64,000 nucleotides of DNA from Massilia agilis (lineage in GTDB: Bacteria > Pseudomonadota > Gammaproteobacteria > Burkholderiales > Burkholderiaceae_D), in the NCBI RefSeq assembly GCF_024756255.1, contig NZ_JANUHB010000002.1, positions 62,001 through 126,000 of the forward strand. Direction: 5' to 3'. The translations under genes and the position numbers were made by a program. The number at the start of each line of letters is the position of its first letter. Within the stretch, counting starts at the first letter, position 1. Under the pieces are notes generated by a model that was given only the letters and a program-made list of their open reading frames with translations, ran no database searches and was not told the origin of the DNA. Below are positions 1 to 64,000 of the stretch, one piece after another.

Positions 1-34
1 TCAGGCGCTGGTGAGTACGGATAAATTCAAACAT
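1..34 (-). CDS. ppiD: PpiD/SurA-N-type peptidylprolyl isomerase, N-terminus only
   Basis: Only the first 11 codons are inside the window. Read on the minus strand from the ATG at 34 they give MFEFIRTHQRL, which I recognise as the N-terminus of the membrane-anchored periplasmic folding chaperone PpiD of Oxalobacteraceae and relatives. In these bacteria ppiD commonly lies just downstream of hupB and tRNA genes, as here. The rest of the gene, including the membrane anchor and parvulin domain, lies beyond the left edge. No strong Shine-Dalgarno sequence is visible. Confidence 0.7.
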   Translation of the reverse strand, partial: MFEFIRTHQRL

Positions 35-82
35 GGTCAGCCATTCATTCGTTGAGTGGACACGCTTCTCGGAGCATAACTT

Positions 83-117
83 AAAAAAAAGGGCGAACTC
101 TCGTTCGCCCTCTTTTT
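83..117 (-). terminator. Rho-independent terminator after the tRNA-Asp pair
   Basis: A perfect 8-bp stem (91–98 with 103–110) and a 4-nt loop are followed on the minus strand by a run of eight T (83–90). It lies 14 bp past the 3' end of the second tRNA-Asp and separates the tRNAs from ppiD. The other side also carries a T-rich run (111–117), so it may work in both directions. Confidence 0.85.
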
Positions 118-123
118 CGAATT

Positions 124-200
124 TGGCGGAGCGGACGGGGCTCGAACCCGCGACCCTCGGCGTGACAGGCCGATACTCTAACCAACTGAGCTACCGCTCC
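124..200 (-). tRNA. tRNA-Asp (GTC), copy 2
   Basis: The reverse complement folds as a 77-nt tRNA with acceptor stem GGAGCGG/CCGCTCC, discriminator G and an encoded CCA end. The anticodon loop CTGTCAC gives anticodon GTC. It is identical to the copy at 219–295 and separated from it by 18 bp. Both copies probably come from one transcript, possibly with hupB upstream. Confidence 0.97.
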
Positions 201-218
201 AAATTCTGTCGTATCTTG

Positions 219-295
219 TGGCGGAGCGGACGGGGCTCGAACCCGCGACCCTCGGCGTGACAGGCCGATACTCTAACCAACTGAGCTACCGCTCC
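219..295 (-). tRNA. tRNA-Asp (GTC), copy 1
   Basis: A 77-nt tRNA with encoded CCA and anticodon GTC in the loop CTGTCAC, identical in sequence to the neighbouring copy. It lies 85 bp downstream of hupB on the same strand. No separate strong promoter is visible in that gap, so read-through from hupB is possible. Confidence 0.97.
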
Positions 296-353
296 ACAAA
301 AATACTTGCTGCATGTTCGGTGGCGGCCCGAGGCTCTGCACGCCAAACATTCT

Positions 354-372
354 CGCTGCTGTCACAGCAGCG
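354..372 (-). terminator. Possible hairpin after hupB
   Basis: A perfect 8-bp inverted repeat CGCTGCTG/CAGCAGCG with a 3-nt loop starts 8 bp beyond the hupB stop codon. There is no T-run after it on the minus strand. It may slow or partly stop transcription, or protect the 3' end of the hupB message, rather than act as a full terminator. Confidence 0.35.
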
Positions 373-380
373 AAGAAGCA

Positions 381-653
381 TTAGTTTACAGCATCTTTTA
401 GCGCTTTACCAGCCTTAAATTTCGGTACGCGCGCGGCCTTGATCTTGATGGCTTCCTTGGTGCGCGGGTCGCGGCCGGTGCGCGCGGCGCGCTCGCCAAC
501 GGTAAAGGTGCCAAAGCCGACCAGGGTCACGCTGTCGTTCTTTTTCAGCGTTTCGGTCACGGCGTTGAGCATGGCGTCGAGTGCGCGGGTTGCCGATGCC
601 TTGGTGATGTCGGCGGACTTCGCGATTTCTTCGATCAGTTCTGTTTTGTTCAC
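381..653 (-). CDS. hupB: DNA-binding protein HU
   Basis: A 90-residue nucleoid-associated protein of the HU/IHF family, which binds and bends DNA as a dimer. Its length matches HU exactly. The flexible arm motif GRDP lies at residues 60–63, with Pro63 at the usual intercalating position. An upstream in-frame ATG would add 10 residues, but the family length and the purine-rich AGAGGGAAGA just upstream favour the GTG at 653. A sigma70-like promoter lies 45–74 bp upstream. The gene sits between lon and two tRNA-Asp genes, as often seen in Burkholderiales (lon–hupB–tRNA–ppiD). Confidence 0.95.
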
Positions 654-697
654 TCTCTTCCCTCTTCTTTCGGCTTGGCGCAAAAGTGCAAGCGCGT

Positions 698-727
698 ATT
701 AAACAAGCGATGAAATGATTGTGTCAA
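698..727 (-). promoter_or_regulatory. hupB promoter framed by a 9-bp inverted repeat
   Basis: On the minus strand a perfect −35 TTGACA (722–727) and −10 TTTAAT (698–703) are 18 bp apart. The start codon is about 45 bp downstream. A perfect 9-bp inverted repeat, ACAAGCGAT (703–711) and ATCGCTTGT (733–741), brackets the −35 region and the −10 edge. It may be an operator or a DNA-bending site; this is inference. Confidence 0.7.
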
Positions 728-770
728 GCAACATCGCTTGTCAGAAGGCCCGGGAGCCACGAATTAGGGT

Positions 771-873
771 GTAGGGTGGGCAGATTCTGCCCACGCGTTC
801 AAGCGGCGTTGAACAGCCCGCGGGCCAGCCTGGCACCGCCTGGACGCGTAGGCAGGAGACCTGCCCACCCTAC
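771..873. repeat. Dispersed palindromic intergenic repeat, copy 1
   Basis: A 103-bp element with perfect 13-bp terminal inverted repeats, GTAGGGTGGGCAG (771–783) and CTGCCCACCCTAC (861–873). Each end also has its own small hairpin, GTGGGCAG-att-CTGCCCAC on the left. The internal ACGCGTTCAA and GGACGCGT segments recur in the other copies. It lies between the hupB promoter and the lon terminator. Relatives are at 7390, 15485, 32906 and 35287. Confidence 0.85.
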
Positions 874-901
874 AAAAAAACAGGCGCCACGCGGGCGCCT
901 G
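874..901 (-). terminator. lon terminator
   Basis: On the minus strand a perfect 8-bp stem (CAGGCGCC 881–888 with GGCGCCTG 894–901, 5-nt loop) is followed by seven T. It starts about 24 bp after the lon stop codon and is a classic Rho-independent terminator. Confidence 0.92.
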
Positions 902-924
902 CTTCAGTTGCCGATGATACCGGC

Positions 925-3324
925 TTAGTGCTTGACCACCTCGCCTTGTGCCTCCGGGGTTGCCGTCACCGGCACCTGGGTCACTTCGACCAGCGGGGCC
1001 GGCTGGCGCTCGAGGGCCACTTCCAGCACCTTCTCGATCCAGCGCACCGGAATGATCTCGAGCTTGTTCTTGACGTTGTCAGGAACCTCGGCCAGATCTT
1101 TCACGTTCTGCTCCGGGATCAAGACGGTCTTGATGCCGCCGCGCTGCGCCGCCAGCAGCTTCTCCTTCAGGCCGCCGATCGGGAGCACTTCACCACGCAG
1201 GGTGATCTCGCCCGTCATCGCCACGTCCGCGCGGACCGGGATGCCGGTGAAGATCGACACAAGCGCCGTGGTCATCGCGATACCGGCGGACGGACCGTCC
1301 TTCGGCGTCGCGCCTTCCGGCACGTGGATGTGGATGTCGCTCTTCTCGAACACCTCGCCCTTGATGCCCAGGCGCTGCGCACGGCTGCGCACCACGGTGC
1401 GGGCTGCCTCGATCGACTCCTTCATCACGTCGCCCAGCGTACCGGTACGGATGATCTGGCCCTTGCCCGGCACGTTGACCGCTTCGATGGTGAGCAGGTC
1501 GCCGCCCACTTCGGTCCATGCGAGGCCCACCACCTGGCCGATCTGGTTCTGCTTCTCGGCCACGCCGAAGTCGTAGCGGCGCACGCCCAGGAACTTGTCC
1601 AGGTTCTTGGCGCTGACGGCCACCTTCTTGTCCGACTTCTTCAGGAGCAGCATCTTCACCACCTTGCGGCAGATCTTGGACACTTCGCGCTCGAGCGAAC
1701 GCACGCCCGCTTCACGGGTGTAGTAGCGGATGATGTCGCGGATCGCCGACTCGTCGACCTTGATCTCGTCTTCCTTCAGCCCGTTGGCCTTCATCTGCTT
1801 GGGCAGCAGGTAGCGCAGCGCAATGCTGGTCTTCTCGTCCTCGGTGTAGCCGGACAGACGGATCACTTCCATCCGGTCCAACAGCGCCGGCGGAATGTTG
1901 AACGAGTTCGAGGTCGCCACGAACATCACGTCCGACAGGTCGAAGTCCACTTCGATGTAGTGGTCCGAGAACGTGTGGTTCTGTTCCGGGTCCAGCACTT
2001 CGAGCAGGGCCGACGACGGGTCGCCGCGGAAGTCCGCGCCCATCTTGTCGATCTCGTCCAGCAGGAACAAGGGGTTCCTCACGCCGACCTTGGCCAGCGA
2101 CTGCAGCACCTTGCCCGGCATCGAGCCGATGTAGGTACGACGGTGGCCGCGGATCTCGGCCTCGTCACGCACCCCGCCCAGCGCCATGCGCACGTACTTG
2201 CGGTTGGTCGCCTTGGCGATCGACTGGCCAAGCGAGGTCTTGCCCACGCCCGGGGGGCCGACGAAGCACAGGATCGGGGCCTTGAGCTTGTCCACGCGCT
2301 GTTGCACCGCGAGGTACTCGAGGATGCGTTCCTTGATCTTCTCCAGGCCAAAGTGGTCCGAGTCCAGCACCTTCTGCGCGTTTTCCAGGTCGTTGTTGAC
2401 CTTGGACTTTTTCTTCCACGGCAGGCCGACCAGGGTGTCGATGTAGTTGCGCACCACGGTCGCTTCGGCCGACATCGGCGACATCAGCTTGAGCTTCTTG
2501 ATCTCGGCCTGCGCCTTGTCCATTGCCTCCTTCGGCATCTTGGCGGCGATCACCTTCTTCTCCAGTTCCTCGATGTCGGCGCCTTCTTCGCCTTCACCCA
2601 GTTCCTTCTGGATGGCCTTGACCTGTTCGTTCAGGTAGTACTCGCGCTGCGATTTTTCCATCTGGCGCTTGACGCGGCCACGGATGCGCTTTTCGACCTG
2701 CAGGATGTCGAGCTCGCCCTCAAGCTGGCCGAGCAGGTGCTCAAGGCGCTTGGCGACGTTGAAGATCTCGAGGATCACCTGCTTTTGCTCGAGCTTGAGC
2801 GGCAGGTGCGCGGCGACCGTGTCGGCCAGGCGGCCGGCGTCATCGATGCCCGCCAGCGAAGCCAGGATCTCGGGCGGGATTTTCTTGTTCAGTTTGACGT
2901 ACTGGTCGAACTGCTGGACGATCGCGCGGCGCATGGCTTCGACTTCGGAATCGTCGCCGATTTCCGATTGCAGCGGCGTCAGCTCGGCCACGAAGTGGCT
3001 CGGGGTGTCGCTGATATGGTCGATGCGCGCACGCTGGGCGCCTTCGACCAGCACCTTCACGGTGCCGTCCGGCAGCTTGAGCATTTGCAGAATATTGGCC
3101 ACGCAGCCGATCTCGTAGATGTCTGCGGCGGAGGGTTCGTCCTTGGCGGCGGCCTTTTGGGCAGCCAGCATGATGCTCTTGCCCTGCTCCATCGCGGCCT
3201 CCAGGGCCTTGATCGATTTGGGGCGGCCAACGAACAGCGGTATCACCATATGCGGAAACACGACCACGTCGCGCAACGGCAGGAGGGGCAGCGTCGTTTG
3301 TTCGGTTAATTTCGAAGTTGTCAT
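925..3324 (-). CDS. lon: Lon ATP-dependent serine protease
   Basis: A 799-residue cytoplasmic AAA+ protease that unfolds and degrades misfolded and regulatory proteins. The N-terminal substrate-recognition domain covers about residues 1–210, followed by a coiled coil. Walker [10 protein letters not shown] is at 356–364 and Walker B LFLLDEID at 419–426. The catalytic dyad is Ser679 (in DGPSAG) and Lys722 (in GGLKEK), the same numbers as in E. coli. I chose the ATG at 3324 over an in-frame start 38 codons upstream because AAGG lies 6 nt before it and the family begins near here. It has its own terminator, and a 7-bp GC-rich hairpin (3366–3389) lies in the leader. Confidence 0.97.
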
Positions 3325-3470
3325 GGCATACCTTATAGAAAAGCTTGTTGACGATGTTGGGCGCCCGCGGCCAAAAACAAGGGGCCGCGAAGGGAAAAAA
3401 TTTTCTACAAGTAAAGGATCATTAACTTGCCGCACCAAATGTCGTTCGAATAAAAGATGCCGCTGGAATG

Positions 3471-3513
3471 AAAAAAGCCACCTTCGCGAACGGCGCCGCG
3501 AGAGTGGCTTTTC
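3471..3513 (-). terminator. clpX terminator
   Basis: On the minus strand the sequence reads AAAAGCCAC, a GC-rich inner stem (CGCG/CGCG), then GTGGCTTTTTT. This is a hairpin followed by a T-run about 90 bp beyond the clpX stop codon. It separates clpX from lon, so lon probably has its own promoter in the roughly 145 bp that follow. I could not pick out a convincing one there. Confidence 0.75.
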
Positions 3514-3601
3514 GATTGAAGCCTGCGTCTTTTATTGAGGAAAATTGTACCGCCAAAACTCGGCGGATCAACCCCTTTTGTTGTGTGTGCGCCGGGAAAT
3601 T

Positions 3602-4870
3602 TTAGTTTTCGCCGGAAGCCTTTGCTGGTTCGCTATAAATCATCAGCGGTTTGGCGCCATTCGTGATCGTATTCTCATCGATCACGACCTTGATCACGTT
3701 CTGCTGGTTCGGCAGCTCGTACATCACGTCCAGCAGCGCATGCTCCAGGATCGAGCGCAGGCCGCGCGCGCCGGTCTTGCGTGCCAGTGCCTTTTTCGCA
3801 ATGGCGTGCAGTGCGGCCGGGCGGATCTCCAGTTCGGCGCCTTCCATTTCCAGCAGCTTGGAATACTGCTTGATGAGCGCGTTCTTGGGCTCGATCAGGA
3901 TCTGGATCAGCGCTTCCTCGGTCAACTCGCTGAGGGTAGCTACGACCGGCAGACGGCCAACAAGTTCCGGGATCAGGCCGAACTTGATCAGGTCTTCCGG
4001 CTCCACTTCCATCAGCAGGTCGCTGGTCGAACGCTCGGACTGGCTCTTGACGCTGGCGGCAAAGCCGATGCCGCTCTTTTCAGAACGGTTCTGGATGATC
4101 TTGGCCAGGCCGTCGAACGCGCCGCCGCAGATGAACATGATGTTGGTCGTGTCGATCTGCACGAAGTCCTGGTTCGGGTGCTTGCGCCCGCCCTGCGGCG
4201 GTACCGAGGCCATGGTGCCCTCGATCAGCTTGAGCAGGGCCTGCTGCACGCCTTCGCCGGACACGTCGCGGGTGATCGACGGGTTGTCGCTCTTGCGCGA
4301 GATCTTGTCGATCTCGTCGATGTAGACGATGCCGCGCTGGGCTTTTTCGACTTCGTAATTGCAGCTTTGCAGCAGCTTCTGGATGATGTTCTCGACGTCC
4401 TCGCCCACGTAGCCGGCTTCGGTCAGCGTGGTAGCGTCGGCGATCACGAACGGCACGTTGAGCATGCGGGCCAGCGTTTGCGCGAGCAAGGTCTTGCCGG
4501 AGCCGGTGGGACCGACCAGCAGGATGTTGCTCTTGGCCAGCTCGACGTCATCCTTCTTGCCCATGTGCTTCAGGCGCTTGTAGTGGTTGTACACGGCCAC
4601 CGACAGGATGCGCTTGGCGGTTTGCTGGCCGATCACGTACTGGTCCAGCAATGCGGCGATCTCGTGCGGGGTCGGCAGGTCGGACTTGGCGCCGGCCACC
4701 GATTCCACGTTCGAGGTCTCGTCACGGATGATGTCGTTGCACAAGTCGATGCACTCGTCGCAGATGAAGACCGAAGGGCCTGCGATGAGCTTTTTTACCT
4801 CGTGCTGGCTTTTGCCGCAGAACGAGCAGTACAGAAGTTTTTCGCCGCTAGAGGATTTTTTGTCAGACAT
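3602..4870 (-). CDS. clpX: ClpX ATPase of the ClpXP protease
   Basis: A 422-residue AAA+ unfoldase that feeds substrates to ClpP. The N-terminal zinc-binding domain has Cys15, Cys18, Cys37 and Cys40. Walker A GPTGSGKT is at 120–127, the pore loop GYVG at 153–156 and Walker B VYIDEID at 182–188. The RKH loop region (RKHPNQDF) is also present. Length matches the family. It follows clpP on the same strand, but a strong hairpin with a short T-run lies in the 150-bp gap, so clpX is probably transcribed only partly from the clpP promoter. Confidence 0.98.
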
Positions 4871-4960
4871 GGGGCAGGATTCTGTTGAATTGCTATGAAT
4901 ATAACGCTAATACGAGGGCGCAACAAGTGCGCACGACACGCTCATGCTACCCGAAATAAA

Positions 4961-4998
4961 AACGAAACGCCCGAACGTGCTCGCGTCCGGGCGTTTTT
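4961..4998 (-). terminator. Hairpin terminator between clpP and clpX
   Basis: A perfect 9-bp stem AAACGCCCG (4965–4973) with CGGGCGTTT (4988–4996) is followed on the minus strand by the T-rich TTTCGTTTTTA. It starts about 23 bp after the clpP stop codon. The imperfect T-run suggests partial termination, setting the clpP-to-clpX ratio. Confidence 0.7.
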
Positions 4999-5020
4999 CA
5001 GCAACACGTTGTGGGATGCA

Positions 5021-5638
5021 TCAAGCGCGGTTGGTCAGGACCTTGTCGATCAGGCCATATTCCACCGCCTCGTCGCCCGACATGAAGCGGTCGCGGTCGG
5101 TATCCTTGTGGATCTGCTCGATGGATTGGCCGGTGCGCTCGGCCAGCAGGCGGTTCAGGCGCTCGCGCAGGTACAGGATCTCCTTGGCCTGGATCTCGAT
5201 GTCCGAAGCCTGGCCCTGCGAACCACCGGACGGCTGGTGGATCATGATGCGCGAGTTCGGCAGCGAGAAGCGCTTGCCCTTGGCGCCGGCGGCCAGCAGG
5301 AACGCGCCCATCGACGCGGCCAGGCCGGTGCACAGGGTCGAGACGTCCGGCTTGATGAAGTTCATCGTGTCGAAGATCGCCAGGCCGGCCGAAACCGAGC
5401 CGCCCGGCGAGTTGATGTACAGCGAGATGTCCTTGTCCGGGTTCTCGCTTTCCAGGAACAGCAGCTGGGCGACGATCAGGTTGGCCATCTGGTCGTTCAC
5501 GGGGCCGACCAGGAAGACGACACGCTCCTTGAGCAGGCGCGAATAGATGTCGTATGCGCGCTCGCCGCGGCCGCTCTGTTCGACCACCATCGGCACGAGG
5601 CCGAGTGCTTGAGTGTCCAATGCCGGATTACGGTACAT
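5021..5638 (-). CDS. clpP: ClpP protease subunit
   Basis: A 205-residue serine protease that forms the barrel chamber of ClpXP and ClpAP. The catalytic triad is Ser109 (GLAASMGA), His134 (MIHQPSGG) and Asp183 (DRDRF), with the spacing of the E. coli enzyme (25 and 49 residues). The ATG at 5638 is preceded by AAGGAA 7 nt upstream; a further upstream in-frame start lies inside the palindromic repeat and is unlikely. The order tig–clpP–clpX–lon is conserved in proteobacteria. Confidence 0.98.
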
Positions 5639-5662
5639 GTTGTGTTCCTTGTAAGTTGGAAA

Positions 5663-5741
5663 CGTCGTTCCCGCGGGGCGGGAACCCATAGGGCGCGTGA
5701 CGTCACGCTCAGCATGGGTTCCCGCCTCCGCGGGAACGACG
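5663..5741. repeat. 79-bp near-perfect palindrome between tig and clpP
   Basis: The ends form a perfect 14-bp inverted repeat, CGTCGTTCCCGCGG (5663–5676) and CCGCGGGAACGACG (5728–5741). Inside are CGGGAACCCAT facing ATGGGTTCCCG and a perfect central palindrome GCGTGACGTCACGC (5695–5708). Each half matches the GTTCCCGC…GCGGGAACCCAT type of short repeat common in Burkholderiales genomes. On the tig–clpP transcript it could fold into a very stable structure 25 nt before the clpP start. A half-copy is at 28430. Confidence 0.85.
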
Positions 5742-5777
5742 GTTCTGATGCTCGAAAAGAGCAGCTTACTGCAGCAA

Positions 5778-7118
5778 TTAAGCCTGAGCGTTGCTGCCCA
5801 TCAATTCATCGAAAGCGATGTCCTTGGTCGCCACTTTCGCCTTGCCGAGCACATAGTTAACGACGTTATCTTCCAATACAAGAGCTTCGACTTCGGCCAG
5901 GCGGCGGCGATCGCTGTAATAGTACTTCAACACTTCCTTCGGGTCCTCGTACGACTGTGCGAAGTCCTCGATCTGGGCCTTGACCTGCTCCGAGGTGGCT
6001 TGCAGGTTGTTGTCGTTGACCAGCTGGCCCAGGATCAGGCCCAGGCGCACGCGGCGCTCGGCCTTGGGAGCGAACCATTCGTTCTGCATCGGCAGGTTCT
6101 TCACGTCCATGCCGCGCTGGGCCATGTCCTGGCGGGTCATTTCGGCCAGGCGCTGCGAGTCCTGCTCGATCATGACTTTCGGCACGTCCAGCTCGGTGGC
6201 CTTGACCAGCGCGTCCATCACGGCTTCCTTGTTGCGCGACTTGATGCGGGCGCCGACTTCACGCTCCAGGTTGACCTTGATGTCTTCGCGCATCTTGGCG
6301 ATGTCGCCGTTCTCGATGCCCAGCGACTTGGCGAACTCGGCGTCCACTTCCGGCATGTGGGCCCACTCGAGCTTCTTCAGGGTGATGGTGAATTCGGCGG
6401 TTTTGCCGGCCACGTCCTTGCCGTGGTAGTCCTCGGGGAACGGCAGCGGGAAGGTCTTCGATTCGCCCACTTTCAGGCCGACGGTGGCAGCTTCGAATTC
6501 CGGCAGCATGCGGCCTTCGCCCAGCACGAACGCGTAGTCTTCGGCCTTGCCGCCGGCGAACTCTTCACCGTCGATCTTGCCGACGAAGTCCACGGTCACG
6601 CGGTCGCCGTTGGCAGCCACCGGCTCGCCGCCGGTGCCGTGCTCGCCTGCTTCACCTTTCGGGTGGAAGTGCACGCGCTGCTTGCGCAGGATGTCGATGG
6701 TCTTGTCGATTTCAGCGTCGGTGACTTCGGTCTTGACGGTCTCGACGTCGACGTTGGCCAGGTCCGGGATCACGACTTCCGGATAGACTTCGAAGGTGGC
6801 GTCGAAAGCCAGCATGCCTTCCGGCGCGTCTTGCTTCGGCTCGATTTTCGGGAAGCCGGCAACTTTCAGCTGGGCTTCGGTGGCTGCCTCGTTGAACGCG
6901 CGGCCGACCTTGTCGTTGAGCACGTCCGATTCGATCTGGTAGCCGTACTGGGCAGCGACCATCTTCAGGGGCACTTTGCCGGGACGGAAGCCGGGCGCGC
7001 GGGCGGTTTTAGCCTGCTGCTTGAGGCGCTTGTCAACTTCCGTACGCACGTCCGCGACCGGAACAGAGATGGTCAAGCGACGCTCGAGTTTACCCAGGGT
7101 TTCGACTGCAGTTGCCAT
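5778..7118 (-). CDS. tig: Trigger factor, ribosome-associated chaperone
   Basis: A 446-residue chaperone that binds at the ribosome exit tunnel and folds nascent chains, with FKBP-type prolyl isomerase activity. The ribosome-binding signature GFRPGKVP is at residues 43–50, exactly where E. coli has it. The FKBP-like domain is around 160–250 and the C-terminal chaperone arms follow. The first ATG at 7118 fits the family N-terminus; only a weak GGA lies upstream. The gene starts 32 bp after the end of tRNA-Leu on the same strand, so the two may share a transcript. Confidence 0.97.
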
Positions 7119-7150
7119 TGTAAAAATCGTCCAAAAAAATGAATTGTTCG

Positions 7151-7237
7151 TGGTGCGAGGAGGGGGACTCGAACCCCCACACCATTGCTGGCGTCAGGAC
7201 CTAAACCTGGTGCGTCTACCAATTTCGCCATCCTCGC
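7151..7237 (-). tRNA. tRNA-Leu (TAG)
   Basis: An 87-nt class II tRNA with acceptor GCGAGGA/TCCTCGC, a long variable arm, discriminator A and encoded CCA. The anticodon loop TTTAGGT gives anticodon TAG, reading CUN leucine codons. tRNA-Leu just upstream of tig is a common arrangement in this group. Confidence 0.95.
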
Positions 7238-7260
7238 GCAGGATTGCTGCATCTTGCCAC

Positions 7261-7297
7261 AAAAACAAAGGGCGCCCGACAGTGAAACCGGCCGCCC
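7261..7297 (-). terminator. Hairpin with T-run upstream of tRNA-Leu
   Basis: On the minus strand GGGCG…CGCCC, with an inner CCG/CGG pairing, is followed by TTTGTTTTT. It looks like a terminator protecting tRNA-Leu from transcription entering from the repeat-bearing region upstream. No gene that would need it is visible, so its role is uncertain. Confidence 0.4.
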
Positions 7298-7389
7298 TGC
7301 ACTCCTCTGTTTAGGGGCTACAACTTCAACCGGCTATTTTACTGGATTTTCTGACACGATTGGGAGCGAATTTTGCTGTGCAGTGTGGT

Positions 7390-7467
7390 CCCACGCGTTC
7401 AACGAAAAATTGTGCGGTGGAGGTGCGGCCGGTTGAACGCGTGGGCAGGAAGACCTGCCCACCCTAC
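7390..7467. repeat. Dispersed palindromic intergenic repeat, copy 2 (left end worn)
   Basis: A perfect 14-bp inverted repeat CCCACGCGTTCAAC (7390–7403) and GTTGAACGCGTGGG (7432–7445) is followed by the family's right end, CTGCCCACCCTAC (7455–7467). The GTAGGGTGGGCAG left end is missing. It lies 56 bp before hpnC. The rest of the 285-bp gap between tRNA-Leu and hpnC holds only the hairpin at 7261. Confidence 0.8.
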
Positions 7468-7522
7468 CCGTCGATGCTGCGCCATATAATGCAGCGAATT
7501 CAAAATCACTTATTCCTCCAGC

Positions 7523-8332
7523 ATGGCGGTCGACCACTACGAAAACTTCCCCGTCGCTTCGTTCCTGCTGCCGCGCCGCCTGGTGCCGGCGGTCGAGGCC
7601 ATCTACGCTTTCGCGCGCAGCGCCGACGACCTGGCCGACGAAGGCGACGCCGCGCCCGGCGAGCGCGTGGCGGCGCTGTCGGCCTACGAGTCGGCGCTCG
7701 ATGCAATCGGGCGCGGCGAGCCGCAGGCCGACCCGATGTTTGCGCGCCTGGCCGCCGTGGTGGCGCAGTACCACCTGCAGCTGCAGCCAATGCGCGACCT
7801 GCTGTCGGCCTTCAAGCAGGACGTGGTCACCCCGCGCTACGCCGATTACGCCCTCCTGCTCGACTACTGCCGCCGCTCGGCCAACCCGGTCGGCCGGCTG
7901 ATGCTGGCGCTTTACGGCAGCACGGACGCGACCAGCCTGCGCGAATCCGACGCCATCTGCACCGCGCTCCAGCTGATCAACTTCTGGCAGGACGTGGCGA
8001 TCGACATCGCCAAAGGCCGCATCTACATTCCGCAAGAAGACCTGGCGCGCTTTGGCGTGGCCGAGGACCAGATCGTGCGTGGCGATACCAGCGGTGGCTG
8101 GCGCGCCTTGATGGCGTTCGAGGTGGAGCGCTCGCGCGCGCTGATGCTGGAAGGCGCTTCGCTGCCGCGGCGGCTGCCGGGACGGATCGGCTGGGAGCTG
8201 CGCATGGTGGTCCAGGGCGGCCTGCGCATCCTGGAAGCGATCGAACAGGCCAATTACGACGTGTTCCGGCATCGCCCCAAGCTGGCCGCGGGCGACTGGA
8301 TGACCATCGCCTGGCGCGCGCTGCGCATGTGA
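7523..8332 (+). CDS. hpnC: Squalene/phytoene synthase family protein HpnC
   Basis: A 269-residue isoprenyl synthase-fold enzyme. In the HpnCDE route HpnC converts presqualene diphosphate to hydroxysqualene. Two aspartate-rich motifs that bind the diphosphate through magnesium are visible: DDLADE at residues 35–40 and D157–D161 in FWQDVAIDIAKGR. The start is the ATG at 7523; the Shine-Dalgarno is weak. It heads hpnC–hpnD–hpnE, which together make squalene, the hopanoid precursor. No squalene-hopene cyclase is in the window. Confidence 0.93.
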   Translation: MAVDHYENFPVASFLLPRRLVPAVEAIYAFARSADDLADEGDAAPGERVAALSAYESALDAIGRGEPQADPMFARLAAVVAQYHLQLQPMRDLLSAFKQDVVTPRYADYALLLDYCRRSANPVGRLMLALYGSTDATSLRESDAICTALQLINFWQDVAIDIAKGRIYIPQEDLARFGVAEDQIVRGDTSGGWRALMAFEVERSRALMLEGASLPRRLPGRIGWELRMVVQGGLRILEAIEQANYDVFRHRPKLAAGDWMTIAWRALRM

Positions 8333-8406
8333 ACGGCCAGCCTGCTGTTCTGCTACCCGCCCGCATCGGCTAAGATAGCGGATTCGCCACATTTGTTTGT
8401 GTTTAC

Positions 8407-9240
8407 ATGTCCCCCGACGAATACTGCCAGCAAAAGACCGTCCAGAGCGGCTCCAGCTTCTATTACAGCTTCCTGTTCCTGGAGCCGGAGCGGCGCCGCG
8501 CGATCACCGCGCTGTATGCCCTGTGCCGCGAGCTGGACGACACGGTGGACAACGCCACCGACGAATCGGTCGCGCGCATCAAGCTGGCGTGGTGGCGCAA
8601 CGAGATCTCAACCATGTACCGCGGCACGCCCACGCACCCCGTGACGCAGGCGCTCAAGCCGCACCTGGCCACCCACAACCTGCAAGAAAAGCACCTGCTG
8701 GCGATCGTGGACGGCATGGAGATGGACCTGAACCAGAGCCGCTACCTGGACTTCGCGGGCCTGAAGAACTACTGCTGGCATGTGGCCGGCGTCGTCGGCA
8801 TCCTTTCGGCCAGCATCTTTGGCGCCACGAGTTCCAGGACGCTGGAATACGCCGAGAAGCTGGGCCTGGCGTTCCAGCTCACGAACATCATCCGCGATGT
8901 GGGCGAAGATGCGCGCAAGGGCCGCATCTACCTGCCGGTGAATGAACTGCAGCAGTTCGGCGTGACGGCGGCCGATATCCTGAACGCGCGCCACAGCGAC
9001 AAGTTCGAGGCGCTGATGCAGTTCCAGACCGAGCGCGCGCGCGGCTACTACGACGAGGCGATGGCGCTGCTGCCCAAGGAAGACCGGCGCGCCCAGCGCC
9101 CGGGCCTGATGATGGCGTCGATCTACCGCACCCTGCTCGACGAGATCGAGCGCGACCGCTTCCACGTCCTGACCCAGCGCATCTCGCTCACGCCGCTGCG
9201 CAAGCTGTGGCTGGCGTGGAAGACCTATGTGCGCGGCTAA
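8407..9240 (+). CDS. hpnD: Presqualene diphosphate synthase HpnD
   Basis: A 277-residue squalene/phytoene synthase-like enzyme that condenses two farnesyl diphosphates to presqualene diphosphate. The aspartate-rich motifs are DDTVD at 44–48 and D164–D168 in NIIRDVGEDARKGRIY. It follows hpnC by 74 bp and overlaps hpnE by 14 nt, which supports co-translation. HpnC and HpnD are paralogues; I assigned them by order and by the second motif, which here resembles HpnD (RDVGEDARKGRIYLP). Confidence 0.94.
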   Translation: MSPDEYCQQKTVQSGSSFYYSFLFLEPERRRAITALYALCRELDDTVDNATDESVARIKLAWWRNEISTMYRGTPTHPVTQALKPHLATHNLQEKHLLAIVDGMEMDLNQSRYLDFAGLKNYCWHVAGVVGILSASIFGATSSRTLEYAEKLGLAFQLTNIIRDVGEDARKGRIYLPVNELQQFGVTAADILNARHSDKFEALMQFQTERARGYYDEAMALLPKEDRRAQRPGLMMASIYRTLLDEIERDRFHVLTQRISLTPLRKLWLAWKTYVRG

Positions 9241-10627
9241 AAGCAGCCTGTCGGTCGCCGTCGTCGGCGGCGGCTGGGCCGGCTGCGCGGCAGCCGCCGA
9301 GCTGGCGCGCGCCGGCTGCACGGTGGCCCTGTTCGAGGCGGCCCGCGCGCTGGGCGGGCGGGCACGCGCGGTCGAGGTCGAGGGTCACATCCTCGACAAC
9401 GGCCAGCACATCATGCTGGGCGCATACAGCGAGACGCTGCGCATGCTGCGGCTGGTGGGCGTCGATCCCGCCGCCGGCCTGCTGCGCCTGCCCCTGCAGA
9501 TGCGCTATCCCGAGGCCTCCGGCGGCATGGACTTCGTTGCGCCGCGCCTGCCCGCGCCATGGCACATGCTGGTGGCGCTGCTGCGCGCAAAGGGCCTCGA
9601 GCGCGCGGACAAGCTGGCCCTGGCGCGCTTTACCACCAGCGCGCGCTGGATGGGCTGGCAGCTGAACGTGGACTGCAGCGTGGCCGAGCTGCTCGAACGC
9701 TTCGACCAGACCGAGCGCCTGGTGCGCCTGATGTGGCGTCCCCTGTGCCTGGCCGCGCTGAACACGCCGATCGAGCACGCCTCGGCCAAGGTGTTCCTCG
9801 CGGTGCTGCGCGACAGCCTCGGCGCGCGCCGCGCCGCGTCGGACATGCTGCTGCCACGCCAGAACCTGGGCGCGCTGTTCCCGGCTGCCGCCGCCGGATA
9901 TGTGCAGCGCAGCGGCGGCGCAGTGCATACCGGCGAGCGTGTCGAAGGCCTGACCCGGGACGCCGATGGCTGGACGCTCCTGCCCGGCGGGCAGCGTTTC
10001 GATGCAGTCGTCCTCGCCACGCCGCCCTACCAGGCCGCGCGCCTGCTGGCGGGGCTGCTTGATGCGCAGCCGCTGGCGGAGCAGCTGAACGGTTTCGGCT
10101 ACGAGCCGATCACCACCTGCTACCTGCAATATGGGCCCGGGCTGCGCCTGCCGCTCCCGTTCTGCGCCCTGCAGGACGACCCGGCGGCGGGCCATTACGG
10201 GCAATTCGTATTCGACCGCGGCCAGCTCGACGCCGGCCATGCTGGCCTGTTGTCGGTGGTGGTCAGTGCCGCGCGTGACGCGTCCGGGCTCGACCAGCAG
10301 GCGCTGGCCACTGCCGTAGCGGCCCAGCTGGCCGCAAGCCTGGGCGACCCGTCGCTTGCCACGCCTGTGTGGAGCCGCGTCATTACCGAGAAGCGCGCGA
10401 CCTTTGCGTGCACCCCGGGCCTGGTCCGTCCGGCCAACGAAACACCTCTTCCCGGCCTGGTGCTGGCCGGGGACTACACGGCCAGCGACTACCCGGCCAC
10501 GCTGGAGTCGGCGGTGCGCAGCGCACGCGCCGCAGCGACGGCCATCCTGTCGTTTCGCGCCCTGCCCCGCAAAAAACGCAGCCTGTCGCAAACCGATGGC
10601 GGCGCCGGCGGCCCATCCGTACAGTAG
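9227..10627 (+). CDS. hpnE: Hydroxysqualene dehydroxylase HpnE
   Basis: A 466-residue FAD-dependent amine-oxidase/phytoene-desaturase-like protein that reduces hydroxysqualene to squalene. The N-terminal Rossmann FAD motif GGGWAG is at residues 14–19, and the typical C-terminal FAD contact GLVLAGDYTASDYPATLESA is present near 425–445. It overlaps hpnD by 14 nt and ends the squalene operon. Confidence 0.94.
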   Translation: MCAAKSSLSVAVVGGGWAGCAAAAELARAGCTVALFEAARALGGRARAVEVEGHILDNGQHIMLGAYSETLRMLRLVGVDPAAGLLRLPLQMRYPEASGGMDFVAPRLPAPWHMLVALLRAKGLERADKLALARFTTSARWMGWQLNVDCSVAELLERFDQTERLVRLMWRPLCLAALNTPIEHASAKVFLAVLRDSLGARRAASDMLLPRQNLGALFPAAAAGYVQRSGGAVHTGERVEGLTRDADGWTLLPGGQRFDAVVLATPPYQAARLLAGLLDAQPLAEQLNGFGYEPITTCYLQYGPGLRLPLPFCALQDDPAAGHYGQFVFDRGQLDAGHAGLLSVVVSAARDASGLDQQALATAVAAQLAASLGDPSLATPVWSRVITEKRATFACTPGLVRPANETPLPGLVLAGDYTASDYPATLESAVRSARAAATAILSFRALPRKKRSLSQTDGGAGGPSVQ

Positions 10628-10644
10628 CATCATCGAAAACTGGT

Positions 10645-10809
10645 ATGGATGAAATGGCAATGAACCTGCAACTTGGACTGCGCACCCTGGGCCTGCTGCT
10701 CTTCGTGGCCGCCAGCACCGCCCTGCTGGTCAAGCCGGAACTGATCGGCGCGCCGCACGCGGGTACCGCGCCGGCCTTCGCGGCGGTGCTGGCCGTGGCA
10801 CATAACTGA
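10645..10809 (+). CDS. Small membrane protein, unknown
   Basis: A 54-residue frame between hpnE and the DUF1700 gene with one clear hydrophobic segment (LGLLLFVAASTALLV, about residues 15–29). A second start at 10660 (MNLQLGLRT) is equally plausible because neither has a good Shine-Dalgarno. The spacing (17 bp to each neighbour) suggests it belongs to this transcript. I do not recognise the family, and it could be a chance frame. Confidence 0.4.
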   Translation: MDEMAMNLQLGLRTLGLLLFVAASTALLVKPELIGAPHAGTAPAFAAVLAVAHN

Positions 10810-10826
10810 ACCGGAGTATTGCCGCA

Positions 10827-11555
10827 ATGGGCAAAATGGAATTCCTCGACGCGCTCAAGCGGGCCATGATCGGCCTGCCGCCGGAGACGCAGGCGAAAAC
10901 GCTGGCCTACTACGAACAGCGTTTCGTGGACGGCGTCGCCAGCGGTCGCAGCGAGGAAGAGATCGGCCGCGAACTGGACGATCCGAAGAAAATCGCGCTG
11001 ACGCTGCGCGCCAACACCCACCTGAACGCGTTCACCGAGAAGAAATCGCCCGTGAACCTGGTGCGCCTGGTGATCTCGGCGGTGGGCCTGGCCATCTTCA
11101 ACCTCTTCATGGTGGTGCCGGCGGCGGTGTTCGGCGCCCTGCTCACCGCGCTTTACGCTTGCGCCTTCGCGTTCTACGTCTCGGGCATCGTGGTCACGGC
11201 GGCCGGACTGGCAGGCGCCAACGAGTACGTATTCCAGGGGCCGGTCAAGCACGTGGTGTTCGAAAACGGCCGCCGCGTCGAGGAACGCGGGGGTTCCGGC
11301 ACGGTGACGATCGGCCCGCTCGGCGTGCAGTTCCACAAGGACGACGACAAGGACCTGACGGAAGGCGAATCGGGCACGGTGCGCATCGTGAACGACATGG
11401 AGGGCGACTCGCGCACCGCGCAGACAGCGGTCGGCGTTGGCCTTGTCATCGGCGGCATCGCGCTGCTGCTCGCGGCGCTGGTCATCACGCGCTACACCTT
11501 CATCGGCATCAAGCGCTACCTGCAGATGAACCTGTCGCTGCTGAAGGGAGGCTGA
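10827..11555 (+). CDS. DUF1700 (HAAS domain) membrane protein
   Basis: A 242-residue protein. The N-terminal 70 or so residues (FLDALKRAMIGLP…YYEQRFVDG…EEEIGRELDDPKKIA) match the HAAS/DUF1700 signalling domain. Three or four membrane segments follow, in about 75–135 and a last one near 200–222. HAAS proteins are usually encoded next to a PadR-type regulator and a DUF4097-type protein and are thought to sense envelope state. The next gene is of the latter kind, but no PadR gene is nearby. The start has GGAG 12 nt upstream; a second ATG 9 nt later is possible. Confidence 0.8.
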   Translation: MGKMEFLDALKRAMIGLPPETQAKTLAYYEQRFVDGVASGRSEEEIGRELDDPKKIALTLRANTHLNAFTEKKSPVNLVRLVISAVGLAIFNLFMVVPAAVFGALLTALYACAFAFYVSGIVVTAAGLAGANEYVFQGPVKHVVFENGRRVEERGGSGTVTIGPLGVQFHKDDDKDLTEGESGTVRIVNDMEGDSRTAQTAVGVGLVIGGIALLLAALVITRYTFIGIKRYLQMNLSLLKGG

Positions 11556-12365
11556 ATGCGCACCTTGATGAAAATCGGTTCCAGCCTGCTGGTGCTCGCG
11601 GCGATCTTCGTCGGCATCATGTACCTCGTCCTGCGCGGCCACGGTGTGACCACCGCCGCCAGCGTCGAGCGCAGGGCGCAGGCCAGTGAAACGCGCACGG
11701 TTACCAAGGCGGTCAAGGCCATCGAACTTTCTGGCCCGATCGACCTGACGGTGCGCTATGGTCCGACCCCGTCCATGACGGTGCGTGGCGAGCAGCGCCT
11801 GCTCGCGAACATCGAGACGACGGTAGACGGCGGCCGCCTGCACATCGCCCCGCGCGGCCTGCTCCTGTCGCACCGTCACCCGCTGCAGGTCGAGCTGGTG
11901 CTGCCGGTACTGGACAGCATTCGCGTCAACGGCAGCGGCGACATCAACGTGGATGGCTTCTCGGGCGAATCGGTGGAGCTGCAGCTCGATGGCTCGGGCA
12001 CCTTCAAGTTCAACGGCCGCTATCGCCGCGCCAACGTCAGCCTGCACGGCAGCGGCGACATGGACCTTGACGTGGGCAACAGCGACCGCGTTCAGGCCCA
12101 GGTGATGGGCTCGGGCTCGATCACCCTGGCGGGCAGCTGCCTGGAGCTGGTGGCCGAAACCACGGGTTCGGGCGAGCTCGATGCCCGGCACCTGCGCGCC
12201 GAATCGGCCAATGTGCGCCAGTTCGGCACCGGCAGCAGCACGGTCAACGCCCGCAAGTCGGTGGCGGTGTCCGTCAGCGGCAACGGCAACGTCGACGTAC
12301 TCGGCAACCCGTCGCAGCGCAGCGTGAGCCGCAGCGGCAATGGCGACGTGAACTTCAGCGATTGA
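11556..12365 (+). CDS. Head-GIN domain (DUF2807) exported protein
   Basis: A 269-residue protein with an N-terminal membrane anchor or signal (residues 7–26). It is followed by a beta-rich region of the head-GIN/DUF2807 type, with repeated G-S-G-D/G-N-G turns (VNGSGDINVDG, LDGSGTF, HGSGDMDLDV, GNGNVDV, GNGDVNF). The family is linked to envelope-associated beta-solenoid proteins of unclear function. The ATG directly follows the DUF1700 stop, with AAGGGAGG upstream, so the two are co-translated. Its last 11 bp overlap the convergent oxidoreductase gene. Confidence 0.8.
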   Translation: MRTLMKIGSSLLVLAAIFVGIMYLVLRGHGVTTAASVERRAQASETRTVTKAVKAIELSGPIDLTVRYGPTPSMTVRGEQRLLANIETTVDGGRLHIAPRGLLLSHRHPLQVELVLPVLDSIRVNGSGDINVDGFSGESVELQLDGSGTFKFNGRYRRANVSLHGSGDMDLDVGNSDRVQAQVMGSGSITLAGSCLELVAETTGSGELDARHLRAESANVRQFGTGSSTVNARKSVAVSVSGNGNVDVLGNPSQRSVSRSGNGDVNFSD

Positions 12366-13593
12366 GCCAGGCCAGCGCGCCGCGGCCGGCGGCGCGTCCG
12401 CTGCCAAAGCATGCGGTGAGCAGGTAGCCGCCGGTTGGCGCTTCCCAGTCCAGCATTTCCCCGGCCACGAACACGCCTGGCACGGCGCGCAGCATGCCGC
12501 TGCCGTCCACGGCGTCGAAACGTACCCCGCCAGCGCTGCTGATGGCTTCCGCGACGGGGCGCGTACGCTTGAGCACCAGCGGCAGCGCCTTGATCGCACC
12601 AGCCAGCCGCACCGGGTCGGCGTAGCCAGCCGCATCCAGGCATTCACGCAGCAGGCCGGCCTTCACGCCCTTGATGCCGAGGCGGCTTTGCAGGTGGCTC
12701 GACATCGAACGCGAGCCGCGCGGGTGCGTGACCTCGGCCAGGACACGATCCGCGTCGTGGTCCGGCGCCAGGTCGATCCATATCGTGGTGCTGCCGTTGG
12801 CGGCGATCTGGTCGCGCAGCGGCGCCGACAGCGCATACACCAGGCTGCCCTCGATGCCGGTGGACGTGACCACGAACTGGCCCTTGCGCCATTCCTTTTG
12901 CCCTTGCGCGTTCACGAAGGTGATGGCCACCGTCGTCAGCGGCGCGCCCGCATGGCGCGAGGCAAAGTGTTCGCTCCAGTCGGCATCGAAACCGCAGTTG
13001 GACGGCACGAGGGGTGCGACGGCCACATCCCTTTGCGCCAGTACGGCGCTCCACGCGCCATCCGACCCTAGCCGCGGCCAGCTGGCCCCGCCGAGCGCGA
13101 GCACGGTCGCGGGACTACTCACGCATGGCTCGCCGTCCGGCGTTGCGAACAAGAGAGCGCCATCGCGCCAGCCCAGCCAGCGATGGCGCATGTGGAACTG
13201 CACGCCCGCTTCGCGCAGCCGGTGCAGCCAAGCGCGCAGCAGCGGCGCTGCCTTCATATCGGTCGGGAATACGCGGCCGGAGGTACCGATAAAGGTATCG
13301 ATGCCCAGCCCGTGGATCCAGTCGCGCACCTGCTCCGGCGTGAAGTCGGCGAGCCAGCGGCCTACCTCCTGCGACCGGGCGCCGTAACGCGCCACGAAGC
13401 GCTCGCAGGGCTCCGAATGCGTGATGTTCATCCCGCCCTTGCCGGCCAGGAGAAACTTGCGCCCGCTCGAGGGCATGGCATCGTACACGTCCACCTGCGC
13501 TCCGCCAGCGGCCAGCACTTCCGCGGCCATCAGCCCGGCTGGGCCGGCGCCGATGACGACGGCGCGAACACGGTTTGAAGCGGCAGTGGACAT
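12355..13593 (-). CDS. FAD-dependent oxidoreductase, HI0933/BaiN-like
   Basis: A flavoprotein of about 412 residues. The N-terminal FAD motif is VVIGAGPAGLMAAE, followed by the family block GRKFLLAGKGGMNITHSEP. A C-terminal FAD motif, GVFVAGEMLDWEAPTGGYLL, precedes a Gly-rich helix. The substrate of this subfamily is not known. An upstream ATG at 13614 would add seven residues; neither has a clear Shine-Dalgarno and I chose 13593 on the usual N-terminus. Its 3' end overlaps the head-GIN gene by 11 bp in convergent orientation. Confidence 0.85.
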   Translation of the reverse strand: MSTAASNRVRAVVIGAGPAGLMAAEVLAAGGAQVDVYDAMPSSGRKFLLAGKGGMNITHSEPCERFVARYGARSQEVGRWLADFTPEQVRDWIHGLGIDTFIGTSGRVFPTDMKAAPLLRAWLHRLREAGVQFHMRHRWLGWRDGALLFATPDGEPCVSSPATVLALGGASWPRLGSDGAWSAVLAQRDVAVAPLVPSNCGFDADWSEHFASRHAGAPLTTVAITFVNAQGQKEWRKGQFVVTSTGIEGSLVYALSAPLRDQIAANGSTTIWIDLAPDHDADRVLAEVTHPRGSRSMSSHLQSRLGIKGVKAGLLRECLDAAGYADPVRLAGAIKALPLVLKRTRPVAEAISSAGGVRFDAVDGSGMLRAVPGVFVAGEMLDWEAPTGGYLLTACFGSGRAAGRGALAWLNR

Positions 13594-13666
13594 GGCGGTG
13601 CAGACGAAAGACATGAGAGGAGCGCATTGTAGTCGATCCCGCGCCAATTTCCGATGTAAAGGATGC

Positions 13667-13695
13667 TTGACAACGGCACATTCGCGGTCTAGCAT
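13667..13695 (+). promoter_or_regulatory. Sigma70-type promoter of the XRE/hydrolase operon
   Basis: A perfect −35 TTGACA (13667–13672), a 17-bp spacer and −10 TAGCAT (13690–13695). It lies 33 bp before the GTG start at 13729, and the operator at 13698 covers the predicted transcription start. Confidence 0.8.
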
Positions 13696-13697
13696 GG

Positions 13698-13715
13698 TGT
13701 AAAGCTCACTTTACA
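13698..13715 (+). promoter_or_regulatory. Operator TGTAAAG-N4-CTTTACA
   Basis: A perfect 7-bp inverted repeat (13698–13704 and 13709–13715) lies just downstream of the −10 box. A further half-site TGTAAAG is at 13655–13661, just upstream of the −35 box. A repressor bound here would block the start site. The likely ligand is the small Cro/C1 regulator encoded in the same operon (14115–14318); that link is inference. Confidence 0.7.
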
Positions 13716-13728
13716 TCCGGGAGACGCT

Positions 13729-14118
13729 GTGACCTACGAGAAGAAGATCGCAAGGACCTACTATGCCGAGATGGCCGGCTCGCTGGCTGTGTACTGCGTG
13801 CTGATCGTGCTCGCACTGCGCATCGGCAAACCGATGCCGGACGGCGCCGCCCGTACCCTGCTCCTGGTCAGCCCGATGGCCGGGTTCGTGCTGATGCTGT
13901 GGGCGATCGTTCGACAGGTGGCGCGGATGGACGAGTACCTGCGCATCCGCCTGCTGGAAAATATCGCGATCGGCGCGGCGATCACCGCCGGCCTGAGCTT
14001 CACTTACGGGTTCCTGGAAACCGCGGGCTACCCGCAGCTGTCGATGTTCACGGTCTGGTGCCTGCTGGCGGGCGCCACCGGCATTACCCAGCTCGCTCGC
14101 AAGGTGCTGGGCCGATGA
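13729..14118 (+). CDS. Four-helix membrane protein, unknown
   Basis: A 129-residue protein with about four hydrophobic segments (residues about 16–33, 45–62, 82–101 and 106–121) and little else. The GTG start at 13729 has GGGAG 6 nt upstream. It is the first gene of a four-gene operon and overlaps the next gene by 4 nt (ATGA). Small membrane proteins paired with a 67-residue XRE regulator occur widely and may act as a sensor or partner, but I do not recognise a defined family. Confidence 0.75.
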   Translation: MTYEKKIARTYYAEMAGSLAVYCVLIVLALRIGKPMPDGAARTLLLVSPMAGFVLMLWAIVRQVARMDEYLRIRLLENIAIGAAITAGLSFTYGFLETAGYPQLSMFTVWCLLAGATGITQLARKVLGR

Positions 14119-14318
14119 ACAACACCATCCGCCAGCTGCGCGCCGACCAGGGCTGGAGCCAGGCGCACCTGGCCGACCTGCTGAAGGTGTCGCGCCAGAC
14201 CGTGAACGCCATCGAGACCGGCAAATACGACCCCAGCCTGCCGCTCGCCTTCGCAATCGCGAAGCTGTTCGGGCACCCGATCGAATCGATCTTCACTCCA
14301 GACGAGGAACTTGCATGA
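14115..14318 (+). CDS. Small Cro/C1-type helix-turn-helix regulator
   Basis: A 67-residue protein that is almost all HTH_3 domain. The recognition region is SQAHLADLLKVSRQTVNAIE (residues 16–35), followed by the typical GKYDPSLPLAFAIAKLF and IFTPDEE tail. It overlaps both neighbours by 4 nt, so it is translationally coupled. It probably controls its own operon through the TGTAAAG palindrome at 13698. Confidence 0.9.
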   Translation: MNNTIRQLRADQGWSQAHLADLLKVSRQTVNAIETGKYDPSLPLAFAIAKLFGHPIESIFTPDEELA

Positions 14319-15247
14319 ACAAGGCATCCCTTTTGTTTGCGCTGGCCGTGGCCGTGGCCGCGCCGTCGTTCGCAGCGGAGCCGGCGCCACCGGCCAACCC
14401 CTACGCAATGCGCATTGCGCCCGCCGAGCGCTTCGACGTTGGGCCGCTGCGGGTCGAGCGGCACGGCAGCGGCGGCCGTGCGCTGGTGCTCATTCCGGGC
14501 CTGGCCAGCGGGGCGTGGGTGTGGCAGGACGTGGTGCGCGCGTTCAGCGGCCAGCAGGCGGTGTATGTGGTGACCCTGCCCGGTTTCGACGGCCGCGACG
14601 CGGCACCGTCGAACCTGGCGGCGGTGCGCAAGGCGCTGGGCGAACTGATCGTCGCGCGCTCCCTGGACAAGCCAGTGCTGGTCGGCCACAGCCTGGGCGG
14701 CATGCTGGCCTTGGCGGTGGCCGAGGACAGCCCAGGGCTCGTTGGCGGCGTGGTGGCAGTGGACGGCTTGCCTGTGCTGCCGGGCACCGAAGGCTACACG
14801 CCCGAGCAGCGCGCCGCTGCCCTCGCACAGGCCGGCAGCGCGCAGGGTCAGTATTCGAAGGAGCAGTTTGCCGCCGGCCAGCAAGCGTATATGAGCAGCG
14901 AGGGTGTGCTGGACATGACGCGCGCCGACATGCTGGCCGAGCTGACCTCGCGCAGTGATCCGGCGGCCGTTCGGCGGGCAGTGGCCGACGCGCTGGCGCT
15001 CGATCTGCGCCCTGGCCTGTCGCGGATCAGCGCGCCGATCCTGGAGATCTCGCCCTACTTTGCGGCGGACCAGAGCCAGGTGGGCATCACCGAGCAGGCC
15101 AAGCTTGAGTTCTATAAGTCGCTGCTGGCCGGGGCGCCGAAGGTCGAGGTGGTGTCGATCTCGCCCGCGCGCCACTTTGTCATGTTCGACCAGCCCGCAA
15201 AGCTGCTCGACGCGCTGCGCACCTTTTTGTCCAAACTGGGAGGCTGA
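14315..15247 (+). CDS. Secreted alpha/beta hydrolase
   Basis: A 310-residue protein with a signal peptide (MNKASLLFALAVAVAAPSFA, cleavage near Ala20/21), so probably periplasmic or secreted. The alpha/beta-hydrolase fold shows the nucleophile elbow GHSLGG with Ser126, an oxyanion-hole region LIPGLASG, and a C-terminal ARHFVMF whose His is the likely catalytic one. The substrate cannot be told from sequence. It is translationally coupled to the XRE gene. Confidence 0.87.
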   Translation: MNKASLLFALAVAVAAPSFAAEPAPPANPYAMRIAPAERFDVGPLRVERHGSGGRALVLIPGLASGAWVWQDVVRAFSGQQAVYVVTLPGFDGRDAAPSNLAAVRKALGELIVARSLDKPVLVGHSLGGMLALAVAEDSPGLVGGVVAVDGLPVLPGTEGYTPEQRAAALAQAGSAQGQYSKEQFAAGQQAYMSSEGVLDMTRADMLAELTSRSDPAAVRRAVADALALDLRPGLSRISAPILEISPYFAADQSQVGITEQAKLEFYKSLLAGAPKVEVVSISPARHFVMFDQPAKLLDALRTFLSKLGG

Positions 15248-15249
15248 CG

Positions 15250-15474
15250 ATGAAAGAGTTTATCCGCTGGGCCGGGCAATACCTGATTGCCGCGGGCTCG
15301 ATGTTTGCGATCCTGTCCGCCGTTGATGCCGGCAGCGGCACGGCGTTTGCAGACGGCTGGAGGAACAACCTGGCGTGGGCGATCGTCTCGGCCGCGATCT
15401 TCATCGGCGCGCGCTACTACCAGGCCAAAAGCGGCGCGGGCTGCCGTGCCTGTGACACCATAAGGCCCAAATAG
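15250..15474 (+). CDS. Small membrane protein, unknown
   Basis: A 74-residue protein with two hydrophobic segments (about residues 8–25 and 40–55) and a short Cys-containing tail (GAGCRACDT). The ATG is 2 nt after the hydrolase stop, with GGGAGGC upstream, so it ends the operon that starts at 13729. Family unknown. Confidence 0.6.
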   Translation: MKEFIRWAGQYLIAAGSMFAILSAVDAGSGTAFADGWRNNLAWAIVSAAIFIGARYYQAKSGAGCRACDTIRPK

Positions 15475-15484
15475 ACAGCATCCC

Positions 15485-15584
15485 GTAGGGTGGGCAGATT
15501 CTGCCCACGCGTTCAGATAGCGCGGGCGCCGTCGCGAATCCAGCACCAGCTGGACGCGTGGGCAGGAAGACCTGCCCACCCTAC
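15485..15584. repeat. Dispersed palindromic intergenic repeat, copy 3
   Basis: A 100-bp element with intact ends GTAGGGTGGGCAG (15485–15497) and CTGCCCACCCTAC (15572–15584), and internal ACGCGTTCA and TGGACGCGTGGG. It fills the 115-bp gap between two convergent genes, where it could end transcription from both sides. Confidence 0.85.
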
Positions 15585-15589
15585 GAGAG

Positions 15590-16243
15590 TCAGGCAGCCG
15601 CAGTGAGCTGCGGGAGCGACGCCATCAGGTCCGCAAAGCGCTGCCCCTGGATCATCACGTGCTCGCGCATCAGTTGCGCGGCCAGCTCTCCGTCGCCCTT
15701 GACGATGGCCTGCACCACCGCATCGTGCTCGGCGTATGAATTGCTGACGCGGTCGCGCACGCGCAGCTGCAGCCGGCGGTAGGGCCGCAGGCGGCGGTAC
15801 AGGCTTCTCGCCTGCTCGATCAGGAAGTGGTTGTGGCTGCCGGCGTAGATCGCCTGGTGGAAGGCCTCGTTCAGCGTGTAGTACTCGTCGGGGTCGTCCA
15901 CCGCGCGCTTGCACGCGGCGTGCGCGGCCAGCAGCGCTTCCTGCTCGGCCTTGGTCATGCGGCGCGCCGCCAGCCGCGCGCACACGGCTTCCAGCTCCGA
16001 CATCACTTCGAACATCTCGACCAGCTGCTGCGGCCCCAGCTCAGCCACCACCGCGCCCCGCCGCGGCCGGATCACCACCAGGCCCATCGACGACAACTGG
16101 ATCAGCGTCTCGCGGATGGGCGTGCGCGACACCCCAAAGGCGTTGGCCAGTTCGGTCTCGTCCAGGTGCTGGCCCGGGGCCAGCTTGCCTACCGCGATCA
16201 TTTCTTCTATCGCATCGCGTAATGTTTCCGAGCGGCTTTTCAT
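15590..16243 (-). CDS. GntR/FCD-family regulator, probable malonate repressor
   Basis: A 217-residue protein with an N-terminal winged helix-turn-helix (LDETELANAFGVSRTPIRET, about residues 27–46) and a C-terminal FCD ligand domain with the metal-binding pattern D/E…NEAFHQAIY…H…EHDAV…REHV. It is divergent from the TRAP/mdc operon. MatR and MdcY, the known malonate regulators of this family, sit in the same relation to malonate genes. The operator at 16325 closely resembles the MatR site as I recall it. Repression relieved by malonate and auto-control are inferred. Confidence 0.88.
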   Translation of the reverse strand: MKSRSETLRDAIEEMIAVGKLAPGQHLDETELANAFGVSRTPIRETLIQLSSMGLVVIRPRRGAVVAELGPQQLVEMFEVMSELEAVCARLAARRMTKAEQEALLAAHAACKRAVDDPDEYYTLNEAFHQAIYAGSHNHFLIEQARSLYRRLRPYRRLQLRVRDRVSNSYAEHDAVVQAIVKGDGELAAQLMREHVMIQGQRFADLMASLPQLTAAA

Positions 16244-16260
16244 GGTAGATTGCTATCAGC

Positions 16261-16272
16261 TTTTGTATATGA
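16261..16272. promoter_or_regulatory. Second, weaker GntR-type site
   Basis: TTTTGTATATGA resembles one arm and the centre of the main operator (TTGTATAC…). It falls at the predicted transcription start of the regulator gene (about 16272), so it could mediate self-repression. This is inference from similarity. Confidence 0.45.
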
Positions 16273-16278
16273 GCTGTA

Positions 16279-16306
16279 ATTATAGAAGCTAAATAACGCT
16301 TGACAA
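16279..16306 (-). promoter_or_regulatory. Promoter of the GntR regulator
   Basis: On the minus strand −35 TTGTCA (16301–16306), a 16-bp spacer and a perfect −10 TATAAT (16279–16284). Its −35 box overlaps that of the divergent mdc promoter on the other strand. Confidence 0.7.
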
Positions 16307-16327
16307 TGTATTTGTTGAGTTTATTCT
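16300..16327 (+). promoter_or_regulatory. Promoter of the TRAP–mdc operon
   Basis: −35 TTGACA (16300–16305), a 16-bp spacer and −10 TATTCT (16322–16327). The operator at 16325–16338 covers the −10 end and the start site. The first gene begins at 16415 with GGAGG 6 nt before its ATG. Confidence 0.72.
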
Positions 16328-16338
16328 TGTATACACAA
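16325..16338 (+). promoter_or_regulatory. Malonate operator (MatR-like site)
   Basis: TCTTGTATACACAA, centred on the palindrome GTATAC. It agrees at 12 of 14 positions with the MatR operator TCTTGTATACACGA that I recall from Rhizobium malonate genes. It overlaps the −10 box of the mdc promoter, fitting simple repression by the adjacent GntR protein. Confidence 0.75.
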
Positions 16339-16414
16339 AATGCGGACGATGCATACGGCTTGACCGAAGCACGATCTGCCTGGGTAGTCTGATTCAACAT
16401 CTTGGAGGATGTAT

Positions 16415-17431
16415 ATGTCGGTAATGACACGCAGGGCCCTGCTGGGCGCGCTCGCCACCAGTCCACTCTGGATGAACCCGGTTTGGGCGCAGTCGTCCAA
16501 CCTGAAGATCTCGCACCAGTTCCCGGGCGGCAGCGTCGCCGAGGGCGATTTCCGTGACCGCCTGTGCCGCATGTTCGCGGCCGAAGTGGAAAAGCGCACG
16601 CGCGGCGCCCTGAAGTTCTCGATCTACCCGGGCTCGTCGCTGATGAAGACGAACGCCCAGTTCTCGGCCATGCGCAAGGGCGCGCTCGACATGTCGCTGG
16701 TGCCGCTGTCGTACGCGGGCGGCGAAGTCCCCGAGGTGAACATCGGCCTGATGCCGGGCCTGGTGACCTCGTACGACCAGGGCATGGCATGGAAGAACAG
16801 CGAAGTGGGCAAGGAGCTCGCGCGCATCCTGGCCGAAAAAGGCATCGTGGTGGTCAGCTGGATCTGGCAAGCGGGCGGCGTGGCGTCGCGCTCCAAGCCG
16901 ATCATCGACCCCGAAGACGCGCGCGGCCTGAAGGTGCGCGGCGGCTCGCGCGAGATGGACCTGATCCTCAAGGAAGCCGGCGCTGCCGTCGTCACCCTGC
17001 CCTCCAACGAAATCTACGCCGGCATGCAGACCGGCGCGATGGATGCGGCGCTGACCTCGTCCACTTCGCTGATCTCGTTCCGCCTGGAGGAAGTCTCCAA
17101 GGCGCTGACCACCGGCCGCGCCGGCGCATACTGGTTCATGTTCGAGCCGCTGATGATGTCCAAGGCCGTGTTCGACCGCCTGCCGAAGGACCAGCAGGCC
17201 GCCATCATGGCCGTGGGCGGCGAGCTCGAAACCTTTGCGCGCAAGGCCGCGCAGGACGATGACGCCGCCGTGGCCGCCGTGTACCAGCGCGCGGGCGCCC
17301 GCGTGGCCGACCTGAACCCGGCCACGCTGAAGAAATGGCAGGACATCGCGCGCAATACGGCATGGAAGGACTACGCCGCGCGCAACGCCAACTGCGCCAA
17401 ACTGCTGTCGCTTGCGGAGAAGCTCCTGTGA
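16415..17431 (+). CDS. dctP: TRAP transporter substrate-binding protein (DctP-type)
   Basis: A 338-residue periplasmic binding protein with an N-terminal signal that has a twin-arginine pair (TRRALLGALATSPLW…WAQS). The body shows TRAP/DctP features: FPGGSVAEGD, LKVRGGSREMDLILKEAGAAVV with the conserved Arg that grips a carboxylate, and MQTGAMDAALTS. I chose the ATG at 16415 because GGAGG lies exactly 6 nt upstream; an ATG 6 nt earlier touches it. As first gene of the malonate operon it most likely binds malonate. Confidence 0.92.
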   Translation: MSVMTRRALLGALATSPLWMNPVWAQSSNLKISHQFPGGSVAEGDFRDRLCRMFAAEVEKRTRGALKFSIYPGSSLMKTNAQFSAMRKGALDMSLVPLSYAGGEVPEVNIGLMPGLVTSYDQGMAWKNSEVGKELARILAEKGIVVVSWIWQAGGVASRSKPIIDPEDARGLKVRGGSREMDLILKEAGAAVVTLPSNEIYAGMQTGAMDAALTSSTSLISFRLEEVSKALTTGRAGAYWFMFEPLMMSKAVFDRLPKDQQAAIMAVGGELETFARKAAQDDDAAVAAVYQRAGARVADLNPATLKKWQDIARNTAWKDYAARNANCAKLLSLAEKLL

Positions 17432-17982
17432 GTCATGGCTTCGAGCTCGAGCAGGCCGCTGCGCCTGCTGTGCCCGACGGTACCGCCCTGGCGGTATTGT
17501 CGGGCTGGTTCGACGGCTTCAACAGGCTGCTGTTGAAGCTGTCGATGCTGGCCATCCTCGCCACCTCGCTGGTGCTCACCTACTCGGTCGCGACGCGCTA
17601 CTTCTTCAAGTCGCCGACCGACTGGCAGGACGAGGCATCGGTGTTCATGCTGGTAGGGATGACGTTCTTCTGCACCGCCTGGGTCCAGTCGCAGCGCGGG
17701 CACATCGGGATCGAGGCGCTCGCTTCGGTGCTGCCGCGCCGGGTCAACGTGGTGCGGCTGTTCGTGGTGGACCTGCTCTCAACGGCGTTCTGCGCCTTCT
17801 TCGCCTGGAAGGCGTGGGCGCTGTGCCATGAGGCGTGGGTGGACGGCCAGACCACGTCGTCCACGTTCGCCCCGCCGCTGTGGATCCCGTATTCGATGAT
17901 GGCAGCCGGCATGACGATCCTGACGCTGCAGCTGCTGCTGCAGGTACTGATGCACTTTACCGGCAAAGGGAAGACGGCATGA
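17428..17982 (+). CDS. dctQ: TRAP transporter small permease (DctQ-type)
   Basis: A 184-residue four-helix membrane protein. The DctQ signature region TDWQDEASVFMLVGMTFF…RGHIGIEAL is clear. It starts with GTG overlapping the dctP stop by 4 nt and overlaps dctM by 4 nt. With DctP and DctM it forms a sodium-driven tripartite importer. Confidence 0.9.
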   Translation: MSHGFELEQAAAPAVPDGTALAVLSGWFDGFNRLLLKLSMLAILATSLVLTYSVATRYFFKSPTDWQDEASVFMLVGMTFFCTAWVQSQRGHIGIEALASVLPRRVNVVRLFVVDLLSTAFCAFFAWKAWALCHEAWVDGQTTSSTFAPPLWIPYSMMAAGMTILTLQLLLQVLMHFTGKGKTA

Positions 17983-19328
17983 GCGATTTGACCCTAGGCG
18001 CGCTGTACGGCGCAATCACCCTGCTGGTGATGTTTTCCGGGATGCCGATCGCGTTCGCGCTCGGCGTCGTGGCCACCGGTTTCATGTACTTCTTCATGCC
18101 GCCCATGTCGCTCGACACGATCGCCCAGAACGTGTACGAGGAGATGGCGTCGATCACCCTGCTCTCGATCCCGCTGTTCATCCTGAAGGGCGCGGCGATC
18201 GGCAAGTCACCCGCCGGGCGTGACCTGTACGCGGCCATCCACGCCTGGCTGCACAAGGTGCCGGGCGGCCTGGGCATCGCCAACGTGTTTGCCTGCGCGC
18301 TGTTCGCGGCCATGGCCGGCTCCTCGCCCGCTACCTGCTCGGCTATTGGCTCGGCCGGCATTCCCGAAATGCGCAAGCGCGGCTATTCGCCCGGTTTCGC
18401 GGCCGGCATCATCGCCGCCGGCGGCACCCTGGGCATTCTGCTGCCGCCGTCGATCACCATGATCTTGTATGCAGTGGCCGCCGAGCAGTCGCTGGGCCGC
18501 CTGTTCCTGGCCGGGATCGGCCCCGGCATGCTGCTGGTGCTGCTGTTCGCGGGCTATGCGGTGTACCGCGCACGTAAGGAATATGGCCTGGCGCTGGCGG
18601 CCTATGAAGGCAGTGGCGTGCAGTCGGCCTACCTGGATAAAGAACACTTCACGCTGTCGCAGAAGGTGGAGATGCTGCCGCGCGTGCTGCCCTTCGTGAC
18701 CCTCCTGATCGGCGTGATGATCGCGCTGTACGGCGGCTACGCCACCCCGTCCGAAACCGCGGGCCTGGGCGCGCTGCTGGCGCTGGTGCTGATCGCGATC
18801 GTGTACCGCGTGTGGAAGCCAAAAGACCTGTCGCCGATCCTGTCCTCGACGATCAAGGAGTCGACGATGCTGCTGCTGATCATCGGCATGTCGCTCCTGT
18901 ATTCGTACGTGATGAGCTACCTGCACATCAGCCAGTCCGCGGCGCAGTTCGTGGTGGACATGCACCTGTCGCGCTGGGTGCTGCTGGCGGTGATCCTGCT
19001 GATGGTGGTGGTGCTGGGCTTCTTCCTGCCGCCGGTGTCGATCATCCTGATGACCGCGCCGATCATCCTGCCGCCGCTGAAGGCTGCCGGCTTCGACCTG
19101 ATCTGGTTCGGCATCGTGATGACGATCGTGATGGAGATGGGCCTGATCCACCCGCCGGTGGGGCTGAACATCTTCGTCATCAAGAACATCGCGCCCGACA
19201 TCCCGCTGCGCGACGTGATCATGGGCGTGCTGCCGTTCGTGGTGCTGATGGCGCTGGCCGTGGTGCTGCTGTGTGTGTTCCCGTCGATCTCGACCGCGCT
19301 GCCGAACATGCTGATGGGAGCCGCATGA
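17979..19328 (+). CDS. dctM: TRAP transporter large permease (DctM-type)
   Basis: A 449-residue polytopic membrane protein with about 12 hydrophobic segments. DctM motifs include MFSGMPIAFALG, AGSSPATCSAIGSAGIPEM and GGTLGILLPPSITMILYA. The ATG overlaps the dctQ stop. It carries the transport pathway of the TRAP system and probably imports malonate, in place of the MdcLM or MdcF carriers of other mdc loci. Confidence 0.92.
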   Translation: MSDLTLGALYGAITLLVMFSGMPIAFALGVVATGFMYFFMPPMSLDTIAQNVYEEMASITLLSIPLFILKGAAIGKSPAGRDLYAAIHAWLHKVPGGLGIANVFACALFAAMAGSSPATCSAIGSAGIPEMRKRGYSPGFAAGIIAAGGTLGILLPPSITMILYAVAAEQSLGRLFLAGIGPGMLLVLLFAGYAVYRARKEYGLALAAYEGSGVQSAYLDKEHFTLSQKVEMLPRVLPFVTLLIGVMIALYGGYATPSETAGLGALLALVLIAIVYRVWKPKDLSPILSSTIKESTMLLLIIGMSLLYSYVMSYLHISQSAAQFVVDMHLSRWVLLAVILLMVVVLGFFLPPVSIILMTAPIILPPLKAAGFDLIWFGIVMTIVMEMGLIHPPVGLNIFVIKNIAPDIPLRDVIMGVLPFVVLMALAVVLLCVFPSISTALPNMLMGAA

Positions 19329-20995
19329 TGAACGCCACCCCGAAGGTGTGGAACACGCTGCAGCAGAACCGCAGCGCGCGACTGGCCCGCGCCGGCCAGG
19401 CGCTGGGCAATGACCTGAACGGCAAGGCGCTGCCCGCCGCGCGCATCAAGGACCTGCTGCACAGCGTGCTCGAATGCGGCGACCGCGTGTGCCTGGAAGG
19501 GAACAACCAGAAACAGGCCGACTTCCTGGCGCAGGCGCTGGCCGGGCTGGACCCGGTGCGCATCAGCGCTCTGCACATGCTGCAGTCGGTGCTGGCCCTG
19601 CCCGAGCACCTGGACGTGTTCGAGCGCGGCGTGGCATCGAAGCTGGATTTCTCGTTCTCCGGGCCGCAGGCGGCGCGGGTGGCCAAGCTGGCTGCCGCCG
19701 GCAAGCTGAACATCGGTGCAATCCACACCTATCTCGAACTGTTCAGCCGCTACTTCGTGGACCTGCCGCCGCGTGTGTCGCTGGTGGCGGCCGAGGCGGC
19801 TGACCGCAACGGCAACCTGTACACCGGCGCGAACACCGAGGACACGCCGGCGATCGTGGAAGCGACCACGTTCAAGAACGGCATCGTGATCGTGCAGGTA
19901 AACCGCGTGGTCGATACCCTGCCGCGCGTGGACATCCCGGGGGACTGGGTGGACTTCGTGGTGCAGTCGCCGCGCCCGTACTACATCGAGCCCCTGTTCA
20001 CGCGCGACCCTGCGCAGATCTCGGAGATCCAGGTGCTGATGGCGATGATGGCCATCAAGGGCATCTATGCCGAGTACCAGATCGAGCGGCTCAACCACGG
20101 CATCGGCTTCGACACGGCGGCGATCGAGCTGCTGCTCCCAACCTACGCCACCTCGCTCGGCCTGAAGGGCAAGATCGCCCGCAACTGGGCGCTGAATCCG
20201 CACCCGGCGCTGATCCCGGCGATCGAATCGGGCTTTGTCGAGTCGGTGTACTCGTTCGGCTCCGAACTGGGGATGGAAGAATACATCCGCGCGCGGCCCG
20301 ACGTGTTCGCGGTGGGCCCGGACGGCAGCATGCGCAGCAACCGCGCGCTGTGCCAGGCGGCCGGCCACTATGCTTGCGACATGTTCATCGGCTCCACCTT
20401 GCAGATCGACTTGCAGGGCAACTCCTCGACCGCCACGCTCGGCCGCATCGCAGGCTTCGGCGGCGCCCCCAACATGGGTGCGGACGCGCGCGGACGGCGC
20501 CATGCCAGCCCCGGCTGGCTCAAGGCAGGCCGCGAGGCGCGCGGCCGTTCCAACGCCATCCCGCGCGGGCAGAAGCTCGTCGTGCAGATGGTCGAGACCT
20601 TCCGCGAACACATGCAGCCCGCGTTTGTCGAAAAGCTGGATGCGTGGGAGCTGGCCGAGCAGGCAGGCTTTGCGATCCCGCCGGTGATGATCTATGGCGA
20701 CGACGTGACCCACATCCTGACCGAGGAAGGCATCGCCAACCTGCTGCTGTGCCGAAGCGAGGAAGAGCGCGAGCAGGCCATCCGCGGCGTGGCGGGCTAC
20801 ACGCCGGTGGGCATCGGCCGCGACAAGCGCATGGTCGAGAACCTGCGCGACCGCGGCGTGATCCGCCGCGCCGAAGACCTGGGCATCGACAAGCGCCTGG
20901 CCACGCGCGACCTGCTGGCCGCGCGCAGCATGAAGGACCTGGTGCGCGCCTCGCACGGGCTGTACGACCCGCCGCGCCGCTTCAGGAACTGGTAA
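19328..20995 (+). CDS. mdcA: Malonate decarboxylase alpha subunit (ACP transferase)
   Basis: A 555-residue subunit that moves malonate onto the acyl carrier protein by exchanging acetyl for malonyl. Length fits MdcA (about 550). Recognisable blocks are WNTLQQNRSARL, LLHSVLECGDRVCLEGNNQKQADFLAQAL and a C-terminal RSMKDLVRASHGLYDPPRRF. Two ATGs stand side by side (19325, 19328); GGAG is 7 nt before the second, which I chose. It overlaps dctM by 1 nt. No N-terminal signal, so cytoplasmic. Confidence 0.95.
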   Translation: MNATPKVWNTLQQNRSARLARAGQALGNDLNGKALPAARIKDLLHSVLECGDRVCLEGNNQKQADFLAQALAGLDPVRISALHMLQSVLALPEHLDVFERGVASKLDFSFSGPQAARVAKLAAAGKLNIGAIHTYLELFSRYFVDLPPRVSLVAAEAADRNGNLYTGANTEDTPAIVEATTFKNGIVIVQVNRVVDTLPRVDIPGDWVDFVVQSPRPYYIEPLFTRDPAQISEIQVLMAMMAIKGIYAEYQIERLNHGIGFDTAAIELLLPTYATSLGLKGKIARNWALNPHPALIPAIESGFVESVYSFGSELGMEEYIRARPDVFAVGPDGSMRSNRALCQAAGHYACDMFIGSTLQIDLQGNSSTATLGRIAGFGGAPNMGADARGRRHASPGWLKAGREARGRSNAIPRGQKLVVQMVETFREHMQPAFVEKLDAWELAEQAGFAIPPVMIYGDDVTHILTEEGIANLLLCRSEEEREQAIRGVAGYTPVGIGRDKRMVENLRDRGVIRRAEDLGIDKRLATRDLLAARSMKDLVRASHGLYDPPRRFRNW

Positions 20996-21002
20996 GGACA
21001 TC

Positions 21003-21317
21003 ATGGAAAAGCTTTCGTATCGATTTGAAGGCGGCTCGCGCAAGCTGCCGAAACAGGCAGACGTCGTGGGCGTCGTCAGCTCCGGCAACCTGGAAGTACT
21101 GATCGAATCGGCCCCCCTTGGCGGCGGCTGCGTTATCGACATCAGTACCGCCGCGGTTGGCTTTGGCGCGACCTGGCAAGCGGTGATGGCCGACTTCCAG
21201 CAACGCTGGCAGCTGGCCGACACGCGCATCGCCATCAACGACATGGGCGCCACGCCCGCCGTGGTGAGCCTGCGCATGGACCAGGCGGTCGAGACCATGC
21301 TGGGGGACAGCCAATGA
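21003..21317 (+). CDS. mdcC: Malonate decarboxylase acyl carrier protein (delta)
   Basis: A 104-residue carrier protein that holds the acyl group on a 2'-(5''-phosphoribosyl)-3'-dephospho-CoA arm. The attachment serine is the one before Gly in VVSSGNLEVL (Ser27). Its prosthetic group is made and attached by MdcB and MdcG, both encoded downstream. Starts 7 nt after mdcA and overlaps mdcD by 4 nt. Confidence 0.93.
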   Translation: MEKLSYRFEGGSRKLPKQADVVGVVSSGNLEVLIESAPLGGGCVIDISTAAVGFGATWQAVMADFQQRWQLADTRIAINDMGATPAVVSLRMDQAVETMLGDSQ

Positions 21318-22210
21318 GCAGCTATCTGGAACTGACTGCGCGCGAGCGGCTGGCACGTGTGTTCGATCACGCCAGTTTCGAGGAATTCCTGCCGCCGGCG
21401 GCGCGCGTGGTGAGCCCGCACCTTGGCCAGCTCGACGCGCCGGTGGCGTTCGACGACGGCGTGGCGGTGGGCCGCGCGCGGCTGGACGGCACGCCTGTCT
21501 TTGTGGCCGCGCAGGAAGGCGGCTTCATGGGCGGCGCGGTGGGCGAGGTCCACGGCGCCAAGCTCACCGGCCTGTTGCGCCGCGCGATTGCCGAGCGGCC
21601 GGCAGCGGTGGTGCTGCTGCTCGAATCGGGCGGCGTGCGCCTGCATGAGGCGAATGCGGGCCTGGTCGCGGTGTCCGAGGTGATGCGGGCCGTGCTGGAC
21701 GCGCGTGCCGCCGGCATCCCGGTCATTGCTCTCGTGGGCGGCGCCAACGGCTGCTTCGGCGGCATGGGCATCGTCGCGCGCTGCACCAACACGGTCGTCA
21801 TGTCGGAAGAAGGACGGCTTGCGATGTCCGGACCGGAGGTGATCGAGACCGCCAACGGCGTGGAAGAATTCGACTCGCGCGACCGGGCGCTGGTGTGGCG
21901 CACCACGGGCGGAAAGCACCGCTACCTGCTGGGCGACTGCCAGGCGCTGGTGGCGGACGACACCGACGCCTTTCGCGCAGCAGCCATTGCGGCGGTGGCG
22001 CGCTACGCGAGCGCGAGCGCCGAGCTGACACTGGAAGCGCTCGAACGCGAGCAAGCCATGCTGGCAGACCGGTTGGAGCGCTTTGGCGAGCTGTCTGAAC
22101 CGATGGAGATCTGGCGCGCGCTCGGCATCGCCAAGCCGGAGCAGGTGCCGATGCTGGATGCGCAAGAATTCGTTGAACTGGCCGCCGGCGCCAGGGTGGG
22201 AGTGAACTGA
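21314..22210 (+). CDS. mdcD: Malonate decarboxylase beta subunit
   Basis: A 298-residue carboxyltransferase-fold (crotonase-like) subunit that, with MdcE, decarboxylates malonyl-ACP to acetyl-ACP. The oxyanion-hole region GGFMGGAVGEVHGAKL and the block LLLESGGVRLHEANAGL are typical. Overlaps mdcC by 4 nt and mdcE by 1 nt, so the subunits are made in step. Confidence 0.94.
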   Translation: MSSYLELTARERLARVFDHASFEEFLPPAARVVSPHLGQLDAPVAFDDGVAVGRARLDGTPVFVAAQEGGFMGGAVGEVHGAKLTGLLRRAIAERPAAVVLLLESGGVRLHEANAGLVAVSEVMRAVLDARAAGIPVIALVGGANGCFGGMGIVARCTNTVVMSEEGRLAMSGPEVIETANGVEEFDSRDRALVWRTTGGKHRYLLGDCQALVADDTDAFRAAAIAAVARYASASAELTLEALEREQAMLADRLERFGELSEPMEIWRALGIAKPEQVPMLDAQEFVELAAGARVGVN

Positions 22211-22926
22211 TGGATTGGAAAACCCTGGCGAACCAGCTTTTCCCGGGCGGTTACGAGATCAACGAGCAGGACCTGTTCCTGAGCGGGACAGCGCAGGTGG
22301 CCGGCGAAACGGTCGCCGTGGTCGGCACGACCGGGCATGCGCCGATCGGCGTGGAGATCGCGCTGGCGCAGGCCCGCTTCATCCTGCAGACGGTGCGCGA
22401 GCATCCGGGGCGGGCCATCATGCTGCTGGTGGACACGGTCGGCCAGCGGCTGCGGCACCGCGACGAGATGTTGGGCATTAACAGCTACATGGCGCATCTG
22501 GGCAAGTGCGTGGACTTCGCGCGCCGCCGCGGGCACCGGGTGATCGGCCTGGTGTACGACCAGGCGCTGTCGGGCGGTTTCATTACCAGCGGCCTGATGG
22601 CCGACGCTTGCTACGCGCTGCCCGAATCGACGATCCGAGTGATGGCGCTGCCCGCAATGGCGCGCATTACCAAGGTGCCGGAAGAGCGCCTCGTCGAGCT
22701 TGCGGGCAGCAACCCGGTCTTTGCGCCGGGCGCCGAAAACTACCTGCGCATGGGCGGTGTGCAGGAGATCTGGTCGGGCGACCTGGCCGAGCAGCTTGAG
22801 ACAGCCATGGCTGCCGAGCACCGCTCCGACGAGCGTGCCGCCCTCGGCCTGTGGCGCGGCGGGCGCAAGCTGGCCAAGCCGGTCGCCGATGCAATCATCT
22901 CGGGTAGTGATGTACTCGCGTCATGA
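22210..22926 (+). CDS. mdcE: Malonate decarboxylase gamma subunit
   Basis: A 238-residue partner of MdcD with the same crotonase-like fold. Blocks include IMLLVDTVGQRLRHRDEMLG, YDQALSGGFITSGLMAD and AMARITKVPEERL. Both halves together form the decarboxylase active site. It overlaps mdcD by 1 nt and mdcG by 17 nt. Confidence 0.94.
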   Translation: MDWKTLANQLFPGGYEINEQDLFLSGTAQVAGETVAVVGTTGHAPIGVEIALAQARFILQTVREHPGRAIMLLVDTVGQRLRHRDEMLGINSYMAHLGKCVDFARRRGHRVIGLVYDQALSGGFITSGLMADACYALPESTIRVMALPAMARITKVPEERLVELAGSNPVFAPGAENYLRMGGVQEIWSGDLAEQLETAMAAEHRSDERAALGLWRGGRKLAKPVADAIISGSDVLAS

Positions 22927-23551
22927 CCTTGTCTGGCTGACTCCGGACGGATGGAGCGAGGCGCTGGCGCAAGTGCCGGCGCCACTGCGCGCGCCGATCG
23001 AGCGCTGGCGGCGTGCAAACTGGCCGGCCGTGGTACGCCGCAACGATGCCAACCTGGCAGACGGATTCGTCTGCGCCGGGATTCCGCTGCCGCCTGACCG
23101 CGAGACCGGCATCAAGCCGCGCGTTGGGCTGCAGCTGCGCTTGTCCTCGATCGACCGTCGCACTGGCGCGCTGCCGCTGCTACGCGCGGTCGACGCCGCG
23201 CCAGCCGAGTGGCGGGCCGCGCTCGGCCTGCTGCCTGACCTGCAGCTGCGTGTGTATGGTTCGCTGGCGATGCAGGCCTTCACCGGGCTGGACTACCTCA
23301 CCCCCTCTTCCGACATCGACGTCCTGTTTGCGCCGGCCGACCAGGTGGCGCTGGACGCGGGCATCGCACTGCTGTCCCATGTGGCAGAGCGCTTGCCGCT
23401 GGACGGCGAAGTCGTCTTCCCCGGCGGCGCCGCTGTGGCCTGGAAGGAGTGGCGCGATGCGCGCGGCAGCGGGCGCAAGGTACTGGCAAAGCGCATCGAC
23501 GAGGTGCGGCTGGTCTCGCCCGACGAGCTGGCTGCGGCGCTGGGGGCATGA
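22910..23551 (+). CDS. mdcG: Phosphoribosyl-dephospho-CoA transferase MdcG
   Basis: A 213-residue nucleotidyltransferase-like enzyme that attaches the triphosphoribosyl-dephospho-CoA precursor to Ser27 of MdcC. The nucleotidyltransferase core is visible as VYGSLAMQAFTG followed by the metal-binding acids in SSDIDVLF, about 60% along the protein. The ATG at 22910 lies inside the end of mdcE, and a GTG directly before it is possible. Confidence 0.92.
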   Translation: MYSRHDLVWLTPDGWSEALAQVPAPLRAPIERWRRANWPAVVRRNDANLADGFVCAGIPLPPDRETGIKPRVGLQLRLSSIDRRTGALPLLRAVDAAPAEWRAALGLLPDLQLRVYGSLAMQAFTGLDYLTPSSDIDVLFAPADQVALDAGIALLSHVAERLPLDGEVVFPGGAAVAWKEWRDARGSGRKVLAKRIDEVRLVSPDELAAALGA

Positions 23552-24441
23552 TGACCCACCTCGCAACGCCCCGCCATGCCGCCTGGCCTGCCGCGCCTTG
23601 GTGGCAGCGCAGCTTTTGCGCCCAGGTCGCGCGCGTTGCGGTGCGCTGCCTGTACACCGAGCTGACCCTTTATCCGAAGCCGGGTCTTGTGTCGCTGGTG
23701 GACAACGGCAGCCACACCGACATGAACGCCGCCACCTTCATGCGCAGCATGTTCGCGCTGCGCCGCTACTTTGGCGCGATCTGCCAGGCTGGCATCGACG
23801 GCGCGCCGTTCGGGCGGCTCAAGCAGCTCGGCATCGAGGCCGAAAAGCGCATGCTCAAGGCCACCGGCGACATCAATACGCACCGCGGCGCGATCTTCAG
23901 CGTAGGATTGCTATGCGCCGCCATCGGACGAGCACGCGCGCAATCGATGCGGCTCACTCCCTCGACGCTGCGCGCCGTGCTCCTGCTGAGCTGGGGCGAG
24001 GAGTTGGCCGGCCACACCGCCGACTGCGGTGCCGCCTCGAACGGCCTGCGCGCCGCCGCCCTGCATGGCGCAAGCGGTGCGCGCGAAGAAGCGGCGCTTG
24101 GATTCCCGTCCGTGTTCGAGGTCGCCCTGCCCGCGCTGGCCGCCACACTTGCGGCCGGGCGCGGCCACTACCTCGCGCGGATCGACACACTGTTCACGCT
24201 GATGGCGCACATGAGCGACACGAACGTCTTCCACCGCGCGGGCAGCGAAGGCGCGGCCCTGGTGCGTGAACGCGCGCGCACCTTTCTGGACCTTGGCGGC
24301 ACCGCTCATCCGGCATGGAAGGAGACAGCGCTGCAGTGCCACCGGGAGTTCGTGGCAAGCCGTATCTCCCCCGGCGGTGCAGCTGACCTGCTGGCCGCAA
24401 CCTGCCTGGTCCACAGCGTCACCACCCAGCCAATCCCATGA
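23548..24441 (+). CDS. mdcB: Triphosphoribosyl-dephospho-CoA synthase MdcB
   Basis: A 297-residue CitG-like enzyme that makes the carrier's prosthetic-group precursor from ATP and dephospho-CoA. Blocks are ELTLYPKPGLVSLVDNGSHTDMN, TGDINTHRGAIFSVG and MAHMSDTNVFHRAG. Two ATGs stand together (23548, 23551); the first overlaps the mdcG stop. It overlaps mdcH by 4 nt. Confidence 0.94.
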   Translation: MMTHLATPRHAAWPAAPWWQRSFCAQVARVAVRCLYTELTLYPKPGLVSLVDNGSHTDMNAATFMRSMFALRRYFGAICQAGIDGAPFGRLKQLGIEAEKRMLKATGDINTHRGAIFSVGLLCAAIGRARAQSMRLTPSTLRAVLLLSWGEELAGHTADCGAASNGLRAAALHGASGAREEAALGFPSVFEVALPALAATLAAGRGHYLARIDTLFTLMAHMSDTNVFHRAGSEGAALVRERARTFLDLGGTAHPAWKETALQCHREFVASRISPGGAADLLAATCLVHSVTTQPIP

Positions 24442-25337
24442 CGACGCGCCTGTTCATCCTCTGTCCCGGCCAGGGCAGCCAGGGCCCGGCGATGTTCGAC
24501 CTCGCACGCGCCGACGATCGCGCGGCCGAATTTATCGCCCGCCATGCGCCCGCCTACACCGAGGCGAACATGTTCGACAACCGTGTGGCCCAGCCCTTGA
24601 TCGTCACCGCGACACTCGCGATCTGGGAAGCGCTGCGCGGCCGTATCCCGCAGCCTTCGCTTGCGGCCGGCTACAGCATCGGTGAACTAGCCACCTATGC
24701 GGTCGCGGGGGCCTTCAAAGCGGACCAAGCGGTGGAGCTCGCGGCGGCGCGGGCGGGATTGATGGACCAGGCCGCAGCAGAGAACCCGGACCAGGCCATG
24801 CTGGCCGTGAGCGCATTCCCGGGTCAGCAGGCGCGCGCGCTGGCCGAGCAGCATGGCGTCGCAGTGGCCATCGTCACTGCCGAGGACAGCTGCATCGTCG
24901 GCGGCAGGCGAACCGCGTTACTGGAACTTGAGCGCGAGACCGTGGCTCGCGGCGGCCGGTGCCAGCTGCTGCCGGTGGCGGTCGCATCGCACACCCCGCT
25001 GATGGCTGGCGCCGTCGCGCCTTTCGCCGCAACGCTGCAAGCCGCACCGTTCGGCATGCCGCTTTGCCCGGTCCTGTCCGGCATCGATGCATCACGGATC
25101 GAAGACAAGGCGCAGGCGGTGGAGCACCTGTCGCGCCAGCTCGCGCAGACGATTGTCTGGGATGCGTGCATGGACGCCGCCGTCGAGGCGGGCGTCACGG
25201 TGGCGCTGGAACTCGGGCCTGGCGCGTCGCTGTCGCGCATGTTCAGGTCGCGCTACCCCGACCTGCCCTGCCGCTCGGTGTCCGAATTCAGGAGTATCGA
25301 AGGGATCGTGGCGTGGATCGAACGCCAGGCCGGCTGA
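24438..25337 (+). CDS. mdcH: Malonyl-CoA:ACP malonyltransferase MdcH
   Basis: A 299-residue FabD-like acyltransferase that primes MdcC with malonyl groups. The motifs are GQGSQ (11–15), the nucleophile Ser80 in AGYSIGE and His185 in VASHTPLM. It is the last gene of the operon. Only 2 bp separate its stop codon from that of the convergent moaD, so termination must occur within palindromes around 25332–25360. Confidence 0.94.
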   Translation: MTTRLFILCPGQGSQGPAMFDLARADDRAAEFIARHAPAYTEANMFDNRVAQPLIVTATLAIWEALRGRIPQPSLAAGYSIGELATYAVAGAFKADQAVELAAARAGLMDQAAAENPDQAMLAVSAFPGQQARALAEQHGVAVAIVTAEDSCIVGGRRTALLELERETVARGGRCQLLPVAVASHTPLMAGAVAPFAATLQAAPFGMPLCPVLSGIDASRIEDKAQAVEHLSRQLAQTIVWDACMDAAVEAGVTVALELGPGASLSRMFRSRYPDLPCRSVSEFRSIEGIVAWIERQAG

Positions 25338-25360
25338 GCTCAGCCGCCGGTCACCGGCGG
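25332..25360. terminator. Possible bidirectional hairpins at the mdcH/moaD junction
   Basis: Two adjoining palindromes, GGCTGAGCTCAGCC (25332–25345) covering both stop codons and CCGCCGGT-C-ACCGGCGG (25344–25360) inside the last moaD codons. Neither has a T-run. They are the only structure available to stop two transcripts that run into each other. Confidence 0.3.
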
Positions 25361-25597
25361 GAAGAAGGCGACCTCTGCCCCGTCACGCAACTGCGTGCCG
25401 GGCTCGCACATGACCTGGTTGAAGGCCATGCGCAGCGCGCGTTCGTGCGACAAGGCCTCGGCCCACGCACCGCCGCGCGCGATCAGGAAATCGCGCAGCG
25501 CGCCGACAGTGGACACCTCAGCAGGCAGCGCCACGCCTTCCTGCGACACGCCCAGTGCTTCGCGCACACTGGCAAAAAAACGCAAAGTGATCTTCAT
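25340..25597 (-). CDS. moaD: MoaD, small subunit of molybdopterin synthase
   Basis: An 85-residue ubiquitin-like sulfur carrier. The C-terminus ends in the required Gly-Gly (AFFPPVTGG), which is thiocarboxylated by MoeB. The ATG at 25597 has AGGAG 4 nt upstream. It follows moeA by 7 bp. The large subunit gene moaE, which often comes next in Burkholderiales, is absent here; the malonate operon occupies that place. Confidence 0.92.
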   Translation of the reverse strand: MKITLRFFASVREALGVSQEGVALPAEVSTVGALRDFLIARGGAWAEALSHERALRMAFNQVMCEPGTQLRDGAEVAFFPPVTGG

Positions 25598-25604
25598 GTG
25601 GCTC

Positions 25605-26840
25605 CTAGTGCTGCAGTTCGGCGAACGGGATAAAACGCACGGTTTCGCCCTTCGCAATCGGGTGCCCCGGCGGATTGTCAATCAGGCCCTCACCCCACAC
25701 GGTCGAGGTGAGCACGCCCGAGCCCTGGTTGGGGAACAGGTCGAGGCCACCCTCGGCATTGATCCCGGCACGCAGGAATTCGTTGCGGCGGTCTGCCTTG
25801 GGCCAGTCGAAGTCGGCGCGCATCGGATAGGTGCGCGGCTCGACCGGACCGCTCACGCCCTGCAGGCGCAGCAGGAAGGGCCGCACAAACAGCAGGAAGG
25901 TGATGAAGCTCGACACGGGATTGCCCGGCAGGCCCAGGAAGAAGGCGGCGCCGTCCTCGCGCCGCACCTCGCCGAATGCCAGCGGCTTGCCCGGCTTGAC
26001 GGCGATCTGCCACATGTTCAGGCGCCCTTCCGCTTCGACCGCTGGCTTGATGTGGTCTTCCTCGCCCACCGACACGCCACCGGAGGTGATGATCAGGTCA
26101 TGGCCGCGCGCGGCCTCGCGCAGGGTCGAACGGGTGGCGTTGAGCGAGTCGGGCACGATGCCAAAGTCGGTGATCTCGCAGCCGAAGTTCTCCAGCAGGC
26201 CGCGCAAGGTAAAGCGGTTGGAGTTGTAGATCGCGCCTGGCGCCAGCGGCTCGCCCGGAATCGCCAGTTCGTCGCCGGTGAAAAACACCGCCACCCGCAC
26301 GCGCCGGCGAACTGGCAGGCTCGCCAGCCCCACCGACGCGGCCAGCCCGAGTTCCTGCGCCCGCAGCCGGGTGCCCGTCGGCAGGATCACTGAACCGGCC
26401 ACGATGTCCTCGCCAGTGCGGCGGATCCACTCGCCGGGCTTGGGCGCGTGCTTGACGATGACATGCTCGCCATCTGCCTCGCACTGTTCCTGCATCACCA
26501 CCGCGTCCGCGCCCTCCGGAATCAAGGCGCCGGTGAAGATGCGCGCTGCCGCGCCGCTGGCCAATGGCTGGCCCACATGGCCGGCCGGGATGCGCTGGGC
26601 GATATGCAGCCGCGCGCTGCCGCTGGCGCAGTCGGCCGCCCGCACCGCGTAGCCGTCCATCTGCGTGTTGTCGGCGGACGGCACGTTGAGGGTGGACGCC
26701 TGGTCCTGCGCCAGCACGCGCCCGTTCGCCTCAAGCGTCGGGATGGTCTCGATCCCCTCTACCGGCCTTGCGGCCGACAGCAGGAAGTCGAGCGCCTCGC
26801 GCACGGACAGCATGGGTTTGCGAGCTGGTTGTTCGGCCAT
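25605..26840 (-). CDS. moeA: Molybdopterin molybdenumtransferase MoeA
   Basis: A 411-residue enzyme that inserts molybdate into adenylated molybdopterin. The family blocks NTQMDGYAVRA, IFTGALIPEGADAVVMQE, TGDEL, DLIITSGGVSVGEEDH and GLPGNPVSSF are all present. It starts 2 bp after thrC, forming thrC–moeA–moaD, an arrangement familiar from Burkholderiales. Confidence 0.95.
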   Translation of the reverse strand: MAEQPARKPMLSVREALDFLLSAARPVEGIETIPTLEANGRVLAQDQASTLNVPSADNTQMDGYAVRAADCASGSARLHIAQRIPAGHVGQPLASGAAARIFTGALIPEGADAVVMQEQCEADGEHVIVKHAPKPGEWIRRTGEDIVAGSVILPTGTRLRAQELGLAASVGLASLPVRRRVRVAVFFTGDELAIPGEPLAPGAIYNSNRFTLRGLLENFGCEITDFGIVPDSLNATRSTLREAARGHDLIITSGGVSVGEEDHIKPAVEAEGRLNMWQIAVKPGKPLAFGEVRREDGAAFFLGLPGNPVSSFITFLLFVRPFLLRLQGVSGPVEPRTYPMRADFDWPKADRRNEFLRAGINAEGGLDLFPNQGSGVLTSTVWGEGLIDNPPGHPIAKGETVRFIPFAELQH

Positions 26841-26842
26841 GG

Positions 26843-28318
26843 TTACAGTCCCGTGTGTGCGGCGATGAAGGTCTTCATCTCGTCGACGTTCGGCTTCATC
26901 ACCACGTATTTCTGCGGCAGCGACTCGATGTCCTCGAAGCCGGCCGGCCGGTCCGCATTGCGGCCGAGGGCCTCGACGATGGTCTCGTTGAACTTGGCGG
27001 CCAGTGCCGTTTCCAGCACGATCATCGGCACGCCGGCGCGCACGTGTTCACGCGCGACCTTGACGCCGTCGGCGGTGTGGGTGTCGATGGTCAGCCCGCT
27101 CTTTTCAAAGACGTTTCGGATGGTTGCAATGCGGTCCGCGTGCGTCGATTTGCCGGACGCGAAACCGTAGCCGGCCACCTTGGCGAACTCGTCGCCGTCG
27201 CTGCCCGGCGCGCCGGACAGGTCGAAGCCGCCTTCGGTATCGACCTTGCGGAACAGCGCGCGCACGCGCTCGGGATCGCGGCCCACCAGGTCATACACGA
27301 AGCGCTCGAAGTTGGACGCCTTGGAGATGTCCATCGACGGGCTGGTGGTGTGGAAGGTTTCGGCCGACTTGCGCACGCGGTAGCGGCCAGTGCGGAAGAA
27401 TTCGTCGAGCACGTCGTTTTCGTTGGTGGCGACGATCAGCTGGTCGATGGGCAGCCCCATCATGCGCGCAATGTGGCCGGCGCAGATGTTGCCGAAGTTC
27501 CCCGACGGGACGGTGAACGAGACCTTTTGATCGTTGGAGGTGGTGGCCGCGAGGTAGCCGCGGAAGTAGTACACCACCTGGGCCACCACACGCGCCCAGT
27601 TGATCGAGTTGACGGTGCCGATTTTCTGGCGCGCCTTGAACGACAGGTCGTTCGACACGGCCTTTACCATGTCCTGGCAGTCGTCGAACACGCCTTCGAC
27701 TGCAATGTTGAAGATGTTCGGGTCGTGCAGGCTGAACATCTGCGCGGTCTGGAACGCGCTCATCTTTTTGTGCGGCGAGAGCATGAACACGCGGATGCCG
27801 CGCTTGCCGCGCATCGCGTACTCGGCGGCGCTGCCGGTGTCGCCCGAGGTGGCGCCGAAAATGTTCAGTTCGTCGTCATTCTTGGCCAGCGCGTATTCGA
27901 ACAGGTTCCCCAACAGCTGCATCGCCATGTCCTTAAAGGCCAGCGTGGGGCCGTTCGACAGCGATTGCAGCACCAGCACCTTGTCGCCATCGCGTTCGAG
28001 TTCGCGCAGCGGGGTGATGTCGGCCGGGTTGTCGCCTGCGCGGGCGTTGCGGTACACGTCCGCGGTGTAGGTCTTTGCCGTGAGGGCCTTCAGGTCTGCG
28101 TCCGGAATGTCGGTGGCGAACTTGCGCAGGATTTCATACGCCAGCTCGGCGTACGGGAGCTTGCGCCATGCGTCCAGCTCGGCGCCGGTCACCCTGGGGT
28201 ATTCGGCGGGGAGGAACAGGCCGCCGTCCGGGGCCAGGCCGCCCAGCAGGATGTCGGAAAAGTGGTTCGGATTGCGGGCGGACGATTCGGCGGTCGCGCG
28301 GGTCGAGACGTATTGCAT
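26843..28318 (-). CDS. thrC: Threonine synthase
   Basis: A 491-residue PLP enzyme that converts O-phosphohomoserine to threonine. The PLP lysine is Lys129 in SNGPTLAFKDMAMQ, with the phosphate-binding loops ATSGDTGSAAEYA and VPSGNFGNICAG. In relatives hom (homoserine dehydrogenase) usually precedes it; here the gene upstream is serine dehydratase. A TATAAT box lies about 42 bp before the start. Confidence 0.95.
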   Translation of the reverse strand: MQYVSTRATAESSARNPNHFSDILLGGLAPDGGLFLPAEYPRVTGAELDAWRKLPYAELAYEILRKFATDIPDADLKALTAKTYTADVYRNARAGDNPADITPLRELERDGDKVLVLQSLSNGPTLAFKDMAMQLLGNLFEYALAKNDDELNIFGATSGDTGSAAEYAMRGKRGIRVFMLSPHKKMSAFQTAQMFSLHDPNIFNIAVEGVFDDCQDMVKAVSNDLSFKARQKIGTVNSINWARVVAQVVYYFRGYLAATTSNDQKVSFTVPSGNFGNICAGHIARMMGLPIDQLIVATNENDVLDEFFRTGRYRVRKSAETFHTTSPSMDISKASNFERFVYDLVGRDPERVRALFRKVDTEGGFDLSGAPGSDGDEFAKVAGYGFASGKSTHADRIATIRNVFEKSGLTIDTHTADGVKVAREHVRAGVPMIVLETALAAKFNETIVEALGRNADRPAGFEDIESLPQKYVVMKPNVDEMKTFIAAHTGL

Positions 28319-28348
28319 AGGGGGTCGAAAATCGGGTTGGGATGCTCA

Positions 28349-28376
28349 GGTCGAGGGTTATTATAGTGCTTCGACC
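28349..28376 (-). promoter_or_regulatory. Probable thrC promoter with flanking inverted repeat
   Basis: A perfect −10 TATAAT on the minus strand (28360–28365) would give a 5' leader of about 35 nt. A 6-bp inverted repeat GGTCGA/TCGACC (28349–28354, 28371–28376) frames it. No good −35 box is seen, so an activator or a weak promoter is possible. Confidence 0.4.
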
Positions 28377-28429
28377 GGCACTGGGCCGTTTTCGGGAGCG
28401 GAAGTGCCTGCGCCGCTGTGCGCGCGGGG

Positions 28430-28460
28430 CATGGGTCCCGGCTCTCGCCGGGACGATGAG
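28430..28460. repeat. Half-copy of the GGGTCCCG-type palindromic repeat
   Basis: CATGGGTCCCGGC-tctc-GCCGGGACGATGAG forms one strong hairpin directly after the sdaA stop. It resembles one arm of the palindrome at 5663. It may help end sdaA transcription, though it lacks a T-run. Confidence 0.5.
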
Positions 28461-28467
28461 CCGGCGG

Positions 28468-29862
28468 TCAGCAGGCAGCGTGGTTGACGGTGACGACGTG
28501 GATGGCCAGGCCGCCCAGCGAGGTTTCCTTGTACTTGGCCTGCATGTCGAAACCGGTCTGGCGCATGGTTTCAATGACATCGTCCAGGCTCACGAAGTGG
28601 GTGCCGTCGCCCTTGAGGGCGAGGGACGCCGCGGTGATCGCCTTGATGGCCCCCATGCCGTTGCGCTCGATGCAGGGGATCTGCACCAGCCCGCCGATCG
28701 GGTCGCAGGTCATGCCAAGGTGGTGCTCGATGCCGATTTCCGCCGCATTCTCGATCTGCTCGTTGGTGCCGCCCAGCGCGGCGACCAGGCCTGCGGCGGC
28801 CATGGCGCAGGCCACGCCGACCTCGCCCTGGCAGCCGATCTCGGCGCCCGAGATCGAGGCGTTGCGCTTGCAGAGCATGCCGATGGCGGCCGAGGTGAGC
28901 AGGAAGTCGCGGATGCCGCAATTCGGGTCGCTCGGGCGGCAGTCCTGCGCGTAGTAGCGCAGCACGGCCGGAATGATCCCGGCTGCGCCGTTGGTCGGGG
29001 CGGTGACGACACGGCCGCCGGCCGCGTTTTCCTCGTTGACGGCCATCGCGAACAGGCTCACGTGGTTGAGCGCGTCATGCGGCAGCTCGTTGCGGTGCAC
29101 GCCCGATGCGGCGGCGTCCTGCTCCTGCTTCCACAACGCGGCGGCGCGGCGCCGCACGTTCAGGCCGCCCGGCAGCTGGCCGTGCGTGACTAGCCCGTGG
29201 GCGATACAGTCGCGCATCACCTGCCAGATGCGGTCCAGGCCCGCGTCCAGGTCTTGTTCGCCCATGCGCGCACACTCGTTGGCGCGCAGCATACGCGGGA
29301 TCGACAGGCCGTGCTGCTTGCCATGCGCGAGCAGCTGGGTCATGGTATCGAACGGGTACGGCACCTGCTCCCGCCCGGCCTGCTGCGGTGCGGCCTGGGT
29401 TTCACCAGCCGCGGTGATGAAGCCGCCGCCGACCGAATAGTAGGTCTTTTCGACCGCATGGCCGTCGCCGAAGCGCAGCACGAAGCGCATGCCGTTCGGG
29501 TGCTCCGGCAGGGTCTCGGTCTTGTGCCAGATGAGATTGGAGCGCGCCGTGAACGGCACGTCCTTCACGCCCAGCAGCTTGAGCTGGCCGTCAAGCTCCG
29601 CCTCGGCGAGCTTGTCCTCGACGGTATCGGGATCGACAGACTGCGGGGTTTCGCCCATCAGGCCGAGGATCACGGCCTTGTCGGTCGCGTGGCCGACGCC
29701 GGTGAGCGCGAGCGAGCCATACAGGTGCGCCTCGACCGCGACCACCGTGTCGAGCGGCCCGGCCTCGACGAGGAAGCGGCGCGCAGCGACCATCGGCCCC
29801 ACGGTGTGCGAGCTCGATGGCCCGATCCCGATCTTGAACAGGTCAAATACGCTCATGTCCAT
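28468..29862 (-). CDS. sdaA: L-serine ammonia-lyase (serine dehydratase), iron–sulfur type
   Basis: A 464-residue single-chain enzyme that deaminates serine to pyruvate. The N-terminal beta domain (SVFDLFKIGIGPSSSHTVGPM) and C-terminal alpha domain are fused. Cysteines in CKRNASISGAEIGCQGEVG and MTCDPIGGLVQIPC are placed to hold the 4Fe-4S cluster. GGAG lies 10 nt before the first ATG, so I kept that over an ATG two codons later. With tdh and kbl upstream it completes a threonine–glycine–serine–pyruvate route. Confidence 0.95.
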   Translation of the reverse strand: MDMSVFDLFKIGIGPSSSHTVGPMVAARRFLVEAGPLDTVVAVEAHLYGSLALTGVGHATDKAVILGLMGETPQSVDPDTVEDKLAEAELDGQLKLLGVKDVPFTARSNLIWHKTETLPEHPNGMRFVLRFGDGHAVEKTYYSVGGGFITAAGETQAAPQQAGREQVPYPFDTMTQLLAHGKQHGLSIPRMLRANECARMGEQDLDAGLDRIWQVMRDCIAHGLVTHGQLPGGLNVRRRAAALWKQEQDAAASGVHRNELPHDALNHVSLFAMAVNEENAAGGRVVTAPTNGAAGIIPAVLRYYAQDCRPSDPNCGIRDFLLTSAAIGMLCKRNASISGAEIGCQGEVGVACAMAAAGLVAALGGTNEQIENAAEIGIEHHLGMTCDPIGGLVQIPCIERNGMGAIKAITAASLALKGDGTHFVSLDDVIETMRQTGFDMQAKYKETSLGGLAIHVVTVNHAAC

Positions 29863-29937
29863 GAGCTGTCTCCATGATTTGTTTTATGGTTGGCCCGTCG
29901 CTATGCGGGCCCTTGCCGTCTGTGCGGCTTTGCCGTC

Positions 29938-30900
29938 TTACGCAGCTTCGCTGACGCTGACGTCGATATTCTTGAGCATGTCGGCGACCATTTCCTCGAC
30001 GCCGATGCGGGCCTTCCAGCCCCAGTCGGCGGTCGCACGGCTGTCGTCCAGGCTGCGCGGCCAGGTATCGGCAATCGCCTGGCGGCTGTCGGGCTTGTAC
30101 GCGATCTTGAAGTCGGGGAGCGCACGCGCGATCGCCGAAGCCAGCTCGCGCGGATTGAACGACACCCCGGCCACATTGTACGACGAGCGGATCTTCACCT
30201 TGTCGGCCGGCGCTTCCATCAGCTCCACCGTGGCGCGGATCGCGTCCGGCATGTAGATCATCGGCAGCGTGGTCTCCGGGCCAAGGAAGCACTCGTAGGT
30301 CTGGCCGCGCAGCGCCGCATGGAAGATCGCGATGGCGTAGTCGGTGGTGCCGCCGCCCGGGGGCGACTTGAAGCTGATGATGCCCGGGTAGCGGATGCTG
30401 CGCACGTCCACGCCGTACTTGGTGTGATAGTACTCGCACAGGCGCTCGCCGGCCAGCTTGCTGATGCCGTAGATCGTGGTCGGGTCCATGATCGTGTACT
30501 GCGGGGTGCCCTCGTTCGGGGTGTTGGGGCCGAAGGCAGCGATCGAGGACGGCCAGAACACCTTCAGCGGCTTGCCGGCCTCGCCGCGCTCGCGCGCGAT
30601 CTCGAGGATGTTGAGCAGGCCATCCATGTTGAGCGTCCAGGCCTTGAGCGGCGCTTTTTCGCCGGTGGCCGACAGCAGCGCGGCCAGCTGGTACACCTGG
30701 GTGATGCCTTCGGCAGCGACGAGTGCGGCCAGGCGCGCCTTGTCCAGCACGTCCAGCTGCACGTAGCGTTGGGCGCCGAAGCGGTTTTCAAGGCCGATGT
30801 CGGCGGCGATCACGTTGTCGGCGCCGTGCTTGTCCGCCAGCGCGGTGACGAGCTCGCTACCGATCTGGCCGTTGGCGCCGATGATGAGGATGCGTTCCAT
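29938..30900 (-). CDS. tdh: L-threonine 3-dehydrogenase, SDR/epimerase type
   Basis: A 320-residue NAD-dependent protein of the extended short-chain dehydrogenase fold. The NAD motif GANGQIG is at residues 8–14, and the catalytic YGISK (Tyr-x-x-x-Lys) follows the SSIAAFGPNTPNEGTPQ segment. It resembles the epimerase-like TDHs known from Cupriavidus and Flavobacterium rather than the zinc MDR-type E. coli enzyme. It follows kbl by 22 bp; the product 2-amino-3-ketobutyrate is the Kbl substrate. This pairing supports the call over a sugar epimerase. Confidence 0.9.
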   Translation of the reverse strand: MERILIIGANGQIGSELVTALADKHGADNVIAADIGLENRFGAQRYVQLDVLDKARLAALVAAEGITQVYQLAALLSATGEKAPLKAWTLNMDGLLNILEIARERGEAGKPLKVFWPSSIAAFGPNTPNEGTPQYTIMDPTTIYGISKLAGERLCEYYHTKYGVDVRSIRYPGIISFKSPPGGGTTDYAIAIFHAALRGQTYECFLGPETTLPMIYMPDAIRATVELMEAPADKVKIRSSYNVAGVSFNPRELASAIARALPDFKIAYKPDSRQAIADTWPRSLDDSRATADWGWKARIGVEEMVADMLKNIDVSVSEAA

Positions 30901-30922
30901 GTGCTTTGTCGTGTAAATCGTT

Positions 30923-32125
30923 TTATTGTTTGATGATGCCCAGCTCGCGGCCAGCCTGCTCGAAGGCCTTGAGCACGGTGTCGAGCTGTTCGCGGGTGTG
31001 CGCGGCCGAGAGCTGCACGCGCACGCGCGCCTGGCCCATCGGCACCACCGGGTAGAAGAAGCCAGACAGCAGCACGCCCAGTTCGAACATGCGCGCGGCG
31101 AATTTTTGCGCCACCGGGGCATCGAACAGCATCACCGGCACCACCGGGTGCGTGCCCGGCTTGATGGTGAAGCCGATGCGCTCGATCTCCTTGCGGAAGT
31201 AGGCGGTGTTCTCGTGCAGGCGGTCGCGCAGCTCGGTGGATTTGCTGATACGCTCCAGCACCGAGAGAGAAGCACCGGCGATCATCGGGGCCAGCGTGTT
31301 GGAGAACAGGTAGGGGCGCGACTTCTGGCGCAGCGTCTCGATCACTTCCTTGCGGCCCGAGGTGAAGCCGCCCATGGCGCCGCCCAGCGCCTTGCCCAGC
31401 GTGCCGGTGATGATGTCGATGCGGCCCATCACCCCGCAGTGCTCGTGCGTGCCGCGACCGGTCTTGCCCATGAAGCCCGACGCGTGCGAGTCGTCCACCA
31501 GGGTCAGCGCACCGTATTTCTCGGCCAGCTCGACGATCTTGTCCAGCTGGGCGATGGTGCCGTCCATGGAGAACACGCCGTCGGTAACGATCACCTTGTG
31601 GCGCTTGCCCGCTTCGGTTGCGGCCTGCAGCTGCTTTTCCAGGTCGGCCATGTCGTTGTTGGCGTAGCGGTAGCGCGCGGCCTTGCACAGGCGGATACCG
31701 TCGATGAGCGAGGCGTGGTTCAGCGCGTCCGAAATGATCGCGTCGTTCTCGTCGAACAGCGGCTCGAACACGCCGCCGTTGGCGTCGAACGCGGCGGCGT
31801 ACAGGATCGTGTCTTCGGTGCCGAGGAAGTTCGACAGCGCGCGCTCCAGCTCCTTGTGCACGGTCTGGGTACCGCAGATGAAACGCACCGACGACAGGCC
31901 ATAGCCGTACTTGTCCAGCGCGGCAGCGGCGGCTTTCGCGGTCTCGGGGTCGCCCGACAGGCCCAGGTAGTTATTGGCGCACATGTTGATGAGCGTGCGG
32001 CCGTCCTCCGACACCACCTGCGCGCCCTGGCGCGAGGCGAGCACGCGCTCCGGCTTGAACAGGCCCTGCTCGCGCAGGCTGGCCAGGTTCTGCTGCAGCT
32101 GCTGGTAGAACGCTTGATCGCTCAT
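30923..32125 (-). CDS. kbl: Glycine C-acetyltransferase (2-amino-3-ketobutyrate CoA ligase)
   Basis: A 400-residue PLP enzyme of the alpha-oxoamine synthase family that splits 2-amino-3-ketobutyrate with CoA into glycine and acetyl-CoA. The PLP lysine is Lys245 in TLGKALGG, with LVDDSHASGFMGKTGRGT before it. AGGGAG lies 6 nt upstream of the ATG. It is the first gene of the kbl–tdh operon and is divergent from an XRE–cupin regulator. Confidence 0.95.
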   Translation of the reverse strand: MSDQAFYQQLQQNLASLREQGLFKPERVLASRQGAQVVSEDGRTLINMCANNYLGLSGDPETAKAAAAALDKYGYGLSSVRFICGTQTVHKELERALSNFLGTEDTILYAAAFDANGGVFEPLFDENDAIISDALNHASLIDGIRLCKAARYRYANNDMADLEKQLQAATEAGKRHKVIVTDGVFSMDGTIAQLDKIVELAEKYGALTLVDDSHASGFMGKTGRGTHEHCGVMGRIDIITGTLGKALGGAMGGFTSGRKEVIETLRQKSRPYLFSNTLAPMIAGASLSVLERISKSTELRDRLHENTAYFRKEIERIGFTIKPGTHPVVPVMLFDAPVAQKFAARMFELGVLLSGFFYPVVPMGQARVRVQLSAAHTREQLDTVLKAFEQAGRELGIIKQ

Positions 32126-32186
32126 CTCTATCTCCCTTGTCCGTGGAAGCCGGCTTGACCGGCAGTTGTACTATGCTGTACCGTTT

Positions 32187-32209
32187 GCCGAACCCTGCAG
32201 CAGTTCGGC
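32187..32209. promoter_or_regulatory. Inverted repeat GCCGAAC-N9-GTTCGGC
   Basis: A perfect 7-bp inverted repeat in the 198-bp gap between kbl and the divergent regulator gene, about 61 bp upstream of the kbl start. It is either an operator or, if transcribed, a leader hairpin. It shares the core GAAC…GTTC with the palindrome at 32274. Confidence 0.45.
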
Positions 32210-32247
32210 TTGCTGTTCGCGTTCCGTTATGTCGAACGCAAATTCAA

Positions 32248-32253
32248 TATAAT
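32248..32253 (+). promoter_or_regulatory. Candidate −10 box of the XRE–cupin gene
   Basis: A perfect TATAAT in an AT-rich patch 70 bp before the start codon. No matching −35 box is clear. The palindrome at 32274–32288 lies downstream of it, inside the leader. Confidence 0.4.
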
Positions 32254-32273
32254 GAATCTTACGCCCGCCTGTT

Positions 32274-32288
32274 GAACTTGGCAAGTTC
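32274..32288 (+). promoter_or_regulatory. Palindrome GAACTT-GGC-AAGTTC
   Basis: A perfect 6-bp inverted repeat with a 3-bp centre, 35 bp before the XRE–cupin start. Given its place in a divergent regulator–enzyme gap, it is a good candidate for the binding site of that regulator. This is inference. Confidence 0.5.
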
Positions 32289-32323
32289 CTCAGGCTATCA
32301 GATATCACCTTTCGTTGTAGCCA

Positions 32324-32899
32324 ATGAAAACAACTGTTACCACCAATGCGCCACCAGAAGTCGGGGCCACCCTGCAGCGCCTGCGCCTGGCGCGCGGACT
32401 GACGCTGGAGGACCTGTCGCGCATCGCCGGCGTGTCCAAGTCGATGCTGTCGCAAATCGAGCGCGAAAAGGCCAACCCGACCATCGCGATCACCTGGCGC
32501 CTGGCCAATGCGCTGGGGGTGGCGATCGGCGAACTGCTGTCATCCGAGCCGCGCGACGTGGAAACGATCCGCGTGGTGGAGGCGCACGAGACGCCTACCC
32601 TGCCCGGCAATCACGCCGGTTATGCGCTGCGTATCCTGGGGCCGATGGAACTGGCGGGTAAGTACGAGTGGTATGAGTTGACGCTGGCCCCGGGCGGCGA
32701 ACTGGCTTCGCAAGCCCACGACCCGGGCACCAGCGAGCACCTGACGGTGCTGCATGGGACGCTGGAAGTCGAGGTGGGCTCGAGCACCCGCAAGGTGAAG
32801 TCGGGCGGCACCGCGCGCTATCCGGCGGACCAGAACCATGCGGTGCGCAATGCGGGCAAGACCGAGGCGAAGGCGCTGCTGGTGGTGGTGCACCGCTAA
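32324..32899 (+). CDS. XRE-family regulator with C-terminal cupin domain
   Basis: A 191-residue protein. The N-terminal helix-turn-helix (LTLEDLSRIAGVSKSMLSQIEREKANPT, about residues 26–53) is followed by a cupin_2 domain (EHLTVLHGTLEVEV…DQNHAVRNAG). Such regulators often control amino-acid or amine catabolism and sense a small ligand in the cupin barrel. It is divergent from kbl–tdh, so control of threonine breakdown is likely. Confidence 0.88.
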   Translation: MKTTVTTNAPPEVGATLQRLRLARGLTLEDLSRIAGVSKSMLSQIEREKANPTIAITWRLANALGVAIGELLSSEPRDVETIRVVEAHETPTLPGNHAGYALRILGPMELAGKYEWYELTLAPGGELASQAHDPGTSEHLTVLHGTLEVEVGSSTRKVKSGGTARYPADQNHAVRNAGKTEAKALLVVVHR

Positions 32900-32905
32900 C
32901 GCAAT

Positions 32906-33032
32906 GTAGGGTGGGCGGGTTTCCCGCCCACGCGTCCAATCAGCTTAAAGACGGCCGCGGACTTGCCACACTGCCGTTGAACGCGGGGGGGTGAAGCTGG
33001 CCAGTGGCCAGCTGAACGAGCTCCCACCCTAC
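32906..33032. repeat. Dispersed palindromic intergenic repeat, copy 4
   Basis: A 127-bp element with left end GTAGGGTGGGCGGG (32906–32919), right end CTCCCACCCTAC (33021–33032) and internal CACGCGTCCAA and GTTGAACGCG. It fills the gap between the convergent regulator and prolyl oligopeptidase genes. A second local palindrome CTGGCCAGTGGCCAG lies inside. Confidence 0.75.
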
Positions 33033-33038
33033 CTTTCA

Positions 33039-35177
33039 TTACATACCGAGGTTCTTGGCCAGGAAGCCCCAGCGGTCGGCCACCTCGTCGATCAGCTTGG
33101 TGGTCGGCTTGCCGGCGCCGTGGCCAGCCTTGGTATCAATACGGATGATGACCGGCGCGCTGCCCGCCTGCGCAGCCTGCAGGGTGGCGGCAAACTTGAA
33201 GCTGTGCGCCGGCACCACGCGGTCGTCATGGTCCGCCGTCGTCACCATCGTCGCTGGGTAGCAGGTCCCCGGCTTGAGGTTGTGCAGCGGCGAGTACTTT
33301 ACCAGCGCCTTGAATTCTTCCGGGTTCTCGGACGAGCCGTAGTCCGAAGTCCAGGCCCAGCCGATCGTGAACTTGTGGAAGCGCAGCATGTCCATCACGC
33401 CCACCATCGGGATCGCCGCGCGGAACAGGTCCGGGCGCTGGGTCATCGCCGCGCCCACCAGCAGGCCGCCGTTGCTGCCGCCGCCGATCGCAAGCTTGGC
33501 TGGCGAGGTGACCTTGTGGTCGACCAGCCACTGCGCCGCGCCGATGAAGTCGTCGAACACGTTCTGCTTTTTCAGCTTGGTGCCCGCCTCGTGCCAGGCT
33601 TCGCCGTATTCGCCGCCGCCGCGCAAATTGGGCACGGCGTACACACCGCCCATCTCCATCCAGGCCAGGTTGGCCGGCGAGAAGGCGGGCGTGAGCGAGA
33701 TGTTGAAGCCGCCGTAGCCGTACAGGTAGGTCGGGTTGCTGCCGTCCTGCTTGAGCCCCTTCTTCGAGACGAGGAACATCGGCACGCGGGTGCCGTCGCG
33801 GCTGGTGTAGAACACCTGGCGCGTTTCGTAGTCGTCCGGGTTGAACTGCACCTTCGGCTGGCGGAACACGCTGCTCTTCCCGCTCTTCATGTCAAGGCGA
33901 TAGATAGTGGTCGGGGTGGTGAAGCCGGTGAACGAGTAAAAGGTCTCGCTGTCGCCGCGCTTGCCGGTGAAGCCTGCTGCCGAGCCGATGCCCGGCAGTG
34001 CGATTTCGCGCACCAGCTTGCCCTTCAGGTCCACCACCTTGACCACGCTGCGTGCGTCCTTCAGATATTCGACGACGAGCTGGTTGTTGATCATGTGGGC
34101 CGACACCAGCGTGTCTTCGCTCTCCGGCAGGACTTGCTGCCAGTGCGCTTCCTGCGGCTTGCGGGTGTCGATCGCGACGATGCGCTGGCGCGGCGCGTTG
34201 CGGTCGGTGACGAAGTAGAACACCGGACCAACGTTGTCGATGAATTCGTAGGCGGCGTCGAAGTTGTCGATCAGCGGCTCGACCTTGGCGCCTGCGCGGC
34301 CCAGGTCCTTGTAGAAGATGCGGTACTTGTGGGCGGTGCCCTTGGTCGCCGTGATCAGCAGGTAGCGGCCGTCGTCGGTGGTGTGCGCGCCGAAACCCCA
34401 TTCCTTCTGGTCCGGGCGGTCGTACACCAGCTGGTCGGCGTCCTGCGTGGTGCCGATGCGGTGGTAGTACAGCTTCTGGAAGTAGTTCACGTCGGCCAGC
34501 TTGGTCGCTTCCTTCGGCTCGTCATAGCGGCTGTAGAAGAAGCCCTTGCCGTCGTGCGTCCACGCGGTGTTCGAGAACTTGACCCACTTGATGTGGTCCG
34601 CCAGGTCCTTGCCGGTGGCGATGTCGCGCACCTTCCACTCGTTCCAGTCCGAGCCCGAGGCGGCGGTGCCGTAGGCGAGCAGCTTGCCGTCCGGGCTCAC
34701 CTCGGCGCCGGACAGGGCCACGGTGCCGTCGGCCGCCAGCGTGTTCGGATCGAGCAACATGCGCGGGGTGTCGGTGAGCGACTGCATGGTGTACAGCACC
34801 GACTGGTTCTGCAGGCCGTCGTTGCGGCTGTAGAAATAGCGGCCACCCTCGCGCTGCGGCACCGAGTAGCGCTCGAAGTTCCACAGCTCGGTCAGGCGGC
34901 GGCGGATCGCGTCGCGCTGCGGGATCTGCGCCAGATACGCTTGCGTGACCTTGTTCTCGGCCTCGACCCAGGCGTGGGTCTCGGCGCTGTTCGCGTCTTC
35001 CAGCCAGCGGTAGGGATCGGCGACGGTGGTGCCGTGGTAGTTGTCCGTCTGGTCGACTTTCTTCGTGACCGGGTAGGTCAGCGGCGCGCCGTACTGCGGG
35101 CAGGTTTGCGCAGTGGTGGCGCCGGCGCCGACGGCCGCGATCAGGCCGGCGACGACGGGTGCGTGTCTCAGGTGCAT
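33039..35177 (-). CDS. Secreted prolyl oligopeptidase (S9A)
   Basis: A 712-residue serine peptidase that cuts peptides after proline. A signal peptide covers about residues 1–23. The seven-bladed propeller follows at about 90–430, then the hydrolase domain. The catalytic triad is Ser568 (GGGSNGG), Asp651 (DHDDRVVP) and His686 (KAGHGAGK). The ATG at 35177 fits the signal peptide; the frame stays open for 278 codons upstream by chance. Periplasmic or extracellular. Confidence 0.93.
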   Translation of the reverse strand: MHLRHAPVVAGLIAAVGAGATTAQTCPQYGAPLTYPVTKKVDQTDNYHGTTVADPYRWLEDANSAETHAWVEAENKVTQAYLAQIPQRDAIRRRLTELWNFERYSVPQREGGRYFYSRNDGLQNQSVLYTMQSLTDTPRMLLDPNTLAADGTVALSGAEVSPDGKLLAYGTAASGSDWNEWKVRDIATGKDLADHIKWVKFSNTAWTHDGKGFFYSRYDEPKEATKLADVNYFQKLYYHRIGTTQDADQLVYDRPDQKEWGFGAHTTDDGRYLLITATKGTAHKYRIFYKDLGRAGAKVEPLIDNFDAAYEFIDNVGPVFYFVTDRNAPRQRIVAIDTRKPQEAHWQQVLPESEDTLVSAHMINNQLVVEYLKDARSVVKVVDLKGKLVREIALPGIGSAAGFTGKRGDSETFYSFTGFTTPTTIYRLDMKSGKSSVFRQPKVQFNPDDYETRQVFYTSRDGTRVPMFLVSKKGLKQDGSNPTYLYGYGGFNISLTPAFSPANLAWMEMGGVYAVPNLRGGGEYGEAWHEAGTKLKKQNVFDDFIGAAQWLVDHKVTSPAKLAIGGGSNGGLLVGAAMTQRPDLFRAAIPMVGVMDMLRFHKFTIGWAWTSDYGSSENPEEFKALVKYSPLHNLKPGTCYPATMVTTADHDDRVVPAHSFKFAATLQAAQAGSAPVIIRIDTKAGHGAGKPTTKLIDEVADRWGFLAKNLGM

Positions 35178-35286
35178 GTTGTTCTCTTTCTTGAGGCGTT
35201 GAACGGGGCGATGCCGGAGGGCATGATAGCGCGAATTGGAGCGCTCGAACATTGCGCCCGGGAAGGCACGCGACGGTTCTGTTTTT

Positions 35287-35400
35287 GTAGGGTGGGCAGG
35301 TTCTCCTGCCCACGCGTTCAGCGGCAGAATGAATAGCCGCACATGGCGCAAGCACCAGTTGGACCCGCAGGCAGGGAGAGGCCGGGCAGTGCCCAGCCAA
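35287..35400. repeat. Dispersed palindromic intergenic repeat, copy 5 (right end worn)
   Basis: The left end GTAGGGTGGGCAGG (35287–35300) forms a hairpin with CCTGCCCAC, followed by the family's ACGCGTTCA. The right half (GTTGGACCCGCAGGCAGG…) is degenerate, so the right boundary is approximate. It occupies most of the 245-bp gap between the Sel1-repeat and peptidase genes. Confidence 0.65.
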
Positions 35401-35422
35401 GGCCCGCCCGACGCCTTGGCCT

Positions 35423-36814
35423 TCAGCCGGTCTCCCCGTCCAGCCTGCGGTGCGTGAGCTGCCACTGCCGCGACATGTCCAGCGCCCAGCCAATCTCGGC
35501 CGGCGACAGCCGGCGCGCGACGATGCTCTTGTTGGCGCTGGCCGTCTCGTCCCCGGCGTCGGCGGCCAGCAGCATCCACATGTACGAACGCACCTTGTCG
35601 CGCTCCACCCCGCGGCCGCTGCCGTACATGCCGCCCAGGTTGTACTGGGCCAGCGCATGCCCCTGCTCGGCGGCCTTCTGGTACCAGTACACGGCCATCA
35701 CGTCGTCGTGCGGCACGCCCTGCCCGTTGGCGTACATGACGCCCAGGTTGTTCTGGGCGCTGGCGTCGCCCTGGTCGGCAGCCATCTGGTACCAGTAGGC
35801 AGCGCGCGCTTCGTCGCTGGGGACGCCCTGTCCATTGGCGTAGATGACGCCAAGGTTGAACTGGGCGTTGGCCGCGCCCTGTTCGGCAGCCCGCAGGTAC
35901 CACTCCAGCGCGCGCTGCGCATCGCGCTCCACCCCGCGGCCGTTGGCGTACATGTTGCCAAGGTTGTACTGCGCCAGCACGTGGCCCTGTTCGGCCGCGC
36001 GCTGGTACCACGTCATGGCGCGCACCTCGTCGTGCTCCACACCCTGCCCGTTGGCCAGCATCAGGCCCAGCGCAAACTGGGCTTCCTTGTCACCCTGCTC
36101 GCCGGCGCGCTGCAGCCAGGCCATTGCGCGCAGCGGATCGGGCTTGACGCCCTGCCCCTCGGCGTACGCCATGCCAAGCTGGCGCTGCGCCACCGGGTCG
36201 CCCTGTGCAGCGGCCTGGCGGAACCAGCACAGCGCCTGCACGTCGTTGGGCTCCACGCCCTGGCCGCGCTTGTACATGAGGCCCAAATTGAGCTGCGCCG
36301 GCGCGTTGCCCTGCACGGCGGCCTTGCGGAACCACGCCATGGCCAGCGGGTAGTTGGTGCCGGCGCCCTGCCCATGCAGGTAGCATTCGGCCAGCAGGTT
36401 TTGGGCGCTGGCAATGCCCTGCTCGGCCGCGCGGTAGAACCAGGCCAGCGCCATGTCGGGGTTGGGCTGGACCCCGCGCCCCTTCTTGTACATTTGGCCA
36501 AGGTTCTGCTGGGCCGAGGCATCCCCTTGCTCGGCGGCACGGCGGAACCAGTAGGCGGCCTCGGCGTCGTTCTGGTCCACGCCACGGCCGTTGTAGTACA
36601 TGGCGCCAAGGTGGTTCTGGGCGAACGCGAGCCCCTGGCGGGCGGCCTGGCGCATCCATTTGAACGCCACGCTGTCGTCCCGCTCCACACCCTCGCCTTT
36701 TTTATACAGCAGGCCCAGGTTGAATTGCGCGTACGGATCGCCCCGCTCGGCCGCCTGGCGGAACCATACGTACGTCTGCTGATAGTCCTCGCGAGAGAGA
36801 TTCTGGCGGTTCAT
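35423..36814 (-). CDS. Sel1-repeat protein (twelve 36-residue repeats)
   Basis: A 463-residue protein made almost wholly of Sel1-like repeats, a TPR-related alpha-solenoid used for protein–protein contacts. About twelve copies of a 36-residue unit with the pattern A-x-x-WFRQAAEQGDA-x-AQ-x-NLG-x-MY-x-x-G-x-GV run from residue 10 to the end. No signal peptide, so probably cytoplasmic. The ATG at 36814 has GGAGGA 5 nt upstream. The repeats are very regular in protein and DNA. The partner is unknown. Confidence 0.92.
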   Translation of the reverse strand: MNRQNLSREDYQQTYVWFRQAAERGDPYAQFNLGLLYKKGEGVERDDSVAFKWMRQAARQGLAFAQNHLGAMYYNGRGVDQNDAEAAYWFRRAAEQGDASAQQNLGQMYKKGRGVQPNPDMALAWFYRAAEQGIASAQNLLAECYLHGQGAGTNYPLAMAWFRKAAVQGNAPAQLNLGLMYKRGQGVEPNDVQALCWFRQAAAQGDPVAQRQLGMAYAEGQGVKPDPLRAMAWLQRAGEQGDKEAQFALGLMLANGQGVEHDEVRAMTWYQRAAEQGHVLAQYNLGNMYANGRGVERDAQRALEWYLRAAEQGAANAQFNLGVIYANGQGVPSDEARAAYWYQMAADQGDASAQNNLGVMYANGQGVPHDDVMAVYWYQKAAEQGHALAQYNLGGMYGSGRGVERDKVRSYMWMLLAADAGDETASANKSIVARRLSPAEIGWALDMSRQWQLTHRRLDGETG

Positions 36815-36957
36815 CTGTTCCTCCGGCCCAGGGCCGTTGCAAACGCAGAAAAATCGGACCGACCAGGCCAAGCGGCCTCATAAGTATTGCTAAAATTTTA
36901 AGTGTGCGGAGGGACCGGGAGTTTGACTGCGCACAATCGTGCTGACCCGTGACGCAT

Positions 36958-36976
36958 AAAAAACGCGTCGGACGCG
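36958..36976 (-). terminator. Weak terminator after the exonuclease gene
   Basis: On the minus strand CGCGTCCGACGCG (36964–36976) is followed by six T (36958–36963). The stem is only 4–6 bp with a tight loop, so termination may be partial. It is 12 bp past the exonuclease stop. Confidence 0.45.
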
Positions 36977-36987
36977 GGGAAGAGTTG

Positions 36988-37659
36988 TTAAATGGGAACG
37001 TCGCGAGCGGGCTCGTCGCTCACGCCGGCGCTGCGGCTGGCGATGTATTTTCCCATCCAGGCCGGCACTTTGGCTGCGGCCACCTTGTTGAGCGATGCCA
37101 ACAGCGAGGGCTCGACCTGACCCAGCCCGTATTCGCGCCCGAGGTGACGGCCGATGTGGAGCAGCACCTCTGCCGCGACCTCGGCATCGGCCTCGGCCCG
37201 GTGGGCGGCGCTGCGAAACGCGATGCCCAGCCGCCCCGACAGCTGCCCCAGCTTGTAGCTCGGCAGCCCCGGGAACACCCGGCGCGACAGCTTGAGCGAG
37301 CACACCAGGTGGGCGTGCCCGCACTGGCGTCCCTGGCGTTCGCCTTCGGCCTTGAGGAACTTTTCGTCGAAGCTCGCGTTGTGCGCGGCCAGCGTGTCGG
37401 TGCCGATGAAGTCGATCAGCTCCGGCACCACCCGGCTGGCCGGCGGCGCCGCGTCCACCATGTCCTGCGAAATGCCGGTCAGCGCGGTGATGAACGCCGG
37501 GATGCGGGCGCCGCAGTTGACCAGCGAAACATAGCGCTCGGTCACGCGACCGCCAACGATGCGCAGGGCCGCCACTTCGGTGATGCGGTCGCCCATCGCC
37601 GGCGACAGGCCGGTGGTCTCGAAGTCGAGCATCACGATTGGTTTATCGAACACGCTCAT
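36988..37659 (-). CDS. DnaQ-like 3'–5' exonuclease
   Basis: A 223-residue DEDDh nuclease. ExoI motif DFETTG is at residues 12–17, ExoII AAHNASFDEKFL near 91–102 and ExoIII HRAEADA near 154–160, giving the four metal-binding acids and the catalytic His. It resembles the polymerase III epsilon family but is not dnaQ in context. It starts 3 bp after the Hsp70 gene, so the two are one unit. The nucleic-acid substrate is unknown. Confidence 0.88.
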   Translation of the reverse strand: MSVFDKPIVMLDFETTGLSPAMGDRITEVAALRIVGGRVTERYVSLVNCGARIPAFITALTGISQDMVDAAPPASRVVPELIDFIGTDTLAAHNASFDEKFLKAEGERQGRQCGHAHLVCSLKLSRRVFPGLPSYKLGQLSGRLGIAFRSAAHRAEADAEVAAEVLLHIGRHLGREYGLGQVEPSLLASLNKVAAAKVPAWMGKYIASRSAGVSDEPARDVPI

Positions 37660-37662
37660 GGC

Positions 37663-38913
37663 TCACCCGAAGCGCCGCGCGGCGTCGAGCGCAAGGCCCG
37701 CGCCGATGCTGCCGAACAGGTCGCCCTCGACCTTGCGCGCCTGCGGAAGCAGTGCCCCGATCCGCTCGCGCAGCGCGGCCACGCCGCTCGAGCCGCCGGT
37801 AAAGAACACGGTATCGACCCGGTCGGCATCGACGCCGGCATCGGCCAGCAGCGCCGACACCGTGGCCGCAACCGCATCGACGGCCTGGGCAATGGCGTCG
37901 GCAAAACCGTCACGCGTGAGGTCGAGCAGCGCGGGCGGGTCCAGCCGGTCCAGCTCGAGCGCGATCGCGGGCGCGGACGACAAGGCGATCTTTGCTTCTT
38001 CCACGCGCATGGCCAGCCAGTGACCGGCGCGGTCCTCCACCAGCCGGTGCAAGCGCGCCAGCTTGTCCGGCTCGCAGGCGTCGCGCACCAGCTCGACCAG
38101 CTGCGCGGCGCTCTTGCGCGTGTACGCCAGGTTGATCGTGTGCCAGGTGGCCAGGTTGAAGTAGTAGCTGGACGGCACCTGCGCGCCGGACACCAGCATG
38201 CTGCCGTGCCCCAGCAGCGGCATCACCGCGGCCAGGCTCAGGTACTTGTCGAAATCGGTGCCGCCGATGTGCACGCCGCCACTGCCGAGGATGTCATCGC
38301 GGCGCTCGGCACGGCGGGCGCGCTCGGGCGACAGCCGCACCAGCGAAAAGTCCGAGGTGCCGCCGCCGATGTCGGCCACCAGCACCAGTTCCTCGCCGGC
38401 GATCTGCGATTCGTAGTCGAAAGCGGCTGCAATCGGCTCGTACTGGAAGCCCACTTCCTCGAAACCGACCGCGTGCGCGACCTGGGCCAGCGTGTCCTGC
38501 GCCAGCCGGTCGGCGTCAGGGTCGCCATCGACGAAAAACACCGGGCGCCCGAACACGGCGTGGCGGAACGGCTGCCCCGCCTCGCGCTCGGCACGCCGCT
38601 TGAGTTCACCGATGAACTGGGACAGCAGCACCCGGAACGGCAGCGCGCGCCCGGCGACCTCGGTCTGGCCGTCGATCAGGCTGGTGCCGAGCAGGCTCTT
38701 GAGCGAGCGCATCAGGCGCCCTTCGTAGCCCTCCAGGTAGTCCGCCAGCGCGGCGCGCCCGTAGCGCACCTCGTCGTCGTCGGCGTTGAAGAACACGGCT
38801 GATGGCAGGGTCGGCTTGCCGTCCTCGAGCGCGAGCAGCGACGGCAGGCCGGGCCGCGCCCAGCCGACAGTGGAGTTGGAGGTGCCGAAATCGACGCCGC
38901 AAGCCTTGGCCAT
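37663..38913 (-). CDS. YegD-like Hsp70 family protein
   Basis: A 416-residue actin/Hsp70-fold ATPase. Phosphate loop 1 GVDFGTSNST is at residues 6–15, the second loop ADIGGGTSDFS near 185–195 and the adenosine motif FFTGGSSGVAALRERI near 375–390. It ends after the nucleotide-binding domain, so the usual substrate-binding domain and lid are missing, as in E. coli YegD. It is coupled to a DEDDh exonuclease; what it binds is unknown. Confidence 0.9.
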   Translation of the reverse strand: MAKACGVDFGTSNSTVGWARPGLPSLLALEDGKPTLPSAVFFNADDDEVRYGRAALADYLEGYEGRLMRSLKSLLGTSLIDGQTEVAGRALPFRVLLSQFIGELKRRAEREAGQPFRHAVFGRPVFFVDGDPDADRLAQDTLAQVAHAVGFEEVGFQYEPIAAAFDYESQIAGEELVLVADIGGGTSDFSLVRLSPERARRAERRDDILGSGGVHIGGTDFDKYLSLAAVMPLLGHGSMLVSGAQVPSSYYFNLATWHTINLAYTRKSAAQLVELVRDACEPDKLARLHRLVEDRAGHWLAMRVEEAKIALSSAPAIALELDRLDPPALLDLTRDGFADAIAQAVDAVAATVSALLADAGVDADRVDTVFFTGGSSGVAALRERIGALLPQARKVEGDLFGSIGAGLALDAARRFG

Positions 38914-39086
38914 GTCTGACTTTCAAAAAGGGCGGCAATGTTACCAGATTCTGCCGTTTCCGTGCCCAGCCGTTGCGCCCACGCGTCGTGCATGGATGCC
39001 GTTGCTTATTGCTGTTTATCAAGAATTGCCTCCGTCAAAAAGATACGCTGAGGAACTTGGAGCCGGTTTCTTTTAGGGGGGTTACC

Positions 39087-41024
39087 TTGAACACGAAACG
39101 CACCAGTGCATGCATGCTTCTCGTTGCAATCCTGGCAGCCGGCTGCGGTGGCGGCGGCAGCACCGCCAGCGCCGGCTGTTCGCTCGGCAGCGCGGCGGGC
39201 TGCGGCGGCAGCCTGCCGCCACCGACCGGCTCGAACCCGCCGCCGGCCGATCCGGCCGCCAGCGTGGCGTCGGTCAGCGTGGTCACCAGCAGCGCCAACC
39301 TGCCCTCCAGCGGGCTTCCCGGCACCGAGGTGACGGTGACCGCCCTGCTCAAGAACACGGCAAATGTCGGCGTGGCGGGGGTGCCGGTCGAGTTCTCGGT
39401 CGACTCCGGCTTCCTGTCGGTGGCCAACGCGGTGAGCGACGCCAGCGGCAAGGTCGTGGCAAGCCTGGGCACCGGCGGCTCGCCCGCCAACCGCCAGATC
39501 GCGGTGCGCGCCAAGGCCGGCAGCCAGGCCGGCAGCGCGGTCGTCAACGTCAGCGGCACCCACCTCTCCTTCAACGCCCCTGCCACCCTGGCCGCCGGCA
39601 GCAGCGCCACCGTCACGGCCACGGTGTTCGACGCGGCCGAGCGCCCGCTTGCCGGGGTGCCGGTCAGCGTGAGCGCCAAGAACGGCAACCAGATCGCGGC
39701 CATGGCCAGCCTGACCGACAGCCGCGGCCAGGTCCCGGTGCAGCTGAACGGATCGGTGCGCGGCAGCGAACAGTTCACCGTCAGCGCGGCGGGCGCGAGC
39801 GTGATACGCAGCGTCACCGTCACCGGCGGCGAGCTCACGCTGTCACCGGCTGTGGCCACGGACGCCAATGGCGCCGAGGTGCTCAAGGAGATCGCGGTCG
39901 GCAGCTGCACCCCGGTGGACGCGACCAGCACCACGCTGGCCAGCGGCACGGTGAACCTGGCGACCTCGCGCGGGACGCTCTACCTTGACGCCGCCTGCAG
40001 CAAGCCGCTCGGCGGCGCACTCTCCTATTCGGGTGGCGCAACGCGCACCTGGCTGCGTTCGGACTCGGCCGGTGTCGCCACCATCGACGCCACGCTGCCT
40101 TCCGGCACGCGGGCCAGCACCCGCGTGGAATTCGTCGCCAGCCTGCAGGCAGGCGCGCGCGTGGACCTACAGGCCGACCAGGCCCTGGTGGGCACCGGCG
40201 AGCAAAGCATACTGGTTGCGATGGTGCGCGACGGCACGGCCGCCAACAACGCCGTCAAGGGCGCCACCGTGCAGTTCTCGATCCTGGCCGATCCCAGCGG
40301 CGGCGCGCTGCTCTCGCCGCTGTCGGCGGTGACCGGCAGCGATGGCGCCGCGCGCGTGGTCTTCGTTGCGGGGCCGAACGCGGGCGGCGCCGGCAGCACG
40401 ATCATCCAGGCCCGGCTTGCCGACCTGCCCACGGTCACCGGCGCGGCCAGCCTGACCGTCAACAAAAAGGCGCTGTCGATCCAGGTTGGCACTGGTAACA
40501 AGACCGCCAGGATCTCGCCGGCCGTGCTGCAAAAGGAATTTGCCGTGTTCGTGGCCGACAACGCCGGCAATCCGGTCAAGGACGTCACGGTCAGCGCGTC
40601 CGCCTGGGCCACCACCTACCGCAAGGGCTTCATGACAGCGCCGGTGAAGGTCGGCGAGAGCTGGTCGGTGGGCGTCAGCGCCACCTGCGCGAACGAGGAC
40701 CTGGCGCGGCGCGGCATCTACGACGCAGCGCTCGACCGCAACGGCAACGGCGTGCTCGACCCGGGCGTGCCGCTGACGGTGTCGGTGAGCGGCAAGACCG
40801 ACGAGATGGGCATGGCAACCGTACTGCTGCGCTACCCGGCCGACCGCGCAGTGTGGGTCGATGCCGAACTGACGGTCTCGGGCACCGTGACCGGGACCGA
40901 GGGCCACGCGCGCACCACGCTGACGCTGCCCGGCATTGCCGAGGATTACCTGGACAAGAACGTGCCGCCGCCGGGCTACGTGAGCCCGTACGGCAGCAAC
41001 CCGAGCTGCGCCTCGTCCGGCTGA
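39087..41024 (+). CDS. Ig-like (Big_1/invasin-type) outer lipoprotein
   Basis: A 645-residue protein with a lipoprotein signal (MLLVAILAAGC, lipobox LAAGC at about residues 16–20). A Cys/Gly/Pro-rich linker is followed by several bacterial Ig-like repeats (for example VTVTALLKNTANVGVAGVPVEF and VTATVFDAAERPLAGVPVSV). The TTG at 39087 is the best start: AGGGGGG is 5–6 nt upstream and it gives a full-length signal, whereas the first ATG would leave almost no n-region. It is probably surface-attached; ligand unknown. Confidence 0.82.
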   Translation: MNTKRTSACMLLVAILAAGCGGGGSTASAGCSLGSAAGCGGSLPPPTGSNPPPADPAASVASVSVVTSSANLPSSGLPGTEVTVTALLKNTANVGVAGVPVEFSVDSGFLSVANAVSDASGKVVASLGTGGSPANRQIAVRAKAGSQAGSAVVNVSGTHLSFNAPATLAAGSSATVTATVFDAAERPLAGVPVSVSAKNGNQIAAMASLTDSRGQVPVQLNGSVRGSEQFTVSAAGASVIRSVTVTGGELTLSPAVATDANGAEVLKEIAVGSCTPVDATSTTLASGTVNLATSRGTLYLDAACSKPLGGALSYSGGATRTWLRSDSAGVATIDATLPSGTRASTRVEFVASLQAGARVDLQADQALVGTGEQSILVAMVRDGTAANNAVKGATVQFSILADPSGGALLSPLSAVTGSDGAARVVFVAGPNAGGAGSTIIQARLADLPTVTGAASLTVNKKALSIQVGTGNKTARISPAVLQKEFAVFVADNAGNPVKDVTVSASAWATTYRKGFMTAPVKVGESWSVGVSATCANEDLARRGIYDAALDRNGNGVLDPGVPLTVSVSGKTDEMGMATVLLRYPADRAVWVDAELTVSGTVTGTEGHARTTLTLPGIAEDYLDKNVPPPGYVSPYGSNPSCASSG

Positions 41025-41092
41025 TCCAGGCGGCGGGCGCGGCATTGCCGCTGCGCCCGCCATCCACGAAGTTCCGGTGCACCGTCCCTGGG

Positions 41093-41106
41093 TTGATTTG
41101 CGTCAA
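41093..41106 (+). promoter_or_regulatory. FNR/Anr-type box upstream of coxA
   Basis: TTGAT-TTGC-GTCAA matches the FNR/Anr/Dnr consensus TTGAT-N4-ATCAA at 9 of 10 positions. Its centre lies about 60 bp upstream of the start predicted from TATAGT at 41147–41152, close to the classic class I position of −61.5. This suggests control of the oxidase by oxygen or nitric oxide. Confidence 0.72.
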
Positions 41107-41146
41107 ACAGCCAAGGCCGCCCCAATCGTGCCTTCGGTGCCGCGGC

Positions 41147-41152
41147 TATAGT
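41147..41152 (+). promoter_or_regulatory. Candidate −10 box of coxA
   Basis: TATAGT lies 36 bp before the start codon, placing the transcription start near 41159. No strong −35 box is seen, as expected for an activator-dependent promoter. Confidence 0.5.
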
Positions 41153-41188
41153 CATCGCTAGTTTCGATCCCAGTTGCGGGAGAGCGCG

Positions 41189-42784
41189 ATGAGCGGCACC
41201 ACCACCAGATCCCCCGGTTACGTCCACGGCGAAGGGGAAGCCGCCCACCCGCACGGCTGGCGCCGCTGGTTGTTTGCCACCAACCACAAGGACATCGGCA
41301 CGCTGTACCTGTTCTTTTCGGTCACGATGCTGATGGTCGGCGGCGTGCTGGCAATGCTGATCCGCCTCGAGCTGTTCCAGCCCGGGCTGCAGTTCTTCAA
41401 TCCCGAGCTGTACAACGAGTTCGTCAGCCTGCACGGCCTCATCATGATCTTCGGCGCGATCATGCCGGCCTTCGTCGGCTTTGCCAACTGGATGGTGCCG
41501 CTGCAGGTGGGCGCGTCGGACATGGCGTTCGCGCGCATGAACAATTTCTCGTTCTGGCTGCTGCCGCCGGCCGCGCTGCTGCTGGTCGCCTCGTTCTTCG
41601 TGCCGGGCGGCGCGCCTGCGGGCGGCTGGACCATGTATCCGCCGCTGTCGGTCCAGATGGGGCCGGGCATGGACATGACGATCTTTGCCGTGCACATGAT
41701 GGGCGCCTCGTCCATCATGGGCGCAATCAACATCATCACCACCATCCTCAACATGCGCGCGCCGGGCATGGCGCTGATGAAGATGCCGATGTTCTGCTGG
41801 ACCTGGCTGATCACGGCCTACCTGCTGATCGCGGTGATGCCGGTGCTGGCCACGGCGGTGACCATGGTGCTGACCGACCGCCACTTCGGCACCACCTTCT
41901 TCAATGCGGCCGGCGGCGGCGACCCGGTGATGTTCCAGCACATCTTCTGGTTCTTTGGCCATCCCGAGGTGTACATCATGATCCTGCCCGGCTTCGGAAT
42001 CATCTCGCAGGTCATCCCGGCGTTCTCGCGCAAGCCACTGTTTGGCTACGCGTCGATGGTGTATGCGACGGCGTCGATCGCGATCATCTCGTTCATTGTC
42101 TGGGCGCACCACATGTTCGTGACCGGCATGCCGGTGACGGCCCAGCTGTTCTTCATGTACACGACCATGCTGGTGGCCATTCCCACCGGCGTGAAGGTGT
42201 TCAATTGGGTGGCCACCATGTGGAAAGGTGCGCTAAGCTTCGAAACACCGATGCTGTTCGCGGTCGGCTTCATCTGGGTGTTCACGATCGGCGGCTTTTC
42301 CGGGCTCATCCTGGCGGTCGCGCCCATCGACGTCCAGCTGCAGGACACCTACTACGTCGTGGCCCACTTCCATTACGTGCTGGTGGCGGGTTCGCTGTTT
42401 GCGTTGTTTACCGGTTATTACTACTGGGTGCCGAAATGGACCGGTCACATGTACAACGAATGGCGCGGCAAGTTCCATTTCTGGAATTCGCTGATCTGGG
42501 TGAACGTCACCTTTTTCCCGATGCACTTCCTGGGCCTGGCCGGCATGCCGCGCCGCTACGCCGACTATGCGGCCCAGTTCACCGACTTCAACATGCTCAC
42601 TTCCGTGGGGGCGTGGCTGTTCGGCTTGTCGCAGGTGTACTGGCTGTTCTTCGTCGTGATCCCCAACATCCGCGGCGGCGAGCCGGCCCCGGCCAAGCCG
42701 TGGGAGGGAGCGGAGGGTCTGGAGTGGACCGTGCCCAGTCCGGCGCCGTTCCACACCTTCGAGACGCCGCCGGCGGTCAAGTAG
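41189..42784 (+). CDS. ctaD: Cytochrome c oxidase subunit I, orphan copy
   Basis: A 531-residue haem-copper oxidase subunit with about 12 membrane helices. Haem ligands are His82 (HGLIMIF) and His395; His393 holds haem a3. Copper B ligands are His258, with Tyr262 in FGHPEVY for the cross-link, and His307/His308. The glutamate of HPEV marks an A1-type D-channel. The ATG at 41189 has GGGAG 7 nt upstream. Subunits II and III and assembly genes are absent nearby. An FNR-type box precedes it. Confidence 0.93.
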   Translation: MSGTTTRSPGYVHGEGEAAHPHGWRRWLFATNHKDIGTLYLFFSVTMLMVGGVLAMLIRLELFQPGLQFFNPELYNEFVSLHGLIMIFGAIMPAFVGFANWMVPLQVGASDMAFARMNNFSFWLLPPAALLLVASFFVPGGAPAGGWTMYPPLSVQMGPGMDMTIFAVHMMGASSIMGAINIITTILNMRAPGMALMKMPMFCWTWLITAYLLIAVMPVLATAVTMVLTDRHFGTTFFNAAGGGDPVMFQHIFWFFGHPEVYIMILPGFGIISQVIPAFSRKPLFGYASMVYATASIAIISFIVWAHHMFVTGMPVTAQLFFMYTTMLVAIPTGVKVFNWVATMWKGALSFETPMLFAVGFIWVFTIGGFSGLILAVAPIDVQLQDTYYVVAHFHYVLVAGSLFALFTGYYYWVPKWTGHMYNEWRGKFHFWNSLIWVNVTFFPMHFLGLAGMPRRYADYAAQFTDFNMLTSVGAWLFGLSQVYWLFFVVIPNIRGGEPAPAKPWEGAEGLEWTVPSPAPFHTFETPPAVK

Positions 42785-42794
42785 CAAGCGCGCC

Positions 42795-43244
42795 ATGAAG
42801 CGGGAGTGGCTGCTCAAGCGCAACTGCTCGCTGACGCCGCGCCAGCTCGCCACCGCGTACCTGTTGCTGTGCACCGGCAGCTTCGGCATCGCTTTCGTGT
42901 TCGCGCTGCAAGGCATCTGGATCGTGTTTGCGTTTGCGCTGGTGGAAATGGCCGCCGTCGGCGCGGCCTTGCTGCATTACGCGCGCCATGCGCTGGACCG
43001 GGAGCACATTGCGCTGTCCGAGCGCTGCCTGCTGATCGAGCGCGTGCTGGGCGCGCGCACCGAGCAAGTGCGGCTGGACCCGTACTGGACCCGCATCGCC
43101 CTGCCCGACCGCCACCGCGCGCTGATCGAGATCGAGTCGCGCGGCACCAGGATCGCCATTGGCGCGTTCGTCGATGACGCCACGCGCCAGCAAGTCGCTT
43201 CCGAACTGCGGCGCGAGCTGCGCGGCGCCTCCTTCCTCGCTTGA
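42795..43244 (+). CDS. DUF2244 membrane protein
   Basis: A 149-residue protein with two membrane helices (about residues 22–40 and 43–62) and a soluble C-terminal part containing the DUF2244 core (SERCLLIERVLGARTEQVRLDPYWTRI). It follows ctaD by 10 bp. DUF2244 genes often accompany cytochrome oxidase genes; the role is unknown. Confidence 0.82.
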   Translation: MKREWLLKRNCSLTPRQLATAYLLLCTGSFGIAFVFALQGIWIVFAFALVEMAAVGAALLHYARHALDREHIALSERCLLIERVLGARTEQVRLDPYWTRIALPDRHRALIEIESRGTRIAIGAFVDDATRQQVASELRRELRGASFLA

Positions 43245-43400
43245 AGCCTGCTGTGCCACCGCCCGGCGCGTTCCTGTCAGCATGCTCTTACACGCACACG
43301 GCTGGGCAACCGATGTTGCCGAACATTCTCCTTTTGCATAATCGTGTTTTCGGCGTGCACCGGCTGGTGTGTGCATACGCCAGAATGGAGAACCAAAAGA

Positions 43401-44318
43401 ATGAGCAACAAACAACCAGGCTGGGCCATCGTCATCCACGGCGGCGTGGGCGAGCCGATGGACTGCCAGGACGGCTGCGAGCGCGCCGCCGAGCGCGCGC
43501 TCGAGCGCCTGCGCGAGGGCGGTGAGGCGCTGGACGCGGCCGTATCGGCCATCGTAGTGCTGGAGGACGATGGCCGCTTCAATGCCGGCACCGGCGCGGC
43601 GCTGGGGCTGGACGGGGCCACCATCGAGATGGACGCCTCGGTCATGGATACGCGCGGGCGCCTTGGCGCCGTGGCCTGCGTGCGCGACGTGAAGAACCCG
43701 GTGCTGCTGGCGCGCTCGGTCGCAGAGACGCCGCACTGCCTGCTGGCCGGCGAAGGCGCCGACCGGCTCGCCCGCGCCCTCGGCCTGTCGCCCCACCCCG
43801 GCCCAAGCGACAGGCAGCGCGAGGAGCACCGCAAGATGCTGCACGAACTGATCGGATCGATGCCGGCGATGCCGGGCGTGGACAACGGCCAGTTCGCGCA
43901 GTTCTGGAATTACAACGTGCCGCTGCAACTGCCCAAGCGCGCCAAGTGCGACACGGTGGGCGCGGTGGTACGCGACGCCGACGGCAATTTTGCGGTAGCC
44001 GCCTCCACCGGTGGATCTGCCCCCAGCCTGCTAGGCCGCGTGGGTGATACCCCGATCGTTGGCGCGGGCTTTTACGCCGGTCCCGAGGGCGCAGTGGCGG
44101 CCACCGGCATCGGCGAACAGATCATGCGCCATCTGCTGGCGCGCACCGTGTACCAGTGGATCGCCGACGGCATGCCGCTGCAGCAGGCGCTGCAGCGCGG
44201 GGTGGACCTGATCGACAAGCGTTACGAAGTCGGCCTGATCGCGGTGAGCCGGCAGGAGGCCGGCCACGCCACCAACCAGAGCGAGGACATGCCGCACGCG
44301 CGGATCATTGGACGATGA
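43401..44318 (+). CDS. iaaA: Isoaspartyl peptidase / plant-type asparaginase
   Basis: A 305-residue N-terminal-nucleophile hydrolase made as a precursor that cleaves itself before Thr185 in AKCDTVGAVV. The glycine-rich loop FNAGTGAALGLDG and ATGIGEQIM are typical. In this cluster it most likely splits beta-Asp-Arg dipeptides released from cyanophycin into aspartate and arginine. It starts the iaaA–cyanophycinase–cphA' run and overlaps the next gene by 4 nt. Confidence 0.92.
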   Translation: MSNKQPGWAIVIHGGVGEPMDCQDGCERAAERALERLREGGEALDAAVSAIVVLEDDGRFNAGTGAALGLDGATIEMDASVMDTRGRLGAVACVRDVKNPVLLARSVAETPHCLLAGEGADRLARALGLSPHPGPSDRQREEHRKMLHELIGSMPAMPGVDNGQFAQFWNYNVPLQLPKRAKCDTVGAVVRDADGNFAVAASTGGSAPSLLGRVGDTPIVGAGFYAGPEGAVAATGIGEQIMRHLLARTVYQWIADGMPLQQALQRGVDLIDKRYEVGLIAVSRQEAGHATNQSEDMPHARIIGR

Positions 44319-45199
44319 AGACCGAACCGCACAGCACCGCAGCGCACGGCCACCTCGTGATCATCGGCGGCTGCGAGGACCGCCAGCACGACAAGGCGAT
44401 CCTGTCGCGCTTCGTCGAACTATCGGGCGGCGCGCATGCGCGCATCGTCGTCATCACCGCCGCCAGCGCCAGAGCGGACGAGATGTGGCAGGTCTATGAC
44501 AGGGCGTTTGCCGACATCGGCGTGCGCCAGTGCCAGCACCTGCACCTGCAGAGCCGGCGCGACGCCAACGACGAACAGCACATCGCCGCCATCACCGAAG
44601 CCGACGGCATCTTCATGACCGGCGGCGACCAGAAGCGGCTGCTCGCGCTCATCGGCGGCACGGCGCTCGACGCCGAGATGCACACCGCACTCAAGCTGCG
44701 CGGAGCCTGCATCGGCGGCACCAGCGCCGGCGCCTCGGCCATGTCGGGCCACATGCTGGCGCAAGGACGCGCCGAGCTCCAGCCCGAGAAAGGCGCGGTG
44801 AGCCTGGGCGCCGGCCTGGGCTTCCTGCACAAGGTGGTGATCGACCAGCACTTCTCCGAGCGCCAGCGGCTGGCCCGGCTGCTGTCCGTCGTGGCCGCCA
44901 ATCCTTACCTGCAAGGCATCGGCATCGACGAAGACACCGCCCTCGTGGTCGAGCGCGGCGTCGGCATCGAGGTGCTGGGCGAAGGCGCGGTCACCATCGT
45001 CGACGGCCGCCACATGGCCACGAACATCGCTGAAATCCACGATCACATGACGCCGGAACTGATCGACGTGCGCCTGCACCTGCTGCCGTCGGGTAGCAAA
45101 TATCGCCTGCCGGACGATGCGCACACACCGGAGCGCGCGCTGCCGCCCCCGCTGCTGGAGTTCCTGGAGAACGTCACCAAGCGGAACCCCATCTCATGA
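44315..45199 (+). CDS. cphB: Cyanophycinase, intracellular type
   Basis: A 294-residue serine exopeptidase of family S51 that releases beta-Asp-Arg dipeptides from cyanophycin. The nucleophile is Ser137 in GACIGGTSAGAS, with the upstream FMTGGDQKRLL and downstream DQHFSERQRLARLL blocks typical of the family. No signal peptide, so it acts on internal granules. The ATG overlaps the iaaA stop, and its own stop overlaps the cphA' start by 4 nt. Confidence 0.95.
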   Translation: MKTEPHSTAAHGHLVIIGGCEDRQHDKAILSRFVELSGGAHARIVVITAASARADEMWQVYDRAFADIGVRQCQHLHLQSRRDANDEQHIAAITEADGIFMTGGDQKRLLALIGGTALDAEMHTALKLRGACIGGTSAGASAMSGHMLAQGRAELQPEKGAVSLGAGLGFLHKVVIDQHFSERQRLARLLSVVAANPYLQGIGIDEDTALVVERGVGIEVLGEGAVTIVDGRHMATNIAEIHDHMTPELIDVRLHLLPSGSKYRLPDDAHTPERALPPPLLEFLENVTKRNPIS

Positions 45200-47343
45200 G
45201 AATCAAGGAACAGCGCCTCCTGCGCGGGCCGAACCTGTACGCCGCGACGCCTTGCCTGGTGGCGGAGATCGATGCAGCTGGCGGCCCTTGCATGCTGCCT
45301 GGCCTGGGGGAACGCCTGCTGGCGCTGTTGCCTGCACTGCCGCCTGCTGCTTGCGCCCGATTGGCGAGCGGCGCGAGCATCGTCGATGCCATCGAACCGG
45401 TTGCCATGCACCTGCAAACGGCGGCAGGCGTACCGGCCCCGTTCAGCCGCACCATCGCCAGCCAGGGCGACCAGTACCGCATCGTGTGCGGCCACGAGTG
45501 CGAGCAGGTGGCCGCGCTGGCGCTGGACACCACCGTCGACCTGCTCAACGCGCTGGTGCGCGGCGAGCAGTATCCGATGGCAGAGGCGCTCGAGCGTCTG
45601 CGCGCGACGGCCGCGCGCCACGCCATCGGCACCAGCACGGCAGCCGTGCTGGCGGCGGCGCACCGGCGCGCAATTCCGAGCATGCGCCTGCTCGACCATG
45701 CCAACCTGTTCCAGCTCGGCTGGGGCAGCCGCCAGAAGCGCCTGCAGGCGACCATCACCGGCGCCACCAATGCCATCGCGGTTGGCATCGCCCGTAACAA
45801 GCAGCTCACCAAGACCCTGCTGGAACAGGCCGGCGTCCCGGTGCCGGCCGGCGCCACCGTGGACAGCCTCGAGGACGCCTTGCGCGTGGCACGGCAGCTT
45901 GGTGGCATCGTCACCGTCAAGCCGCTGGACGCGAACCAGGGCAAGGGCGTCACCACGATGTGCGGCACGCCGGATGAAGTCGAACGCGCATGGGAACACG
46001 CGCGTGGCTACGGCCCGCGCGTCATCGTCGAGGAATACCTGGCGGGCCGCGACTACCGCGTGCTGGTGACCGGAACCACGGTCGCTGCTGCCTCGTGGCG
46101 CCGGCCGCCATTCGTCACCGGCGATGGGCACCTCTCCATGCGCGAGCTGGTCGAGCGCGAAAACCGCAACCCGGCGCGTGGCGACGGCCATACCAACGTC
46201 CTCACCAGGATCCCGCTGGACGAGTTGGCGGCACAGACCCTGGCCGCGCAAGGGTACAGCGCCGACTGTGTGCCTGCTGCCGGCGTCGACGTCCAGTTGC
46301 GCGGCAATGCCAACCTTTCCACCGGCGGAACCGCCGAGGACGTAACCGACCTGCTGCCGGACGAGACGCGCGAGCTTTGCGTGCGCGCGGCACGCACGAT
46401 CGGCCTGGACGTGGCCGGCATCGACATCGTCTGCGAGGACATCGCCCGGCCGCTGCGCGAACAGCACGGCGGCATCATCGAGGTGAACGCAGCGCCGGGC
46501 ATCCGCATGCACCAGTACCCCAGCCATGGCAAGCCGCGCGACGCCGGTGCCGCCATCGTCGAAGAGATGTTCGGGGAGGACGATGGGCGCATCCCGGTGA
46601 TCGCGGTCTCCGGCAGCACGGGCGCAACCACGACCACGCTTTTGATCGGCCACGCCGCGCGCATGGTCGGGCTGCGGACCGGCATGACGACCACCGACGG
46701 TGTGTACATCAGCGGCGACCAGACCATGCAAGGCGACTGCACCGGCTACCGCTGTGCGCGCAGTGTCCTCAGCTCACCGGAAGTGGACATCGCGGTGCTC
46801 GAGACCGGGCACGACGGCGTCCTGCAGCATGGCCTGGCGTTCGACCGCTGCTACGTGGCAGTGGTGCTGAACGTAGCGGACGACCGCCTGGCACCGGTCC
46901 AGGCAGTGGTGGCCCATAGCGCCTCGCGCGCCGTCGTGCTCAATGCCGAGGACGACCGCTGCGTCGCAATGGCTGCGGACCTGACCGAACGCATCGAAGT
47001 GCTCTACGTCTCGCTCGACGCCGAATACCCGGTGCTGCTGCGTCACCTGGAAAGCGGTGGACGCGGCGCCTACCTGCTGGACCACACCCTGGTGATCGCG
47101 GACGGCATGCGGCACAAGGCGCTCATCGACGTGCACCAGATGCGGATTGCCCTCGGCGAGGTCGCGCGGCACATGCTCGCCACGGCGCTGTCCGCCACCT
47201 GCGCGCTGGCCGCGTCGGGCTTTGGCGCCCTTGAGATCACGGATGCGCTGCGCAGCTTTACGTGGGACTGCAAGGCCGACGCACAATGCCAGAACGCGCC
47301 AGATGTGCACGGCGCCTCGATAGGCGCGGCGATGGATTCTTGA
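45196..47343 (+). CDS. cphA': Cyanophycin synthetase paralogue CphA' with dead Mur half
   Basis: A 715-residue CphA-family protein. The N-terminal domain and ATP-grasp half look intact: NQGKG at 247–251, RPPFVTGDG near 303–311, ENRNPARGDGHTNVLTRI near 322–339, NANLSTGGTAEDVTD near 371–385 and EVNAAPGIRMH at 429–439. The Mur-ligase half is degraded. Its P-loop reads GSTGATTTT (473–481), so the Lys of GTNGKTTT is lost, and the C-terminal Mur domain present in the convergent CphA is missing. It resembles the dipeptide-joining CphA2/CphA' type. Confidence 0.92.
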   Translation: MRIKEQRLLRGPNLYAATPCLVAEIDAAGGPCMLPGLGERLLALLPALPPAACARLASGASIVDAIEPVAMHLQTAAGVPAPFSRTIASQGDQYRIVCGHECEQVAALALDTTVDLLNALVRGEQYPMAEALERLRATAARHAIGTSTAAVLAAAHRRAIPSMRLLDHANLFQLGWGSRQKRLQATITGATNAIAVGIARNKQLTKTLLEQAGVPVPAGATVDSLEDALRVARQLGGIVTVKPLDANQGKGVTTMCGTPDEVERAWEHARGYGPRVIVEEYLAGRDYRVLVTGTTVAAASWRRPPFVTGDGHLSMRELVERENRNPARGDGHTNVLTRIPLDELAAQTLAAQGYSADCVPAAGVDVQLRGNANLSTGGTAEDVTDLLPDETRELCVRAARTIGLDVAGIDIVCEDIARPLREQHGGIIEVNAAPGIRMHQYPSHGKPRDAGAAIVEEMFGEDDGRIPVIAVSGSTGATTTTLLIGHAARMVGLRTGMTTTDGVYISGDQTMQGDCTGYRCARSVLSSPEVDIAVLETGHDGVLQHGLAFDRCYVAVVLNVADDRLAPVQAVVAHSASRAVVLNAEDDRCVAMAADLTERIEVLYVSLDAEYPVLLRHLESGGRGAYLLDHTLVIADGMRHKALIDVHQMRIALGEVARHMLATALSATCALAASGFGALEITDALRSFTWDCKADAQCQNAPDVHGASIGAAMDS

Positions 47344-47345
47344 GC

Positions 47346-47370
47346 GGCTGGGCAGCAGGACTGCCCAGCC
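47346..47370. terminator. Shared hairpin between convergent cphA' and cphA
   Basis: A perfect 10-bp stem GGCTGGGCAG/CTGCCCAGCC with a 5-nt loop fills the 33-bp gap between the two stop codons. No T-run is present on either side. Its core resembles the right arm of the dispersed repeat (GGTGGGCAGG…CCTGCCCACC), so it may be a remnant of that family used as a bidirectional terminator. Confidence 0.6.
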
Positions 47371-47376
47371 TGCGGT

Positions 47377-49773
47377 TCACGCCGTTTGCGCAGCAATCAG
47401 GTCGGCGCTCTCCGGATCGGTGACGCGCAGCGCCTCGATGAACACGCGCAGCGACGAGCCGCACGAAAACACCAGCACATCGCCCGGCGCGCACAGCGAC
47501 AGGCCCAGCCGGATCGCATTGCCGACATCGAGCTCGCGATGCAGGGTGTCCGATGGGCCGACCACTTCCTCTGCGCCTTCGAGGATCAGGTCCACCGTCT
47601 CGCCCGGCGCGCGGCCGCGCAGCGACGAGTCGTACACCACCAGCTCGTCAAAGCGCTCGCCGCACACTTCGCCAATCTCCAGCAAATCCTCGTCGCGCCG
47701 GTCGCCGGGTGCCGTCACGATCCCGACCAGCTGGCGCGGCAGCATGGCGCGCGCCATCTCCGCCATCGCCACGTACGCGGCCGGATTGTGGGCATAGTCG
47801 ACGATCACGGTCACGCCGCGCACGTCGAATACGTTGGTGCGCAGCGGATTGGTCTTGCCGTCCGAGACAAAGGTCGACAAGCCCCGGGCGATCTGCATGT
47901 GCAAAAAGCCGCAGGCCATCAACGCTGCGGCTGCCGCGAGCGCGTTGGCGATGTTAAACCGCGCCAGGCCGCCAAACGCGGCAGGCATGCTTTCCACCCG
48001 CAGCAGCTCGACCTGGCGCTTGCCGTCGGCAAGCACGATGGCGTTGTCCTGCAGGTAGGCGCCGCGCCCGCCGTCGCCCAGGTGCTTGAGCAGCACGGGG
48101 TTCTCCGGCTCCATCGAGAAGAACACCACCTCCGTGTTCGGCTTCAGCCGCCGCACCATCGCCACGCACAGCGCGTCCTGCGCGTTGAGCACCGCCGCGC
48201 GCGAGGCCGACGCCGCCACCACGGTCTTCACCTGCGCCAGGTCCTCGATGGTCTCGACGCCATCGAGCCCCAGATGGTCCGGCGACACGTTCAGCACCAC
48301 GCCCACGTCGCAGCGGTCGAACGCCAGCCCGCGCTTGAGGATGCCACCGCGCGCCGTCTCCAGCACCGCGAACTCGACGTCCGGCGCGGCCAGCACGGTG
48401 CGCGCCGACCAATAGCCGGTGCAGTCGCCCACCGCCACGGTCTTGCCGTTGATGTACACGCCATGGGTGGTGGTCACGCCCGTGACCCGGCCGGCCATGC
48501 GCGCGGCATGCGCGATCATCAGCGCCGTGGTGGTCTTGCCATTGGTGCCGGTGACCGCGACCAGCGGGATACGCCCGTTCGAATCGCCCATCAGGCTGTC
48601 GAGCACGGCCGCGCCGGCGTCCGGATGTTGTTGCAGGGCGATGTCCGATCCGGCGTTCACCTCGATCACCGCCCCGCCCTGCGCCGCCAGCGGCTGCGAA
48701 ATGTCGCGGCACACGATGTCGATGCCGGCCACGTCCAGCCCGACCGTTGCTGCGGCGCGCACGCACAGCCGGCGCGTCGGCTCGGGCAGCAGCCCGGTCA
48801 CGTCCTGGCCAGCATCGCTGCCTTTGTCGACCCGCCGGGCCGAAACAACGCGGCCGCCTGCGACCAGCACGCGGTATGCGCTGCCCTCGACGGCTCGCTC
48901 GACGATGATGCGCCGCGCGTAGTTGTGCGCCAATGCATAAGCACGCTCGATATCGTCGCGGGTGCTGCAGTTGACACTCACGCCCTCGCCTGCGTCCAGC
49001 GGCTTGACCGTGACCGGGCCGCCGACCCAGCGCGCCACCTCGAGCGCCTCGTCCAGCGAGCGCACGACGTCACCCTGCGGTACCGGCACGCCGGCCTCCT
49101 GCAGCAAGGACCTGGCGAGCTGCTTGTCGCTGGCGATCTTCGCGGCGACAAAGCTGGTCTCGCTGGTGGCGCCTGCCTGCAGGCGCCGCTGCTTGACGCC
49201 CCAGCCGAGCTGGAACAGGCTGGCGTCCTCGGTCAGCCGCTGCACCGGCACGCCGCGCTCGTGCGCCGCGGCCAGCACCGCCGCCGTGCCAGGGTCGATG
49301 GCATGCCGCGCCACGATCTCGCGCAGCTCGGCCAGGCGCGGGCCAAGGTCGAACGGCTGGCCGTGGCCGAGCGCATCGGCGATCTGCACCGCCAGCCGGA
49401 ATGCCGGTTGCGCCACGCTCTCCACTTCATAGGCGCAGACGATGCGCACGTGCCCGGGCCTGCGGGCCGCCGGATTGGTGCGGCCGTAGCTGACGTGTGT
49501 TCCGGCCAGCGTCTGCAGTTCCAGGGTCAGCTGCTCGACCACGCGCCCGAGATAGGTCCCCTCGCGCAGGCGCTGGGCAAAGCCGCCGCGCTGCCCGGTC
49601 GGCACCAGCTGGCCGTGCAGCGAGGGCAGCAGCGCGAGCAGTGCGTCGTTAAAGCCGGGGATGTCCTTGCTCGAGACGCCGTACAGATCGTCCAGGTCGA
49701 GCACGCTGAGCAGGCATGGGCTGTCGGCGTGGATGTTCGGTCCGCGCAGGAAGCGCTGTTCCAGGATGTACAC
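47377..49773 (-). CDS. cphA: Cyanophycin synthetase CphA with degraded ATP-grasp half
   Basis: A 798-residue CphA-family protein. The Mur-ligase half is complete: P-loop GTNGKTTT at 409–416, ETARGGILKRGLAFDRCDV, LNVSPDHLGLDG and VDYAHNPAA near the C-terminal domain. The ATP-grasp half is not. The Gly-rich loop reads DAGEGVSVN (260–268) instead of DxNxGxGV. About 71 residues between YRVLV (300–304) and DVTGLLP (324–330), present in CphA', are absent, and EVNAAPGxRMH has become EVNAGSDIALQ. The frame is intact, so this looks like specialisation, not a pseudogene. Confidence 0.92.
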   Translation of the reverse strand: MYILEQRFLRGPNIHADSPCLLSVLDLDDLYGVSSKDIPGFNDALLALLPSLHGQLVPTGQRGGFAQRLREGTYLGRVVEQLTLELQTLAGTHVSYGRTNPAARRPGHVRIVCAYEVESVAQPAFRLAVQIADALGHGQPFDLGPRLAELREIVARHAIDPGTAAVLAAAHERGVPVQRLTEDASLFQLGWGVKQRRLQAGATSETSFVAAKIASDKQLARSLLQEAGVPVPQGDVVRSLDEALEVARWVGGPVTVKPLDAGEGVSVNCSTRDDIERAYALAHNYARRIIVERAVEGSAYRVLVAGGRVVSARRVDKGSDAGQDVTGLLPEPTRRLCVRAAATVGLDVAGIDIVCRDISQPLAAQGGAVIEVNAGSDIALQQHPDAGAAVLDSLMGDSNGRIPLVAVTGTNGKTTTALMIAHAARMAGRVTGVTTTHGVYINGKTVAVGDCTGYWSARTVLAAPDVEFAVLETARGGILKRGLAFDRCDVGVVLNVSPDHLGLDGVETIEDLAQVKTVVAASASRAAVLNAQDALCVAMVRRLKPNTEVVFFSMEPENPVLLKHLGDGGRGAYLQDNAIVLADGKRQVELLRVESMPAAFGGLARFNIANALAAAAALMACGFLHMQIARGLSTFVSDGKTNPLRTNVFDVRGVTVIVDYAHNPAAYVAMAEMARAMLPRQLVGIVTAPGDRRDEDLLEIGEVCGERFDELVVYDSSLRGRAPGETVDLILEGAEEVVGPSDTLHRELDVGNAIRLGLSLCAPGDVLVFSCGSSLRVFIEALRVTDPESADLIAAQTA

Positions 49774-49800
49774 GTGGGTTTTCCTTGTCCGGGGGCGTTC

Positions 49801-51243
49801 TCAAGCGTCCAGCAGGCGCGCGAACATGCGGGTGGCCATCAGGCCCGGCGCGGTGTGGTGCTGCGCTGGCCCCATCAGTTCACGCAGCACCTCCATCGCT
49901 TCCTGCTTGTTCGCCGCCCCCGCGATGCGCTGTTCGAGCACGCGCAATTCGTTGTCCGTGCCTTCGTCCTCGTGCGCGTGGCGGCGGATCAGGCCGCGCT
50001 CGGGCTGCGGGCCACGCGGCTCCTGCTGGCCCAGGTTGTCGAGCGCGCGCTGGCGCGCCCGGTGGCTCGGCACCCGGCGCGAAGTCTCGCCCTGGCCATC
50101 CGCGATCCAGTCATGCAGCACCTCCAGCTCGTAGGCGCTGAAGACGCCGAACATCTCGGCCCGCTCGCCGCTCACCAGCCGCCAGAACCGGCTGTTGCCC
50201 GGATCCTCGCCACGGCTGATCCAGCCCGCCGACTGCAGCGCCGCCAGGAAGGCCGGGATCTGGGCCGGGTCGGACAGCCAGTCGTTGACCGCCCGCCCGC
50301 CCACGCGGCAGTAGTCCGAGTGCAGGTTGCGGCCCACGGTGCTTTTCGCGGCCAGGATGCGCACCAGCTCGTCCTGCAGGTCGAATTCGGCGATGACCGA
50401 GGTGGTGCTGGCGCCGGGCTCGTTGAGCCGGTAGCCGTCCAGCACGCGGCGCCAGAACGCCGCACGGTCGCCCACTTGCGGCAGCAGGCGTTCAAGCGCC
50501 TGCACGGCCTTGTGCGCATGCCCGCTGGCCGCGTTGTCCACGGTGACGTGCAGGGTGAAGTAATACGGGTCGATGCCCAGCTCATTGAGCTCGTAGGCGC
50601 TGACCAACAGGTGCAACGGCAGCTGCTCGTAGCCCAGGTTGTAGCCCACGATCTCGGGCAGGAACTGCCCGGCGTTGTGCGCCAGCGCGAGCTGGATCGC
50701 ACCCTGCACGAAATGATGCTCCGGCAGCTGCTCCCAGCCCTCGCAGCCGTGCGTGGCCAGCAGCTTGCGGTACAGGGTGACGTGGTTCTTCCCCGGCACC
50801 CCGTCGCCCAGCTCCTCCAGATAGGTCCGGATCAGCGGGCGGACATCGGGATTGGCCCATTGGCGCAGCAGGCCGTACAGCCACGCGCCGTCCACCAGCT
50901 TGGTGGGCGCCACGCCCTTAAGGAAGTACAGCGCGTGCGCGCGGCTGCCGAAATAGCGCCGCGGTGCGCCGTTCTTGCGGGCCGCAAGGTAGTCGCGGTA
51001 TTGCAGGCCCACGGCGTCCACACGGTCGCGCATCCAGGCCGCCAGCGCGGCCGGCGTATCGGGCAGGTCGGCGGGGATGTCGCGCACGGCATCGATCTGC
51101 TCGCGCAGGAAGGCCTGCGCCGCGACCGCGGCCGCGCCGGGGTCGGACATCAGCTTGAAGTACAGATGACGTGCACGCGGGGACACCGCGCAGCGCGACG
51201 GCGGCGCGGCAATGCTTGCATCCAGAACGGCGGGCGAACTCAT
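49801..51243 (-). CDS. Iron-containing redox enzyme (haem-oxygenase-like diiron oxidase)
   Basis: A protein of about 480 residues whose central part looks like the haem-oxygenase-like diiron (HDO) fold. Likely iron ligands are in PEIVGYNLGYE and YYFTLHVTVDNAASGHAHKAV (Glu…His-x3-Asp-x5–7-His). The C-terminal 100 or so residues are charged and rich in Arg/Gln/Glu. I chose the ATG at 51243; a TTG 15 codons upstream is possible. It is 27 bp before cphA on the same strand, so probably co-transcribed. HDO enzymes oxidise amino-acid-type substrates; its role here is unknown. Confidence 0.78.
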   Translation of the reverse strand: MSSPAVLDASIAAPPSRCAVSPRARHLYFKLMSDPGAAAVAAQAFLREQIDAVRDIPADLPDTPAALAAWMRDRVDAVGLQYRDYLAARKNGAPRRYFGSRAHALYFLKGVAPTKLVDGAWLYGLLRQWANPDVRPLIRTYLEELGDGVPGKNHVTLYRKLLATHGCEGWEQLPEHHFVQGAIQLALAHNAGQFLPEIVGYNLGYEQLPLHLLVSAYELNELGIDPYYFTLHVTVDNAASGHAHKAVQALERLLPQVGDRAAFWRRVLDGYRLNEPGASTTSVIAEFDLQDELVRILAAKSTVGRNLHSDYCRVGGRAVNDWLSDPAQIPAFLAALQSAGWISRGEDPGNSRFWRLVSGERAEMFGVFSAYELEVLHDWIADGQGETSRRVPSHRARQRALDNLGQQEPRGPQPERGLIRRHAHEDEGTDNELRVLEQRIAGAANKQEAMEVLRELMGPAQHHTAPGLMATRMFARLLDA

Positions 51244-51383
51244 GGCGTACGTTTCGATTTCGAAAATCCTCTCAGACAATTGCAACAATTATCCGGAGGC
51301 CATCCATGGCCGGAAATCGGTACGCGCGCTGCCGCGTTGTAAGAACTGGATTACAAAAAAATTAACGTTCGGAAAGAACGCCC

Positions 51384-52487
51384 TCAGGCAGCCCGGTCGC
51401 CCAGGCAGATGCCGAGCTCGCGCGCGGTGGCCACCGTATCGCTGTCCACCGGCACGCGCCTGGTGCGTCCCGCCACTTCGGCGAGCGGCACGGTGCCGAT
51501 CTCGCTGCCGCCCAGCGCCACCATCACCCCGGACTGGCCCTGCGCCAGCGCGCGCACCGCCGCGGCGCCGAAGCGGGACGCCACCACCCGGTCGAACGCG
51601 GACGGGCTGCCGCCGCGCAGCAGGTGGCCAAGCACCACGGCGCGGCACTCCTTGCCCGTCAGCGCCGCCAGTTCATGCTCGAGGCGCGCGCCGATGCCGC
51701 CCAGCCGTTCCGCATGTCCGGCGCCGGCGGCCGCCAGCAGTTCGCGCTGCCCGCCCAGCGCCTGCGCGCCTTCCGCCACCACGACCAGCGAATGATGGTG
51801 GCCGGCGGCGTCGCGCGCCGCGATCGATTCGGCCACGACCGCGGGGTCGAACGGAATCTCGGGGATCAGGATCGCGTGAGCGCCACCCGCCATCCCTGCG
51901 TGCAGCGCGATCCAGCCGGCGTAGCGGCCCATCACCTCGACCACCATCACCCGGTGCTGGCTATAGGCCGTGGTGTGCAACCGGTCGATGCACTCGGTGG
52001 CAAAGCCGACCGCCGTGTCGAAGCCGAAGGTGGTGTAGGTGTGGTCAAGGTCGTTGTCGATCGTCTTGGGCACGCCCACCACGTTCAGGCCCTTGCGGTA
52101 CAGGCTCTCGGCAATGGCCATCGAGCCGTCGCCGCCAATCGAGACCAGCGCGTCGAAGCCGCGCGCCCGGAACAGGCCAACCAGTTCGTCCGCGCGGTCG
52201 ACCTCGGCCGTGCTGCCGTCTGGCTGGCGCACCGGGTAGTGCAAGGGGTTGCCGCGGTTGGTGCTGCCCAGGATGGTGCCGCCCAGCGCGCCGATGCCAT
52301 AGACCGTCTCGGGTGTGAGGCGCATGACCGGCTCGCCCAGGCATTGTGCCGGCTCCAGCAGGCCGTTGTAGCCGTCGCGGATGCCCCAGCATTCCCACCC
52401 CTGGCGCTCGGCCGCCAGTACCACCGCCCGTATGACGGCGTTCAGTCCCGGCGCATCGCCGCCGCCCGTGCTGATCGCAATCCGCAT
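51384..52487 (-). CDS. pfkA: 6-phosphofructokinase, mixed-signature type
   Basis: A 367-residue PFK-A family enzyme that phosphorylates fructose 6-phosphate. The substrate block MGRYAGWIALHAG is typical. The phosphoryl-donor site reads GGDGS at 118–122 (Gly, as in ATP enzymes) but PKTIDND at 140–146 (Lys, as in pyrophosphate enzymes), the G/K combination found in a subgroup reported as ATP-dependent. It is 114 bp downstream of ppsA. Confidence 0.9.
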   Translation of the reverse strand: MRIAISTGGGDAPGLNAVIRAVVLAAERQGWECWGIRDGYNGLLEPAQCLGEPVMRLTPETVYGIGALGGTILGSTNRGNPLHYPVRQPDGSTAEVDRADELVGLFRARGFDALVSIGGDGSMAIAESLYRKGLNVVGVPKTIDNDLDHTYTTFGFDTAVGFATECIDRLHTTAYSQHRVMVVEVMGRYAGWIALHAGMAGGAHAILIPEIPFDPAVVAESIAARDAAGHHHSLVVVAEGAQALGGQRELLAAAGAGHAERLGGIGARLEHELAALTGKECRAVVLGHLLRGGSPSAFDRVVASRFGAAAVRALAQGQSGVMVALGGSEIGTVPLAEVAGRTRRVPVDSDTVATARELGICLGDRAA

Positions 52488-52601
52488 CTCGTTATCCGCT
52501 CCCTGTGCTTTGGCAGCGCGCGCCGGCGCCGCCCGTTGATGTTCATGATCGGGCTGACTATACCATGGGGCGCAGCCACGCCCGGCGGCGCGAAGGCCGG
52601 C

Positions 52602-55031
52602 TCAGGATTGTGCGGCGCGCGGTGCGATGCCGAGGCGTCGCTCGACCTCGGCCACTTCACGTAGCGTGCACAGTACCGAGTCCGGGTTCAGGCTGATCGA
52701 ATCGATGCGTTGCTCGACCAGGTAGCGCGCCACCTCCGGGTAATCCGACGGCGCCTGGCCGCAGATGCCCACATGCCGCCCGCAGCGCCGCGCCCCCTCG
52801 ATCGTCATGCGGATCAGCGCAAGCACACCGGGGTCGCGCTCGTCGAAGTCGAAGGCGACGATGTCCGAGTCGCGGTCCACGCCCAGGGTCAGCTGGGTCA
52901 GGTCGTTGGAGCCGATCGAAAAGCCGTCGAACAGCCGCGCGAAGGCGTCCAGCTGGACCACGTTGTTCGGGATCTCGCACATCACGTACACCTCGAGCCC
53001 ATCCTGCCCGCGCACCAGGCCATGTGCGCCCAGTGCCGCGATCACCGCCTCGGCTTCCTGCACCCGGCGGCAGAACGGGATCATCAGGCGCACGTTGGAA
53101 AGCCCCATGTCGCCGCGCACCCGCTTCATCGCCTCGCATTCGAGCGCAAACCCTTCCGCGTACGCCGGATGGGTGTAGCGCGCGGCCCCGCGAAAGCCCA
53201 GCATCGGGTTTTCCTCGTGTGGCTCGAACCACTGGCCGCCCAGCAGGCTCGCGTATTCGTTGGTCTTGAAGTCGGACATGCGCACGATCACCGGCTTCGG
53301 GTAGAACGCCGCTGCGATCGTCCCAACGCCTTCGGCTAGCTGGCGCACGAAGTACTCGGCCGGTGACGGCCAGCCGCGCGTGAGCTGTGCGATCTGCGCG
53401 CGCACCTGCGCATCGGCCACCTGCTCCGGATGCACCAGCGCCATCGGGTGCACCTTGATGTGCTCGGCCACGATGAATTCCATACGCGCCAGGCCCACGC
53501 CGTCGTTGGGCAGGAAGCGGGTCTGGAATGCGGTGTCCGGGTTGCCGATGTTGACCATGATGTGGGTGGCCGGCAGCTGCAAGGCCGACAGGTCGGTGCT
53601 GGTTTTATGGAACGGCAGGATCCCCGCGTACACGTGGCCAAGGTCGCCCTCCGCGCACGACACCGTGATCTCGGCGCCGGTCTGCACGCATTCGGTGGCG
53701 TTGCCGCAGCCAACCACCGCCGGCACGCCGATCTCGCGCGCCACAATCGCCGCGTGGCAGGTGCGTCCGCCGCGGTTGGTGACCACGGCCGCCGCCGTCT
53801 TCATCACCGTGCCCCAGTCGGGCATGGTGGTGTCCGCCACCAGGATTTCGCCCGGCCTGAATGTGCCCAGCTCGCCGACGCTGTGGATCACGCGCGCACG
53901 GCCCGATGCGACCTTGGCCCCCACCGCGCGCCCGCTGGCCAGCACGGCAGCGTGCCCGTCCAGCGTGTACTCGTCCAGCACGGCGCCGCTCTTGCGCGAA
54001 GCGACCGTCTCGGGCCGCGCCTGCACGATGTACAGCTTGCCGTCCACGCCGTCCTTGGCCCACTCGATGTCCATCGGGACCGGGTGCCCGGCCCGGCCGC
54101 TGTAGTGGTCCTCGATGCGCAGCGCGGCGCCGGCCAGTTCCAGCACGTCTTCATCCGGCAGGCAGAAGCGCTCGCGCTCGGCCGGCAGGGTCGGCACATT
54201 GCGCGTGGTGGCGCGCCCGCCCTGCGCATAAACCATGCGCACTTCCTTGCCGCCCAGGCTGCGCCGCAGCACCGCCTGCTTGCCCTCGCGGTAGGCCGGC
54301 TTGAACACGTAGAACTCGTCGGGATCGACCGTGCCCTGTACCACGTTCTCGCCCAGCCCGTAAGCGCCGGTGACGAACACCACGTCGCGAAAGCCGGTCT
54401 CGGTGTCGAGCGTGAAGATCACGCCGGCCGAGGCAAGGTCGGAGCGCACCATTTTCATGATTCCCACCGACAGGTACACCTTGAAGTGGTCGAAGCCGTT
54501 CTCGATCCGGTACACGATCGCGCGGTCCTGGAACAGGCTGGCGAAGCAGCGCCGCACGCTGTCGAGCACCTGGCTTTCGCCGCCGATGTTCAGGTAGGTC
54601 TCGTGCTGGCCGGCGAAGCTTGCGGTGGGCAAGTCCTCGGCCGTGGCGGAGCTGCGCACGGCCACAGTGAGCTCGGGCCCGTACTCGTCGCGCAGGCGCC
54701 GATAGGCCTGCACGATCTGCTCGGCCAGTTGCGCAGGCAGCGCGGCGCCGTACACGATGTCGCGGGCGGCGCGCGCACGCCGCGCCAGGTCGTCCACGTT
54801 GGCAGCATCCAGCCCATCCAGCGCCGCGTGCAGCGGCTGCCACGCGCCGGCTTCTTCCATCGCGGCGCGGTAGGCCGCGGCCGTGATCGCGAACCCATTG
54901 GGCACGCGCACGCCGTGCGCCGAGAGCTCGCGGTACATTTCGCCCAGCGACGCGTTCTTGCCGCCCACCAGCGGCACATCGTCCGCGGAAAGGTCGGCAA
55001 ACCAGCGGATGAATTCACTCGACGGGCCCAT
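52602..55031 (-). CDS. ppsA: Phosphoenolpyruvate synthase
   Basis: An 809-residue enzyme that makes PEP from pyruvate and ATP for gluconeogenesis. The N-terminal ATP domain has VGGKNASLGEM and VRSSATAEDLPTASFAGQ. The phosphorylated residue is His426 in GGRTCHAAIVA. The C-terminal PEP domain has GSNDLTQLTLGVDRDS and CGQAPSD with the catalytic Cys. It starts 13 bp after the HdeD-like gene. Placing ppsA beside pfkA puts opposing glycolytic steps together. Confidence 0.95.
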   Translation of the reverse strand: MGPSSEFIRWFADLSADDVPLVGGKNASLGEMYRELSAHGVRVPNGFAITAAAYRAAMEEAGAWQPLHAALDGLDAANVDDLARRARAARDIVYGAALPAQLAEQIVQAYRRLRDEYGPELTVAVRSSATAEDLPTASFAGQHETYLNIGGESQVLDSVRRCFASLFQDRAIVYRIENGFDHFKVYLSVGIMKMVRSDLASAGVIFTLDTETGFRDVVFVTGAYGLGENVVQGTVDPDEFYVFKPAYREGKQAVLRRSLGGKEVRMVYAQGGRATTRNVPTLPAERERFCLPDEDVLELAGAALRIEDHYSGRAGHPVPMDIEWAKDGVDGKLYIVQARPETVASRKSGAVLDEYTLDGHAAVLASGRAVGAKVASGRARVIHSVGELGTFRPGEILVADTTMPDWGTVMKTAAAVVTNRGGRTCHAAIVAREIGVPAVVGCGNATECVQTGAEITVSCAEGDLGHVYAGILPFHKTSTDLSALQLPATHIMVNIGNPDTAFQTRFLPNDGVGLARMEFIVAEHIKVHPMALVHPEQVADAQVRAQIAQLTRGWPSPAEYFVRQLAEGVGTIAAAFYPKPVIVRMSDFKTNEYASLLGGQWFEPHEENPMLGFRGAARYTHPAYAEGFALECEAMKRVRGDMGLSNVRLMIPFCRRVQEAEAVIAALGAHGLVRGQDGLEVYVMCEIPNNVVQLDAFARLFDGFSIGSNDLTQLTLGVDRDSDIVAFDFDERDPGVLALIRMTIEGARRCGRHVGICGQAPSDYPEVARYLVEQRIDSISLNPDSVLCTLREVAEVERRLGIAPRAAQS

Positions 55032-55044
55032 CGCCGGCTCCGCG

Positions 55045-55647
55045 TCAATGCGCCCCGGCCATGCGCCGGTCGGGCAGCACGCGCCGCTCGACCGCCGGGC
55101 GCGCTTGCGTGCGGGCGGTCACGGTGCGGGCGCGAATGGCCAACGACAGCAGCAGGGCGCCGTTGATGATCGCGTAGATGCTGATCAGCCAGACCATCGC
55201 AATGGCGCCGGCAAGCGGATACAGGAACACCAGCGCGCCGAACACGACCGAGGCGATGCCCGACAGGGCCAGCATCCATTCGCCGTGCAGCTCGCGCCGC
55301 AGCCGTGCAGCGGCCACGATGTCCAGCACGCCGGAGACCAGCGCGTTGGCCGCGATCACCATCACCAGCACCAGCGTGGTGAGCACGGGATTGACCACCG
55401 CCACCACCGCCGCGCCGATACTCACCAATCCGAGCAGCAGCGGGATCCACCAGTCGTCGTCCACCTTGCGATGGCTGATCGCGCCGATCACGGAAGCGAT
55501 CCCGCCGAGCATGGCGTAGGCCGCGAACAAGGCCACCAGCGTGAGCAAGGTCAGGCCCGGCCACATCAGGGCCAGCACGCCAAACAGGATGCCGAGCACG
55601 CCGCGCAGCGCTGCCACCCACCAGGAACGCACATAAAAACTGTTCAT
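55045..55647 (-). CDS. HdeD/DUF308 family membrane protein
   Basis: A 200-residue protein with six hydrophobic segments arranged as three repeats of a DUF308 pair (for example WWVAALRGVLGILFGVLALMWPGLTLLTLVALFAAY). It resembles HdeD, an acid-stress membrane protein of E. coli. A basic, Arg-rich tail follows. It is just upstream of ppsA and probably co-transcribed. Confidence 0.85.
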   Translation of the reverse strand: MNSFYVRSWWVAALRGVLGILFGVLALMWPGLTLLTLVALFAAYAMLGGIASVIGAISHRKVDDDWWIPLLLGLVSIGAAVVAVVNPVLTTLVLVMVIAANALVSGVLDIVAAARLRRELHGEWMLALSGIASVVFGALVFLYPLAGAIAMVWLISIYAIINGALLLSLAIRARTVTARTQARPAVERRVLPDRRMAGAH

Positions 55648-55745
55648 ATCGACCGCCTGCCAACATCAGCGCGGCCGGGAAAGGAGACCCGGCCTGTCCG
55701 CTGTTTCATTAGGCAGGCCCGGTGAGCGACAGTTCCGCGCCCGCC

Positions 55746-56885
55746 TCAGGCGCGGCGGCTGGCCGGCAGGTGGCGCTGCAGCCGCCGCTGCGCCCGCAGC
55801 AGCGCCTTGAACATCGGCTGGTGCAGCACGCGCCGCATGCCGCCGGCATGGTCGATGTCCCACAAGCCCATCGGCATCCAGTCGCGCGGCGCGTGCCAGT
55901 CGCGCATGCCCAAAATCGGGTACAGGCACACTCCGCGCAGCGGCACCCCGCGCGCCAGCAGCCACTCCACCTCGCCCGCCAGCTCGTCGAGCCAGCCGGC
56001 GCGGTGCTCGCCCCAGTGCGAGGTTTCGGAAATGACGATCTCGTGGCCATAGCGCTCCCAGGCGGCGAGCGCCAGTTCGCGGAACGGGCGCCGGCGCGCG
56101 TCGTCCGGCGCCAGCCAGCTGCCCTGCTCGCCCAGCACCCACTGGCAGTTCCAGTAGTAGTTGATGCCGACCACGTCCAGGTGCGCCGGGCTGCCGCCCA
56201 GCTCGGGGCGCAGGCGCCCGGCCAGCATGTCGCGCGCCTCGAACACGCCGCGCTCGTTGAAGTGGTGCGCCGCCGCCACGGCCGCCGCGCTCGCGTCGCA
56301 CGGCACCACCCGGCACATCGGGTCCGCGTGAACGAAGCGCGCGTCCGGCACTTCGGCGCGAATGGCGTCGATGCCGCGGATCGCGGCCGCCACCAGCGCC
56401 ACCTTGAGTTCGCCGGCGCGCCCGCACAGGTGTGGCGCGAAGTGCGCGGCGTCACCCGCCGCCCAGGCCATGTAGGACGGTTCGTTGACCGGGGTGAACC
56501 AGAGCGTGCCTGGCAGGCGGCCGCGCAAATAGCGGGCGCAGGCGCCGCAGTAGGCGGCAAAGCGCTCGGCGAAATCGTCGGCCAGCGGATCGGTCCCTTG
56601 CGGGTACCCGTAGTGGAACAGGTCCCAGACCACCTCGATGCCGTGGCGCACCGCCGCCGCGACCGGCTTGCGCACCGTGGAAAAATCGAAGCGGCCGCCG
56701 CCGCGATCGACCAGCGGCCAGCGGATCGCGTCGCGCACGGTCGCAATGCCCACCGCGCGCAGGCGCCGGTAGTCTTCGTCGACGTGGCGGTGGTGCCAGG
56801 TGTCCTCGATCAGGTCGATCCACTCGCCGTCGCGGTTGTAGCCGGTCGCGCACTCGAAGCCGGCCTGGAAGAAGCTTTTGAACAC
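55746..56885 (-). CDS. GH-A clan glycosidase, beta-glucosidase-like
   Basis: A 379-residue TIM-barrel protein. The acid/base is Glu135 in TPVNEPSYMAW and the likely nucleophile is Glu287 in VISETSHWGEH, the two-glutamate pattern of retaining GH-A enzymes. It is short for GH1 and its substrate cannot be told. The start is a GTG at 56885 with no strong Shine-Dalgarno. It lies 19 bp after the alcohol dehydrogenase gene. No signal peptide, so cytoplasmic. Confidence 0.75.
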   Translation of the reverse strand: MFKSFFQAGFECATGYNRDGEWIDLIEDTWHHRHVDEDYRRLRAVGIATVRDAIRWPLVDRGGGRFDFSTVRKPVAAAVRHGIEVVWDLFHYGYPQGTDPLADDFAERFAAYCGACARYLRGRLPGTLWFTPVNEPSYMAWAAGDAAHFAPHLCGRAGELKVALVAAAIRGIDAIRAEVPDARFVHADPMCRVVPCDASAAAVAAAHHFNERGVFEARDMLAGRLRPELGGSPAHLDVVGINYYWNCQWVLGEQGSWLAPDDARRRPFRELALAAWERYGHEIVISETSHWGEHRAGWLDELAGEVEWLLARGVPLRGVCLYPILGMRDWHAPRDWMPMGLWDIDHAGGMRRVLHQPMFKALLRAQRRLQRHLPASRRA

Positions 56886-56904
56886 GGGATTGGCCGTGCC
56901 TTGG

Positions 56905-58140
56905 CTACGGGGTGGGTTGCTGGCCCTGCCGCGCGTTGACCAGTTCGACCTTCATCCATCCGGGCCGGCGCTCGTCGAACGCCTTGTAGGCATCGATCGC
57001 CGACGTCATCGCCTCGTGCTGGGTGATGACGCTGGTCGGGTCGAAGCCGCCGCTCCTGACCAGCTCGATCAGGTGCGGGATGTAGCGCCGGTGGTTGCAG
57101 TTGCCCATCTTGATCGTGATGTTCTTGAGCATGGCCTTGCCGATCGGGAAAGAGGAATCGTTGGGGGGATACACGCCGATGATCGCCAGCGTGCCCGCCT
57201 TGGCCAGCGCCTCGATCGCCCACTGCTGGGCCTGCGACGGCGCTTCACCCGGCTTCCAGTTCTGCCCGGACGGGTGCTGCACTGGCGCCACGCTCGCCAC
57301 TTCCTGCCGGAACGCTTCTGCCTGCTGTTGCGCCTGCGCCGCAGCCGGCCCGTGGTGGGCGCATTCGGCGTCCACGCCCACCGCATCGATGGCGCAGTCG
57401 GCGCCAATGCCGCCGGTCAGGTCGCGCACCGCCTGCACCGGGTCTTCCTCGTCAAAATTGATCACCTCCGCGCCCTGGCGCCGCGCCATCTCCAGCCGGT
57501 CCGGCAGGTTGTCCACTGCCAGCACGCGCCCCGCGTCCATCAGCTTGGCCGAGGCAATGGCGAACTGCCCCACCGGCCCGCAGCCGAACACCACCACCGT
57601 GTGCCCGGGCTTGATGTGGGCAAGGTCGGCGCCGAAATAGCCGGTCGGGAAAATGTCGGACAACAGGATCGCCTGGTCGTCGCTGATGTCGTCCGGCAGC
57701 TTGACGAGGTTAATGCTGGCAAACGGGACCCGCGCCTTTTCTGCCTGCAAGCCGTTGAATGCGCCGGACAGCGGCGGCCCGCCATAGAACGCCGTGCCAG
57801 CCGTCGGCCCGTTCGGGTTCGCGATGTCGCACTGGGCGTAATAGCCTGCGCGGCAATACGAGCAGTAGCCGCAGGCAATAGTGGACGGGATCACCACGCG
57901 GTCACCGGGCGCCAGGTTGCGCACCGACTTGCCCACCTGCTCCACCACGCCGACGGCCTCATGGCCGAGGATGGTGCCGTCTTGCATGCCGCTGAAGGTG
58001 CCGCGCACGAAATGCAGGTCGGTCCCGCAGATGGCGCTCACGGTGATGCGCACGATCGCATCGGTCGGTTGCTGCAGGGCCGGCTCGGGCACGTCCTCGA
58101 GCCGGATGTCGCCGACGTCGTGAAATACAACAGCTTTCAT
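56905..58140 (-). CDS. Zinc-dependent alcohol dehydrogenase, formaldehyde-dehydrogenase-like
   Basis: A 411-residue MDR-family enzyme. Catalytic zinc ligands are Cys38 (CGTDLH) and His60/Glu61 (GHEAVG). The structural zinc is held by Cys90, 93, 96 and 104. The NAD motif is GCGPVGQFA. An insert rich in Ala/Gln near 260–310 is typical of the glutathione-independent formaldehyde dehydrogenase-like subgroup. The ATG at 58140 has AGGAG 6 nt upstream. It heads the run ADH–glycosidase–HdeD–ppsA–pfkA. Confidence 0.88.
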   Translation of the reverse strand: MKAVVFHDVGDIRLEDVPEPALQQPTDAIVRITVSAICGTDLHFVRGTFSGMQDGTILGHEAVGVVEQVGKSVRNLAPGDRVVIPSTIACGYCSYCRAGYYAQCDIANPNGPTAGTAFYGGPPLSGAFNGLQAEKARVPFASINLVKLPDDISDDQAILLSDIFPTGYFGADLAHIKPGHTVVVFGCGPVGQFAIASAKLMDAGRVLAVDNLPDRLEMARRQGAEVINFDEEDPVQAVRDLTGGIGADCAIDAVGVDAECAHHGPAAAQAQQQAEAFRQEVASVAPVQHPSGQNWKPGEAPSQAQQWAIEALAKAGTLAIIGVYPPNDSSFPIGKAMLKNITIKMGNCNHRRYIPHLIELVRSGGFDPTSVITQHEAMTSAIDAYKAFDERRPGWMKVELVNARQGQQPTP

Positions 58141-58240
58141 CGCTTCTCCTTCCACACCAGCCGGTGTGCCTGGCAATCGGATGTGAAGCAGTTTTGATTC
58201 GCGTGGCGCCAGGCAGTTCGGCCGGGCGTGGCCAAAAACG

Positions 58241-58270
58241 AAAAAGCCCGGCAGTGCAATACTGCCGGGC
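58241..58270 (-). terminator. Terminator of the amino-acid permease gene
   Basis: On the minus strand a perfect 10-bp stem (GCCCGGCAGT 58246–58255 with ACTGCCGGGC 58261–58270, 5-nt loop) is followed by TTTTTCGTTTTT. It begins 22 bp past the permease stop. Confidence 0.92.
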
Positions 58271-58292
58271 CCGGGCTTTCAGGATGCGACGT

Positions 58293-59720
58293 TCAGGACG
58301 CTACAGCGGGGGCCTCTTTGGCCGCGTTGTTCAGCGCCGAACGATGGCGCGCATAGCCGAAGTACACGAACAGGCCGATCACCAGCCAGACCAGGAAAGC
58401 GATCCAGGTGGTCTTGCTCAGGAACGACATCAGCGTTGCGCAGAAGATCACGGCCAGCGCCGGGATAACTGGCACGCCCGGGCAGCGGAAGGCACGGTGC
58501 AGGTCCGGACGCTTCTTGCGCAGCACGATCACGGCCACCGACACCAGGCAGAACGCGGCCAGGGTGCCCATGTTGACCAGTTCGCCCAGCACGTCCAGCG
58601 GGACCAGCGCGCCCAGCAGCGCGAAGATGATGCCGACCATCCAGGTTGCGAAGAACGGGGTGCCGTACTTGGGGTGCACCTTCGACAGGCGGGCCGGCAG
58701 CAGGCCGTCGCGCGACATGGCGAAGATGATGCGGGTCTGGCCGTAGGCCATCACCAGGATCACGGTGGTCATGCCCAGGATGGCGCCCAGGCTGACGAAT
58801 CCGGCGAACCAGTTTTCCTTGGCCACTTCAAGGGCCAGCGAGACCGGGTGGTCGATGTTGTTCTTGAATTCGGCGAACGGCACGATGCCGGTCATGATGG
58901 CCGAGACCACCACGTACAGGACGGTGCACAGCGCCAGCGAGCCGATGATGCCGATCGGCAGGTCGCGTTCGGGGCGCTTGACCTCTTCCGCTGCCGAGGT
59001 CACCGCGTCAAAGCCGATGAACGAGAAGAACACCAGGGCCGCCGCGCTCATCATGCCGCTTGCGCCAAACGGCATGAACGGCTGCCAGTTTTCCGGACGG
59101 ACGTGTTTGGCGCCGACCACGATGAACAGCAGCACCACGCCCACCTTGATGGCCACCATGACGTTGTTGATGCGGGCCGATTCGCGCACGCCCAGCGACA
59201 GCATGAAGGTCAGGATCATCATGATGCAGAACGCCGGCAGGTTGAAATACGTGGTCACGCCCGCCTTGGCGCCCGGCGCCGCTGACAGCGCGTCCGGCAG
59301 ATGGTAGCCCAGGCCGCCGATCAGCGACTGGAAATAGCCGGACCAGCCGGCCGACACCGCCGAGGTGGCCAGGCCGTATTCGAGCAGCAGGTCCCAGCCG
59401 ATGATCCAGGCAACCAGTTCACCCAGGGTGGCGTAACTGTAGGTATAGATCGAGCCGGCAACCGGCACGGTGGAGGCGAATTCGGCATAGCACAGGGCCG
59501 CGAAGCCGCAGGCGAAGGCGCCGACGATGAAAGACAGGGTCAGCGACGGCCCTGCAGTGACCGCGCCGGCGCCGGTCAGCACGAAAATACCCGTGCCGAT
59601 GATCGCGCCGATACCCATCATGATCAGGTCCATGGGGCCGAGCACCTTCTTGAGCCCGCTGTGCGAGCTGCGGCTCGCGGCAACCATGTGATCAAGATTT
59701 TTAGTTCTGAATAAACTCAC
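58293..59720 (-). CDS. APC-family amino-acid permease
   Basis: A 475-residue membrane protein with 12 predicted helices. The APC signature GIGAIIGTGIFVLTGAGA is in helix 1 (about residues 36–53), and FFSFIGFDAVTSAAEEVKRPERDLP follows helix 6. It resembles cationic amino-acid transporters (CAT/YfnA type). The GTG at 59720 has GGAGAG 6 nt upstream and gives the usual N-terminus; an ATG 18 codons upstream lacks this. Arginine supply for the nearby cyanophycin genes is possible but speculative. Confidence 0.88.
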   Translation of the reverse strand: MSLFRTKNLDHMVAASRSSHSGLKKVLGPMDLIMMGIGAIIGTGIFVLTGAGAVTAGPSLTLSFIVGAFACGFAALCYAEFASTVPVAGSIYTYSYATLGELVAWIIGWDLLLEYGLATSAVSAGWSGYFQSLIGGLGYHLPDALSAAPGAKAGVTTYFNLPAFCIMMILTFMLSLGVRESARINNVMVAIKVGVVLLFIVVGAKHVRPENWQPFMPFGASGMMSAAALVFFSFIGFDAVTSAAEEVKRPERDLPIGIIGSLALCTVLYVVVSAIMTGIVPFAEFKNNIDHPVSLALEVAKENWFAGFVSLGAILGMTTVILVMAYGQTRIIFAMSRDGLLPARLSKVHPKYGTPFFATWMVGIIFALLGALVPLDVLGELVNMGTLAAFCLVSVAVIVLRKKRPDLHRAFRCPGVPVIPALAVIFCATLMSFLSKTTWIAFLVWLVIGLFVYFGYARHRSALNNAAKEAPAVAS

Positions 59721-59988
59721 TAGTCTCTCCAATTTGATAGGCGGCTTACGTTCTTGTTGTTGTCGCAAACCCAAGTTTTTCTACTGCAGTGACGACAGCT
59801 CCACCTTGCAGGCCATACATTATCGCATTCTCTACATACCCAGCGAGGCCGTTTGGCCGCTGCGGGGCACGCAGCACGCGCAAACCAGGTCCAAAATCCC
59901 TGGTCCACGCGCGGCGAAATGCCGCATTGAACCACTGCATGAGTTTTCGCGCAACAATAAAACGGCTGTCCATACAGACATACATACA
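59721..59988. other. 268-bp gap, lower GC, no confident gene
   Basis: This stretch between the permease and the AI-2E transporter is less GC-rich than its surroundings and probably holds the permease promoter and leader. A 79-codon frame on minus (59746–59985) fills it, but has no Shine-Dalgarno or recognisable motif, so I do not call it a gene. Confidence 0.5.
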
Positions 59989-61056
59989 TCACCCTTGGGT
60001 GGCGCCGCCGGCATTCAGCCGGGCCTCCCGGTGCAGGCGCACCTGCACCGCGAACATGCGGAGCGCCGCAATCACCGGCACGGACAGGAAAATCCCGGGC
60101 ACGCCTGCGAGCTCGTCGCCCGCCAGCAGGCCGAACACGACCAGGATGGCCGGCACGTTCACGCCCTCGCTCATCAGCCAGGGGTTGAGGATGTAGTCCT
60201 GGAAGATACGGTAGCCGGCGAAGAACAGCACCAGCCACCAGACGTGGCCATAACCGCTGAAGGCCGCCACCACGATGATCGTGAGCGCCGCAATGAGCGG
60301 GCCGAACACGGGAATGATTTCCAGCACCGCCGCCAGCCCCGCCAGCAGCAGTGTGAACGGCACGCCCAGGAGGCCCAGCACCACGCTGTACGAGACCAGG
60401 GTGGCCAGCACCAGCAGGGCCAGCGCCCTTACGTACTGCGAGAGCACGTCGTTCAGGCCGCGCGCCACGTTCGACCACAGCCTGCCATCGGGGCGCTGGG
60501 CCAGCGAAGCGAGGAAGGATTCGATCCAGGGCGCCTCCAGGATCATCAGGAAACTGAAGATCGGCACCACCACCACGTAGATCAGGTTTCCCGCCGCGTG
60601 GAACAGGCTGGTGCCCAGGCCGCGCACCACCGGCAGGGCCTGCGCCGTCCCGCCCTCCAGCAGGTGCTGCAGCAGGATGCCCAGCCGCACGCGCAGCGGC
60701 TCGAGCGGTGCCGGCAAGGGCAGCCGCCGCTCCAGCTCGCCCGGCTGCATCAACTTCGGCAACTGCTGGCCCAGGTTGGTCGCCTCCGCCACGATCTGGT
60801 TGCCGAACAGCAGGCCCACCAGCCCGATGAGGCTGGCGACGGCCGCGAACACCACCAGCAGCACCAGGGTGCGCGGCACGCGCAGGCCGCAGGCGCGTTG
60901 CGCGAGCGTGAACAAGGGATAGACCAGGTAGCTGAAGAACACACCGAACAGCATGACCAGCAGGGTCGTGCGCATCGTGTAGATGCAATACAGGCCAAGC
61001 AGGACCAAGGCCGCGGTCCAGACGACCCGGGCGGTGCGCACGTCGATACCGAACAC
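59989..61056 (-). CDS. AI-2E family (PerM/TqsA-like) membrane transporter
   Basis: A 355-residue protein with about eight hydrophobic segments. The signature region AAVLEIIPVFGPLIAALTIIVVA and GYRIFQDYILNPWLMSEGVNVPAILVVFGLLAGDELAGVPGIFLSVPVIA is typical of the family. Members export autoinducer-2 or act in sodium/proton exchange; the substrate here cannot be inferred. Divergent from the efflux operon at 61220. Confidence 0.88.
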   Translation of the reverse strand: MFGIDVRTARVVWTAALVLLGLYCIYTMRTTLLVMLFGVFFSYLVYPLFTLAQRACGLRVPRTLVLLVVFAAVASLIGLVGLLFGNQIVAEATNLGQQLPKLMQPGELERRLPLPAPLEPLRVRLGILLQHLLEGGTAQALPVVRGLGTSLFHAAGNLIYVVVVPIFSFLMILEAPWIESFLASLAQRPDGRLWSNVARGLNDVLSQYVRALALLVLATLVSYSVVLGLLGVPFTLLLAGLAAVLEIIPVFGPLIAALTIIVVAAFSGYGHVWWLVLFFAGYRIFQDYILNPWLMSEGVNVPAILVVFGLLAGDELAGVPGIFLSVPVIAALRMFAVQVRLHREARLNAGGATQG

Positions 61057-61219
61057 GGATTCTCCCCAGCGTTTGTTCCGGCGGGCAGCCGGCGAACCGA
61101 TGATAAGGCCACAACGGTTTTACGCAGCGCACGTGCTGGTGCCCGGCGACCTTGACTCAACTCAAACGGCGCCGGTCGCCCGGGCCTATGCTCGTGCTTG
61201 ATTTTGCCGCGGGGGCACC

Positions 61220-61915
61220 ATGGCTGCTGTCGCAATTCGGGCATCCCAACTGGTCAAATGGTTCGGCGAGGGCCGGGCCCGCACGCTGGCGGTCGACCAT
61301 GCTGCGCTGGAGGCGCGCTTTGGCGAAATGCTGTTCATCGTCGGCCCCTCCGGCAGCGGCAAGACCACCCTGCTGTCCATCATCTCCGGCATCCTGCGCC
61401 CGGACGAAGGCACGGTCACGGTCAAGGACACCGACATCTGGCGCCTGTCCAAGGACGCGCTGGCTGAATTCCGCCTGCGCACCATCGGCTTCGTGTTCCA
61501 GGACTACCACCTGTTCCCGCGCCTGACCACGGCCGAGAATGTGGCCATTCCCCTGATCCTGCAGAACGTGGACTGGGACAAGGCCCTGGCCGAGGCAGAG
61601 AAATACCTGGAGGTGGTCGGCCTGCACGAGCGCATCGGCCTGCCCCCGTTCAAGCTCAGCGGCGGCGAGCAGCAGCGTGTGGCCATCGCCCGCGCCATCG
61701 TGAGCCAGCCGCAGATCCTGGTGCTCGACGAGCCGACCGCGTCGCTGGACGGCGACACCGGGCGCCGCATCCTGAGCTTCGTGCACGACCACATCCTCAA
61801 CGACCAGCGCTGCATCCTGATCGTCACGCACGATGCGCGCATCTTCGAGTATGCGGACCGCATCCTGCGCATGGAGGACGGCCGCATCACCGGGGTCGCC
61901 ACGGGCACGGGATGA
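61220..61915 (+). CDS. ABC transporter ATP-binding protein (MacB/DevA-like)
   Basis: A 231-residue ATPase. Walker A GPSGSGKTT is near residues 42–50, the Q-loop FVFQDYHLFPR near 91–101, the signature LSGGEQQRVAIARAI near 143–157, Walker B LVLDEPTASLDG and the switch His in VTHDAR. It resembles the ATPases of MacB/DevA-type exporters. The adaptor gene overlaps its end by 4 nt. No permease gene is next to it. Confidence 0.92.
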   Translation: MAAVAIRASQLVKWFGEGRARTLAVDHAALEARFGEMLFIVGPSGSGKTTLLSIISGILRPDEGTVTVKDTDIWRLSKDALAEFRLRTIGFVFQDYHLFPRLTTAENVAIPLILQNVDWDKALAEAEKYLEVVGLHERIGLPPFKLSGGEQQRVAIARAIVSQPQILVLDEPTASLDGDTGRRILSFVHDHILNDQRCILIVTHDARIFEYADRILRMEDGRITGVATGTG

Positions 61916-63000
61916 ACAACCGTTTCATCTTCCTGCTGTCGGTCCTGGGCGTGCTGGCCGCCTTTGCCACCGCCTGGCTGACCGGAAGGCCGACGGTGGC
62001 CCAGCCGCCGGTATTCAACCCGGCGCAGAACCCGTACGCACAGGGCATCTACGCCAACGGCATCATCGAAAGCGCCCAGTCGCACGGCCAGAACGTGAAC
62101 ATCTATCCCGAGGTGTCGGGCACGATCCGGCGCATTTTGGTGAACGAAGGCGACGCCGTGCGCGCGGGCGCCCCGCTGGTGCAGATCGACGACAGCATCC
62201 AGCGCGCCACCGTTGCCCAGCTGCGCGCGCAGATGGAGGCCGCCGCCACCACGTTGCAGGCGCTGCGCGCCCAGCCGCGCAAGGAAACGCTGGCCGTGTC
62301 GCAGGCACAGGAAAGGCAGGCGCGCGCCGACCTGGAGACCGCACGGAACCAGTACGACAAGCAGCAGCGCTCGTACCAGATCGAACCGCGTTCGGTGAGC
62401 CTGGACGCGCTGGACACCGCCCGCAACAAGCTGGAAACCGCGCAGGCTGCGCACATTGTGGCCCAGCGCCAGTACGAGCTGACGCGCGCCGGCGCATGGA
62501 GCTACGACATCCGCAACCAGGAACGCCTGGCCAGCGCGGCCGATCGCGCCTACCAGGCCGCTGCCGCCCTGCTCGACCGCTACACGCTGCGCGCGCCCGT
62601 CGACGGCGTCGTGCTGTCGGTGAACGCTGCGCTGGGCAGCTACGCCTCGCCGCAGGGTGTGTACGACAGCTACACGCAAGGCGCGCTGCCGGCGCTGGTG
62701 ATGGGCGCGGACTCCGGGCAGTACGACGTGCGCTGCTACATCGACGAGATCCTCATCAGCCGCTTGCCTGCGCCGGAGCACATCGTGGCGCAGATGGCGA
62801 TCCGCGGCACCAATGTCAAGCTGCCGCTCCAGTACGTGCGGGTGCAGCCGTACGTGTCGCCCAAGATCGCGCTGTCGAACCAGCGCCAGGAGCGCGTGGA
62901 CGTGCGCGTGCTGCCGGTGATCTTCCGATTTACACGGCCGCGCGACGTGCGGGTGTACCCGGGCCAGCTGGTGGACGTGTACGTCGGCCGGCGCAACTAG
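61912..63000 (+). CDS. HlyD/MacA-type periplasmic adaptor
   Basis: A 362-residue membrane-fusion protein. One N-terminal membrane anchor (about residues 5–23) is followed by the lipoyl half-motif VSGTIRRILVNEGDAVRAGAPLVQID, a long helical hairpin of Ala/Gln/Arg-rich repeats (about 95–205), then YTLRAPVDGVVLSVNAALGS. It links an inner-membrane pump to an outer-membrane channel. Overlaps the ATPase gene by 4 nt. Confidence 0.92.
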   Translation: MNNRFIFLLSVLGVLAAFATAWLTGRPTVAQPPVFNPAQNPYAQGIYANGIIESAQSHGQNVNIYPEVSGTIRRILVNEGDAVRAGAPLVQIDDSIQRATVAQLRAQMEAAATTLQALRAQPRKETLAVSQAQERQARADLETARNQYDKQQRSYQIEPRSVSLDALDTARNKLETAQAAHIVAQRQYELTRAGAWSYDIRNQERLASAADRAYQAAAALLDRYTLRAPVDGVVLSVNAALGSYASPQGVYDSYTQGALPALVMGADSGQYDVRCYIDEILISRLPAPEHIVAQMAIRGTNVKLPLQYVRVQPYVSPKIALSNQRQERVDVRVLPVIFRFTRPRDVRVYPGQLVDVYVGRRN

Positions 63001-63009
63001 GGGCATGCC

Positions 63010-64000
63010 ATGCGCCGCGCCTGCACCGCCATTGCCACCGCCTGCCTGCTGGCCGGCTGCGCCGCCGGCCCCGATTTCGTGCGCCCCGCCCCGCCGCCGG
63101 ACAGCGGCTACCTGCCGGCAAGCCAGCCAGCCGGTGGCGCGCAAGTCTTCCACCCCGGCGCCGCCGTCGCCCCGGACTGGTGGCGCATGTTCGGCTCGCC
63201 CGAACTGGACCGCATGATGCGCGCCGCGCTGGCCAACAACGGCACGCTGCAGGCGGCCCAGGCCGCGCTGCGCCAAAGCCAGGAAGAGCTGCGCGCCGGC
63301 CGCGGCGTGTTCTGGCCGCAGCTGGACCTGGCTTTTTCGGCACAGCGGCAAAAGGCCGCGCCGCTCACCTCGGGCCTGACCGCGTTGCGGGGCGTGTTCA
63401 ACGTGTTCACGCTGGGCGGCACGATCAGCTATCTGCTCGACGTGGCCGGCGCCAACCGCCGCACGGTAGAGGCGCTGGGCGCGCAGGCCGACTTCCAGCG
63501 CAGCGAGATGCTGGCGACGTGGCTGTCGCTGTCGGGGAACATCGCCACCACCAGCATCGCGCGCGCCGCCTATGCGGCACAGATTGCAGCCACGCGCGAG
63601 CTGGTGCGGCGCCAGGCCGAGCAGCGCGACATCGCGCGCACCCAGGCCGCCGCCGGCATCGCGCCCTTTTCCAACGTGCTCAGCATCGAAAGCCAGCTTG
63701 CCAGCAGCCGTGCCCAGCTGCCGGCGCTGCAGCAGCGCTATGACCAGGCCACGCACCTGTTGGCCACGCTGGTGGGCCGCTCGCCCTCGCAATGGAGCGC
63801 GCCACCGCTCGCGCTCGACCAGCTCACCCTGCCGCGCGACCTGCCGCTCACACTGCCGTCCGAACTGGTGCGCCGGCGCCCCGACATCCTCTCGGCCGAG
63901 GCGCGCCTGCACGTGGCCAGCGCCAACATCGGCGTGGCCACCGCCGCGCTGTTCCCGAAAGTGAGCCTGGCCGCCAGCTACAGCACCGAAGGCCGCGAGA
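63010..64000 (+). CDS. NodT-family outer-membrane efflux lipoprotein, cut at window end
   Basis: The first 330 codons of a TolC-like channel. A lipoprotein signal ends in LLAGC (Cys17). The typical NodT start (GPDFVRPAPP…WWRMFGSPELDRMMRAAL) and the first outer-membrane efflux repeat follow, with the second repeat beginning near ELVRRRPDILSAEARLHVA. The 3' end lies beyond 64000. It follows the adaptor by 9 bp and completes an ATPase–adaptor–channel set. Confidence 0.92.
   Translation, partial: MRRACTAIATACLLAGCAAGPDFVRPAPPPDSGYLPASQPAGGAQVFHPGAAVAPDWWRMFGSPELDRMMRAALANNGTLQAAQAALRQSQEELRAGRGVFWPQLDLAFSAQRQKAAPLTSGLTALRGVFNVFTLGGTISYLLDVAGANRRTVEALGAQADFQRSEMLATWLSLSGNIATTSIARAAYAAQIAATRELVRRQAEQRDIARTQAAAGIAPFSNVLSIESQLASSRAQLPALQQRYDQATHLLATLVGRSPSQWSAPPLALDQLTLPRDLPLTLPSELVRRRPDILSAEARLHVASANIGVATAALFPKVSLAASYSTEGRE

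Follow-up and report, generated by a model that had tools for sequence, protein, structure and literature searches.

The window (the whole stretch of DNA analysed, 64,000 nucleotides of the genome of the soil bacterium Massilia agilis, labelled G000 in the survey) contained two convergent paralogues of cyanophycin synthetase, which makes a polymer that stores nitrogen, and these have lost opposite catalytic halves. One, Y (CphA'), was an ATP-grasp-only protein that kept the G half, while the other, X (CphA), was a Mur-only protein that kept the M half. The split is genuine, recurs in relatives, and is under selection. An earlier sequence-only reading had proposed that one bifunctional enzyme was divided into two single-function proteins, and this part of its proposal was supported by residue conservation, crossed dN/dS values, and recurrence in relatives.

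The explanation considered probable, at clearly better than even chances, is that subfunctionalisation has occurred repeatedly, leaving Y as a backbone ligase and X as a side-chain ligase with a joint function. X and Y would descend from two bifunctional paralogues at a conserved locus (iaaA-cphB-Y, X-redox enzyme). With aspartate addition still supplied by Y, X would have lost its own ATP-grasp activity, after which Y, with arginine addition supplied by X, would have lost its Mur activity. Y would now lengthen the poly-Asp backbone while X added the side-chain residue (probably Arg), and polymer from the pair would need both proteins. It is predicted from sequence that each half is catalytically active, that Asp and Arg are the substrates, and that the chain passes between X and Y, which may form mixed oligomers. 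That the pair is an obligate two-protein synthetase handing the chain back and forth, a system with at least two and probably three origins in which the G half went first where the order is readable, is given even chances.

Locus layout and residues lost and kept

Three plus-strand genes followed one another with 4-base overlaps at both junctions: an isoaspartyl peptidase gene (IaaA-like, 43401..44318, Asparaginase_2 E 1.1e-69), the cyanophycinase gene cphB (44315..45199, TIGR02069 270.5 bits, cut-off 126.6), both with an inferred ATG start, and Y (45196..47343, 715 aa). X (47377..49773, minus strand, 798 aa) was convergent on Y; both were characterised by alignment, residues, and dN/dS. The 33 bases between their stop codons contained a perfect inverted repeat (10 bases with a 5-base loop, 47346..47370, by direct reading), possibly a shared terminator. 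The gene of an iron-containing redox enzyme (haem-oxygenase-like, 49801..51288, minus strand, PF14518 E 9.6e-28) lay on the strand of X, 27 bases upstream of it. The X/Y pair is thus adjoined by genes for cyanophycinase and isoaspartyl peptidase. Among the stretches fetched from 59 genus genomes, homologues of iaaA were present in 57, of cphB in 58, and of the iron enzyme in 57; all three were missing from G023, whose locus is cut by a contig.

Residues were numbered by reference to SuCphA1 and TeCphA1, whose numbers coincide at the sites used. Module limits (Gcore 162-234, 306-324, and 400-487; Glid 235-305; G-omega 325-399; Mlid, the C-terminal part) followed PMC9427784. The alignment showed that 6 of the 75 positions of G-omega (TeCphA1 325-399) were left in X, the site of the absent module being a junction at 48805..48831 (minus strand), and that 9 of the 88 positions of Gcore3 were also absent. 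The ATP-grasp P-loop of X was shortened to DAGEGVS (48976..48996, minus strand), with two residues gone, including the His267 position, and Arg458 was replaced by Ala. All checked residues of the Mur active site were present (K499, T500, T522, E558, D585, H586, H748, and DRR 776-778), and the Mur P-loop GTNGKTTT (48526..48549, minus strand) was intact. Compared with CphA1, X therefore had a Mur half complete in P-loop Lys, DH motif, and Mlid, whereas its ATP-grasp half lacked the G-omega module, His267, and Arg458. According to PMC9427784, the substrate aspartate of TeCphA1 is bound by Asn394 on a G-omega loop, and TeCphA1 is impaired by Ala mutations of Asn394, Arg323, or Arg458 and by K499A.

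Y kept the G-omega module (residues about 304-378, 46105..46329, plus strand, SuCphA1 alignment) and the ATP-grasp residues K220, K261, R309, R323, N394, S396, D431, E450, and R458. Its Mur P-loop was degenerate (GSTGATTT, 46612..46635, plus strand), with Ala477 at the Lys499 position. The Asp585-His586 motif was broken, with Arg in place of His586 and about 11 residues missing after it, and Mlid was reduced to 21 of its 128 positions. A tblastn search (E up to 1e-3) past the Y stop revealed no hidden Mlid fragment in the window, G002, G171, or a Rubrivivax MAG, the matches being the Mlid of X itself and short in-frame remnants of Y (window and G171). The ATP-grasp half of Y thus had the Asp-binding residues of CphA1 (R323, N394, S396, and R458, with Gln at 267), whereas its Mur half lacked the P-loop Lys, an intact DH motif, and most of Mlid. 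Both proteins scored under the cut-off of 850 for NCBIfam TIGR02068 (X 804.5, Y 699.4).

Two other accounts of these changes were rejected. Gln at 267 is not a lesion of Y because it is common to the full-length copies of the genus; His occupies this position in the four solved CphA1 enzymes (among five sequences listed, two of them SuCphA1), and H267A is described as inactivating in SuCphA1 in PMC9262961, so the Gln counts against the proposed division of labour. Assembly errors were dismissed since the same losses in X and Y were carried by G002 (taken as M. solisilvae JCM 31607), the closest relative of G000 in the survey, at identities of 95% for X and 89% for Y. The sequence-only reading had given both frames at these positions and lengths, and it had correctly described the loss of about 71 ATP-grasp residues from X (a block approximating G-omega), the altered Gly-rich loop and full Mur half of X, and the lost Mur half of Y. 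The ATP-grasp motifs it listed for Y stood as far as the kept residues are concerned, while the Gln of NQGKG, at 267, needs the correction that it is genus-wide.

AlphaFold models (pLDDT 87.7 for X and 83.7 for Y) both had TeCphA1 7wae as best match. The X model was of high confidence across most of the Gcore remnant, which could be a scaffold for mixed oligomers. Trp672, an oligomer residue of SuCphA1, was Arg in both X and Y, so the X/Y oligomer may differ.

Like CphA2, Y had no Mur P-loop, Mlid, or N-domain primer motif. Y could accordingly be imagined as a CphA2-like enzyme that re-polymerises beta-Asp-Arg dipeptides, with X an unrelated side-chain ligase and no polymer cycle common to both. 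The absence of the Mur P-loop Lys and Mlid is a feature of CphA2 in PMC9427784, and PMC9262961 adds that CphA2 is also without the full Cx19HxxEH motif of the N domain. However, Y kept R323, N394, and R458, which PMC9427784 reports as the binding residues for incoming free Asp of TeCphA1, its model and sequence were nearer to CphA1 (TMq 0.83, 38%) than to CphA2 (TMq 0.61, 24%), and a CphA2-like Y alone would not explain the G losses in X. This arrangement is considered unlikely.

Genus survey and selection on the two halves

A PF08245 search of the window genome listed its Mur-type proteins and pointed to a second, separate locus with a tandem pair of 739 and 858 aa (C1:1102372-1107065), which we take to be the canonical betaproteobacterial cphA'/cphA. 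Every checked G and M residue was kept in the 858-aa protein except for Gln at 267, while the 739-aa protein had His267 but carried Gly at 323 and Leu at 458, was gapped at 396, and lacked a Mur site. The cphA'/cphA pair mentioned in the sequence-only reading is this one, at another locus, and not X/Y. The reading of Y as the cphA' of that pair was rejected, since Y is 37% identical to the 739-aa member, compared with 63-91% to its listed orthologues in the genus (N and G domains). The full primer-making motif Cx19HxxEH was found in the 739-aa protein and in neither X nor Y of G000, so the X/Y pair is predicted to be primer-dependent. The main caution is that the cell is not obviously dependent on X/Y for polymer, because the canonical pair is present, and X/Y may be redundant with it. 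For R. eutropha, overexpressed cphA homologues gave no detectable cyanophycin, as stated in PMC8560796 (citing Adames 2013).

An X/Y-type Mur half was found in 59 of 62 genus genomes, and all 59 loci were taken, with the window itself serving for G000. Both genes were full in 49 genomes, six (G021, G031, G035, G061, G062, and G065) had a G-less X with a full Y, two (G000 and G002) had reciprocal pairs, one (G084, taken as M. terrae) had a G-less X without Y, and one (G077, set aside) was frameshifted in both genes; the X of G023 was cut by a contig end with its G half intact. Loss of the M half in X was seen in 0 of 58 classifiable genomes and loss of the G half in Y in 0 of 57. Loss of the M half in Y occurred in 2 of 57, each alongside a G-less X. 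The six genomes with a G-less X and a full Y indicate that a pair need not proceed to full reciprocity. In a quick tree of Mur halves, the nine G-less X of the genus corresponded to 4 changes, 3 of them forced by strongly supported branches, and G000, G002, and G084 formed one clade. Gly at 450 was common to the X of G021, G031, G035, G061, and G065, whose G-less forms may be one event. Since the next relative, M. terrae, has a G-less X and no Y, the proposed order of loss in the window lineage is just consistent with the data.

Comparison of G000 with G002 by simple Nei-Gojobori counting (95% intervals by bootstrap over codons) gave dN/dS values for X of 0.385 (0.21-0.64) in the G half and 0.035 (0.01-0.08) in the M half, and for Y of 0.140 (0.07-0.23) and 0.424 (0.26-0.67), respectively. 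Fisher tests of the contrast between halves gave p values of 1.2e-6 for X and 0.0063 for Y. No comparable contrast was present in 11 hand-picked intact control pairs (one genome being in two of them), where the lowest p was 0.0501 for X and 0.065 for Y and the dN/dS ranges were 0.021-0.141 (X-G), 0.018-0.082 (X-M), 0.081-0.123 (Y-G), and 0.045-0.120 (Y-M). The control p down to 0.0501 indicates that, in some intact pairs too, the G half of X tends to evolve slightly more quickly than the M half. The G half of Y was slightly above its control range, and the Mur remnant of Y was still constrained (0.42, not 1). N-domain values were raised in X (0.278; six controls 0.071-0.142) and inside the controls in Y (0.386; 0.150-0.405). 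Pairs with a G-less X and a full Y showed relaxation of X-G alone (G031-G061, p 0.0017; G021-G035, p 8.7e-6), while the halves of Y did not differ (p 0.52 and 0.88, respectively).

These values bear on whether the locus is simply decaying, being redundant with the canonical pair, with both genes on the way to becoming pseudogenes. The canonical pair in the genome and the deletion of Y in M. terrae would fit decay. It is nevertheless very improbable, as the frames are open across species, the X Mur and Y ATP-grasp halves are constrained while the lost halves are relaxed, and the domain losses in the 58 classifiable genus genomes fall only on opposite halves.

Pairs beyond the genus

The family sample contained 392 genomes, with four candidates scored per genome, and an X/Y-type Mur half (E up to 1e-110) was found in 95. 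A total of 40 of these were outside the genus and were searched with Y; 36 had a Y-type protein. Of these 36, 15 also carried a G-less paralogue, which in 13 cases faced a CphA within one stretch. None of the 392 genomes had a Y-type ATP-grasp half (E below 1e-125) while lacking an X/Y-type Mur match, again with four candidates scored per genome. G-less paralogues were also found in Rheinheimera, Shewanella profunda, and the Rubrivivax MAG. When the Rheinheimera G-less protein was used to query a class sample of 369 genomes, with three candidates scored in each, 5 genomes matched. The four matches other than the window genome were rejected as G-less forms, their frames of 882-951 aa being too long, which suggests that outside the family such proteins are rare or have diverged.

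Mur halves, 111 in all, were placed in a quick tree built with 21 of the 59 genus genomes, leaving out rows with less than 90% of the Mur half and six later-fetched loci. Its 26 G-less rows corresponded to 8 changes, at least six of them forced by strong branches, some branches being long. For all 26 rows, the host genome had a second CphA with a complete G half (by residues or an unbroken match).

Reciprocal loss was found again in G171, where Y (844-aa frame) had Thr at 499, His at 585, and hardly any Mlid, and X (766-aa frame, on the contig shared with Y) lacked most of Gcore2 and G-omega. A G-less X like that of G171 was also present in G418 and G390, with the Mur residues kept in Y (the Y of G390 is broken near its start), and the three genomes formed one clade in both genes (100/100). 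The G half was therefore lost before the Mur half in this group. In the Rubrivivax MAG, the downstream CphA was without Mlid and retained Lys499, making this third case weaker. The sequence-only reading had called the matched loss in the partner new; the loss is real, but it is not unique to G000, since it is shared with M. solisilvae and arose independently in G171. In a tree of 56 ATP-grasp halves, the Mur-lost Y proteins (G000, G002, G171, and Rubrivivax) corresponded to three changes, all forced by supported branches, and a single Mur-loss event was allowed by 0% of 200 bootstrap trees.

A Y with a dead Mur half was accompanied by a G-less X in 3 of 3 genomes (G000, G002, and G171) against a background of 23 in 93 Y-bearing genomes (57 from the genus and 36 from the family sample outside it), with p 0.014 from a binomial ratio on hand counts, uncorrected for relatedness. 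The association is just suggestive because the three genomes represent two lineages. The Rubrivivax MAG, outside the 93-genome sample, is an additional Mur-lost Y with a G-less X.

G-less copies were present beside the canonical pair without a Y-type protein in G096, G100, G158, and G161. Their persistence, together with that in G084, shows that X does not need Y itself, and X may serve another partner or reaction. It could, for example, add a residue other than Arg or edit the polymer of any CphA by filling unmodified Asp, which would be a new role and not a split. The survival of these five G-less proteins beside a canonical CphA and the strong constraint on the X Mur half would suit such a role. 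On the other side, the Mur half of Y was lost only where a G-less X exists, at 3 of 3 genomes over the above background, which suggests that X can replace the Mur activity of Y. A new role for X is thus rated a minor possibility, and the division of labour between X and Y is preferred.

Significance and comparison with known systems

The relatives showed several intermediates of the split: both genes full, one half lost, both halves lost, and one gene gone. If the division of labour is true, the independent origins would be a natural replicate experiment in enzyme splitting. A naturally split CphA1 would allow testing of whether G and M need one chain, one oligomer, or just one cell, and would make separate ligases available for making modified polymers. 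Such a split pair was undescribed among the matches listed from the openly licensed literature (titles and abstract openings, subscription journals being mostly outside), which does not imply absence from print.

In CphA1, a polymerase that works iteratively, the separated active sites lie on a single chain. Its fold and domain order (SuCphA1 and TeCphA1) are as in X and Y, with the Mur site kept in X and the ATP-grasp site in Y, but CphA1 has both ligases on one chain, whereas X and Y have one each. PMC9262961 describes a growing chain that is loosely held by the N domain of CphA1 and visits the G and M sites alternately. The legend of Fig. 4 in that paper gives a primed G-M+N+/G+M-N- dimer a rate similar to that of a dimer with all sites on one protomer, while the body text gives another combination, in which N is on the other side from G and M. 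The paper is thus an ambiguous precedent for dividing G and M between two chains.

The canonical cphA'/cphA pair likewise includes a member with a dead Mur half (739 aa), but its losses are one-sided, since the 858-aa partner keeps the checked residues except for Gln at 267. Its members are 37% and 44% identical to Y and lie in tandem at another locus, whereas X and Y are convergent. CphA2 has, like Y, lost the Mur P-loop and Mlid. Y, as aligned to CphA1 references, keeps the Asp-binding residues and is nearer to CphA1 than to CphA2 in sequence and model, and to our knowledge CphA2 has no Mur-only partner. GshF and MurE each resemble one half of the pair, and their substrates are those of glutathione and peptidoglycan precursors and not of a polymer.

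Surroundings of the cphA/cphA' pair

The gene beside CphA, the partner with the Mur half kept, was on the minus strand at 49801-51288 and encoded a haem-oxygenase-like iron-containing redox enzyme (PF14518). In the locus survey, this enzyme was found with CphA in 57 of the 59 genomes of the genus. No copy was found at the locus of M. terrae, which likewise lacks CphA', the partner with the ATP-grasp half kept. Its substrate might conceivably be arginine or the polymer. A perfect 10-base inverted repeat (47346-47370) was present between the convergent stop codons of CphA and CphA' and is a possible bidirectional terminator.

Variant and broken copies in relatives

Among the aligned CphA' proteins of the genus, the full primer-making motif of the N domain (Cx19HxxEH) was present only in that of G062 (L109), and the CphA of this genome was a 581-aa frame with almost only the N and Mur domains. 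CphA and CphA' were both frameshifted in G077 (L051), and the N-terminal part of CphA' was broken in G390 (L238); these changes represent either decay or sequencing errors.

Position 267 and the second cyanophycin locus

The M. agilis genome contained a second cyanophycin locus outside the window (G000:C1:1102372-1107065), with tandem proteins of 739 and 858 aa. The 858-aa partner was a full protein. The catalytic His267 of solved CphA1 was replaced by Gln in the aligned full copies of CphA, CphA' and the 858-aa CphA from the genus; many CphA'-type proteins of genus g64 retained it. The 739-aa protein had a dead Mur half and altered Asp-binding residues (R323G, a gap at 396, and R458L), and proteins of this kind may be CphA2-like enzymes of proteobacteria.
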